This document shows, piece after piece, positions 1 through 39,333 of a DNA stretch of 39,333 nt (positions are counted from its first letter, which is position 1; each line of letters begins with the position of its first letter). The stretch is from the NCBI GenBank assembly GCA_017938795.1, contig JAGBAV010000111.1, positions 1 through 39,333 of the forward strand, given 5' to 3'. The notes below the pieces were generated by a model. It searched no databases and was not told where the DNA came from. It worked only from the letters and a program-made list of their open reading frames with translations. The stretch comes from Clostridia bacterium. GTDB taxonomy: Bacteria; Bacillota; Clostridia; Christensenellales; Aristaeellaceae. The translations under genes and the position numbers were made by a program.

Positions 1-184
<184 letters not shown>

Positions 185-212
185 TCCCGCGCCGAACCCC
201 ATGAATAAGCAG

Positions 213-243
213 AGCCCCGTCCGGTTTCCGGACGGGGCTTTTT
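213..243 (+). terminator. Intrinsic terminator after rpoC
   Basis: A perfect 12-bp stem (AGCCCCGTCCGG, 213-224, with CCGGACGGGGCT, 228-239) closes a TTT loop and runs into TTTTT (239-243). It ends the rpoC transcript 29 bases after the stop codon. Confidence 0.95.
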
Positions 244-284
244 GTCTGGCCGATGCTGCTTTGCACTGCTGCCGGCGGAGGCAG

Positions 285-968
285 TCAGTTGGATTCGTCT
301 GAATCCGGCATGCGCAGCAGGCGGAAATCGCTCTTGTAGTAGTCGATGACGCCTTCTCTTTTCAGCTTGCTCATCTCGGCGGAGAGGCCGCTGCGGTCGA
401 CCTCCAGATAGTCCGCGAGGCCCTGTCGGTCAAAGGGAACGGTGATATCCGCTCGCCCAGCCTCCCTGGCCTGAAGAAGGAGATACGTCATCAGCTTCTC
501 CCGCGTCGTGCGCCCGGCGGTGATCATCGCTCTTCGGTGGAGGGACAGGTTTTTGGCGGCGACGGTCTGCAGCAGGTTATAGATGATGCGGCTGTGGAAT
601 GCGCAGGCATGACTGCAGGTGGTGAGGATGCGGCGGCAGTCAAGCAGCAGCGCCTCGCAGTCCTCGGCGGCGACGATGCTCGCCGGCATGTGTACCGTTC
701 CCGCACAGGCAAAGGACTCGGCGAAGAGCTCGCCGGGGCTGATGGACATCATGATGCTGCGGTTGCCGTAGTAGTCCGTGCGGATCAGCTGAACCCGACC
801 GCTCAGCAGGATGCCCACCTCACGCGCGGGCGAGCCCTCCGGCAGGATGACGCCGCCCTTGGGGCGGGCGATGCGCCGCGCGCCGAGGCAGCCGAGCAGA
901 CCGGAGAGGTCCTCCGGCGCGATGCCGGCGAACAGGGGGCAATGCGCGAAAGCGTCGGATACAGCCAT
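285..968 (-). CDS. Crp/Fnr-family transcriptional regulator
   Basis: A 227-residue regulator with the two-domain Crp/Fnr layout. Residues ~10-120 form a cyclic-nucleotide-binding-type beta barrel (CPLFAGIAPEDL, LLSGRVQLI, FAESFACAG). Residues ~155-215 form a winged helix-turn-helix (TTREKLMTYLLLQA, then DRQGLADYLEVDRSGLSAEM as the HTH). Cysteines are scattered (C10, C27 and several in the dimer-helix region) but there is no N-terminal CxxC-type FNR cluster, so the effector is unknown. The start at 968 has AGAAGGG 8-14 bases upstream. It is divergent from a Cys-rich [4Fe-4S] protein. In Clostridia such pairs are often tied to redox or nitrosative stress, sometimes with hydroxylamine reductase, which is absent here. 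A palindrome between the two genes is a likely binding site and would also lie in this gene's 5' leader, suggesting autoregulation. Confidence 0.9.
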   Translation of the reverse strand: MAVSDAFAHCPLFAGIAPEDLSGLLGCLGARRIARPKGGVILPEGSPAREVGILLSGRVQLIRTDYYGNRSIMMSISPGELFAESFACAGTVHMPASIVAAEDCEALLLDCRRILTTCSHACAFHSRIIYNLLQTVAAKNLSLHRRAMITAGRTTREKLMTYLLLQAREAGRADITVPFDRQGLADYLEVDRSGLSAEMSKLKREGVIDYYKSDFRLLRMPDSDESN

Positions 969-985
969 AAGATTCCGCCCTTCTG

Positions 986-1001
986 CGTTGAAAATTCAAC
1001 G
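986..1001. promoter_or_regulatory. Palindromic operator candidate, Crp/Fnr type
   Basis: CGTTGAA-AA-TTCAACG is an inverted repeat of 7 bp arms around 2 bases. It contains TTGA-N4-TCAA, like an FNR/CRP core (TTGA-N6-TCAA) but two bases tighter. Its centre (993.5) lies about 41.5 bases before the start predicted from the plus-strand -10 at 1023-1028, the class II activator position. On the minus strand it lies just downstream of the predicted start of the regulator transcript. Inference: it activates the ferredoxin-like gene and represses the regulator's own gene. Confidence 0.6.
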
Positions 1002-1015
1002 TACATTCTGTTGTC

Positions 1016-1044
1016 AGTATACTATACTGTATCCATCCAATCAA
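1016..1044 (-). promoter_or_regulatory. Sigma-A promoter for the Crp/Fnr gene
   Basis: On the minus strand, TTGATT (1044-1039), a 17-base spacer and TATACT (1021-1016). The predicted start is near 1009, so the palindrome at 986-1001 falls in the 5' leader. Confidence 0.65.
1018..1028 (+). promoter_or_regulatory. -10 region(s) for the [4Fe-4S] protein gene
   Basis: Two overlapping TATACT boxes (1018-1023 and 1023-1028) lie 41-51 bases before the chosen start codon. There is no good -35 at the right distance from the second box, which is what an activator-dependent promoter would look like given the palindrome at 986-1001. Confidence 0.5.
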
Positions 1045-1068
1045 GCATGATCCATGGGAGGTTATCAT

Positions 1069-1752
1069 ATGATCCGCAAAATCATCAGAATTGCCGAAGA
1101 AAAGTGCATTGGCTGCGGGCTGTGTGCAGATGCATGCCATGAAGGCGCCATCGGCATGGTGAACGGGAAGGCGAAGCTGCTGCGGGAGGATTACTGCGAC
1201 GGGCTGGGCGACTGTCTGCCCGCCTGCCCGACGGGGGCAATCTCCTTTGAGGAGCGGGAGGCGCCGGCCTATGATGAGGCGGCGGTGCTCGCGGCCAAAA
1301 AGGTGAAGGCTGATCCGCTGCCCTGCGGATGCCCGGGCAGCGCATGCCGGAGCATGGCGACGGAATCGCATACTGCCGCTGCTGTTCCGGGCTGCCTGAG
1401 CAATTTCCCGGTGCAGATCAGGCTGGCGCCGGTGAACAGCCCGTGGTTTGCCGGGGCAGATCTGCTCATCGCTGCGGACTGCACGGCGTATGCCTACGGC
1501 AATTTCCATCAGGATTTCATTCGCGGGCGTGTGACGCTGATTGGCTGCCCGAAGCTGGATGCCGTGAGCTACGCGGAGAAGCTCGCCCAGATCCTCAGGG
1601 AGAACGATGTGCGCAGTATCACCGTCTCGCGCATGACCGTGCCCTGCTGCGGAGGGCTGACCTACGCTGTGCAGACGGCTGTGCAGATGAGCGGGAAGGA
1701 GATCCCCGTGCGGATCGTGACCATCAGCCCGGAAGGCAGGATTGTGGGGTAA
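1069..1752 (+). CDS. [4Fe-4S] ferredoxin-like Cys-rich protein
   Basis: A 227-residue protein. Its N-terminus holds a two-cluster ferredoxin fold: C13-x2-C16-x2-C19-x3-C23, then C43-DGLGD-C49-LPA-C53-PTGAI. The remainder has further Cys motifs (CGCPGSACRS, a VPCCGG pair late in the protein) that recall CCG-type iron-sulfur or redox proteins. ATG 1069 is preferred over ATG 1054, because GGGAGG (1056-1061) sits 7 bases before 1069 and would lie inside the longer version. It is divergent from a Crp/Fnr regulator that probably controls it. This two-gene arrangement is common in anaerobic Clostridia; the enzyme partner and physiological role are unknown. An electron-transfer or redox-sensing role is inference from the clusters. 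Confidence 0.85.
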   Translation: MIRKIIRIAEEKCIGCGLCADACHEGAIGMVNGKAKLLREDYCDGLGDCLPACPTGAISFEEREAPAYDEAAVLAAKKVKADPLPCGCPGSACRSMATESHTAAAVPGCLSNFPVQIRLAPVNSPWFAGADLLIAADCTAYAYGNFHQDFIRGRVTLIGCPKLDAVSYAEKLAQILRENDVRSITVSRMTVPCCGGLTYAVQTAVQMSGKEIPVRIVTISPEGRIVG

Positions 1753-1769
1753 ACAACGAATCCATCGGC

Positions 1770-1800
1770 AGAAGGCCTGCTTTCAAGCGGGCCTTCTTTC
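1770..1800 (+). terminator. Intrinsic terminator
   Basis: A 13-bp stem with one G-T pair (AGAAGGCCTGCTT, 1770-1782, with AAGCGGGCCTTCT, 1785-1797) and a T-rich tail. It ends the [4Fe-4S] protein transcript. Confidence 0.85.
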
Positions 1801-1840
1801 TGTCTGCCATGAGAATGGGGTCTTGCGCACTATCTCCGTG

Positions 1841-1869
1841 TTGACTCATGCGCCCGAAAATGCTATGAT
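1841..1869 (+). promoter_or_regulatory. Sigma-A promoter for galM
   Basis: TTGACT (1841-1846), a 17-base spacer and TATGAT (1864-1869), preceded by TGC, which makes an extended -10. The predicted start is near 1876, giving a leader of about 68 bases. Confidence 0.8.
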
Positions 1870-1943
1870 GATCATAAGTATGCGCCGCTCCGTCCGGGGC
1901 GGCTGGTTGAAACGACACGATAGGCAATAAAGGAGAGATACCT

Positions 1944-3008
1944 ATGGCGATTGTGAAGAAGCCCTACGGCGTGAAGCCGGACGGACAGGCTGTAACCGAA
2001 TACACGATGACCAACGCTTCCGGCGCGTCCGTGAGCGTGATCGACTTCGGCGGCATCGTGACCTCCATCATCGTCCCGGATAAGGACGGCAACATGGCGG
2101 ATGTCGCGCTGGGCTGCGCGGATCTGGCGGGCTATCTGGGCGACCATGGCTGTATGGGCGACACCGTCGGCCGCTATGGCAACCGCATTGCGAAGGGCCA
2201 GTTCACGCTCGACGGCGTGACCTACCAGCTCGCGCTTAATAACGGTGAAAACCATCTGCACGGCGGCAACGTCGGCTTCAGCCAGAAGATGTGGGCGATC
2301 GAGCCCGTCGAGGGCAATGGTCAGGACAGCCTGAAGATGCACTACGTCAGCCCCGACGGCGAGGAGAACTACCCCGGCACGCTCGACGTCACCGTGACCT
2401 ATACGTGGGACGACGACTGCAACCTGATCATCCGCTATGAGGCGACCACCGACAAGGCCACCCACTGCAACATGACCAACCACACCTACTTCAACCTCGC
2501 CGGCCATGACCACGGCACCATCGCCGACCATGTGCTGATCATCGACGCCGACGTCATCACCCCGGCGAAGGACAGCGCGCTGATCCCGACCGGCAGCTTC
2601 ATGCCCGTCGTCGGCACGCCGTTTGATATGCGCGACGGCCTCGTCCTCGGCGAGGGCCTGGAGCAGACCGCGGACTGCCCGCAGATGGCGGCGGCCGGCG
2701 GCTATGACCACAACTTCGTGCTGCGCAAGGGCGCTGCCATGGGCATGGCGGCCTGCCTGTTCCACGATGAGACCGGCCGCATGATGGAGGTCATCACCGA
2801 TCAGCCGGGTGTGCAGCTGTATACCGCCTGCGCGCTTGACTGCGCGAACGGCAAGGACGGCCAGCACTACGGCAAGTACAGCGGCCTCTGCCTGGAGACC
2901 CAGCACTATCCGGATACGCCCAACAACCCGCAGTTCGGCTCCACCGTGCTGCGCCCGGGCGAGAAGTATGACACCACGACCATCTACGCCTTCCGCGTGA
3001 CGGATTAA
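1944..3008 (+). CDS. galM: Aldose 1-epimerase (mutarotase)
   Basis: A 354-residue enzyme, normal length for GalM, that interconverts alpha and beta anomers of galactose, glucose and related sugars in the cytoplasm. Family motifs are complete: GRYGNRI (R77/R81 region), ENHLHGG (H104, H106), TNHTYFNLAG (H180, the catalytic acid in the family) and CLETQHYPDTPN (E318, the catalytic base). The start ATG 1944 follows AAAGGAGAG. It stands alone between its own promoter and a strong terminator, with no Leloir-pathway neighbours (no galK, galT or galE in view). Codons are strongly biased to C- and G-ending forms, like the SDR gene at the window end, which suggests good expression. No signal peptide is seen. 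Identity is secure; the preferred sugar is unknown. Confidence 0.95.
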   Translation: MAIVKKPYGVKPDGQAVTEYTMTNASGASVSVIDFGGIVTSIIVPDKDGNMADVALGCADLAGYLGDHGCMGDTVGRYGNRIAKGQFTLDGVTYQLALNNGENHLHGGNVGFSQKMWAIEPVEGNGQDSLKMHYVSPDGEENYPGTLDVTVTYTWDDDCNLIIRYEATTDKATHCNMTNHTYFNLAGHDHGTIADHVLIIDADVITPAKDSALIPTGSFMPVVGTPFDMRDGLVLGEGLEQTADCPQMAAAGGYDHNFVLRKGAAMGMAACLFHDETGRMMEVITDQPGVQLYTACALDCANGKDGQHYGKYSGLCLETQHYPDTPNNPQFGSTVLRPGEKYDTTTIYAFRVTD

Positions 3009-3020
3009 TCCTCAAATCAA

Positions 3021-3060
3021 AACGCCTGCGGACGGGAAACCGTCCGCAGGCGTTCTTCTT
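3021..3060. terminator. Terminator between convergent galM and pepT
   Basis: A perfect 15-bp stem (AACGCCTGCGGACGG, 3021-3035, with CCGTCCGCAGGCGTT, 3040-3054) closed by a GAAA tetraloop and followed by TTCTTCTTT. The minus-strand side reads TTGATTTGAG, so it may also serve pepT. Confidence 0.92.
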
Positions 3061-3081
3061 TGGTTGTATCATCTGGCTGCA

Positions 3082-4296
3082 TCAGCGCATTTCGGTCATC
3101 AGCAGCTCGATCATCCTCGTGCAGCGCTCCATGCTCTCCACGGCGATGTGCTCGTATCTGCCGTGGAAGGCGCAGCCGCCGGTGCAGAGATTCGGCGTGG
3201 GCAGACCCATGTAGGACAGGCGGCAGCCGTCCGTGCCGCCGCGCACCGGCTCGGTGAACGGGGTCATGCCGGCCTTGGCGCAGGCGGCCTTTGCGTTCTC
3301 GATCAGGTACATGTGGTCGGCGAGCTTCTCGGCCATGTTGTAGTAGCTGTCCTTCACGGTCAGCTTCACAACCTCGCAGCCGTAGCGCTCGTTGATGGTT
3401 TTGGCGGCGTGGGCGAGCATCTTCTTGCGGCATTCGAACATCGCGCGGTCATGGTCGCGCACGATGTATTCGATGACGGCGTGCTCGCAGTCGCCCTTCA
3501 TGCCATGCAGATGGAAGAAGCCCTCGTAGCCCTCGGTCAGGCGCGGGATGTCGCCGCCCGGCAGCAGAGCGTTATACTCCATCGCCACCAGCGCGGCGTT
3601 GATCATGGTGTCCTTCGATGAGCCGGGATGCACGGACAGGCCGCTGAATTCGACGCTCGCGCTCGCCGCATTGAAGGTCTCGTACGCGATCTCGCCCTCG
3701 ACGCCGCCGTCGACGGTATAGGCGCAGTCCGCCCCGAATTTCTCCACATCGAAGTGATCGACGCCTGCGCCGATCTCCTCATCCGGGGTGAAAGCGATGC
3801 AGATCTTTCCGTGCGGCGCGCCGGAGGCGATGACGCTCTCGCACGCAGTGAGGATCTCGGCGATGCCGGCCTTGTCGTCCGCGCCCAGCAGCGTCGTGCC
3901 GTCGGTGGTGATGAGGGTCATGCCCTTGAGCGCGGAGAGCGTCGGGAAGGCGGAGACCGTCAGCATATCGCCGCTGCCGGCAAGCAGCACGTCGCCGCCG
4001 TCATAGTCCGGGATGATCTGCGGACGGACATTCTCGCCGCAGTAGTCCGGCGCGGTGTCCATGTGCGCGATGAAGCCCAGCGCCGGGTCGTCCTCGTGGC
4101 CGGGGGTCGCGCTCAGCCAGCCGTAGACGATGCCGAACTCGTCGACATGCACGCCCTCAAGGCCGATGCCCTTCATCTCCTCCTCGAGAAGGCGGGCGAG
4201 GTCGAGCTGGCGCGCGGAGCTGGGCGCGCAGGAGGCGTCGGGGTCGGAGGTGGTGTACACGCTCACATACTTCAGGAAGCGTTCGCTGACATGCAT
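3082..4296 (-). CDS. pepT: Peptidase T (tripeptide aminopeptidase)
   Basis: A 404-residue di-zinc M20B exopeptidase that releases the N-terminal residue of tripeptides in the cytoplasm. Metal and catalytic residues are all present in order: H78-x-D80 (GFIAHMDTAPD), bridging D140 (LLGADDKAG), catalytic E173 and E174 (FTPDEEIGAG), D196 (YTVDGG) and the late His near 378 (FHGRYEH). Length matches the family (about 405-410). ATG 4296 has GGAGAGATCATC upstream. The stop of the AEC transporter gene lies only 25 bases upstream, so the two are probably co-transcribed from the promoter at 5283-5312. This pairing suggests linked peptide or organic-acid handling, but that is inference. Confidence 0.95.
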   Translation of the reverse strand: MHVSERFLKYVSVYTTSDPDASCAPSSARQLDLARLLEEEMKGIGLEGVHVDEFGIVYGWLSATPGHEDDPALGFIAHMDTAPDYCGENVRPQIIPDYDGGDVLLAGSGDMLTVSAFPTLSALKGMTLITTDGTTLLGADDKAGIAEILTACESVIASGAPHGKICIAFTPDEEIGAGVDHFDVEKFGADCAYTVDGGVEGEIAYETFNAASASVEFSGLSVHPGSSKDTMINAALVAMEYNALLPGGDIPRLTEGYEGFFHLHGMKGDCEHAVIEYIVRDHDRAMFECRKKMLAHAAKTINERYGCEVVKLTVKDSYYNMAEKLADHMYLIENAKAACAKAGMTPFTEPVRGGTDGCRLSYMGLPTPNLCTGGCAFHGRYEHIAVESMERCTRMIELLMTEMR

Positions 4297-4321
4297 GATG
4301 ATCTCTCCTTTGTGTTGTTGA

Positions 4322-5233
4322 TCAGAAAACCTGAGCCATAATCGCGCAGATCAGGGGCAGGGTAATCGCGCTCATGAGGGTGGAGACGATGACCGCATGG
4401 GACGCCGTCATATCCTCCGGGGTATACATATCCGACGCCATCGCGCAGTTGCCGGCCACGGGCATGGCGGCCATGCAGACGGCGACGCCCTTGAGCATCG
4501 GGTCGATGGGCAGCAGGAGCATGACGCCCATGATGCACAGCGGCAGCGCCAGCATGCTCACAACGCTCACGCGGTAGAGGCGCAGGTTTGTCAGCGCGGC
4601 GCGCAGGTCGCTGTGGGCGAGGGACGCGCCGATGATCATCATCGCCATCGGCGTATTGACCGCGCCGACGGAGGACAGCGTGGATTCGATCACGCCCGGC
4701 AGGCGCAGGCCCGTCAGGCTCAGCAGCATCGCGCCCAGCGCGGCGAAGATGCAGGGATTGCACAGCGCGCGCAGATTGAGCTTCATGCCGCCGGAGATGA
4801 GCATAAAGCCGTAGGAGAAGAACGACAGGTTGAACATCAGGATGAACATCGACACCATCGCCACGCCTGTCGCGCCGTAGATGGACTGCACCACCGGGAT
4901 GCCCATGAAGCCGACATTGGTGAAGATGAGCATCAGCTCGTCGAGCTTGCGCTGCTGCGCAGGCGTGCGCGTCAGGCGGATGAAGATCTTCGCCAGCGCA
5001 GCCATGACCACATAGAACAGCACGGCCACGCCGAGGGTGACGGGGACATTCATGCCGCCGCTGGATTCCAGCGCGGAGGACAGGATGATGCACGGCGCGG
5101 CGGTGCCCAGCGTGAAGGCGGAGAGCTTCTTGCGGAAGTCCGGCGTGATCAGGCCGCTCTTGGCGGCGGCGTAGCCGATGAGCATCATCAGGAACAGCGA
5201 GATCAGCTGTGAAATAATGGCGGATAGATTCAT
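4322..5233 (-). CDS. AEC-family membrane transporter
   Basis: A 303-residue integral membrane protein of the auxin efflux carrier (AEC) family, which in bacteria covers malate, malonate and other organic-anion permeases. About ten hydrophobic segments are visible. The two diagnostic polar breaks are present: NVGFMGIPV near residue 107 and MPVAGNCAMASDMY near residue 255, in the two inverted-repeat halves. The start ATG 5233 follows TGGAGGAAAC. It precedes pepT by 25 bases in the same direction and is divergent from dnaX. The substrate cannot be told from the sequence; export or uptake of an organic acid or peptide breakdown product is possible. Confidence 0.9.
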   Translation of the reverse strand: MNLSAIISQLISLFLMMLIGYAAAKSGLITPDFRKKLSAFTLGTAAPCIILSSALESSGGMNVPVTLGVAVLFYVVMAALAKIFIRLTRTPAQQRKLDELMLIFTNVGFMGIPVVQSIYGATGVAMVSMFILMFNLSFFSYGFMLISGGMKLNLRALCNPCIFAALGAMLLSLTGLRLPGVIESTLSSVGAVNTPMAMMIIGASLAHSDLRAALTNLRLYRVSVVSMLALPLCIMGVMLLLPIDPMLKGVAVCMAAMPVAGNCAMASDMYTPEDMTASHAVIVSTLMSAITLPLICAIMAQVF

Positions 5234-5282
5234 AGTTTCCTCCAGGGATGGTTATCGTCTGCGCAAAGCGCATGCCTGTGTT

Positions 5283-5312
5283 ATTGTACACCAGCACGGG
5301 CGCAGTTGTAAA
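5283..5312 (-). promoter_or_regulatory. Promoter for the AEC-pepT operon
   Basis: On the minus strand, TTTACA (5312-5307), an 18-base spacer and TACAAT (5288-5283). Its -35 shares bases with the -35 of the dnaX promoter on the other strand. Confidence 0.6.
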
Positions 5313-5334
5313 GTTTGCGTTTTTGTGCTATGCT
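5306..5334 (+). promoter_or_regulatory. Promoter for dnaX
   Basis: TTGTAA (5306-5311), a 17-base spacer and TATGCT (5329-5334) with TGC just before it (extended -10). The predicted start is near 5341. Confidence 0.65.
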
Positions 5335-5381
5335 AGTCCATAACCGATCAATTTGAAAATGATGGAAGCGGAGAGAGATCA

Positions 5382-7031
5382 ATGGGTTATCAGGCGCTGT
5401 ACCGCCGGTATCGTCCGGCGCGGTTTGAGGATTTCGTGGGGCAGGAGGCCGTCATCAGGACGCTGCGCAGCCAGATCATGTCCGGGCGCATTGCGCATGC
5501 CTACCTCTTCTGCGGCACGCGCGGCACGGGCAAGACCTCCACGGCGAAGGTGTTCGCCCGCGCGATCAACTGCGAGCATCCGGATGCGGGCGAGCCCTGC
5601 GGGCAGTGCGCGGTCTGCGCCGCGCTCTCGGCGGAGAGCAGCCTGGATATTCTGGAGATCGACGCGGCGAGCAACAACGGCGTTGACGAGATCCGCGATC
5701 TGCGCGAGAAGGTCAAGTATCCCCCACAGACGGGCCGCTACCGCGTCTACATCATCGACGAGGTGCATATGCTCTCCACCGGCGCGTTTAATGCGCTGCT
5801 CAAGACGCTGGAGGAGCCGCCGTCCTATGTCGTCTTCATCCTCGCCACGACGGAGCCGCAGAAGCTCCCGGCGACGATCCTCTCCCGCTGCCAGCGCTTT
5901 GACTTTGGCCGCATCCCGTCGGAGCAGATCATTGCGCGCCTGCGCGTCGCCCTTGAGGAGGGCGGCATCGCGGCGGAGGACAGTGCGCTCTCCCGCATTG
6001 CGCGCGCGGCGGAGGGCGGCATGCGCGACGCATGGTCGATCATGGATATGTGCCTTGGCTACGCGCAGGAGGACGACGTCGGCCTGACAGAGGCGCTGGT
6101 GCTGCGTGTGCTCGGCGCGGCGGATAAGAGCTTCCTCTTTGATTTTGCGGATCAGCTGATCTCCGCGGACGCCGCCGGCGCGCTGGGCAGCATTGACCGC
6201 ATGATGCGCATGGGGCGCGAGGTGCAGGTCTTCGTGCGCGACGTCAGCGCACATATCCGTGCGCTGATGCTGGCGAAGGTCTGCGGCGCGGGGCATGCGG
6301 CGCAGCTGCTGGAGACGACGGAGGAGGAGGCGCAGGCGTATATCGAGCAGGCGCAGCGCGTGTCGGATACGCGGCTTCTGCGCATGCTGGATCTCTTCCT
6401 TGAGAGCGAGACGGACATGAAGTGGGCGGCTCAGCCGCGCTATGCGCTGGAGGCTGCGGCTCTTCGCGCCTGCACGCCGGAGCAGACGCTCCAGCTGGAG
6501 GCGCTGCTGGAGCGCGTGGGCGAGCTGGAGCGCAAGATCCGCGAGGGCGTCGTCGCCGCTGCGCCTGCGGCCAAGCGGAGCCGCGCCGCGCAGAGCGATG
6601 CGCCTGCGGAACAGGAGGCCGCGCCCGTCATGCGCGAGACGCCCAAGGGTGCTGCGCCGGAGGCGGAGCGCATCTGGCAGGAGACGCTCCGGCTGATCAA
6701 GAAGCAGTACCCGATGACCATCGGCTTTGCCAGGCAGGGACGGCTGATCTCCGCGGAGAACGGCTGCTTCACCGTGGTCTATCCGCAGGGCGCGGGGGCG
6801 ATGGCGGTGAAGATGCTGTCCGCGCAGGATAAGAACGAGCAGGTGACGCAGCTGCTCACACAGGCGGCGGGCTATCCCTGCACGTTCCGCCCGGCGCTGG
6901 AGGGCAGCGTCGCAGAATCGGACAAGGCTGTCCTCGCCGCGCAGAAGGCGGCGCAGGAACAGGCACAGAAGAGCCTTGACAAGGTCTTTGACGCCTTTGG
7001 GCGCGAGAATGTGCGCGTGGTGGACGAGTGA
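5382..7031 (+). CDS. dnaX: DNA polymerase III subunit gamma/tau
   Basis: A 549-residue clamp-loader ATPase of the replisome. Residues 1-~360 are the conserved gamma part: RYRPARFEDFVGQE at the start, Walker A GTRGTGKTS from G45, a zinc module with C64, C73, C76 and C79, Walker B IIDEVHML (D126, E127) and the SRC arginine-finger motif LSRCQRFDF near 167. Residues ~380-420 are an Ala/Glu-rich linker, followed by a tau-like C-terminal domain. The start ATG 5382 has GGAGAGAG upstream and gives the expected N-terminus. The usual Bacillota partners ybaB/ebfC and recR do not follow; instead a terminator and a minus-strand gene come next. No slippery A-run was seen that would suggest programmed frameshifting to a short gamma form. 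Confidence 0.96.
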   Translation: MGYQALYRRYRPARFEDFVGQEAVIRTLRSQIMSGRIAHAYLFCGTRGTGKTSTAKVFARAINCEHPDAGEPCGQCAVCAALSAESSLDILEIDAASNNGVDEIRDLREKVKYPPQTGRYRVYIIDEVHMLSTGAFNALLKTLEEPPSYVVFILATTEPQKLPATILSRCQRFDFGRIPSEQIIARLRVALEEGGIAAEDSALSRIARAAEGGMRDAWSIMDMCLGYAQEDDVGLTEALVLRVLGAADKSFLFDFADQLISADAAGALGSIDRMMRMGREVQVFVRDVSAHIRALMLAKVCGAGHAAQLLETTEEEAQAYIEQAQRVSDTRLLRMLDLFLESETDMKWAAQPRYALEAAALRACTPEQTLQLEALLERVGELERKIREGVVAAAPAAKRSRAAQSDAPAEQEAAPVMRETPKGAAPEAERIWQETLRLIKKQYPMTIGFARQGRLISAENGCFTVVYPQGAGAMAVKMLSAQDKNEQVTQLLTQAAGYPCTFRPALEGSVAESDKAVLAAQKAAQEQAQKSLDKVFDAFGRENVRVVDE

Positions 7032-7057
7032 CGCGCGCTGTCATAGCAGGATAACAG

Positions 7058-7093
7058 GCAAGCCGCCGCATCCGGAGGGATGCGGCGGCTTGC
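7058..7093. terminator. Convergent terminator hairpin after dnaX
   Basis: A perfect 16-bp stem (GCAAGCCGCCGCATCC, 7058-7073, with GGATGCGGCGGCTTGC, 7078-7093) around GGAG. The T-tract is weak on both strands. It lies between the convergent dnaX and amidohydrolase genes and probably serves both. Confidence 0.75.
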
Positions 7094-7126
7094 TGTATGC
7101 CGGTGTGAATCGGGGGAGCAGACAGA

Positions 7127-8302
7127 TTACGCTTCGCAGAACTTCACCTGCGTGGGCTGGGCTGCGCCGTTGATGAAGACATGCTTCACCACCGAGGAGA
7201 TCTCGAAGCAGCTGCCGTCCATGACGACGATATCGGCGTCCTTGCCGGCCTCGATGGAGCCGACGCGGTCCTCGATGCCGCCGTGCTTGGCCGGGTTGAT
7301 GGTGACCGCCTGCAGCGCATGGAAGGGATCCATGCCGGCCTTGATGGCCAGACCCGCGCAGATGGGCAGGTACTTGAGCGGGATGACCGGAGCGTCGGTG
7401 ATGATGGAGACCTGACAGCCGGCCTTGTCCAGCGCGGCGGGAGTCTCCCAGCTCTTCTTGCGCAGCTCGTACTTGCTGGCATGGCCGAGCGTCGGGCCGA
7501 CGGCCATGGGCAGGCCCTCTGCGGCAAGCAGATCGGCGACCAGATGGCCCTCGGTGCAGTGCTCAAGGGTCAGCTTCACGCCGAATTCCTTGGCGATGCG
7601 GATCGCAGTGAACATATCGTCTGCCTGATGGGCGTGCGCCTTGAGCGGCATCTCGCCGCGGATGACGGGGAGCAGGGCGTTGAGCTTCATGTCGAAGGCG
7701 GGCAGCTTGCTCTCATCGTCGCCGGCGGCCTTGATCTTCCTGTCATACTCGCGGGCCTTGAAGAGCATCTCGCGCAGGCGGGAGGCGGTCGTCATGCGGG
7801 AGGAGTTCGCCTTGTCGCGGTAGCAGCGCTTCGGGTTCTCGCCGAAGGCGCACTTCATGGCGATCTCGGGCTTGACGATCATGTCCTCCACGCGGCGGCC
7901 GACCGTTTTGATCGCGGCGAAGGTGCCGCCCAGCACGTTGGAAGAGCCGGGGCCGGTGCAGATGGTGGTGACGCCGGCGGCGGCAGCCTCCGCCAGCGCA
8001 TGGTCGCCGGGCTTGATGCCGTCGATGGCGCGCAGGTGCGGGGTCACGGGGTCGCCGTATTCGTTGTAGTCCTGTCCTTCGTAGCCGATGCCGTAGCCGT
8101 CAAGGCCGAGATGGCCGTGCGCCTCGACAAAGCCGGGGTAGACGTTCATCCCCGCGGCGTCGATGATTTCGCAGTTCGCGGGCGCGGCAAGGTCTGCGCC
8201 GACGGCGGTAATCTTTCCGTCCTTGCAGAGGATGTCGGCGGTATAGGGGGCGGCGTTCACGGCGTCGTGAACAAGGCCGCCGCGGATCAGAAGAGCGCTC
8301 AT
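7127..8302 (-). CDS. Metal-dependent amidohydrolase
   Basis: A 391-residue cytoplasmic hydrolase of the amidohydrolase superfamily, related to imidazolonepropionase/dihydroorotase-type enzymes. Metal ligands are visible in order: H62-x-H64 (EAHGHLG, the first strand of the TIM barrel), H223/H225 (KAHAHQADD), H248 (LEHCTEGH) and D303 (ITDAPV). The N-terminal (RGGLVHDAV...) and C-terminal (GSIEAGKDADIVVMDG) pieces form the usual small beta sandwich. ATG 8302 is chosen over the upstream start at 8389 because AGGAGG lies 9 bases before it and homologues begin near the LLIRGG motif. Its own promoter is at 8337-8365. The substrate is unknown; a cyclic amide, dipeptide or related C-N bond is the family range. 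It faces dnaX and is divergent from a solute-binding protein. Confidence 0.88.
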   Translation of the reverse strand: MSALLIRGGLVHDAVNAAPYTADILCKDGKITAVGADLAAPANCEIIDAAGMNVYPGFVEAHGHLGLDGYGIGYEGQDYNEYGDPVTPHLRAIDGIKPGDHALAEAAAAGVTTICTGPGSSNVLGGTFAAIKTVGRRVEDMIVKPEIAMKCAFGENPKRCYRDKANSSRMTTASRLREMLFKAREYDRKIKAAGDDESKLPAFDMKLNALLPVIRGEMPLKAHAHQADDMFTAIRIAKEFGVKLTLEHCTEGHLVADLLAAEGLPMAVGPTLGHASKYELRKKSWETPAALDKAGCQVSIITDAPVIPLKYLPICAGLAIKAGMDPFHALQAVTINPAKHGGIEDRVGSIEAGKDADIVVMDGSCFEISSVVKHVFINGAAQPTQVKFCEA

Positions 8303-8336
8303 GGTAGATGTCCTCCTGTGTGATGATGATATCCCC

Positions 8337-8365
8337 ATTATACGCCTGCCGGGCGGGAGGGGCAA
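8337..8365 (-). promoter_or_regulatory. Promoter for the amidohydrolase gene
   Basis: On the minus strand, TTGCCC (8365-8360), a 17-base spacer and a perfect TATAAT (8342-8337). The predicted start is near 8330, so the leader is about 28 bases. Confidence 0.7.
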
Positions 8366-8465
8366 GAGCCTTCTTTGCGCCCGATGCACCGGGGGAGAAA
8401 ATAACCGTCATGCTTTCACGCCGTCCTGTGTATATATGGAACGTAAGCAGAAGGAGGGGACGGGC

Positions 8466-9668
8466 GTGAGGATGATGAGGATGGCGGCTGCGCTGCTGGC
8501 GGCTGTGCTGCTGCCTGCGGCGTGCGCCGCGCAGACGGTGCAGACGGACGGCGAGGCGCAGCGCGCTGTGCCGGTGGAGATCTACGTGGCGCAGGATGCG
8601 ATGGACAGGGAAACGGCGGAGCGGCTGATGCAGCTGCTGGGTCAGGCGTTTGAGGAGGGCGCATTCACAGCGGTTTACGAGCAGGAGGCCGGCAGCCTGC
8701 GCGATCTGGTGATGGCGGACCGTGCGCCTGATGCGGCGATCTGCGCGCCGCATGAGGCTGTGCGCTGGGCGGCGGAGGGGATGCTCCTGCCGCTGGACGG
8801 GCTGATTGAGGATCTGGCCTGTGTCCAGCCGGAGGTCCTTGACGCCTGCGTGCTGGATGAGTCGCTCTTTATGGCGCCGCTGACGGCGCGCCACAGGCTC
8901 CTCGCGGTCAATGCGCGCATGGTGCATGACGCTGGTCTGGGCGCGCTGCTGGATGCGCAGGCCTGCCCGATGTGGTATCCGTCCCAGCTCAATCTGATTC
9001 TGGAGGAGCTTGCGGATACCCCGGGCATGGAGATCTGGCCCGCGCTCGGGGAGGACGGCATGGTGCGTGACGCCGATGCGCCGCTGGACTTTCTGCAGGC
9101 GCTCTACGGCGGGGAGGCGATCGCGCTCGCCGACGGGCACGGCACGCCGGTCGGTCTGCTCTCCTCGCTGGTCTGGCTGCAGGAGATGACGCGCTGCGGC
9201 ATGGTCGGCGTGAGCGGGGGGCGGCAGGCGGCGCTTGACCGCTTCCTTGACGGGGAGACGGCGCTGTTCATCGACTGGCACAGCGGCGACGAGGCGCGCT
9301 ATGCGGCGCGGCTGCATGCGGGCGGCGTGGAGCTGAGGACGATGCCGTATCCCTCTGCGACGGGGCTGAGCGCGCGCTCGTATGATCTGGCGGGCATATC
9401 GGTCTTTACCGGCGGCGGTGTACGGCAGACGGCGCTTGCGGTGCAGGCGGCGGCGTTCCTCTGCGGGGATGAGCGGGCGCTTTCGCTGCTTGGCGGGCGC
9501 GGCATCTGGCAGGACGGTGCATTCTGGCTGCGCGGGGTGAGCACGCACCCGTACGGTGCGACGCTGCGCATGCTCCTTGCCCGCGCACAGACGGAGGTGA
9601 TCGCCGGAGAGGCTGCGCCGCAGGAGGCGGTGGAGGCGCTGCGGGCTGCCGCGCTCACGCTTCCGTGA
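8466..9668 (+). CDS. Extracellular solute-binding protein (ABC type 1 family), orphan
   Basis: A 400-residue exported protein. The start is taken as GTG 8466, 6 bases after AAGGAGGGG; ATG 8472 and 8475 are alternatives. The N-terminus is a signal peptide (MMRMAAALLAAVLLPAAC), with a poor lipobox (PAAC), so lipid anchoring is uncertain. The mature part follows the type-1 sugar-binding-protein pattern: DLVMADRAPDAAICAP, EGMLLPLDGLIEDL, a central MAPLTARHRLLAVNARMV stretch equivalent to the 'pro-Tyr-Gly...YN' region, and a late GLSARSYDLAGISVF segment. It probably captures an oligosaccharide, but the ligand is unknown. No permease or ATPase gene is next to it, so it is an orphan in this window. 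No convincing sigma-A promoter was found in front of it; TATATA at 8431-8436 is the only AT-rich box. Confidence 0.8.
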   Translation: MRMMRMAAALLAAVLLPAACAAQTVQTDGEAQRAVPVEIYVAQDAMDRETAERLMQLLGQAFEEGAFTAVYEQEAGSLRDLVMADRAPDAAICAPHEAVRWAAEGMLLPLDGLIEDLACVQPEVLDACVLDESLFMAPLTARHRLLAVNARMVHDAGLGALLDAQACPMWYPSQLNLILEELADTPGMEIWPALGEDGMVRDADAPLDFLQALYGGEAIALADGHGTPVGLLSSLVWLQEMTRCGMVGVSGGRQAALDRFLDGETALFIDWHSGDEARYAARLHAGGVELRTMPYPSATGLSARSYDLAGISVFTGGGVRQTALAVQAAAFLCGDERALSLLGGRGIWQDGAFWLRGVSTHPYGATLRMLLARAQTEVIAGEAAPQEAVEALRAAALTLP

Positions 9669-9712
9669 CGCAGCGCCCCGGAAATGCGAAGAAAAGCGGA
9701 AAATTCTTGACA

Positions 9713-9760
9713 ATTTCGTAAAAATTTCTCTTGCAAAACACATACGGGCCGTGCTATAAT
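9713..9760 (+). promoter_or_regulatory. Promoter for rplS with AT-rich upstream element
   Basis: TTGCAA (9731-9736), an 18-base spacer and TATAAT (9755-9760), with TGC before the -10. The stretch 9713-9730 is almost all A/T and looks like an UP element, fitting a highly expressed ribosomal protein gene. Confidence 0.85.
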
Positions 9761-9767
9761 TGACCCC

Positions 9768-9841
9768 GTATGAAACGGACGTTCCGCTGTGGGCAAAGTC
9801 GCGCCGGACATGAACGTCTATGTGGAAAGGAGAAATCGACA
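9768..9841 (+). ncRNA. Structured leader of rplS (candidate L19 leader)
   Basis: The 5' leader between the predicted start (near 9767) and the rplS RBS can fold: GGACGTTC (9777-9784) pairs with GAACGTCT (9812-9819) over 8 bp with one G-T, enclosing a GC-rich inner region (TCCG...CGGA). L19 autoregulatory leaders are known upstream of rplS in Bacillota; a match to that family is inference from position and shape, not from a search. Confidence 0.45.
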
Positions 9842-10183
9842 ATGAGCGAGATCATTCGTGCGATCGAAAGCGAGCAGCTCAAGAAGGATCTTCCCAAGTT
9901 CAACGTGGGCGATACCCTGCGTGTCATGGTGAAGGTCGTTGAGGGCGAACGCGAGCGTCTGCAGGCCTTCGAGGGCATCTGCATCGCCAAGCGCAACGGC
10001 AGCGTCCGTGAGACCTTCACCCTGCGCCGTGTTTCCTACGGCATCGGTGTGGAGCGTACCTTCCCGCTGCATTCCCCGCGTCTTGATAAGATTACGGTGC
10101 TCCGCCGCGGCAAGGTTCGCCGTGCGAAGCTGTACTACCTGCGTAATCTGTCCGGCAAGGCCGCCAAGATTAAGGAGAGGTAA
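9842..10183 (+). CDS. rplS: 50S ribosomal protein L19
   Basis: A 113-residue ribosomal protein, full length, located at the 30S-50S interface. Typical motifs: [80 protein letters not shown] and C-terminal [12 protein letters not shown] 9842 is chosen, with AAAGGAG upstream; the longer frame from 9770 would translate through the structured leader. In most Bacillota rplS follows rpsP-rimM-trmD; here those genes are absent upstream and rplS has its own promoter and terminator. The downstream order rbgA-rnhB-yraN is the conserved remainder of that cluster. Confidence 0.98.
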
Positions 10184-10193
10184 TTGTGCTTTC

Positions 10194-10229
10194 AGGACCG
10201 CCGGATTTTCCGGCGGTCCTTTTCTCTTT
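10194..10229 (+). terminator. Terminator after rplS
   Basis: A perfect 12-bp stem (AGGACCGCCGGA, 10194-10205, with TCCGGCGGTCCT, 10209-10220), a TTT loop and a TTTTCTCTTT tail. Confidence 0.93.
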
Positions 10230-10340
10230 GCTGTTTTCCGGGCGCACCGCCCGATATGATATAGAAATATTTCCCGTCCGGCGCAACGGACGGCTGCGCT
10301 GCCCCGTCTATTAATCAGCGGCAGCGGAATGGAGCATACG

Positions 10341-11282
10341 ATGAATGATGATGTGATCCTGCGCGCAGAGGAAAAGAAGATCAACTGGTATCCCGGTCAT
10401 ATGGCCCGCGCAAAGCGCCTGCTGACCGACCAGCTCTCCCGCGTGGATGTGGTGGTGGAGCTGTGCGACGCGCGTATCCCGCGCGCCAGCCGCAACCCCG
10501 ACCTTGACGCGCTGGTCAAGGGGAAGAAGCGCCTGCTCGTGCTGGGCAAGGCGGACCTCGCCGAGGAGGGCGCGACCCGCGCATGGCTCGCGTATTACCG
10601 CTCGCAGGGGCTGGACGCGATGAGCTTTGACAGCGTGCGCGGCAGGCCGAAGGATGTGGTTGCGCGCATTGAGCGCGCGGCGAGCGAGGCTGTGGCGCGC
10701 ATGGCGGCGCGCGGCGTGAAGAAGACCGTGCGCGTGATGATCGTCGGCGTGCCGAATGTGGGAAAGTCCACCTTCACCAACCGCATCAACGGCGCATCCA
10801 TCGCCAAAACCGGCGACCGCCCCGGCGTCACGCGCAGCAACCAGTGGGTGCGCATCACCCCGTATCTGGAGCTGCTGGATACGCCCGGCCTGCTCTGGCC
10901 GAAGATCGACGATCAGCAGGATGCGCGCGCGCTGGCCTTTGTCGGCACGATCAACGACCAGATCATGGACCAGCAGATGCTGGCCATCCGCCTGCTGGAG
11001 CTGCTCATGCAGATCAAGCGCGATGCGGCGATCGCCCGCTTCAAGATTAAGGAGCCGGACGCGGCGGGCCTTGCCCTGCTGGAGAGCGCATGCCGCGGGC
11101 GCGGCTGGCTGATGCCCGGCGGCATCGCGGACACCGACCGCGGCGCAGCGGTCATTCTGGATGAATTCCGCGCAGGCAAGCTCGGCAGGCTGACGCTGCA
11201 GCGCGCGCCGGAAACCGAGAAGAAGGCCGAAAAGAAGCCGGAAGCAGGCCCGGAGCAGAAGAGCGAACACAACGAGGAATGA
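10341..11282 (+). CDS. rbgA: Ribosome biogenesis GTPase RbgA (YlqF)
   Basis: A 313-residue circularly permuted GTPase needed for late 50S assembly in Bacillota. Motif order is G4-G5-G1-G2-G3: GKAD in the G4 position (family consensus NKxD), then GVPNVGKST (G1), KTGDRPGVTRSNQW (G2 region) and LLDTPGLLWPK (G3). The family's catalytic His region WYPGHMAKA-like is present as WYPGHMARAKR. The C-terminus ends in a Lys/Glu-rich tail (about 25 residues). ATG 10341 has GGAG 6 bases upstream (10331-10334); ATG 10329 would place that GGAG inside the gene. It sits between rplS and rnhB as in other Bacillota. No clear promoter follows the rplS terminator; a weak -10 (TATGAT, 10255-10260) is the only candidate. 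The G4 Asn-to-Gly change is unusual. Confidence 0.93.
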   Translation: MNDDVILRAEEKKINWYPGHMARAKRLLTDQLSRVDVVVELCDARIPRASRNPDLDALVKGKKRLLVLGKADLAEEGATRAWLAYYRSQGLDAMSFDSVRGRPKDVVARIERAASEAVARMAARGVKKTVRVMIVGVPNVGKSTFTNRINGASIAKTGDRPGVTRSNQWVRITPYLELLDTPGLLWPKIDDQQDARALAFVGTINDQIMDQQMLAIRLLELLMQIKRDAAIARFKIKEPDAAGLALLESACRGRGWLMPGGIADTDRGAAVILDEFRAGKLGRLTLQRAPETEKKAEKKPEAGPEQKSEHNEE

Positions 11283-11310
11283 GCGCGGCATATGCCCGCG
11301 GAGGACGCCT

Positions 11311-11931
11311 ATGAAGAAAGACTGGAACGCCCGCCTTTTGGAGATCAGCGAGATGGACCGCCAGCTCTGGCAGGAGGGGCGCGCCTTTGCCGGCATTGAC
11401 GAGGCGGGCCGCGGCCCGCTGTGCGGCCCCGTTGCGGCGGCCTGCGTGGTGATGCCGCCGGAGCCGCTGCTGCTCTATGTCGACGACAGCAAGAAGCTCA
11501 GCGAGAAGCGCCGCGAGGAGCTCTATGACAGGATCATGGAGACGGCGGTCTACGCCCGCGTTGAGCTGGCGCAGCCGGAGGAAATCGACCGCGACAACAT
11601 CCTGCGCGCGACGATGCGCGCGATGGAGGATGCGGCGAAGGACGCCCCGTGCGATCTGTTCCTCGTGGATGCGGTATCAAAGCTGCGCGTGCCGGGCGAG
11701 GTGCGCGGTATCGTGCACGGCGATGCGCTGTGCTATTCCATCGCGGCGGCGTCGATCCTTGCAAAGGTGACGCGCGACCGCATCATGCGCGAGATGGACG
11801 CGCTCTATCCGCAGTATGGCTTTGCGAAGAACAAGGGCTACGGCACGGCGGAGCATATCGCTGCGCTGAAGGCATACGGACCCTGCCCGGCGCACAGGCG
11901 CTCCTTCATCGGCAACTTTGTGAAGGTGTGA
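11311..11931 (+). CDS. rnhB: Ribonuclease HII
   Basis: A 206-residue endonuclease that removes ribonucleotides and RNA primers from RNA-DNA hybrids. Catalytic residues are complete: D30-E31 in GIDEAGRGPLCGPV, DSKKLS at 59-64, D120 in LFLVDAVSK, and the GDALCYSIAAASILAKVTRDR helix that holds the fourth acidic residue. Length is normal. GGAGG lies about 9 bases before ATG 11311. The gene starts 28 bases after rbgA and ends 4 bases before yraN, so it is in the same operon. Confidence 0.96.
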   Translation: MKKDWNARLLEISEMDRQLWQEGRAFAGIDEAGRGPLCGPVAAACVVMPPEPLLLYVDDSKKLSEKRREELYDRIMETAVYARVELAQPEEIDRDNILRATMRAMEDAAKDAPCDLFLVDAVSKLRVPGEVRGIVHGDALCYSIAAASILAKVTRDRIMREMDALYPQYGFAKNKGYGTAEHIAALKAYGPCPAHRRSFIGNFVKV

Positions 11932-11935
11932 CGCG

Positions 11936-12295
11936 ATGGACGGCAGGACGGACGGCGTGCTCGGCGAGGTCCGGGCGGAGCAGTATCTTCAGGAGCAGGG
12001 CCTTCGCGTGATCGCGCGCAATGTGCATGCCCCCGGCGCGGAGATCGACCTCGTCGCCGAGGATGGGTCTGTGATCGCCTTTATCGAGGTGAAGCTGCGG
12101 CGCAGCGCGCGCGGCGGTCTCGCCCGCGAGGCGGTGACGCCCGCAAAGCAGCGGAGGATCTGCAAGGGCGCGCTGTACTATATGATGAAGAACGGCCTGA
12201 TGAATCGGCAGGCACGGTTTGATGTGTTGGAGATTCAGGGCGGACGCGTGACGTATATCCGCAATGCGTTCCCCTATCAGGGGCCGTCGTTCTGA
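11936..12295 (+). CDS. yraN: UPF0102 / YraN family nuclease-like protein
   Basis: A 119-residue cytoplasmic protein of the YraN (UPF0102) family with a restriction-endonuclease-like fold. The family signature is present: LGEVRAEQYLQEQGLRVIARN at the start, GAEIDLVAEDGSVIAFIEVKLR in the middle (the D-x-ExK nuclease-like core) and RFDVLEI near the end. It follows rnhB by 4 bases, a very common arrangement. Activity is not established for most members; a role in DNA processing is inference from fold and neighbourhood. Confidence 0.92.
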   Translation: MDGRTDGVLGEVRAEQYLQEQGLRVIARNVHAPGAEIDLVAEDGSVIAFIEVKLRRSARGGLAREAVTPAKQRRICKGALYYMMKNGLMNRQARFDVLEIQGGRVTYIRNAFPYQGPSF

Positions 12296-12322
12296 CGCGG
12301 CCGGATATCGGAGGCTTGATTG

Positions 12323-15300
12323 ATGAAGCATATGAACAGGCGTATGTGGCTGGCGGCCGGTGCGCTGCTGGCGGCGGTTCTGCTGCTGGCGGCTGCGCTG
12401 TTTGTCTTTGCCGGCGGCAGGGAGAAGCCTCTGCAGGAGGGGAATCTGCTGCGAAACGCCGACTTCTCGCAGGTGACGGACGGCATGCCCGACGGATGGA
12501 CGCCCGGCATGTGGGTGACCAGCGCCGGCGTATCCTTCCTGGAGGCGGCGACGATGGAGGACGGCAGCCCCGCTGTGCTGGTGGAGAATGCCGCGCTCAA
12601 CGACGCCCGCTTTGAGCAGACCGTCGCCGTGCGGCCGGAGTCCGTATACAGGCTCTCCGTCCGCGTCCGCGCGGAGGGATGCGATCCAGCGCGCATCGGC
12701 GCGAACGTCTCCTTCCTTGGGATCTATGGAACCAGCGAGGACGTCCACGACACGCAGGGCGGGGTTGAGACGCTGACGCTCTATGCGCGCACGGGCAAGG
12801 GGCAGACCGAGGCAACCGTCTGCCTGCGCGTGGGCGGCTACGGCTCGGAGAATACGGGCAAGGCATGGTTTGCCGGCGCGGAGCTTGTGCAGGTCGAGGA
12901 TGTGCCCATGGGCATGACCGTGCTGGATATCGCCCCGCCGGAGCCGACGAAGAAAGAGGACGCGAAGGACGGCGCAGGGATGACGATCCCGGCGCTTTCG
13001 CTGATTGCCGCCGTTTATCTGGCTGCCGCCGCTGCGGTCACGCTGTATCTGCTGCGCCCGCGCGCGGGGCTTGACGCGCAGGCGGGCTCCGGTACGGAGC
13101 TTTCCGTGCTGCTGCTGGCTGCCGCGCTGCTGCGCGTGGGGCTTGCGGCCTGCGTCCGGGGCTATGATGTGGATATGGGCTGCTTCGCCGCGTGGGCGGG
13201 GCGGATGGCTGCGCATGGCCCGATGGGCTTCTACGCGGAGGATTATTTCTGCGACTATCCCCCGGTGTATATGGCGGCGCTGGGCGCTGTGGGCCTGCTT
13301 GCCAATCTGCTCGGGGTGAATCTCGGGTCGATGGACGGGCAGTTCCTGCTCAAGGCGATCCCGATGCTGTGCGATATTGCGCTGGCCGCCGCAGTGTATC
13401 ATGCGGCGAAGGGCGTCATGGGCCGCCGCTGTGCGCTGGGCCTGTGCGCGCTGACGGCGTTCAATCCCGCGTTTGTCATCACCAGCAGCTGCTGGGGGCA
13501 GATTGATTCCCTGCTCGTTGTGCTGATCCTGCTGTTCCTTGCGCCGGCGCGCGAGGGGAAATGGCATCTGGCGATCCCGGCGTTCGCCTTCGCCGTGCTG
13601 ACCAAGCCGCAGGCGGGCCTGCTTGCGCCGCTGGGCGTCGCCGCGCTGTACAAGGATCTGCGTGCGGCGGAGGATCGCCGCGCTGCGGGCAGGCGCATGC
13701 TGACCGGCGTCGGTGCGGGTCTTGTGCTGACGCTGGCGGTCTCCCTGATCTTCAGGGGGGAGCAGGCGTCGTGGCTCTGGCTGTATGATATGTATGCCGA
13801 GACGCTTGCCAGCTATAATTTTGCGACGCTCTCCACGGGTAATCTGATGTTCCTGCTCGGCGGCAACTGGGTGGAGAATGCGCAGCGGCTTGCCGGCCCC
13901 GTGACCTATGGTCATCTGGGCTATGCGCTGATGGCGCTGTCCTTTGCTGCGGGCATTGCGGTCTATCTGCGCGGCGAGGGGCGCAGCCGCCTCTGGCTGA
14001 GCGCCGGGCTGACGATGCAGATGATCTTTGTGCTGGGCGCGAAGATGCATGAGCGCTACATCCTGCCTGCGCTTGTGCTGCTGGTGATGGCCTATATCGA
14101 GACCGGCGATGTGCGCGTGCTGATCAGCGCGCTGGCGGCCTCCGCGGCCGCGGCGGTCAATATCGGCGTGGTGCTGGCGTTTGATTATCTGGTTGCGCCG
14201 AATCTGTGGCTGGGCTATATCCTCTCCGCCGTGCAGCTTGCGGCGCTGGCGCTGAACGTCTATACGGCGGTTTCGCTGTCTGTTGGCTGCGCGCCTCTGC
14301 GCCTGCCGGAGCAGACGGAGCGTGTGCGCGAGGCGCATGAGGAGGATGAGCAGGACGCCCCGTGCGCCGCGCATATCCGCATGCGCCGCGAGCTGCTGCA
14401 TGCGCAGGAATACAGGCTGCGCCTGCGCCCGGCGGACTATGCCGTGATGCTGGCCATTACGGCGGTGTACGCGGCCGTCGCCTTCACGAATCTGGGCGCG
14501 ACGGACGCGCCGCAGACGGGCTACGCTTCTTCGGCGAAGGGCGAGACGGTGACGATCGATCTGGGCGCGGTGCATGAGGATTTCCGCATTTATTATTACG
14601 GCGGCATCTCCGATACGCAGTTCACCTTCGCGGTCTCCGACGACGGGCAGACCTTCAGCGAGGAGACGGGCGCGTACTTTGACCGCGGCGAGTGCTTCAA
14701 GTGGCTGGCTGTGCGCACGCCGCTCTATGCGGAGGACGGCGAGCGGGTCACCGGCGCGAGCGGCGGCATGCGCTCCTTCTCGGGCCGGTATCTGCGCGTG
14801 ACCTTTAACGGCGCGGGCGCGGACCTGTGTGAGGTTGCCGCTGTGACGGCGCAGGGCGAGGCGATCCCGGCTGCAGGCGCGGTATCTGCTGGGGCGCGCG
14901 AGGGCAGGGGCAGCGATCCGCTGCGGCTTGTGGATGAGCAGGATACCATCCCGCAGAAGCCTTCGTACCATAACTCCATGTACTTTGACGAGATCTACCA
15001 TGCGCGCACGGGCTACGAGCACGCGAACGCGCTCTCGACCTACGAGACGACGCACCCGCCGCTTGGCAAGGTCTTTATGAGCTGGTGCATCCGCCTGATG
15101 GGCATGACGCCGTTTGCGTGGCGCTTTGCCGGCGCGCTCTGCGGCGTGCTGATGCTCCCGGCAATGTATCTGCTGGCGATGACGCTGCTGCGCGATACGA
15201 AGTGGGCGGCGCTGAGCACGCTGCTGATGGCGGCGGACTGCATGCACTTCACGCAGACGCGCATTGCGACGATCGACTCCTTCCCGGTGCTGTTCATGAT

Positions 15301-16276
15301 GCTGATGTTCATGTTCATGGCGCGCTGGATGAGGATGAGCTTCTACCATCAGCGGCTGCGCGATACGTTCGTGCCGCTGGCGCTGTCCGGCGTGTTCATG
15401 GGTCTGGCGATTGCCAGCAAGTGGATCGGCTGCTATGGCGCGGTGGGCCTTGCGGTGCTGTTCTTTGCGCGGTTCTATGAGCTCTGGCGTCAGAGCGTCT
15501 ACGCGAAGGCGCACAGGGACGAACACCCGGCCTTCGAGCGCGCGGCCAGTCTCTTCCCGCGCTGCGGCGCGGCGACGATTGCGGCCTGCTGCGTGTTCTT
15601 CGTGCTGGTTCCCATTGCGATCTACATCGCCAGCTATATCCCGTACCTGCGCTATTACGGCGAGGTGAAGCTCAATGCGACCCTCTTCAGGCGCGTATGG
15701 GATGCGCAGGTGCTGATGTTTGACTACCATAAGAACCTCGTGGCGGAGCACTACTTCGCTTCCCCGTGGTATGAGTGGCCGCTGATCGTCAAGCCGATGT
15801 GGTATTACGCGGCGGACTACAAGGGCGCGGGCATGGCGTCCTCGATCCTCGCCTTCGGCAATCCTGCCGTCTGGTGGACGGGCCTTGCCGGGATTCTCTT
15901 CGTCCTTGGCTACAGCGTATACCGCTGCGCGATGCCGGCGATGCGCCTGATCCCGGGCAGGGACGATCATTATGACCGCGCGCTGCCGGTGATCGCGGTG
16001 GGCTTCCTCTCGGCGTATCTGCCGTGGGTGCTCGTCTCGCGCCTCACGTTCATCTATCATTACTTCGCGAGCGTGCCGTTCATCATCCTCGCGCTGGCGC
16101 AGGGGCTGCGCTATCTGCACAGGCACAGGCCGCGCACGGCGGTCGTGCTCGCTGCGCTGCTGGGCGCTGCTGCTGCTGCGCTGTTCATCGCGTTCTATCC
16201 GCTGGCGTCGGGGCTGGAGGTGCCGCGCGCGTGGTGCGATGCGGTCAGCTGGTTTGACAACTGGATGTGGTACTGA
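12323..16276 (+). CDS. Double-module GT-C glycosyltransferase (Gpi18-like + PMT-like)
   Basis: A very large 1317-residue polytopic membrane protein. Order: TM helix (~8-32); extracytoplasmic carbohydrate-binding-like beta domain (~38-195, opening NLLRNADFSQVTDGMPDGW); a first GT-C module (~220-690) with GYDVDMGCFAAW near 280 and DYPPVYM near 311, as in Gpi18-like mannosyltransferases; an F5/8-type beta domain (~727-860); and a second GT-C module (~885-1317) with MYFDEIYHARTGYE and THPPLGK, the acidic pair and HPPLGK motif of PMT/GT39 protein O-mannosyltransferases. Such enzymes use polyprenyl-phosphate sugars and act on the outer face of the membrane. ATG 12323 lies 8 bases after GGAGG (12310-12314). 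It follows yraN by 27 bases and precedes a UDP-sugar dehydrogenase by 59. Donor and acceptor are unknown; protein or wall-polymer glycosylation is likely. Confidence 0.85.
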   Translation: MKHMNRRMWLAAGALLAAVLLLAAALFVFAGGREKPLQEGNLLRNADFSQVTDGMPDGWTPGMWVTSAGVSFLEAATMEDGSPAVLVENAALNDARFEQTVAVRPESVYRLSVRVRAEGCDPARIGANVSFLGIYGTSEDVHDTQGGVETLTLYARTGKGQTEATVCLRVGGYGSENTGKAWFAGAELVQVEDVPMGMTVLDIAPPEPTKKEDAKDGAGMTIPALSLIAAVYLAAAAAVTLYLLRPRAGLDAQAGSGTELSVLLLAAALLRVGLAACVRGYDVDMGCFAAWAGRMAAHGPMGFYAEDYFCDYPPVYMAALGAVGLLANLLGVNLGSMDGQFLLKAIPMLCDIALAAAVYHAAKGVMGRRCALGLCALTAFNPAFVITSSCWGQIDSLLVVLILLFLAPAREGKWHLAIPAFAFAVLTKPQAGLLAPLGVAALYKDLRAAEDRRAAGRRMLTGVGAGLVLTLAVSLIFRGEQASWLWLYDMYAETLASYNFATLSTGNLMFLLGGNWVENAQRLAGPVTYGHLGYALMALSFAAGIAVYLRGEGRSRLWLSAGLTMQMIFVLGAKMHERYILPALVLLVMAYIETGDVRVLISALAASAAAAVNIGVVLAFDYLVAPNLWLGYILSAVQLAALALNVYTAVSLSVGCAPLRLPEQTERVREAHEEDEQDAPCAAHIRMRRELLHAQEYRLRLRPADYAVMLAITAVYAAVAFTNLGATDAPQTGYASSAKGETVTIDLGAVHEDFRIYYYGGISDTQFTFAVSDDGQTFSEETGAYFDRGECFKWLAVRTPLYAEDGERVTGASGGMRSFSGRYLRVTFNGAGADLCEVAAVTAQGEAIPAAGAVSAGAREGRGSDPLRLVDEQDTIPQKPSYHNSMYFDEIYHARTGYEHANALSTYETTHPPLGKVFMSWCIRLMGMTPFAWRFAGALCGVLMLPAMYLLAMTLLRDTKWAALSTLLMAADCMHFTQTRIATIDSFPVLFMMLMFMFMARWMRMSFYHQRLRDTFVPLALSGVFMGLAIASKWIGCYGAVGLAVLFFARFYELWRQSVYAKAHRDEHPAFERAASLFPRCGAATIAACCVFFVLVPIAIYIASYIPYLRYYGEVKLNATLFRRVWDAQVLMFDYHKNLVAEHYFASPWYEWPLIVKPMWYYAADYKGAGMASSILAFGNPAVWWTGLAGILFVLGYSVYRCAMPAMRLIPGRDDHYDRALPVIAVGFLSAYLPWVLVSRLTFIYHYFASVPFIILALAQGLRYLHRHRPRTAVVLAALLGAAAAALFIAFYPLASGLEVPRAWCDAVSWFDNWMWY

Positions 16277-16335
16277 TATCATAGAGGGGCGCGGAGCCGC
16301 CGCGCACGGATATGTACATAAGGGAGGAAACGCCC

Positions 16336-17655
<1,320 letters not shown>

Positions 17656-17668
17656 TAACAGCATAGAT

Positions 17669-17704
17669 CGCCGCAGACGGGGCATGCCTGTCTGCGGCGT
17701 TTTT
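17669..17704 (+). terminator. Terminator after the UDP-sugar dehydrogenase
   Basis: A 10-bp perfect outer stem (CGCCGCAGAC, 17669-17678, with GTCTGCGGCG, 17690-17699), extended inward by a few pairs, followed by TTTTT (17700-17704). Confidence 0.92.
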
Positions 17705-17708
17705 CTGC

Positions 17709-17737
17709 TTTCCATCGCTCTTCCTTTGTGCTATAAT
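17709..17737 (+). promoter_or_regulatory. Promoter for the polysaccharide operon
   Basis: TTTCCA (17709-17714), a 17-base spacer and TATAAT (17732-17737) with TGC before it (extended -10). The predicted start is near 17744, about 73 bases before the chosen GT2 start. Confidence 0.75.
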
Positions 17738-17816
17738 AAACTGATTCATTGTCGATAAACGGCTTGCGCCCGTGCGGCGCGCCGACGCATTTCTGATGAG
17801 GAAGTTGGGGAAGAGC

Positions 17817-18854
17817 ATGCAGCTGCCGAATATATCTGTCATCCTGCCCGTGCGCAACGAGGAGAAGTACATCGCCGCATGTGTGGAGTCCATCTTTGCG
17901 CAGGATTATCCTGCGGAGAAGATGGAGGTCATCTTTGTGGACGGCTGCTCCGAGGACCGTACCGTGGAGATCCTTCGCGCTATGTGCGCGGAGCATCCGC
18001 AGATCGTCGTGCTGGAGAATCCCAACCGCACCGTGCCCTATGCCATGAACATCGGCATCGCGCACAGCCGGGCGGAGATCATCGTCCGCCTCGACGCGCA
18101 TGCGGAGTACCCGCCGAACTATATCCGCCTGTCGGTGGAGACGCTGCTGACGAAGGACTGCGACAACGCGGGCGGCGTCTGCGAGACGAGAGGCCGGGGC
18201 TTTATGGGCGGCGCGATTGCTGCGATGCTCAGCACGCCGCTGGGCGTGGGCAACTCCTCCTTCCGCATTGCCAACGAGGATAAATACGTGGACACCGTGC
18301 CGTTCGGCTGCTGGCGCAGGGAGCTGTTTGACCGCATCGGCGGCTTTGACGAGCGCATGACGCGCAATCAGGACAACGAGCTCAACCACCGCATCCGCAA
18401 GAACGGCGGCAAGGTGTACATGAACCATAACATCAAGGTCATCTACTACTGCCGCGATACCATCCCCGGCATCATGAAGATGGGCTTCCAGAACGGTACA
18501 TGGAACGTGATCACCATGGTGCTGGTGCCCGGCTCGATGGGCGTGCGCCACTTTGTGCCGCTGGCCTTCGTCCTCTCCACGCTGGGTCTGCTGCTGCTCA
18601 CGCTGCTTACGGGCAGCTGGCTCTTCGGCGGTCTGCTGCTGCTGGAGTGGGGCGCGTATCTGCTGCTGGATGTCTTCTATGCCTATACCATCGCGAAGGA
18701 GATCGGCTGGGCGGCGTTCCCGGTCGAGGTGATCCTCTATCCGCTGTTCCACTTCGCATACGGCTTCGGCTCGCTGCGCGGCATCACGCGCCTGCCGGAA
18801 TTCCTGAAGAGGGAAAAGGAGAAGCGGCAGGGGCAGAAGGAGAGCAAGGCATGA
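17817..18854 (+). CDS. Glycosyltransferase family 2, ExoA-like
   Basis: A 345-residue inverting glycosyltransferase. The GT-A domain fills residues 1-~240: SVILPVRNEEKYI at the start, VDGCSEDRT (D42), RLDAHAEYPPNYI (the D-x-H metal site near 93) and GGFDERMTRNQDNELNHRIRK, the acceptor-side acidic motif. This set matches ExoA-type succinoglycan glucosyltransferases. About three hydrophobic segments follow at the C-terminus, anchoring it in the membrane. ATG 17817 is chosen because it leaves the usual short lead before the SVILP strand; ATG 17796 and GTG 17772 are in frame and possible. It is the first gene of the operon and overlaps the next by ATGA. Its product should extend the lipid-linked repeat unit. 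Confidence 0.9.
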   Translation: MQLPNISVILPVRNEEKYIAACVESIFAQDYPAEKMEVIFVDGCSEDRTVEILRAMCAEHPQIVVLENPNRTVPYAMNIGIAHSRAEIIVRLDAHAEYPPNYIRLSVETLLTKDCDNAGGVCETRGRGFMGGAIAAMLSTPLGVGNSSFRIANEDKYVDTVPFGCWRRELFDRIGGFDERMTRNQDNELNHRIRKNGGKVYMNHNIKVIYYCRDTIPGIMKMGFQNGTWNVITMVLVPGSMGVRHFVPLAFVLSTLGLLLLTLLTGSWLFGGLLLLEWGAYLLLDVFYAYTIAKEIGWAAFPVEVILYPLFHFAYGFGSLRGITRLPEFLKREKEKRQGQKESKA

Positions 18855-19957
18855 AGCTGCTGCATATCTGCTGCAATCTGGCGGGGTCGACGGTCTTCCC
18901 GCAGCTGTTTGAGGCGCTTGCCGCCGCGGGCGTGGATCAGGAGGTCTTCGTCCCGGAGAAGAACAGCGCCGATATCGGGAAGAACCAGCCGCAGGGCGTG
19001 ACGACGCACACCCGTCTGACTGTGAAAAAGAGCGATGCACTCTTCTTCTTCATGAAGGCGAGAAGGAGCGTGCCGGAGATCCTGCGCTGCGCGGACATGG
19101 CGGGCGTCGATCTCATCCATGCGCATACGCTCTTCACCGACGGTTCCATCGCCTATCGCCTGCACCGGCAGACGGGGAAGCCCTATGTGCTGACCCTGCG
19201 CTACAGCGATATCGAGGTTATCTGGAAATATGAGCCGCATCTGCGCCCGCTGGCGCGCCGTATCCTCAAAAACGCGCAGCGCGTGGTCTTCCTGAGCAGC
19301 GCGGCGAGGGACAAGGTGCTTTCCGGCTGGGCGAAGGGCGCGGAGCGGGAGGCGCTCGCGGCGAAGGCTGTGATCATCCCCAACGGCATCCGGCCCGAAT
19401 GGCTGGACGGCGAGGCGCGGCAGGGGCTGCATACACCCGTGCGCGTTGGCTTCGCCGGCGTGCTCACCCGCCGCAAGCGTCCGCTGGACGTCATCGCCGC
19501 TGTGCACCGCGCTGATGAGGGCGCGGCTGGGCGCTGTGTGCTCCATGCCTGCGGCAAGGGTCCGCTGGAGGAGGAGCTCAAGGCGCAGCTGCGGGAGGGC
19601 GATACCTTCGCCGGCCGGGTGAACGGCATGGAGGCGATGAAGGCCTTCTACAAGGAGTGCGATATGCTGCTCGTCCCGTCGGAGGCGGAGACGTTCGGCA
19701 TGGTCTATCTGGAGGCGATGAGTCAGGGTGTGCCGGTGCTGTATACGCGCGGGCAGGGCTTTGACGGGCAGTTCCCCGAGGGCGAGGCGGGCTTCGCCGT
19801 GACCTGCGGGGATATCGGCGATCAGGCGCGGCGCATCGCGGACGTCTGCGAGGGCTATGCCGCGCGGAGCGCGCGCTGCGTGCAGCTGGCCAAGGGCTAC
19901 GCATGGCCGCTGGTCGCTCAGAAATGGACGGCGCTCTACAGCGCCGCGCTGCGGTAA
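18851..19957 (+). CDS. Glycosyltransferase family 4 (first)
   Basis: A 368-residue retaining glycosyltransferase of the GT-B fold. The N-terminal Rossmann domain opens with MKLLHICCNLAGSTVFPQLF and holds LIHAHTLFTDGSIAYRL; the C-terminal nucleotide-sugar domain has VGFAGVLTRRKRPLDVI, the sugar-binding E-x7-E motif EAETFGMVYLEA and the GQGFDGQFPEGEAGF loop. The start ATG overlaps the previous stop (ATGA, 18851-18854), so translation is coupled. It lies in the polysaccharide operon, 39 bases before a second GT4 gene. Donor and acceptor are not deducible. Confidence 0.9.
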   Translation: MKLLHICCNLAGSTVFPQLFEALAAAGVDQEVFVPEKNSADIGKNQPQGVTTHTRLTVKKSDALFFFMKARRSVPEILRCADMAGVDLIHAHTLFTDGSIAYRLHRQTGKPYVLTLRYSDIEVIWKYEPHLRPLARRILKNAQRVVFLSSAARDKVLSGWAKGAEREALAAKAVIIPNGIRPEWLDGEARQGLHTPVRVGFAGVLTRRKRPLDVIAAVHRADEGAAGRCVLHACGKGPLEEELKAQLREGDTFAGRVNGMEAMKAFYKECDMLLVPSEAETFGMVYLEAMSQGVPVLYTRGQGFDGQFPEGEAGFAVTCGDIGDQARRIADVCEGYAARSARCVQLAKGYAWPLVAQKWTALYSAALR

Positions 19958-19996
19958 AAACGCAGGCATCAATCTGAAACGAGAGGAGGCGTCCGC

Positions 19997-21193
19997 ATGG
20001 CGCAGGAAAACGGTAAGCTCCGGATTCTGATGATGATCCATCGTCAGGCGGATCAATCCCCCTACTGTCAGTATGTGCATGAGCAGGCGAAGGCACTGCG
20101 CGCGCGCGGGCATGATGTGACGGTCATCTCCTGCGTGGGCGTGACGCCGATGATGGAGCGCCTGCGCCCGGAGCAGGCGGCGATTGAACGCGCCACGCCC
20201 GGCGCCGCTGTGATCGACGGCGTGGAGGTCTATTACCCGCGCAGCCTGACGCTGGGCAACGCGGGCGAGCGCCTCTTCGGCGGGCGGCTGATGTATCTGG
20301 CGGCGATCGGCACGGCGAAGCGACTGCATGCCGAGAAGCCGTTTGACCTTGTGCATGCGCACATGCTCCCGCGGGACGGTCATGCCGGCCTGCTGGTCGC
20401 CCGTGCGCTGGGGATTCCCGTCGCGCTGACCGTGCATGGGACGGACATCTTCGGCTATTTCAAGCCGGGGGAGAGGCCGTGGCGCAGGAATGTGCGCATC
20501 GCGCGGCGCGTGGACGCGCTGATGGCGGTGTCCAGCCTGCTGCTCTCGCGCGTCGCGCCGTACAGGGGCAGGAAGCGGCTGTCCCTCGTCGTGCCCAACG
20601 GCGTGGATCTCTCGCTCGTTCCCCGAACGACGCAGAACAGGCCGCGCGCCGTGATCTCCGTGGGCACGCTCAAGGCGAGAAAGTGCATGGACAGGACGCT
20701 GGAGGCCTTTGCCCGCCTGGCCGGGGAATACCCGGACGCGACGCTCACCATCGTGGGCATCGGCGAGATGGAGCAGCAGCTGCGTGACCGCATCGCGGAG
20801 CTGGGGCTCGGCGGGCGCGTGGAGCTCACGGGCTGGCTCTCCCACGGGCAGGTGATCGAGCGCATGGCGCAGTCGGATCTGTTCGTGCTGCCCAGCTGGG
20901 GCGAGGGCTACGGCATCGTCTATATCGAGGCGATGGCAGCGGGCTGCATCGCCGTGGGCGCGAAGGGCGAGGGCATTGAGGACACCATCCGCAACGGGGA
21001 GAACGGCTTCCTCGTGCCGGCGGGCGATATTGACGAGGTCGAGCGCGTGATGCGCGCGGTCTTCGCCGATCCTGCGCGCTATGCGCAGCTGCGCGGGCAG
21101 GGCAGGCGGGACGCACAGTCGCTCACATGGGCGCGCAACGCGGAGACGACAGAGGGCGTCTACCGGCAGATCCTCAGCAAGAATAAGCATTGA
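19997..21193 (+). CDS. Glycosyltransferase family 4 (second)
   Basis: A 398-residue GT-B enzyme. N-terminal domain: KLRILMMIHRQADQSPYCQYVHEQAKALRARGHDVTV and DLVHAHMLPRDGHAGL. C-terminal domain: VISVGTLKARKCMDRTLEAF, TIVGIGEMEQQL and the E-x7-E sugar site in GEGYGIVYIEAMAAG. AGGAGG lies upstream of ATG 19997. It is better conserved at the family motifs than the preceding GT4 and probably adds a different sugar of the same repeat unit. No membrane segment is seen; it should act at the cytoplasmic face of the membrane. Confidence 0.92.
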   Translation: MAQENGKLRILMMIHRQADQSPYCQYVHEQAKALRARGHDVTVISCVGVTPMMERLRPEQAAIERATPGAAVIDGVEVYYPRSLTLGNAGERLFGGRLMYLAAIGTAKRLHAEKPFDLVHAHMLPRDGHAGLLVARALGIPVALTVHGTDIFGYFKPGERPWRRNVRIARRVDALMAVSSLLLSRVAPYRGRKRLSLVVPNGVDLSLVPRTTQNRPRAVISVGTLKARKCMDRTLEAFARLAGEYPDATLTIVGIGEMEQQLRDRIAELGLGGRVELTGWLSHGQVIERMAQSDLFVLPSWGEGYGIVYIEAMAAGCIAVGAKGEGIEDTIRNGENGFLVPAGDIDEVERVMRAVFADPARYAQLRGQGRRDAQSLTWARNAETTEGVYRQILSKNKH

Positions 21194-21229
21194 CACACGC
21201 CGCGGGGCGGCGATACTTTGGAGGCTCAT

Positions 21230-22573
21230 ATGCGCAAAAAAGGCATTGACGGCACGGGCATGCTCAACCTGTATGACAGGGTGACGGGCATCTTCAACGA
21301 GATCTTCGACGCGAGGCTGCTGACAGCGTCTCTCTTCGCGCTGCTTGGCTACTGCACGCTCTTCACCCAGCGCAAGTTCCCGATGCGCTGGATGATCTTC
21401 GTGCTCTTCGGCATGATCCTCATGGGCTTTGTCACGCTGACGGCCCGCGAGCCGGGGAAGGCGCGCGTGCGGTTCCACAAGGGAATGGCGGTGCTCTGGT
21501 TCGCGCTGCATGGGATGATGGTCGTCTCCGGCCTGTTCCATGTGGACTGGCTGCCCGAGAGCGTGCCGCTGCTGCTGTGTTATCCGGTGGTGTATTCCGT
21601 CTTCGCCTCACGCGACGATGAGAAGACCTTCCGCTCGATTCTGCGCGGCGCGGTGTTCGCGGTGATGCCGTTCCTGCTCTGGTCGTATCTGACGGTGCCG
21701 GTCGTGATCGGCTATCCGGGCTATACCGGCGTGTTCTACGACGCGAACTGCCTGTCTATGAGCTGCATCGTGATGACGACGGCGGCGTCGCTGCTGGCGT
21801 ATGCGAGCTTCACGCAGAAGCGCTATAAGCCGATGATCGCCTATGCGCTGTGCGCGCTGCTGGGCGCGGTGACGATCCTGCTGACGCTCTCGCGCTCCGG
21901 CCTGCTGGCCTTTGCCGGCGTGGCGGTTATCCTCGCCGCGGCGATCATCGCCGGCACGGCGAAGCACCCGGTCAGACTGCTGGCTGTGCTCGCGGTGATC
22001 GTGGCGCTGGTCGGCGCGTTCGGCGTGAAGATCACGATGGACAAGATGTATGAGGCGGCGGTGGAGGACTACGAGCTCGCCGTCAAAAATCACGAGGAGT
22101 TCGGCTACCCGATCATCGTGCCCAAGCCCGAGGACCGCGTGATGAATATGGACGACCTGACCAGCGACCGCTGGGGCATCTGGATGGCGATTCTTGACAA
22201 CCTGACGTGGAACGGCCATGAGACCAGCGTCGTGGAGGAATGGGTGACGCTGCAGGGCACGGACGACCGCCGGTTCAATGCGCACAACGCCTTCTTCGGC
22301 GTGACCTACAACAACGGCGCGATTGCCGGCGTGCTGCTGGTCGCCTATACGCTGCTGGCGCTCTGGCGTGCGGCGCAGTATTACCGCATTCACAGGCATA
22401 CAAGCCCGTATGCCGCGACGCCGCTGGCGTTCTGCGCGGTGTTCATCCTTGTGGGCATGTTTGAATCCGTGTATGCGCCGTTCTCCGTGATCGGCTGCTC
22501 GTATCTGCTGGTGCAGGCGCCGCTCTGGCGGGCGGATCTCTCCCGCAGCACGGCGGAGGCGATTGAGGGATGA
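21230..22573 (+). CDS. Wzy / O-antigen-ligase-like membrane protein
   Basis: A 447-residue polytopic membrane protein with about ten hydrophobic segments and one large hydrophilic loop near residues 275-350. The family pattern of O-antigen ligases and polysaccharide polymerases is visible: LTLSRSGLLAFAGV in a central helix (the conserved Arg) and AHNAFFGVTYNNGAIAG after the big loop (the conserved His). In this context it most likely polymerises the lipid-linked repeat units outside the membrane, or joins the polymer to an acceptor. ATG 21230 follows GGAGG by 5 bases; the longer frame from TTG 21218 would overlap that site. Its stop overlaps the next start (ATGA, 22570-22573). Confidence 0.85.
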   Translation: MRKKGIDGTGMLNLYDRVTGIFNEIFDARLLTASLFALLGYCTLFTQRKFPMRWMIFVLFGMILMGFVTLTAREPGKARVRFHKGMAVLWFALHGMMVVSGLFHVDWLPESVPLLLCYPVVYSVFASRDDEKTFRSILRGAVFAVMPFLLWSYLTVPVVIGYPGYTGVFYDANCLSMSCIVMTTAASLLAYASFTQKRYKPMIAYALCALLGAVTILLTLSRSGLLAFAGVAVILAAAIIAGTAKHPVRLLAVLAVIVALVGAFGVKITMDKMYEAAVEDYELAVKNHEEFGYPIIVPKPEDRVMNMDDLTSDRWGIWMAILDNLTWNGHETSVVEEWVTLQGTDDRRFNAHNAFFGVTYNNGAIAGVLLVAYTLLALWRAAQYYRIHRHTSPYAATPLAFCAVFILVGMFESVYAPFSVIGCSYLLVQAPLWRADLSRSTAEAIEG

Positions 22574-23607
22574 GCGCGCCGAAGGTATCCGTCGTCATCC
22601 CCGTCTATCGCTGCGAGGCCTATCTGCAGGCCTGCATCGACTCCCTGCTCGCGCAGACGCTGCGGGAGATGGAGTTCATTTTCGTCAACGACGCCAGCCC
22701 GGATGATTCGATGTCCATCCTGCGCAGGAACGAGGCGCTGGATGCGCGCATCCGCGTGATCGCCTTCCCGGAGAACCGGGGCGTCTCCGCCGCCCGCAAC
22801 GCGGGCATCGAGGCGGCTCGGGGCGAGTACATCGGCTTCTGCGACAGCGACGACTGGGTCGAGCCGCAGATGTACGAGCGGCTGTACGCGCTGGCAAAGG
22901 AAAAGGACGCGCAGATCACGTTCTGCCGCGTATTCAAGGACTATGAGCAGGGCGGCGGCGTGCGCAGCGTGAATGTGCCGCTGGGCTTTGATACGGGCAC
23001 GCGCTTTGACCGCGCGGCCATCCGCGATACGCTCGTGCCGGCGATGCTCTCCAAGGAGACGGACAGCGACGAACTGCCGCTCTCCGGCTATACCCCGCGC
23101 AATCTCTTCGCCGCGCCGGTGGCGAAGGCGCATGCCTTCCGTCCGGATATCCGCTATGCGGAGGATCTGCTGTATATCGTGGAGTGCATGCTCGACTGCA
23201 GCGCGGCGGCGGCGCTTGACGAGGCGTATTATCATTACCGGTTCCATGCCGGCAGCGTGACCAAGCGCTACAGCCCGCATGTGCCGGACTCGCATGATAA
23301 ATCCAACGACGCGCTGGATGCGCTCTTTGGCGATCTGCCGCAGTGCCGCGCGCGGATGATCGTGCGCCGCAGGAAGATGGCGGTGACGGCGGTGCGCAAT
23401 CTTTGTCTTCCGGGCTCGCCGTATGGCTTTATGGAGCGCGTGCGCCGCGCCCGCGCCTACATGCGCCGGGAGGATGTGCGCGCGTGGTTCGCGCCGGTGC
23501 GCCCGCTGGCGTTCCCGCCGAGGCTGGCGCTGCGCCTGCTGCTGATGAAGCGGCGCATGGCGATGACGATGTGCGCGCTGTTCACCTATGTGTTTGACCG
23601 TGTGTGA
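22570..23607 (+). CDS. Glycosyltransferase family 2
   Basis: A 345-residue GT-A enzyme. VSVVIPVYRCEAYLQACIDS opens the nucleotide-binding half, FVNDASPDDS carries the uracil-binding Asp (D41), ENRGVSAARNAGIEAARGEY is classic GT2, and CDSDDWVEP (92-95) is the DxD metal site. A basic C-terminal region follows without clear membrane spans. It is translationally coupled to the Wzy-like gene by a 4-base overlap. It should add one sugar to the repeat unit; the sugar is unknown. Confidence 0.92.
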   Translation: MSAPKVSVVIPVYRCEAYLQACIDSLLAQTLREMEFIFVNDASPDDSMSILRRNEALDARIRVIAFPENRGVSAARNAGIEAARGEYIGFCDSDDWVEPQMYERLYALAKEKDAQITFCRVFKDYEQGGGVRSVNVPLGFDTGTRFDRAAIRDTLVPAMLSKETDSDELPLSGYTPRNLFAAPVAKAHAFRPDIRYAEDLLYIVECMLDCSAAAALDEAYYHYRFHAGSVTKRYSPHVPDSHDKSNDALDALFGDLPQCRARMIVRRRKMAVTAVRNLCLPGSPYGFMERVRRARAYMRREDVRAWFAPVRPLAFPPRLALRLLLMKRRMAMTMCALFTYVFDRV

Positions 23608-23620
23608 GGGGAAACCAAAG

Positions 23621-24271
23621 ATGCAGACAGAGAAGCTCGATATTGCCTCCGTATTGGAGGCGCGGAAGGCGCAGCTGGCGATGAAGCGCCTGATGGATAT
23701 TGCGATCTCCGGCGCGGCGCTGCTGGTGATCTGGCCGGTGCTGGCTGTGATTGCCGCGGCGATTGTCATCGACGACCCCGGCCCGGTGTTCTATCGTCAG
23801 GTGCGCGTGGGCAAGGACGGGGAGACATTTAGGATCTTCAAGTTCCGCACGATGATCGTGGACGCGGACAAGAAGGGCCTGTCCATCACCGTCGGGCGGG
23901 ATAACCGCATCACGCGCGTGGGCGCCTTCCTGCGCAGCACGAAGCTTGACGAGCTGGCGCAGCTGATCAACGTGTTCGTGGGCGAGATGAGCTTCGTCGG
24001 GCCGAGGCCCGAGGTGCCGCGCTATACGGAGCTGTACACCCCGTACCAGCGGCAGGTGCTGCTGGTTCGCCCGGGCATCACGGACTATGCGTCCATCGCC
24101 TACCGCAGCGAGAGCGAGCTGCTGGCGAAGGCGGAGGATCCTGAGAGGATGTATATCGAGGAGATCATGCCCGCCAAGATCGAGCTCAATATGAAATACC
24201 TGCGGGAGATTTCCCCGCTGGCGGATATCAGGCTGATTCTTTCTACCATCGCGGCGATCGTCAGGGATTGA
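23621..24271 (+). CDS. Polyprenyl-phosphate sugar phosphotransferase (PglC-like)
   Basis: A 216-residue monotopic phosphoglycosyl transferase (bacterial sugar transferase family) that starts glycan assembly by moving a sugar-1-phosphate from a UDP-sugar to undecaprenyl phosphate. The order is typical: MKRLMDIAISG with a re-entrant hydrophobic helix (~25-50), DDPGPVFYRQVRVGKDGETFRIFKFRTM, catalytic D110-E111 (TKLDELAQLINVFVGEMSFVGPRPE) and PGITDYASI. It lacks the N-terminal membrane domain of WcaJ/WbaP, so it is the small PglC-type. ATG 23621 follows GAGGGG by about 10 bases. It is placed late in the operon although it acts first. Confidence 0.95.
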   Translation: MQTEKLDIASVLEARKAQLAMKRLMDIAISGAALLVIWPVLAVIAAAIVIDDPGPVFYRQVRVGKDGETFRIFKFRTMIVDADKKGLSITVGRDNRITRVGAFLRSTKLDELAQLINVFVGEMSFVGPRPEVPRYTELYTPYQRQVLLVRPGITDYASIAYRSESELLAKAEDPERMYIEEIMPAKIELNMKYLREISPLADIRLILSTIAAIVRD

Positions 24272-24306
24272 CGTGCGGCGCGAGGACGATGACGGAGGTA
24301 GCGAAT

Positions 24307-26136
24307 ATGCTCAGCAAATACAGGGTTTACTGCTATGACCAGCTGGACAGCGCGGCGATCACCGCCGGCAGCGGCGCTGTGCTGATCGGCGCGCAGAGCG
24401 GCCTCTTCCCGGATATGGGCTACGCCGTGCAGGGCGAGATGGGCGGCCTGTGGGCCGGGGAGAAGAAGGTCTGCGACGGCTTCTTCTTCGCCATCGACGA
24501 TGTGCCGCTGGTGACGGCGGACGCCTGCGAGATCAATCCCGCGGCGACGGCCTTCCATTACCGCATGCAGAGCGAGCAGCTGCACATTGTGCGCCGCCAG
24601 TATATCCCGGACGGCGTGCCCGGCTGCGTGATCGAGCTGACGGTCGAGAATCTGCGCAGCCGCGCGCGCATGGTCGAGGTCTCCTTTACCGTGCGCACCG
24701 ATATCCTGACCGTCGCCGCCGCGCATGGCGAGGACGGGCTGGAACTGGGGCGCGACGTCGGCGAATACGACGAAAAGACGCAGGCATTCTATGCCCGCGA
24801 CAGCCGCAACCCGTGGCATGCCGTCTGGGGCGCGGACGCGGACAGCCGCGCTCTGCAGGCGGATCTGCCGGGCGAGGTCTACGGCTTTGGCAATACGCTG
24901 GGCAAGGGCGTCAACGGCCGCCTGTTCTACAGGCTGCGCGTGGCGGCGAAGGGGCAGGCGACGATGCGCCTGTTCATCGCAGGCGGCTTTTCCTCCCGCT
25001 CCAAGGCGGAGGATGCGCTCGCAGAGCTGCGCGCGCGAAGCGGCGAGATGACCGCGGAGAAGCAGGCGAGGCTGGAGGCGGCGATGGAGATGAGCGCCGC
25101 CGTCATGCCCGACGAGATGCTGGGCCGCTGCTGGAACTGGACGAAGATCTACACAGACTGGCTCACCCGCAGCCTCCCGCGCGGCGGGTGCGCGCTGTGC
25201 ACGGATCTGCCGGAGCATACCGCGCTCTGCGGCGAGGGCTGGGCGCGCGCGATGGGCAGCCTGCTGCCGCTGGGCGGCGCGAAGAAGGTGCAGGAGATGC
25301 TGCGCACGCTGGTGAGGATCAGCGAGGAGGCGCAGATTGCCCCGGGCAGGCTGGCCAGGAGCATCTCCCTGAGCGGGCGCGTGATGCAGGTCGGCGGCCC
25401 GAAGGAGAGCGCGCTCTTTGTCGCGCTGGTGCATCAGGTGCTGCTCTGGAGCGGCGATGTGCAGTTTGCGCAGGATATGCTGCCGATGACGGGCCTGTGC
25501 ATGAGCTATCTGCGCCGCTGCACGCGCGCGTTCAACGATGTGCGCGCCGATATCATTGCGGAGGTCCGCCTTGCGCTGGCGGGTCAGGCGTATATTCTGC
25601 GCATGACCGGCGAGGACGACACGGCCTGCATGGAGGCGCTGGAGATGCTCGGCGCTGCCCCGCAGGAGACGCTCGCCGCGGACGCCCCGGTCGAGAGGGC
25701 GGCGGCATGGCACGGCAAGCAGGGGCATGTCGAGCAGATGCTCGGCTGCCTGCAGAAGATGGCGAAGGCCGGTCTGCCCGGCCTGCCCGGCGCGCTGTGC
25801 GCCCGCGACGTCGAGCCCGGCGTGCTGCTGGCAGCCCGCGCTGCGGCCGGCTTCATCTGGCCGATGACGGAGGATCTCTTCGGCCTGCGTCCGGATGCGG
25901 GCAGCAGGACGATTGGCTTTGCGCCGCATACGCCGATCGGCTGGGACGGCTGGAGCCTTGAGCGCACGGCGATCGGCAATGCGCTGGTGAGCGTGAAGAG
26001 CGAGCGCATCTCGCCCAGCTCTGTGCGCTATACGATTTCCGTCAGCGAGCCCGGCTGGCAGGTGAAGGCTGCGGCGGACGGCGAGGAGGCCGTCTATGCT
26101 GTGGACGGCTCGCTTGAGCTGGTGATGGGCGACTGA
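24307..26136 (+). CDS. Six-hairpin-glycosidase-like protein in the polysaccharide operon
   Basis: A 609-residue protein I recognise only at fold level. Residues ~1-250 look like an N-terminal beta-sandwich (GGLWAGEKKVCDGFFFAIDDV, EVSFTVRTDIL). Residues ~265-545 look like an (alpha/alpha) helical barrel of the glycogen-debranching / rhamnosidase clan: CWNWTKIYTDWL, then TDLPEHTALCGEGWARAMGS, which resembles the D-P-E..GW motif of that clan. A final part (LFGLRPDAGSRTIGFAPHTPIGWDGWSLE) is like their C-terminal beta domain. The barrel is short (roughly 280 residues against a usual 400) and I cannot identify both catalytic acids. No signal peptide is seen, so a cytoplasmic location is implied, odd for a polymer hydrolase. 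ATG 24307 is 8 bases after GGAGG. It may be a degenerate glycosidase, a lectin-like protein or a cytoplasmic editing enzyme. Confidence 0.55.
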   Translation: MLSKYRVYCYDQLDSAAITAGSGAVLIGAQSGLFPDMGYAVQGEMGGLWAGEKKVCDGFFFAIDDVPLVTADACEINPAATAFHYRMQSEQLHIVRRQYIPDGVPGCVIELTVENLRSRARMVEVSFTVRTDILTVAAAHGEDGLELGRDVGEYDEKTQAFYARDSRNPWHAVWGADADSRALQADLPGEVYGFGNTLGKGVNGRLFYRLRVAAKGQATMRLFIAGGFSSRSKAEDALAELRARSGEMTAEKQARLEAAMEMSAAVMPDEMLGRCWNWTKIYTDWLTRSLPRGGCALCTDLPEHTALCGEGWARAMGSLLPLGGAKKVQEMLRTLVRISEEAQIAPGRLARSISLSGRVMQVGGPKESALFVALVHQVLLWSGDVQFAQDMLPMTGLCMSYLRRCTRAFNDVRADIIAEVRLALAGQAYILRMTGEDDTACMEALEMLGAAPQETLAADAPVERAAAWHGKQGHVEQMLGCLQKMAKAGLPGLPGALCARDVEPGVLLAARAAAGFIWPMTEDLFGLRPDAGSRTIGFAPHTPIGWDGWSLERTAIGNALVSVKSERISPSSVRYTISVSEPGWQVKAAADGEEAVYAVDGSLELVMGD

Positions 26137-26157
26137 TCCGCCAAAAGGAGAGACGAT

Positions 26158-26937
26158 ATGATCAAGAGAATCTGCATTGCGCTGGCGCTGCTGGTCTGTC
26201 TGCTGCTGGTGACGGGCGAGGAGGCGAACGCACAGGAATTGCCGACCGCCCCGGTGAAGATGACGGTTCCGCCGGAGGCCATCCCCACGCAGGCGGAGGG
26301 CGAGCTGGAGATGTACGACATCACCTTCCCTGAGGAGATGCCGCTTGCCGCGCGCAATTTCGTGCTGACGGCGCGCGCTCAGTTTGAGAAGTATCCCTTC
26401 GTCAAGCTGCCCAAGGCGAACGAGTATACCCAGTGGTATTACCGCGACAAGCGCGAGATCGGCTGGTGCTCGGTCTTCCAGATCTGGTGCAGCTACCACA
26501 GCGGCCTGCAGCTGATCAAGCATAAGCAGGACGTCACGGTCGCGCCGGAGGACTGCATCTCCGCGATGGAGGGCCGCGTGGGCAATGTGTACTATGTCTT
26601 TGAGGCGCACGGCCGCTGGCAGCAGGCCGACAAGGTTGAGGCGATCCCGAAGCCGGGCTACATCGTCATCTACGGCAAGCGCGGCTCCACGCCGTATATC
26701 CATGTGGGTATCGTGGAGACCGTGACGGAGCTGGGCGACGGCCTGTACGAGCTGACGACGGTGGAGGGCAACATCAACTCCACCATCAAGCGGATGAACT
26801 TCCGCTACGACGCGACGCCGGATAAGAAATACTACAACATGTCCGAGATCCCCGAGGAGGAGATCACGCGAGAGAACTGCCAGTACACCGTCCATAAGAA
26901 GGACTGGTACATCAACGGCTTCGGCGCGACGTGGTAA
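26158..26937 (+). CDS. Secreted CHAP-domain protein
   Basis: A 259-residue exported protein. It has an N-terminal signal peptide (MIKRICIALALLVCLLLVTG, probable cleavage after ANA near 25), a Pro-rich linker and a CHAP-type cysteine peptidase/amidase domain (~65-215). The catalytic Cys is C104 in GWCSVFQIWCSYHSG, His H182 in IHVGIVE, and the third polar residue lies in TVEGN (E203/N205). CHAP enzymes cut peptidoglycan cross-bridges or stem amides. AAAGGAGAG precedes ATG 26158. It is the last gene of the polysaccharide operon and is followed by a terminator. It could open the wall for export or attachment of the polymer; that is inference. Confidence 0.8.
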   Translation: MIKRICIALALLVCLLLVTGEEANAQELPTAPVKMTVPPEAIPTQAEGELEMYDITFPEEMPLAARNFVLTARAQFEKYPFVKLPKANEYTQWYYRDKREIGWCSVFQIWCSYHSGLQLIKHKQDVTVAPEDCISAMEGRVGNVYYVFEAHGRWQQADKVEAIPKPGYIVIYGKRGSTPYIHVGIVETVTELGDGLYELTTVEGNINSTIKRMNFRYDATPDKKYYNMSEIPEEEITRENCQYTVHKKDWYINGFGATW

Positions 26938-26950
26938 ACAGAATATCCCT

Positions 26951-26990
26951 GTGCGGAGGGCAGCAATCATCGCCCTCCGCACTTGATTTT
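26951..26990 (+). terminator. Terminator of the polysaccharide operon
   Basis: A perfect 11-bp stem (GTGCGGAGGGC, 26951-26961, with GCCCTCCGCAC, 26972-26982), a 10-base loop and a TTGATTTT tail. Confidence 0.82.
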
Positions 26991-27068
26991 GTCCATGTAT
27001 TGTGTTAATCTGAATACGGAATAGACGATAATATCCGATACTATGGACAGAAAGGATGTGCCGTTTCC

Positions 27069-27602
27069 GTGAAAAAACTGATTACGCTGGCTCTGGTCTT
27101 TGTCCTCGCGCTTGCTGCATGCGCGTCGATTGCCTCTGCGGATGCGCTCTCCACCCGCGGGGTGAACTGGTATACCTCGCCCTCCGCGCTGCAGCGTCTG
27201 CATGGCCATACTGATCCGTACAGGAATGGGCGCTTTGCATGGTATTCCTATCAGGGCGCCGTCCCGGGCAGGAACACGACGCTGAAATTCATCTATCATG
27301 ACGACGCGCTTGTCCTGACGGAGTACTTCTTCTACTACAATAATGGCGAAGATCCCTTTGTCCGGACGCTCAATGAGCTGGAGCGGCACTACGGGCAGTC
27401 GGAGTGTCTTTATAACGAAAAAGAGCTTACGCGCATTCTGGAGGTTACCGGGTATATGAGTCCGCAGCCGTTCAGCCCCTATTACTGGGTGGCAGCCGAC
27501 GGGACGAGGATCTATCTGTTCTTCGAGCTGTATACCTTCGATTATAGTGTGCTGTTTGTCGAGCCAGAGTATTACTGGATGGCGATGAATACGAACTACT
27601 GA
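27069..27602 (+). CDS. Secreted protein of unknown function, possible lipoprotein
   Basis: A 177-residue exported protein I do not recognise. The signal peptide MKKLITLALVFVLALAAC ends in LAAC, a good lipobox with C18 as lipid anchor; cleavage after ASA at about residue 24 by signal peptidase I is the alternative. The mature part is small and rich in aromatic residues (WYSYQG, EYFFYYNN, SPYYWVAADGTRIYLFFELYTFDY), with an LHG...NELERHYG region that resembles small repeat-type domains of secreted Clostridia proteins. The start is GTG 27069; AAGGAT lies 11 bases before it, a weak site. It sits alone between the polysaccharide operon terminator and the leader of the ABC exporter. Its base composition is less GC-rich than its neighbours. 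Confidence 0.7.
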   Translation: MKKLITLALVFVLALAACASIASADALSTRGVNWYTSPSALQRLHGHTDPYRNGRFAWYSYQGAVPGRNTTLKFIYHDDALVLTEYFFYYNNGEDPFVRTLNELERHYGQSECLYNEKELTRILEVTGYMSPQPFSPYYWVAADGTRIYLFFELYTFDYSVLFVEPEYYWMAMNTNY

Positions 27603-27665
27603 TGCGCAGGCGTCGTGCGCAGCGGTGGACGGCGGGGAATGACGGTTCTGTAAAGAGAATGCGCC

Positions 27666-27694
27666 TTGACAGCCGTCCCGCGCCGTGATATATT
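27666..27694 (+). promoter_or_regulatory. Strong promoter of the leader/ABC-exporter operon
   Basis: TTGACA (27666-27671, consensus), a 17-base spacer and TATATT (27689-27694), preceded by TGA, an extended -10. The predicted start is near 27701. It is the closest to consensus in the window. Confidence 0.85.
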
Positions 27695-27724
27695 GATGAT
27701 AATATAGAGAAAGGGGGGTTATCC

Positions 27725-27832
27725 ATGAGCAGGATGTGCCGGATGAAGTGCTATCTGATGTCTCGCTTTTTCGGCTTTAAGTCTGCGCAGTACGGGATAA
27801 CTATGCCCTTTTTCGGGTCATTCAGCCGGTAA
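27725..27832 (+). CDS. 35-residue leader peptide upstream of the ABC exporter
   Basis: A short gene: ATG 27725, 6 bases after AAGGGGGG, stop TAA 27830-27832. The peptide is basic and rich in Met, Phe and Arg; it starts MSRMCRMKCYLMSRFF and ends YGITMPFFGSFSR. It lies between a near-consensus promoter and an intrinsic terminator, with the exporter genes beyond. That is the layout of ribosome-sensing leader peptides (for example bmrB before bmrCD in Bacillus subtilis, and leaders of Gram-positive drug-resistance genes). The C-terminal half vaguely recalls leader peptides of tetracycline-resistance genes, but I cannot confirm that from memory. Its base composition is visibly lower in GC than the flanking genes. 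The job of the peptide is probably its translation, not the product. Confidence 0.65.
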   Translation: MSRMCRMKCYLMSRFFGFKSAQYGITMPFFGSFSR

Positions 27833-27841
27833 CTGTGCAGG
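27782..27841 (+). promoter_or_regulatory. Hairpin spanning the leader ORF stop codon
   Basis: CTGCGCAG (27783-27790) can pair with CTGTGCAG (27833-27840) with one G-T, extended by one pair at each end (27782-27791 with 27832-27841). It encloses the last 13 codons and the stop of the leader ORF, so a ribosome there would melt it. In addition GCCGGT (27825-27830) can pair with GTCGGC (27857-27862), the 5' arm of the terminator, as a candidate antiterminator. Confidence 0.45.
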
Positions 27842-27856
27842 ATTGTGAAGTGGCAG

Positions 27857-27889
27857 GTCGGCGTCCCGGATAAGGGGCGCCGGCTTTTT
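27857..27889 (+). terminator. Attenuator terminator before the ABC exporter genes
   Basis: An 11-bp stem with two G-T pairs (GTCGGCGTCCC, 27857-27867, with GGGGCGCCGGC, 27874-27884), a GGATAA loop and TTTTT (27885-27889). It lies 25 bases after the leader ORF stop and 79 bases before the first permease start, inside what should be one transcript. Confidence 0.8.
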
Positions 27890-27967
27890 ATGTTTTGGTA
27901 TTCCGATCAGGGCTGCGCAGCGGACGGACAGCATCCGGAGACTGGCGCGGCCCACAGGAGGTATGAA

Positions 27968-28750
27968 ATGAGACGATATATGCGGGCGGGCTTTGCGACG
28001 ATGAAGCTTTGCCTGAAGGAAAAGAGCTACTTCGGCTTCTTCAATCAGCTGGCGCAGTATCTGCTGCAGGCTGCTGCGCTGGGGGCGATGCTGATGATCT
28101 GGCGCTCGCTCTTTGCGCAGGGCGCGGATACGCAGGGCATGACGCTCAACCAGCTGTATGTGTATACGATTCTGTCCACGGTGCTCGCGCCGCTGCTCAA
28201 TGTGCATACGCCCGCCTCGGGATGGCTGCACGACGGCACGATGCTCGGGCTGTATCTGCGGCCGTCGGGCGTGTTCGCGCAGCTGGCGGCGCATACCGTC
28301 GGCGGCTGGGTGATGCGCCTTGCCTGCCTTTCGCTGCCGGTGGCGGCGGTCGCCGCGCTGTGCGGCGTCGATCTGCGCCCGGCGAGTATGCTGTTCTTTG
28401 TTTCGCTGCCGCTGGCGGTCGCGCAGGGCTTTGCGGTGGATTATCTCTTTGCCTGCCTGCTCATCCGGCTGCGGAATCTGGAGTGGTGCGTCCACAGCCT
28501 GCGGCAGGCGCTGACCTCGCTGCTCACGGGCTCGCTGATTCCCTTTGCCGTGCTGCCGTGGGGGCTGGGGAATGTGCTGCAGATGTCGCCGCTGGGCACG
28601 CTGGCGGGCGCGCCGCTGTCCATCTATGCGGGGCTGGCGGAGCCGTGGCCGGTCATTGCCGCGCAGCTTTTGTGGAACGCCGTGCTCTGGCCGCTGGCGG
28701 TCGTGTGCTTCGCGGCGTCGCAGGAGAGGATGGTGTCCTATGGCGGGTAA
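27968..28750 (+). CDS. ABC-2 type transporter permease (first)
   Basis: A 260-residue membrane protein with about six hydrophobic segments, of the uncharacterised ABC-2 permease group that comes as two permeases plus one ATPase. It starts MRRYMRAGFATMKLCLKEKSYFGFFNQLAQYLLQ, the usual amphipathic lead of this group, and has LNQLYVYTILSTVL and LRNLEWCVHSLRQALTSLLTG segments. AGGAGGT (27956-27962) is 5 bases before ATG 27968. The stop overlaps the next start by 11 bases, so the two permeases are translationally coupled. Expression should depend on read-through of the terminator at 27857-27889. Substrate unknown; export is inferred from the ABC-2 family. Confidence 0.85.
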   Translation: MRRYMRAGFATMKLCLKEKSYFGFFNQLAQYLLQAAALGAMLMIWRSLFAQGADTQGMTLNQLYVYTILSTVLAPLLNVHTPASGWLHDGTMLGLYLRPSGVFAQLAAHTVGGWVMRLACLSLPVAAVAALCGVDLRPASMLFFVSLPLAVAQGFAVDYLFACLLIRLRNLEWCVHSLRQALTSLLTGSLIPFAVLPWGLGNVLQMSPLGTLAGAPLSIYAGLAEPWPVIAAQLLWNAVLWPLAVVCFAASQERMVSYGG

Positions 28751-29585
28751 GCTCAGGGCGTATGTCCGTCTTCTGGCGCTCTACGGGCGGATGGATCTGA
28801 ACTGGATGCTGCAGGATTCGGTGACGGTGATCATCATCCTGATCTCGGAGACGCTGCAGAATCTCTCGTCCATGGCCGGCGTGCTGCTGCTGGCGGTGCG
28901 CTTTGGCGGCGTCGGCTCTCTGAGCGCGGACGAGGTGCTCTTCATGCTCGGCTTCTATGAGCTGGCGAGCGGGCTTTGCTTTATGCTCTTCGGCAATTTC
29001 AATGTGATGCACATCAGCCGCAGGCTGGGGCGGGGGCAGCTGGATCATATGCTCATCCAGCCGCGGCCGCTGCTGCTGCAGCTGGCGACGGAGGGGTTCA
29101 TGCCCTTTACCGGGTGCCATGGGCTGATCATCGGCGTGATCCTGACATGGATTGCGCTTGCGCGCCTTGAGCTGGCGCTCACGCCCGGCTGGTTCCTGCT
29201 GCTGGCGTATTATGTCGTCATCCATATGGCGCTGCAGATCGCCCAGACTGCGCTTTACGGCGCGTCAGCGCTCTGGCGGCCCGTCGCCTGCGAGGAGATC
29301 TCGACGATGATCCTCGACCTGAATCAGCAGCTGGGCAAGTTCCCGCTGGCCGGCCTGCAGGGGTGGCTCATGGCTGCCCTGCATACGGTGCTGCCCGTCG
29401 GGCTGCTGGCGTATCTGCCGGCGCTGGCGCTGCTGCGCGGGCTGGGCAAGGGGATCGGGCTCACGCTGCCGCTCGCCGTGGCGTCCGTCTTTATGGCGGC
29501 GGCAATCATCTGCATGAAGAAAGGACTGAAGCATTATGAGATATACAGCTGCAACCGGTACAAGGACATGGGACACCGTAACTGA
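28740..29585 (+). CDS. ABC-2 type transporter permease (second)
   Basis: A 281-residue membrane protein, the partner permease of the same exporter. It starts MAGKLRAYVRLLALYGRMDLNWMLQD and has about six hydrophobic segments. RRLGRGQLDHMLIQPRPLLLQL in the first cytoplasmic loop is a hallmark of this permease group. ATG 28740 overlaps the first permease gene by 11 bases (its stop is 28748-28750), with AGGAGAGG upstream. The 3' end overlaps the ATPase gene by 50 bases. It should form a heterodimer with the first permease. Confidence 0.85.
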   Translation: MAGKLRAYVRLLALYGRMDLNWMLQDSVTVIIILISETLQNLSSMAGVLLLAVRFGGVGSLSADEVLFMLGFYELASGLCFMLFGNFNVMHISRRLGRGQLDHMLIQPRPLLLQLATEGFMPFTGCHGLIIGVILTWIALARLELALTPGWFLLLAYYVVIHMALQIAQTALYGASALWRPVACEEISTMILDLNQQLGKFPLAGLQGWLMAALHTVLPVGLLAYLPALALLRGLGKGIGLTLPLAVASVFMAAAIICMKKGLKHYEIYSCNRYKDMGHRN

Positions 29586-30531
29586 GGTCTGCCATGTGAC
29601 CAAATACTTCGATCAGATTCAGCCGGTGTCGCTGCTGCGGCGCGAGCGCAGGCGGATCTATGCGCTCAATGACGTTTCCTTCTCGCTGCAGCGCGGCGAG
29701 TTCGCCGCCTACGCCGGCCCGAACGGAGCAGGTAAATCGACAACGTTCAAGCTGCTGTGCGGCATGCTCCGCCCGCAGCAGGGCAGCGTCCGCCTCTTTG
29801 GCATGGACCCCGGCGCGCGGCGCATTGACGTCATGAGGCGTACGGGCGTGCTCTTCGGCGGCAGGAACGAGCTGTGGTGGGATCATCCTGTCCGCGCCTC
29901 GTTTGAATGGAAGAAGGCGGTCTGGGATATCGACGAGGCGACATATGCCCGCGTCTGCGGCGAGATGCGCGAGCTGCTGGATCTCGGAGAATTGTGGAAC
30001 AGCTTTGCCCGGGAGCTCTCGCTCGGCCAGCGCATGCGCGCCAATCTCGCGCTGACGCTGCTGCATGATCCGGAGCTTGTGCTGCTGGACGAGCCGACGC
30101 TCGGCCTTGATGTGCTGGCGAAGCGACAGATGATTGACTTCCTCAAGCGCGTCAACCGCGAGAAGCAGGTGACGCTGCTGGTCACCTCGCATGACATGGA
30201 CGACCTGACAGAGATGGCCAACCGCATCCTGCTGATCAATGAGGGGAGGCTTGCCTTCGACGGGGACTATGACCAGCTGATCCGGATGGCGGGCGACAAC
30301 AGGATCGTGAAGCTTCGCGTGCGGGGCGGGGCGCCTGTGCTGCCCGGCGCGCAGTATGCCGGCAGCGAGGAGGGGCGGCACATCTACCGCTATGATGCGG
30401 GTGTCACCGGCGTGCAGGAGATCTTCAGCGCGATTGCCGCCGTCCCCGGGGTGGAGGACGTTGAGTTGGGGCACGAGGCCATCGAGAGGGTGATCGCCCG
30501 GCTGTACAGCAGCTGGAAGGAAAAGGCCTGA
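29536..30531 (+). CDS. ABC transporter ATP-binding protein
   Basis: A 331-residue ATPase. Walker A is GPNGAGKST (near residue 68). A variant Q-loop region LFGGRNELWWDHPVRASFEW follows, then a signature in the form LSLGQRMRANLA rather than LSGGQ, Walker B LVLLDEPTLGLDV and the switch His in TSHDMDDL. The WWD and LSLGQRMR motifs are characteristic of the ATPase that accompanies this two-permease ABC-2 group. About 80 C-terminal residues after the switch are extra and end in ERVIARLYSSWKEKA. ATG 29536 lies 10 bases after AAAGGA and overlaps the permease gene by 50 bases; a GTG near 29594 is a shorter alternative. The substrate is unknown. Confidence 0.92.
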   Translation: MRYTAATGTRTWDTVTEVCHVTKYFDQIQPVSLLRRERRRIYALNDVSFSLQRGEFAAYAGPNGAGKSTTFKLLCGMLRPQQGSVRLFGMDPGARRIDVMRRTGVLFGGRNELWWDHPVRASFEWKKAVWDIDEATYARVCGEMRELLDLGELWNSFARELSLGQRMRANLALTLLHDPELVLLDEPTLGLDVLAKRQMIDFLKRVNREKQVTLLVTSHDMDDLTEMANRILLINEGRLAFDGDYDQLIRMAGDNRIVKLRVRGGAPVLPGAQYAGSEEGRHIYRYDAGVTGVQEIFSAIAAVPGVEDVELGHEAIERVIARLYSSWKEKA

Positions 30532-30541
30532 CAGAGATAAA

Positions 30542-30568
30542 AACGGGACGGAGAGTATCCGTCCCGTT
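30542..30568. terminator. Bidirectional terminator, ABC exporter / GNAT
   Basis: A perfect 11-bp stem (AACGGGACGGA, 30542-30552, with TCCGTCCCGTT, 30558-30568) around GAGTA. On the minus strand it runs into TTTTTATC, a good tail for the GNAT gene; the plus-strand tail (TTATCTGT) is weaker. Confidence 0.85.
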
Positions 30569-30581
30569 ATCTGTATCAGGG

Positions 30582-30911
30582 TCAGAGCATGCGCTCGAGC
30601 GTGATGGCCTGCGCATGGCGTGAAACCTCGGCAAACCCCAGCGACCTGTGCAGCGCGAGGGAGGCCTCGTTGCGCGGGGCGACCTGCACGACCACGCGCG
30701 TGAAGCCGCGGCGCCGCATCGCCTCAAAGAGGAGGGTCAGCGCGGCGCGTGCCACGCCCCGGCGGCGCCTCGTCTCCGATACGGCGACGCCGTAGGAGAA
30801 AGAGGGGAAAGCCACGCTGTGAACGGTGATCCCGCCGGCATGCGCACCGTCCTCATAGATGAAAAAGCGCAGATCATCTGCGCTCTTTCCGATGTGTCTG
30901 AGTTCGATCAT
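30582..30911 (-). CDS. GNAT-family N-acetyltransferase, small
   Basis: A 109-residue acetyl-CoA-dependent acyltransferase, shorter than most (about 140-170). The acetyl-CoA-binding motif A is present as VAVSETRRRRGVARAAL, followed by the late motif NEASLALHRSLGF. The N-terminal strands are reduced. ATG 30911 lies 3 bases after the stop of the phosphoribosyltransferase gene, so it is translationally linked to it. The substrate is unknown. Confidence 0.8.
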   Translation of the reverse strand: MIELRHIGKSADDLRFFIYEDGAHAGGITVHSVAFPSFSYGVAVSETRRRRGVARAALTLLFEAMRRRGFTRVVVQVAPRNEASLALHRSLGFAEVSRHAQAITLERML

Positions 30912-30914
30912 GGA

Positions 30915-31784
30915 TTACTTCTTCGGCAGGGCGCATTCCGGGGCGAAGCCGCTGGCGATGCACAGCTCGGCGCGCTGGGCGCTCTTGCCGCCCTTGGCGA
31001 TCTCATTGGCGAGGAAGTCCGGGTTCGCGGTCAGGAAGTCCGTGAGGAACTTGTCCGGATCCGCGATGAAGGCGTTGACCAGCTCAACCTGCTCAGCGGT
31101 GATGCGGCCCATGGCTTTCGCGGTCTCAAAGAGCTCCGGCTTGATCACGACCAGCGTGGTCAGCGGGCAGCCGGCGTCGGCGAGGATCTTCGCGCCGCCC
31201 TGATCGCGGTCGACCACGGCGAGGGAGTAGGCGATCTTCGCGCCGAGGGACTCGACGGCCGGGATCCACGCGCGCACATAGGAGGAGGCGACGGTGATCA
31301 GATCGGCGATATGAACGGAGCGCTTGCCGGCGAGGCCCGCCTCGGCGGACGCCATGCTCACGCCGTCCTTGTCGGTGTAGACGGTGGACAGATCCTTGAA
31401 GATCGTCAGGTGGCCCATGCCCAGCTTACGCGCGACCGGCATGGAGAAGAAGAAGTCGCGGCGCTCGCCGCCGGAGACGAAGTCCACGTCCATCTGCTTC
31501 GCCGCGTCGGCGAGCAGGTCGATCAGCTGCGCATAGATGGAGCAGGAGGCGAGCTGACGGTCGATCTCGGCATAGACCTTGTCATAGAAGGTGAGCTTGT
31601 CGCCGGCGCAGGCGTCCTCGATGACCTTGAGCAGCGCGTTGGCCGCAGCCTCGCTGCCGAAGAGGAACTGGGTATTGATGTAGAACGGGCCGAGCTTGCC
31701 GGAGGTATACCAGAACGGCTGGCCTTCGGGGCAGACGCGCACGGCGTCGGTTTCAAACAGCCAGGAGATGATCGGATTTTCCAT
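30915..31784 (-). CDS. Phosphoribosyltransferase resembling orotate PRTase
   Basis: A 289-residue protein with a type I phosphoribosyltransferase core. The N-terminal FWYTSGKLGPFYINTQFLFG resembles the orotate-site strand of OPRTases; DFVSGGERRDFFFSMPVARKLG holds the first pyrophosphate loop; HIADLITVASSYVRAW sits in the PRPP-loop position (canonical OPRT has DD-hydrophobic-TT; here only parts remain); AYSLAVVDRDQGG matches the OPRT VVDREQGG motif. It is longer than classic PyrE (about 210), with about 75 extra C-terminal residues. GGGAGGG precedes ATG 31784. No other pyr gene is nearby. Orotate is the likeliest base, but another is possible given the altered PRPP loop. Confidence 0.75.
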   Translation of the reverse strand: MENPIISWLFETDAVRVCPEGQPFWYTSGKLGPFYINTQFLFGSEAAANALLKVIEDACAGDKLTFYDKVYAEIDRQLASCSIYAQLIDLLADAAKQMDVDFVSGGERRDFFFSMPVARKLGMGHLTIFKDLSTVYTDKDGVSMASAEAGLAGKRSVHIADLITVASSYVRAWIPAVESLGAKIAYSLAVVDRDQGGAKILADAGCPLTTLVVIKPELFETAKAMGRITAEQVELVNAFIADPDKFLTDFLTANPDFLANEIAKGGKSAQRAELCIASGFAPECALPKK

Positions 31785-31821
31785 TGGAAGACCCTCCCTT
31801 TACTTTTTTCATCAATCCTGT

Positions 31822-31850
31822 ATTATACGGTATTTCGCCCAAAACGTAAA
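31822..31850 (-). promoter_or_regulatory. Promoter for the PRTase-GNAT operon
   Basis: On the minus strand, TTTACG (31850-31845), a 17-base spacer and a perfect TATAAT (31827-31822). Confidence 0.7.
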
Positions 31851-31887
31851 GTGGGGAAGCGTTTTTTCGGGCATGAGCGTCATGGAA

Positions 31888-31916
31888 TTGACCTGAAACG
31901 CGCTTGATGCTATAAT
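31888..31916 (+). promoter_or_regulatory. Promoter for the GtrA-GH28 operon
   Basis: TTGACC (31888-31893), a 17-base spacer and TATAAT (31911-31916) with TGC before it. The predicted start is near 31923, leaving a leader of about 80 bases. Confidence 0.82.
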
Positions 31917-31943
31917 ATGGTCATACTGGGATGGGAGGCTTTT

Positions 31944-31964
31944 ATGCGCCTCTGTCTCAAATAA
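31944..31964 (+). CDS. Six-codon mini-ORF in the GtrA leader
   Basis: ATG 31944 follows GGGAGG (31933-31938) by 5 bases and encodes MRLCLK, then TAA. GCCTCT inside it (31948-31953) is complementary to AGAGGC (31989-31994), which contains the GtrA ribosome binding site. Translation of the mini-ORF could keep that site free. No product function is expected. Confidence 0.4.
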   Translation: MRLCLK

Positions 31965-32001
31965 CTTATGTCTATCCGACAATCTGAAAGAGGCAGACTT
32001 C

Positions 32002-32520
32002 ATGAATACCATTCTGAAATCCGTATGGGGGCTGATCGACGCGCTGGCCCGCGCCGTGATCGCTCTGATCGGCAAGGTGTCGCCGGGGCTTGGCGGCTTC
32101 TGCGAGCGCCTGTGGAATAACACCGAGCTGGTGAGCTACCTGTTCGCCGGCGTGGCGACGACGCTCGTCAATTATGTCGTATACTATATTGTCACAAGGC
32201 CGTTTGGCTGGCTGATCCCGGAGGCGATGCTCACTACCGTCGGCACCTGCATCGCGTGGGTGCTCGCCGTGCTCTTTGGCTATGTGGTCAATAAGGTCTT
32301 TGTCTTCCATACCAAGAGCGCGACGCGCATGGAGCTGCTGCGCGAGTTCGGCAGCTTTGTGGCCATGCGCCTTGTGTCCTTTGGCATGGAGCTGGCGCTC
32401 ATGTTCCTGACGGTCGATATCCTCGGCCTGAATGATCTGGTGATGAAGCTGGTTATCAACATCCTTGTGATCATCGCCAACTACGTCTTTTCCAAGCTGT
32501 TCATCTTCCGCAAGAAGTGA
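32002..32520 (+). CDS. GtrA-family membrane protein
   Basis: A 172-residue membrane protein of the GtrA family. After about 45 N-terminal residues come four hydrophobic segments: LVSYLFAGVATTLVNYVVYYI, TTVGTCIAWVLAVLFGYVVNKVFVF, the third around VAMRLVSFGMELALMFL and the fourth VINILVIIANYVFSKLFIF, which carries the family's Asn-Tyr-x-x-Ser-Lys signature. GtrA proteins are thought to move or organise polyprenyl-phosphate sugars for cell-surface glycosylation. AGAGG precedes ATG 32002. It is the first gene of a surface-related operon and could feed lipid-linked sugars to the GT-C enzyme at 12323-16276, which is inference. Confidence 0.9.
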   Translation: MNTILKSVWGLIDALARAVIALIGKVSPGLGGFCERLWNNTELVSYLFAGVATTLVNYVVYYIVTRPFGWLIPEAMLTTVGTCIAWVLAVLFGYVVNKVFVFHTKSATRMELLREFGSFVAMRLVSFGMELALMFLTVDILGLNDLVMKLVINILVIIANYVFSKLFIFRKK

Positions 32521-32547
32521 GCGGCCGTCCCACAGAAGGAGAATACC

Positions 32548-33369
32548 ATGATGAAGAAGTATATGGCTCTGCTGGCCCTCGTGCTGGCGCTGACCTTTGC
32601 CTGCGGCTGCGCGCTCGCTGCGGATATCGCCGTGGGCAAGCGCGATCTTGCCGTCAATACGGAGCTGGATAAGAGCGTGAGCAACGTCCTGTTCCTCATG
32701 CAGGATGAGGGCGTGACGCATACCATGATGCTCGCCTCCATCAACAGCCGCACCGGCCGCTCCGTGATGACGCGCATCGACTGCGACCTGATCGTCAATG
32801 TCCCGGAGGTCGGCGACGTGGCGCTGGGCGAGGTCTACAGCCTCGGCAACAAGAAGAGCAAGGGCTTCCTCGCCGCGAGGACGATCAACCAGCTCCTCGG
32901 GCTGAACGTCAGCACCTATATCGCGCTGGATATGGCGAGGCTGCCGGCGCTGGTGGACGCTGTCGGCGTGCTGAATATGCAGTATGACGCGTATGAGGCT
33001 GCCGCGATGGGCACATGGGAGGGCGTCAACGAGCTCACCGGCGACATGGTGCTTGACTATGTCCGGCTGGAGCTGGATACCGACGACCCGGCCCGCAGCC
33101 GCGGCTATGACGCGCTGATGCAGATGCTCTATCAGGCGCTGCACAGCGGCGACATCATGGGCATGGTGGGCCTTGGCGGCAAGCTGCTTGACTCGATGGA
33201 CACCAACCTGAACGCGATGGCGGCGGTGACGATGGTCTCCGCCGTGCAGGCCGGCAGCGACAGGCGCGAGGTTGCCCTGCCCGCGCCGGAGCATACCCTC
33301 ACGACCGAGCCGCTGACCGCGGACGCGCAGGCCATGAAGGCCCTGCTGCATAAGGAGATCTATGAGTGA
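32548..33369 (+). CDS. Degenerate LytR-CpsA-Psr (LCP)-like secreted protein
   Basis: A 273-residue exported protein with a signal peptide (MMKKYMALLALVLALTFACGCALAA). The mature part follows the LCP outline: VLFLMQDEGVTHTMMLASINSRTG, then TRIDCDLIVNVPEVG where LCPs have SIPRDT, LGEVYSLGNKKSKGFLAARTINQLLGL for the Tyr-x-x-Gly-Gly helix, and ELTGDMVLDYVRLELDTDDPARSRG for the LTG..YVRxR motif. Several Arg/Asp residues that bind the polyprenyl pyrophosphate in LCP enzymes are changed (the DT Asp is His, the IPRD Arg is Cys, the final RQ is RG). It may not be an active ligase. AAGGAG is 6 bases before ATG 32548. Its stop overlaps the proA start by 8 bases. Confidence 0.7.
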   Translation: MMKKYMALLALVLALTFACGCALAADIAVGKRDLAVNTELDKSVSNVLFLMQDEGVTHTMMLASINSRTGRSVMTRIDCDLIVNVPEVGDVALGEVYSLGNKKSKGFLAARTINQLLGLNVSTYIALDMARLPALVDAVGVLNMQYDAYEAAAMGTWEGVNELTGDMVLDYVRLELDTDDPARSRGYDALMQMLYQALHSGDIMGMVGLGGKLLDSMDTNLNAMAAVTMVSAVQAGSDRREVALPAPEHTLTTEPLTADAQAMKALLHKEIYE

Positions 33370-34657
33370 TCGTGAACTGAGCGCGAAGGCGCTTGCGCTT
33401 GACGCGAAGCAGGCGAGCTTCGCGCTGGCGGCGTCCTCCGCCGCATCGCGCGCCGCTGCGCTGGAGGCGATTGCCGCCGCGCTGGAGGCCAGGCGCGAGG
33501 AGATCTTCGCCGCCAATGCCGAGGACCTTGCGACGGCGAAGGCCGAGGGCATCGCCGCGCCCGTTCTCAAGCGGCTCAAGTTTGACGAGGGGAAGCTGCG
33601 CGACGTCTGCCGCGGGCTGCGCGATCTCGCGGCGATGGAGGATCCCATCGGCCATGAGCAGCTGCGCACGGAGCTGGCGGACGGGATGATCCTCTCCCGC
33701 GTTTCCTGCCCGATCGGCGTGGTCGGCGTGATCTTCGAGTCCCGCCCGGATGCGCTGGTGCAGATCGCGGGCCTGTGCCTCAAGAGCGGCAACGCCGTGC
33801 TCCTCAAGGGCGGGCGCGAGGCCATGCGCTCCAATGCCGTGCTCTATGATGTTCTGCGCGAGGCGAGCGAGGCTGCCGGTATGCCCAAGGGCTGGGCGGG
33901 CCTGCTGACCACCCGCGAGGACGTTGGCGTGATGCTCAAGATGGACGGCGCGATCGACCTGATCATACCGCGCGGCTCCAATGCCTTTGTGCGCTATATC
34001 ATGGACAACAGCCGCATCCCCGTGCTGGGGCACAGCGACGGCGTATGCCATCTGTATCTGGACAAGGGCTGCGACGCGGAGATGGCCGCGCGTATCGCCG
34101 TGGATGCGAAGACGCAGTACCCCGCCGCCTGCAACGCGGCGGAGACGCTGCTCGTGCACAGCGAGGAGCTCCATCGCGCGCTGCCCGTTGTCGCGGATGC
34201 GCTGGCAAAGGCCGGCGTGCGCCTGATCGGCGATGAGCGCGCGGCGCAGGTGATCGCCTGCGAGGCGGCGACGGAGGCGGACTGGGCGGCGGAGTATCTG
34301 GACGACGTGATCTCCATCCGCGTGGTCGATTCGCTGCAGGAGGCCATCGCGCACATCAACCGCTACGGCTCCCACCATACGGACTGCATCATCACCGCGG
34401 ACGACGAGGCGGCGAAGGTATTCTTCGCGCTGGTTGACTCCGCCGGCGTATACCGCAACTGCTCCACACGCTTTGCCGACGGCTTCCGCTACGGCTTCGG
34501 CGCGGAGGTGGGCATTTCCACCGGCAAGATCCATGCCCGCGGCCCGATGGGGCTGGAGGGTCTGTGCTCCTATAAGTACATCCTGTGCGGCAGCGGCGAT
34601 ATCGTCGCGGACTTCGCGCAGGGCAGGCGCGAATTCACCCACAGGAAGCTGCTGTGA
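33362..34657 (+). CDS. proA: Gamma-glutamyl phosphate reductase
   Basis: A 431-residue NADPH-dependent enzyme of proline synthesis that reduces gamma-glutamyl phosphate to glutamate semialdehyde. Family motifs: PIGVVGVIFESRPDALVQI, GNAVLLKGGREAMRSN, IDLIIPRGSNAFVRYI, catalytic Cys in YPAACNAAETLLVH, and GLEGLCSYKYILCG near the C-terminus. Length is normal (about 415-430). The start overlaps the LCP-like gene by 8 bases (ATGAGTGA), with AAGGAG upstream, so it is coupled to a cell-surface gene. proB, its normal neighbour, is not in the window. Confidence 0.96.
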   Translation: MSDRELSAKALALDAKQASFALAASSAASRAAALEAIAAALEARREEIFAANAEDLATAKAEGIAAPVLKRLKFDEGKLRDVCRGLRDLAAMEDPIGHEQLRTELADGMILSRVSCPIGVVGVIFESRPDALVQIAGLCLKSGNAVLLKGGREAMRSNAVLYDVLREASEAAGMPKGWAGLLTTREDVGVMLKMDGAIDLIIPRGSNAFVRYIMDNSRIPVLGHSDGVCHLYLDKGCDAEMAARIAVDAKTQYPAACNAAETLLVHSEELHRALPVVADALAKAGVRLIGDERAAQVIACEAATEADWAAEYLDDVISIRVVDSLQEAIAHINRYGSHHTDCIITADDEAAKVFFALVDSAGVYRNCSTRFADGFRYGFGAEVGISTGKIHARGPMGLEGLCSYKYILCGSGDIVADFAQGRREFTHRKLL

Positions 34658-34682
34658 GCGGCTGCGGGATAAAGGAGATACC

Positions 34683-35420
34683 ATGTTCAAGAGACTGACG
34701 GCGCTGCTGCTGCTGCTCTGCCTGACGGCAGGCGCGGCGCTCTGTATCGCGGAGGCGGCCGATCCCGGTGAGACTGCGCGCAAGGTGGTGTACCTGACCT
34801 TCGACGACGGGCCCAAGGCGGATACGCCGGAGCTGGTCGCCCTGCTGGAGGAGCTCGACGTCAAGGCGACGTTCTTCTTCGTCGGGCTTGCGGCGCGCGC
34901 CTTCCCCGAGAATGCGAAGCTCGTTTATGACGCCGGGCACAAGATCGGCTGCCATTCACATTCGCATTCGCCTACGCTGATCAAGGAGGACAACGGCTTT
35001 GTCGGCCGGGATATCGACCGGTTCATGGCGGAGATCCGTTCCTGCGTCGGCGAGGAATTCACGACGGATATCTATCGCTTCCCCGGCGGCAGCACCAGCT
35101 ACCGCAAGCGGATCAAGCGCGCCGTGCAGGAGAAGGGACTGACCTGCTTCGACTGGAACAGCCTGAGCGGCGACACCCACCCCGGCGTGACCGCGCAGGA
35201 TATCTACGAGAGCGCGATCAAGACCGGCGCGGACGAGGATGTGATCATCGTGCTGATGCACGAGCAGAAGGCCCGCACGCGGCAGATTCTGCCGGATCTG
35301 GTCGCTTACTACAGGGAGCGCGGGTATGAATTCCGCACCCTGTCCGCCGATCCGGAGGAGAGGGAGATCCTTGCCCGCTGCCCGGCGAAGATCATCTACC
35401 CCGAGGATGAAGAGCTGTAA
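34683..35420 (+). CDS. Secreted polysaccharide deacetylase (CE4)
   Basis: A 245-residue exported carbohydrate esterase family 4 enzyme. Signal peptide MFKRLTALLLLLCLTAGAAL precedes the NodB domain. Motif 1 is LTFDDGP (D41 base, D42 metal), motif 2 is HSHSHSPT (H91 and H95 metal ligands), motif 3 is RFPGGS, motif 4 has FDWN and motif 5 is IIVLMHE. It should remove N-acetyl groups from peptidoglycan GlcNAc/MurNAc or from the polymer made by this strain. ATG 34683 follows AAAGGAG. It sits 25 bases after proA and 24 before the zinc-ribbon gene. Confidence 0.93.
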   Translation: MFKRLTALLLLLCLTAGAALCIAEAADPGETARKVVYLTFDDGPKADTPELVALLEELDVKATFFFVGLAARAFPENAKLVYDAGHKIGCHSHSHSPTLIKEDNGFVGRDIDRFMAEIRSCVGEEFTTDIYRFPGGSTSYRKRIKRAVQEKGLTCFDWNSLSGDTHPGVTAQDIYESAIKTGADEDVIIVLMHEQKARTRQILPDLVAYYRERGYEFRTLSADPEEREILARCPAKIIYPEDEEL

Positions 35421-35444
35421 GACACCGTTTATGGAGGAATGGAT

Positions 35445-35684
35445 ATGCGATGCGGATGCCCGTCCTGCGGCGTGTATATGATTCAGTCGGAGAGCCTTGA
35501 TCTGGGCTGCGTCTGCCCGGAGTGCCTCTACCGCTGCCGCGCCTGCATGGGAACCAACACCGTGGTCAGCCGGGAGAATCTGTCCAAGATTGTCTTTGTT
35601 GACCATACAGCGGAGCATGAGGCGCAGGAGGAGACGGGCGGCGAGGGCCGTACGCCGCTGCGACCGGAGGACTTTATCGACTGA
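35445..35684 (+). CDS. Small zinc-ribbon-like protein
   Basis: A 79-residue protein I do not recognise as a named family. The N-terminal half is Cys-rich: RCGCPSCGVYM, then CVCPECLYRCRACMGTNTVV, giving several CxxC pairs that could bind one or two zinc ions. The C-terminal half is acidic (EHEAQEETGGEGRTPLRPEDFID). ATG 35445 is chosen because GGAGG (35433-35437) is 7 bases upstream; ATG 35439 would be too close. It lies between the deacetylase and RpiB genes in the same direction. It could be an adaptor, a regulator or a metal-storage protein; nothing in the sequence decides. Confidence 0.65.
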   Translation: MRCGCPSCGVYMIQSESLDLGCVCPECLYRCRACMGTNTVVSRENLSKIVFVDHTAEHEAQEETGGEGRTPLRPEDFID

Positions 35685-35785
35685 CGAGCCTGCCGCCTGC
35701 AGGCCATTAACGGGGAACCCGCCGGCGCGGTGCCGGTCATGATATAACTGACGGAAAACACGACATGATGCAAGGAGAATCTGCG

Positions 35786-36235
35786 ATGATTGCACTGGGA
35801 TCTGATCATGCCGGTCTGCCGCTGAAGCGGGAGATCATGGAGCTGCTGGACAGCATGAATATGCCGTACAAGGACTGCGGCACCTACACCACCGACAGCT
35901 GCGATTATGCCGTCTTCGCCGTGCGCACGGCGCAGGCTGTGCTCTCCGGCGAATGTGAGCGCGGTATCCTCTGCTGCGGCACGGGCATTGGCATCGGCAT
36001 TGCCGCCAACAAGATCGAGGGCATCCGCTGCGCGATCTGCTCGGACTGCTACTCCGCCCGCATGACCCGCAAGCATAACGACGCGAACATGCTTGCCATG
36101 GGCGCGCGCGTGGTCGGCGGCGATCTGGGCCGGATGATTGCGGAGACCTTCCTGACGACGGAGTTTGAGGGCGGCCGCCATCAGCGCCGCATTGACCAGA
36201 TCAGCGCCATCGAGCGCGGCGAGGAGATCGGCTGA
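35786..36235 (+). CDS. rpiB: Ribose-5-phosphate isomerase B / LacAB family
   Basis: A 149-residue sugar-phosphate isomerase, the usual length. ALGSDHAG opens the chain (D7-H8), CCGTGIGIGIAANK holds the catalytic Cys (C63/C64 region) and anion-binding loop, and RKHNDANMLAMGARVVG carries H97. It interconverts ribose-5-phosphate and ribulose-5-phosphate, or a related aldose/ketose pair in LacAB members. ATG 35786 follows AAGGAG by 8 bases. A possible internal -10 (TATAAC, 35743-35748, with TG before it) lies in the 101-base gap upstream, without a good -35. It is 19 bases before the polygalacturonase gene, so it may handle pentose or uronate breakdown products; that is inference. Confidence 0.9.
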   Translation: MIALGSDHAGLPLKREIMELLDSMNMPYKDCGTYTTDSCDYAVFAVRTAQAVLSGECERGILCCGTGIGIGIAANKIEGIRCAICSDCYSARMTRKHNDANMLAMGARVVGGDLGRMIAETFLTTEFEGGRHQRRIDQISAIERGEEIG

Positions 36236-36254
36236 GCGCCGGAGGAGGATATAC

Positions 36255-37496
36255 ATGATGAATATTATGGACTTTGGCGCCGTCCGCGGCGCGCTGTGTA
36301 CTGATGCGATCCAGAGGGCGATCGACGCCGCGTATGTGCAGGGCGGCGGCCGCGTCGTCGTGCCGGCCGGCGAATACCTGACCGCCGGCATTGTGCTGCG
36401 CAGCAATGTCGAGCTGCACCTTGAGGCAGGCTCCCTTCTGCGCTTCACCGACGACTTTGACGCCTATCCCGTGATCAACACCCGCTGGGAGGGCTATGAG
36501 CAGGACAGTTACCGCCCGCTGATCTACGCGAAGGACGAGGAGAACATCGCGCTGACCGGCTTTGGCACGCTCGAGGGCCAGGGCAAGAAGTGGTGGACAG
36601 AGTTCCGCGCCAAGCGCATGACCATCGCCCGCCCGTGCTTTGTCTGCTTTGAGGACTGCAAGCGCGTGCGCATGGAGGGCTTCCGCGTGATGAACAGCCC
36701 GGCATGGACGATCCACCCGCTGCGCTGCGAGAACGTGACCGTGCACGGCCTGACGGTCATCAACCCGTCCGACTCCCCGAATACCGACGGCATCAACCCG
36801 GAGAGCTGCCGCAACGTCCGCATCAGCGACTGCCACATCGACGTGGGCGACGACTGCATTGCGATCAAGGCTGGCACCGAGGATGCCGTCCATCAGGTAC
36901 CCTGCGAGAATATCACCGTCACCGGCTGCACGATGGTGCACGGCCATGGCGGCGTCGTGCTGGGCAGCGAGATGAGCGGAAGCATCCGCCGCGTGGCGAT
37001 CAGCGGCTGCGTGTTTGACGGCACCGACCGCGGTATCCGCATCAAGACCCGCCGCGGCCGCGGCGGCAGCGTGGAGGACGTTTCCGTGACCGGCATCGTC
37101 ATGAACGACGTGCTCTGCCCGCTGGTGGTCAACCTCATGTACTTCTGCGGCAAGGGCGGCAAGGATGCGATCGTCTCCGACCAGACCGCGCAGCCCGTGA
37201 CCGAGGCGACGCCGCATGTGCGCCGCATCCGCATGGCGGATATCGTCGTCACCGGCGCCAAGAGCGCCGCGGCCTGCCTCTTCGGCCTGCCGGAGGCGCC
37301 GCTGGAGGATATCAGCATCGTCAACACCCAGATCCTGCTGACGGAGGCTGAGCCGACCGTCCCGGTGATGAACGCCGTGGCCGAGGCCGTGACCTGCGCC
37401 GGCCTGACCGCCGAGCATGTGCGCGGCCTGCATCTGACCGACCTGCGCATCACCGGCGCGAAGGGCGAGGAAATCGTCCTGCGCGACGTGCAGTAA
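36255..37496 (+). CDS. Glycoside hydrolase family 28 (polygalacturonase-like)
   Basis: A 413-residue right-handed beta-helix enzyme. The four catalytic signatures of GH28 are all present: NTDG (176-179, D178), GDDC (198-201, D199 and D200), GHGG (230-233, H231) and RIK (262-264). The start MMNIMDFGAV is the usual N-terminal coil. No signal peptide is seen, so it acts in the cytoplasm, probably on oligogalacturonides or rhamnogalacturonan fragments imported into the cell. GGAGGAGG precedes ATG 36255; the adjacent ATG 36258 is possible. It is the last gene of the operon and follows RpiB by 19 bases. Confidence 0.95.
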   Translation: MMNIMDFGAVRGALCTDAIQRAIDAAYVQGGGRVVVPAGEYLTAGIVLRSNVELHLEAGSLLRFTDDFDAYPVINTRWEGYEQDSYRPLIYAKDEENIALTGFGTLEGQGKKWWTEFRAKRMTIARPCFVCFEDCKRVRMEGFRVMNSPAWTIHPLRCENVTVHGLTVINPSDSPNTDGINPESCRNVRISDCHIDVGDDCIAIKAGTEDAVHQVPCENITVTGCTMVHGHGGVVLGSEMSGSIRRVAISGCVFDGTDRGIRIKTRRGRGGSVEDVSVTGIVMNDVLCPLVVNLMYFCGKGGKDAIVSDQTAQPVTEATPHVRRIRMADIVVTGAKSAAACLFGLPEAPLEDISIVNTQILLTEAEPTVPVMNAVAEAVTCAGLTAEHVRGLHLTDLRITGAKGEEIVLRDVQ

Positions 37497-37518
37497 TCGA
37501 AGCTGATCATACGCCTGA

Positions 37519-37546
37519 GGGGCGGGGCATGGCTCCGCTCCTTTTT
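37519..37546 (+). terminator. Terminator of the GtrA-GH28 operon
   Basis: A 10-bp stem with two G-T pairs (GGGGCGGGGC, 37519-37528, with GCTCCGCTCC, 37532-37541) around ATG, then TTTTT (37542-37546). Confidence 0.85.
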
Positions 37547-37575
37547 CTGTGCGGAATGAGTATGGGGGACTGAAT

Positions 37576-38382
37576 ATGGAGAGACTGCATGTGCTCGGCA
37601 CCGGCTATGCGCTGGCGACCCGCTGCTATAATACCTGCTTTGCGATTGAGCATGGCGAGGGGCTGCTGCTGGTGGACGCAGGCGGCGGCAACGGCATCCT
37701 GCGCCAGATGGAGGACGCAGGGCTCAGCTTTGCGCGCGTTCATGATTTCTTCATCACGCATGCGCATCCGGATCATCTGGGCGGCGCGATCTGGGTGATG
37801 CGCAAGATCATGACGATGATGAACAGCGGGAAGTATGAGGGCGAACTGCGTATCTACTGCCACAGCAGCGTCCGACAAGGGCTGCTGATGATGGCGGACC
37901 TGATGCTGCAGAAGAAGATGACGAAGCACATCGGCTCCCGCGTGTTCTTTTGCGATGTGGAGGACGGCATGCAGGCGAGGCTCTGCGGGTACGATGTGAC
38001 GTTCTTTGATATCGGCTCCACGAAGCTGCTGCAGTATGGCTTCACCACGCGGCTTTGTAGCGGCGCGCGGCTGACCTGCCTTGGCGACGAGCCGTATAAC
38101 CCCGCCTGCAGCGCGTATGCTCAGGGCGCGCAGTGGCTGCTGTGCGAGGCATTCTGCATGCAGGCCCATGCCGATGTCTTCAAGCCCTATGAGAAGCATC
38201 ATTCCACGGTCGCCGACGCCGCGCGGCTGGCGGCGCAGCTGGGTGCGGAGCACCTCGTCCTCTGGCATACGGAGGACAGGCATTACGCGCAGCGCAAGGC
38301 GCTCTACAGCGCGGAGGCGAGGCAGTATTATGCGGGGGATCTGTATGTGCCGGATGATCTTGACGTGATTGGACTCGGATAA
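37576..38382 (+). CDS. Metallo-beta-lactamase-fold hydrolase, RNase Z-like
   Basis: A 268-residue hydrolase. The N-terminal strands run LHVLGTGYALATRCYNTCFAI and LLLVDAGGG; the metal motif is H62-A-H64-P-D66-H67. The later part (YEKHHSTVADAARLAAQL, then LVLWHTEDRHY) matches the RNase Z / arylsulfatase-like branch, where the second His set lies. The usual GDT motif is GDEPYN here. ATG 37576 is preferred to 37549, as GGGGGA lies a few bases before it. No promoter of its own was found; it may be read through from the operon before it. The substrate (RNA, nucleotide or ester) is unknown. Confidence 0.85.
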   Translation: MERLHVLGTGYALATRCYNTCFAIEHGEGLLLVDAGGGNGILRQMEDAGLSFARVHDFFITHAHPDHLGGAIWVMRKIMTMMNSGKYEGELRIYCHSSVRQGLLMMADLMLQKKMTKHIGSRVFFCDVEDGMQARLCGYDVTFFDIGSTKLLQYGFTTRLCSGARLTCLGDEPYNPACSAYAQGAQWLLCEAFCMQAHADVFKPYEKHHSTVADAARLAAQLGAEHLVLWHTEDRHYAQRKALYSAEARQYYAGDLYVPDDLDVIGLG

Positions 38383-38408
38383 AAATGCGACAAATCGGGC
38401 GAATCTGA

Positions 38409-38437
38409 TTGATTTTCTGTGTATCCTGTGTTATAGT
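38409..38437 (+). promoter_or_regulatory. Promoter for the SDR gene
   Basis: TTGATT (38409-38414), a 17-base spacer and TATAGT (38432-38437) with TGT before it. The predicted start is near 38444. Confidence 0.8.
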
Positions 38438-38458
38438 GATCACATTGCCGCACATGTG
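38436..38458. promoter_or_regulatory. Two 8-bp palindromes at the SDR transcription start
   Basis: GTGATCAC (38436-38443) overlaps the predicted start and CACATGTG (38451-38458) follows 7 bases later. They sit where a repressor would bind. No regulator gene is adjacent in the window. Confidence 0.35.
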
Positions 38459-38492
38459 AATTTGTGCAATTTTTGACAAGGAGTGTTCGATT

Positions 38493-39296
38493 ATGGGATT
38501 CCTGACTGGAAAGACTGCGATCATCACCGGCGCTGGCCGCCCCACCCCGCTCGCTGACGGCTCTGCCGGCTCCATCGGCTACGGCATCGCGATTGCCTAC
38601 GCGAAGGAAGGCGCGAATCTCGTCATCACCGGCCGCAATGTGAAGAAGCTTGAGGACGCGAAGGAGGAGCTCGAGCGCCTCTACGGCATCAAGGTTCTGG
38701 CTGTCCCGGCTGACGTCAATGCCGGCGCGGACAACGAGGCGACCGTGCAGAACGTCATCGATCAGGCGATCGCGACCTTCGGCCGCATCGACGTGCTGAT
38801 CAACAACGCGCAGGCCTCCGCCTCCGGCGTGCCGCTGGCGACCCACACCACCGCCAACTTCGATCTGGCGATGTACTCCGGCCTGTATTCCACCTTCTAC
38901 TACATGAAGGCGTGCTATCCGTACCTGAAGGAGACCAAGGGCTCCGTCATCAACTTCGCTTCCGGCGCGGGCCTCTTCGGCAACAAGGGCCAGTGCTCCT
39001 ACGCTGCCGCGAAGGAAGGCATCCGCGGCCTGACCCGCGTCGCCGCGACCGAGTGGGGCCCGGACGGCATCAACTGCAACGTCGTCTGCCCGCTGGCGTG
39101 GACTGCGCAGCTTGAGCAGTTCCAGATGGCGTACCCGGAGGCCTTCAAGGCCAACGTCCACATGCCGCCGATGGGCCACTACGGCAACTCCGAGCTGGAG
39201 ATCGGCCGCGTCTGCGTGCAGCTGGCTTCCCCGGACTTCAAGTACATGTCCGGCGAGACCCTCACCCTCGAGGGTGGCATGGGTCAGCGTCCCTGA
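38493..39296 (+). CDS. Short-chain dehydrogenase/reductase
   Basis: A 267-residue NAD(P)-dependent oxidoreductase. The cofactor loop is TGAGRPTPLADGSAGSIGYGIA, where the classic TGxxxGxG is stretched by about eight residues; SIGYGIA itself resembles the SIAxGIA of divergent (FabI-like) members. NNAQ replaces the common NNAG. The catalytic set S157 (NFASGAG), Y170 and K174 (SYAAAK) is intact, and CPLAWTAQ and EGGMGQRP complete the fold. AAGGAG is 8 bases before ATG 38493. It has its own strong promoter and very biased codons, suggesting high expression. The substrate is unknown; a fatty acyl, steroid or sugar alcohol is in the family range. Confidence 0.88.
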   Translation: MGFLTGKTAIITGAGRPTPLADGSAGSIGYGIAIAYAKEGANLVITGRNVKKLEDAKEELERLYGIKVLAVPADVNAGADNEATVQNVIDQAIATFGRIDVLINNAQASASGVPLATHTTANFDLAMYSGLYSTFYYMKACYPYLKETKGSVINFASGAGLFGNKGQCSYAAAKEGIRGLTRVAATEWGPDGINCNVVCPLAWTAQLEQFQMAYPEAFKANVHMPPMGHYGNSELEIGRVCVQLASPDFKYMSGETLTLEGGMGQRP

Positions 39297-39333
39297 TTCC
39301 CGCAATTGTATACAAGAGCCGCCGGCTGCTGCC

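Follow-up and report, generated by a model that had tools for sequence, protein, structure and literature searches.

The window, meaning the whole stretch of 39,333 nucleotides analysed here, contains an ABC-2 exporter operon that is preceded by a promoter, a short open reading frame (ORF) and an intrinsic terminator. The initial annotation had described a near-consensus promoter, a 35-codon ORF with its own Shine-Dalgarno (SD) sequence and a terminator in front of two permease genes and an ATPase gene, and all of these elements were recovered (Table 1). The three operon genes overlap one another on the plus strand, and the operon holds transporter genes only. BmrCD, with whose leader the locus is compared below, belongs to a different transporter family from the exporter here. 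No solved structure resembling permease 1 was found at E<=1.

Table 1. Features of the exporter locus in the window.
Feature	Position	Strand	Basis or remark
Sigma-70-type promoter TTGACA-17-TATATT, extended -10 (TG before -10)	27666..27694	+	11/12 consensus matches
Shine-Dalgarno sequence AAAGGGGGG of the leader ORF	27710..27718	+	Direct reading
Leader ORF, 35 codons, ATG at 27725, MSRMCRMKCYLMSRFFGFKSAQYGITMPFFGSFSR	27725..27832	+	Direct reading, ORF list; related leaders exist
Motif M' GGGATAACTATGCCCTTTTT within the leader ORF	27794..27813	+	Other leaders carry M' in all three phases
Candidate antiterminator strand CCCTTTTTCGGG, complement of 27865-27876	27806..27817	+	Proposed by eye
Intrinsic terminator, stem 27855-27886, T-tract 27885-27889	27855..27889	+	Terminator scan
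ABC-2 permease 1, PF06182	27968..28750	+	Pfam 27.2 bits, cut-off 22
ABC-2 permease 2, PF06182	28740..29585	+	Pfam 75.6 bits, cut-off 22
ABC ATPase, ABC_tran	29536..30531	+	Pfam 85.8 bits, cut-off 25

Nine promoter-like sites were found between positions 24000 and 33000 (2.3 +/- 1.5 in shuffles), and the leader promoter is the joint best of these with a site at 31888-31916. The latter reads TTGACC-17-TATAAT (11/12) and is located just upstream of a plus-strand ORF at 32002. The stem of the leader terminator comprises 13 pairs, 9 of them G-C, the most pairs among the 11 terminator-like sites found (4.4 +/- 2.4 in shuffles). A strong terminator-like hairpin on the minus strand (30542-30568) is situated between the ATPase gene and a convergent ORF (30582-30911). 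The leader RNA from 27701 to 27896 is more stable than its dinucleotide shuffles, with a z-score of -3.5 and none of 200 shuffles equalling it. A short transcript of about 190 nt is expected, counted from a predicted start site, and the length claimed by the initial annotation agrees with the coordinates. No Rfam family reached its gathering score in the window or in a set of 13 loci, and the four matches of a relaxed scan of 27600-27980 were all far below it.

Permease 1 of the window was used as bait for related loci. In a search of 60 relatives any match was found in 12 genomes and strong matches in the window's own genome, G004 and G051; a related-locus search returned two loci, L014 being the new one. 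An order-wide search with the leader peptide (396 genomes) pointed to G121. Permease 1 profiles, which exclude the permease of L002 (internal TAG), matched 2/8 genomes in the family of G121, 6/299 in that of G660, 3/3, 2/6 and 1/1 genomes in three small families, 7/391 genomes of the class and 9/398 of the phylum, with the window's own genome counted in each of the last two. On these counts the distribution of the pump is sporadic. The same-genus copy of permease 1 at L002:1501-2271 has a TAG in frame, either genuine or a MAG error.

After removal of duplicates, 25 loci with a permease 1 orthologue remained, the window included, and in 19 of them a leader ORF is followed by a terminator (window, L002, L003, L014, L018, L060, L061, L064, L074, L075, L076, L077, L078, L081, L097, L099, L100, L101 and L104). 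These loci span eight families (f1, f17, f55, f58, f81, f203, f211 and f232), L014 standing outside the family tally. The leader ORFs are 34-80 codons long, and the distance from stop codon to terminator start is 16-46 nt in 18/19 leaders and 103 nt in L104. Inspection by eye of about 450-560 nt upstream gave no evident leader at the other six loci (L059, L062, L063, L098, L102 and L103); at L062 a short ORF overlaps the permease start with no terminator evident, and at L063 the orthologue stands behind an ABC-F gene. Near position 5441 of L071 (G508) the stop of a short ORF overlaps the permease start (TAATG) with no evident terminator, possibly reflecting translational coupling instead. Ten remoter PF06182 matches (L004-L013), outside the 25 loci, were viewed just upstream of the matched gene. 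A search of other genomes for the leader peptide, as the initial annotation had proposed, gave a profile match at E<=0.5 in 181 of 396 genomes; the sole true leader among the matches inspected was L018, the best match after the window's own genome.

The leader RNAs were cut before the 3' arm of the terminator and folded, and the pairing of the 5' arm with the ORF end and linker was compared with dinucleotide shuffles. In most leaders the 5' arm pairs with upstream leader sequence in these truncated folds. Capture of the arm goes beyond the shuffle mean (more negative) in 18/19 leaders, the exception being L003 (p=0.79). It is individually below p<0.05 in L014, L060, L081 and L097, and p=0.10 in the window alone. 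Fisher combination yields 7.9e-7 over the 19 leaders, which is too optimistic because the sequences are related, and 6.5e-5 over 12 hand-chosen representatives. In full folds the antiterminator beats the terminator in L060, L081, L077 and L078. When simple duplexes were scored in 14 leaders the signal was weak (Fisher 0.038; mean of -15.3 kcal/mol with the own partner vs -14.3 kcal/mol with swapped partners), p was 0.76 for the window, and the duplex program did not recover the pairing proposed by eye for 27806-27817. In a hairpin across the stop codon, both strands differ between L060 and L081 at a single pair, ATACC/GGTAT becoming ATGCC/GGCAT. By arm capture, though with weak support from the duplex test, a candidate mutually exclusive antiterminator is favoured over shuffles for the leader set. 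Thus the layout of an attenuator, as claimed initially, is well supported by its recurrence as ORF plus terminator and by arm capture in the set as a whole, with the window by itself remaining at the p value given above.

When RNA was removed from the 5' side to mimic an advancing ribosome, capture was lost 9-27 nt past the start of a motif in the leader ORF, M, in 14 of the 17 leaders with a scored M. Three leaders (window, L078 and L100) depart from this spacing; L018 has two M-like strings, of which the copy closer to the ORF end was taken. The spacing model is thermodynamic, not kinetic. From this distance it follows that a ribosome held at M would just free the antiterminator strand.

The motif, GGGATAANTNTGCCC(W)TTTTT, is conserved within the leader ORF and occurs in all three reading phases. 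Its GGG is in phase 0 in the window, L014, L002, L018 and L003, in phase 1 in L060 and L081 and in phase 2 in L104, whereas L074 fits more than one register; judged from the base preceding CCC, the phase is 2 in five leaders, 0 in eight and 1 in one. The C-terminal peptide GITMPFF is common to the window, L014 and L018 and reads GISLPFL in L002, but peptide similarity disappears across families while the nucleotides GGGATAACTATGCCC-TTTTT stay. The 15-mer AAGTCTGCCCTTTTT is identical in L002 and L074 and read in different frames. L060 and L081 differ at 14 of 135 nt before the motif, at 1 of 57 in the motif and antiterminator strand and at 2 of 12 after it. Leaving out one clade at a time, the 11-mer core of M was recovered at the expected place in 14/14 leaders (per-leader p 0.001-0.15; 2.6e-8 for eight clades combined), the M instances having initially been chosen by eye and the clades and representatives by hand. 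In an unbiased test with one leader per clade, the best 11-mer (<=2 mismatches) was present in 8/8 clade representatives compared with at most 6 in 200 shuffles. Among five later leaders the motif was found in L104 and variants of it in L101, L097 and L100, and the search pattern gave no motif in L099.

Because the peptide drifts and M is read in all three phases, an arrest peptide was set aside as the conserved unit. Nor does the comparison point to a drug-specific arrest peptide, given that the element kept inside the ORF from family to family is one of nucleotides rather than amino acids. The act of translating the leader ORF, rather than the peptide made, seems to matter. Pairing of M with the SD of its own leader, considered by eye, is unsupported; the variable position of M suits the SD in about half of the leaders. 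By eye the motif has a partial likeness to boxA (TGCCCTTT vs GYTCTTTAANA in the accessible part of PMC5725501). A 27-mer around M with <=3 mismatches matched only the window's own genome among 29 genomes of the genus.

The motif is also found at other genes in Clostridia. Scanning 386 genomes of the class with GGGATAANTNTGCCCTTTTT at <=1 mismatch gave 29 sites in 27 genomes, including the window's own, compared with 2 sites for the reversed-pattern control. The pattern was too strict for the variant motifs of G482, G660 and G733, so that these genomes, although scanned, gave no hit. We read 17 of the 29 sites as preceding an identifiable gene in the same orientation, one of these being the exporter here; a further six appear to be coding sequence or chance matches, and the other six (L117, L121, L123, L131, L132 and L133) lack an assigned gene. 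The flank count left out the six coding or chance sites and the window's own. In G732 three copies (L121, L132 and L133) have nearly identical flanks and are perhaps part of a repeated or mobile element.

The genes following the motif include rpoB (L127 by family search, a partial sequence with 340 bits and under the cut-off; L122, L128, L129 and L130 by eye, with the same N-terminal sequence), rplU (L114), rpmJ-rpsM (L111 via rpsM, L112 by eye), murA (L113) and a formate/nitrite transporter gene (L110). About 65 nt after the motif follows spoIIGA, the gene of the sigma-E processing peptidase, in L108 (tested) and L109 (by eye). ABC-F genes follow it in L107, L115 and L116; that of L116 scores 462 bits, above the cut-off of 380 for the ribosomal-protection-like family, and those of L107 (290 bits) and L115 (349 bits) score under it, L115 and L116 being truncated by the locus end. 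In L105 the gene encodes a transporter related to Mef(A), with 217 bits and under its cut-off. The motif starts 16-23 nt past the -10 element in L122, L127-L130, L114 and L112, whose promoters have 11-12 of 12 consensus matches (9 in L112).

For L114, L122 and L127-L130 the ORF listing contained no upstream ORF (uORF) across the motif, and L111 and L112 have a possible ORF with its start inside the motif. L115 has an SD, a 52-codon uORF with a TTG start that encloses the motif and a terminator 16 nt past the stop codon, followed by the ABC-F gene; its arm capture has p=0.20. A short uORF stops just before the motif in L107 and 40 nt before it in L105; no uORF was listed for L116 and no terminator was found for L107 or L116. 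Weaker terminator-like hairpins are present 3' of the motif in L105, L110 and L128-L130.

A role of M' in pausing RNA polymerase would fit its independence of frame and its position, both ahead of the antiterminator strand and just downstream of rpoB promoters; the NusG of relatives, with its N-T residues, would fit as well. NusG was matched in 11 genomes, the window's own incomplete genome giving no match, and RNT is present in the 10 NusG proteins examined. We take this to be the equivalent of the N81-T82 site of B. subtilis. Against pausing stand the hairpin and element tests: a pause hairpin before the T-tract was rejected (Fisher 0.996 vs shuffles, 8 representatives), and the B. subtilis element TTNTTT is exact at M in only 5/19 leaders, the window not among them. 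The NusG-dependent pause sites described in the accessible part of PMC12288461 resemble M' in having a T-rich element and in their enrichment in 5' leaders, and differ in that M' is a 20-nt string, with its pause hairpin and TTNTTT matches as just given. One tentative reading of GGGATAANTNTGCCC(W)TTTTT(A) is that of a signal for elongation control in Clostridia that has so far gone undescribed. It would act at the DNA/RNA level, sit about 16-23 nt past the -10 of rpoB and ribosomal-protein promoters and also have entered the leaders of genes for defence against translation antibiotics (ABC-F, Mef-like and the exporter here), in both settings coupling how fast polymerase moves to the state of the ribosome.

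Conservation of the nucleotides of M' in all three phases, and its presence ahead of genes such as rpoB that had no ORF listed across it, could also mean that the terminator is controlled by a protein or ligand that binds M' in the RNA and that the ORF is incidental. We consider this unlikely, as the ORF is retained in 19/25 loci despite sequence drift (17 codons changed between L060 and L081, 13 nonsynonymously and 4 synonymously) and no Rfam match reaches a gathering score. An amino-acid starvation attenuator, in which uncharged tRNA stalls ribosomes at regulatory leader codons, is less probable still. Leaders of the trp type have the same architecture, and every phase of M includes a Phe codon, since five consecutive T cannot be read without one in-frame TTT; yet the longest run of C, F, W, R, H, Y, P, T or L codons in the 19 leaders is 2, and the operon's three genes all encode transporter components. 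The least credible reading takes the ORF for a small-protein gene closed by an ordinary terminator of its own, with leakage or another promoter giving pump expression, since the GITMPFF peptide shared by a few leaders gives way to divergence across families with ORF and terminator kept, and the identical 15-mer is read in two frames.

A translation-responsive transcription attenuator is the likely means by which the ABC-2 exporter is controlled. RNA polymerase would begin at the leader promoter and transcribe the short ORF with its strong ribosome site. Free-running ribosomes at the ORF end would cover the strand able to base-pair with the 5' terminator arm, in most relatives directly 3' of M'; the terminator would then form and the short transcript would be released. 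If the ribosome is slowed upstream, this strand could capture the 5' arm and polymerase would enter the pump genes. M' would work at the DNA/RNA level; its most likely effect would be to slow polymerase ahead of the antiterminator strand, with the ribosome catching up.

Sensing of the ribosome is proposed by analogy with bmrB, vmlR and tlrB, as described in the accessible parts of PMC4191407, PMC9226507 and PMC6851288, and the leader would probably be a ribosome-responsive attenuator like those of bmrB and vmlR, with a ribosome-targeting compound as its probable inducer. In bmrB-bmrCD of Bacillus subtilis, slowed translation by ribosome-targeted antibiotics leads to readthrough. The likeness to bmrB-bmrCD drawn in the initial annotation holds for the layout, as both place a short translated ORF, a terminator and a predicted antiterminator ahead of an ABC exporter, but the terminator is inside bmrB there and past the ORF here, and the accessible text of PMC4191407 was not found to describe M'. 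The vmlR leader of B. subtilis likewise has a uORF, an intrinsic terminator and an antiterminator (a candidate here), involves RNA polymerase pausing, as proposed for the present leaders, and controls an ABC-F gene, as the L115 leader seems to; it differs in its uORF of 3 codons, compared with 34-80 here, and in having an anti-antiterminator and a pause hairpin, the latter unsupported here (PMC9226507, accessible part). The tlrB (yxjB) leader of B. subtilis shares a leader peptide, a terminator and a T-rich pause element, but uses an RYR arrest motif and SD sequestration (PMC6851288, accessible part), whereas the leaders here share no peptide motif.

In G429 (L070:10130-12483) gene 1 of the exporter directly follows a ribosomal-protection-like ABC-F gene (439 bits, cut-off 380), and by eye a terminator is located upstream of the latter, near the contig end. 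Given this gene order and the layout of L115, ribosome-targeting compounds are the most likely inducers and perhaps also substrates, on the basis of association. We infer the direction of control, the pause role of M' and natural inducers that would be ribosome-targeting compounds countered by the pump or by a co-regulated ABC-F protein. A literature search, mostly of open-access papers and exclusive of bioRxiv preprints, returned nothing on the leader, which is weak evidence of novelty, and the leader is not described in the accessible parts of PMC2965389, PMC8632094 and PMC11109978.

The leaders provide a comparative set of attenuators of the ribosome-responsive type for Clostridia and relatives, and for an uncharacterised exporter they suggest a role that is open to test, that of protecting against ribosome-targeting compounds. 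The leader motif connects housekeeping with defence genes, and its spread merits separate study. Two of the permeases were searched for plasmid carriage with no match. A looser form of the motif gave 10 matches in viral contigs, with leader context seen at none; one exact motif match is located at L134:696-716, in a viral contig of 101 kb.
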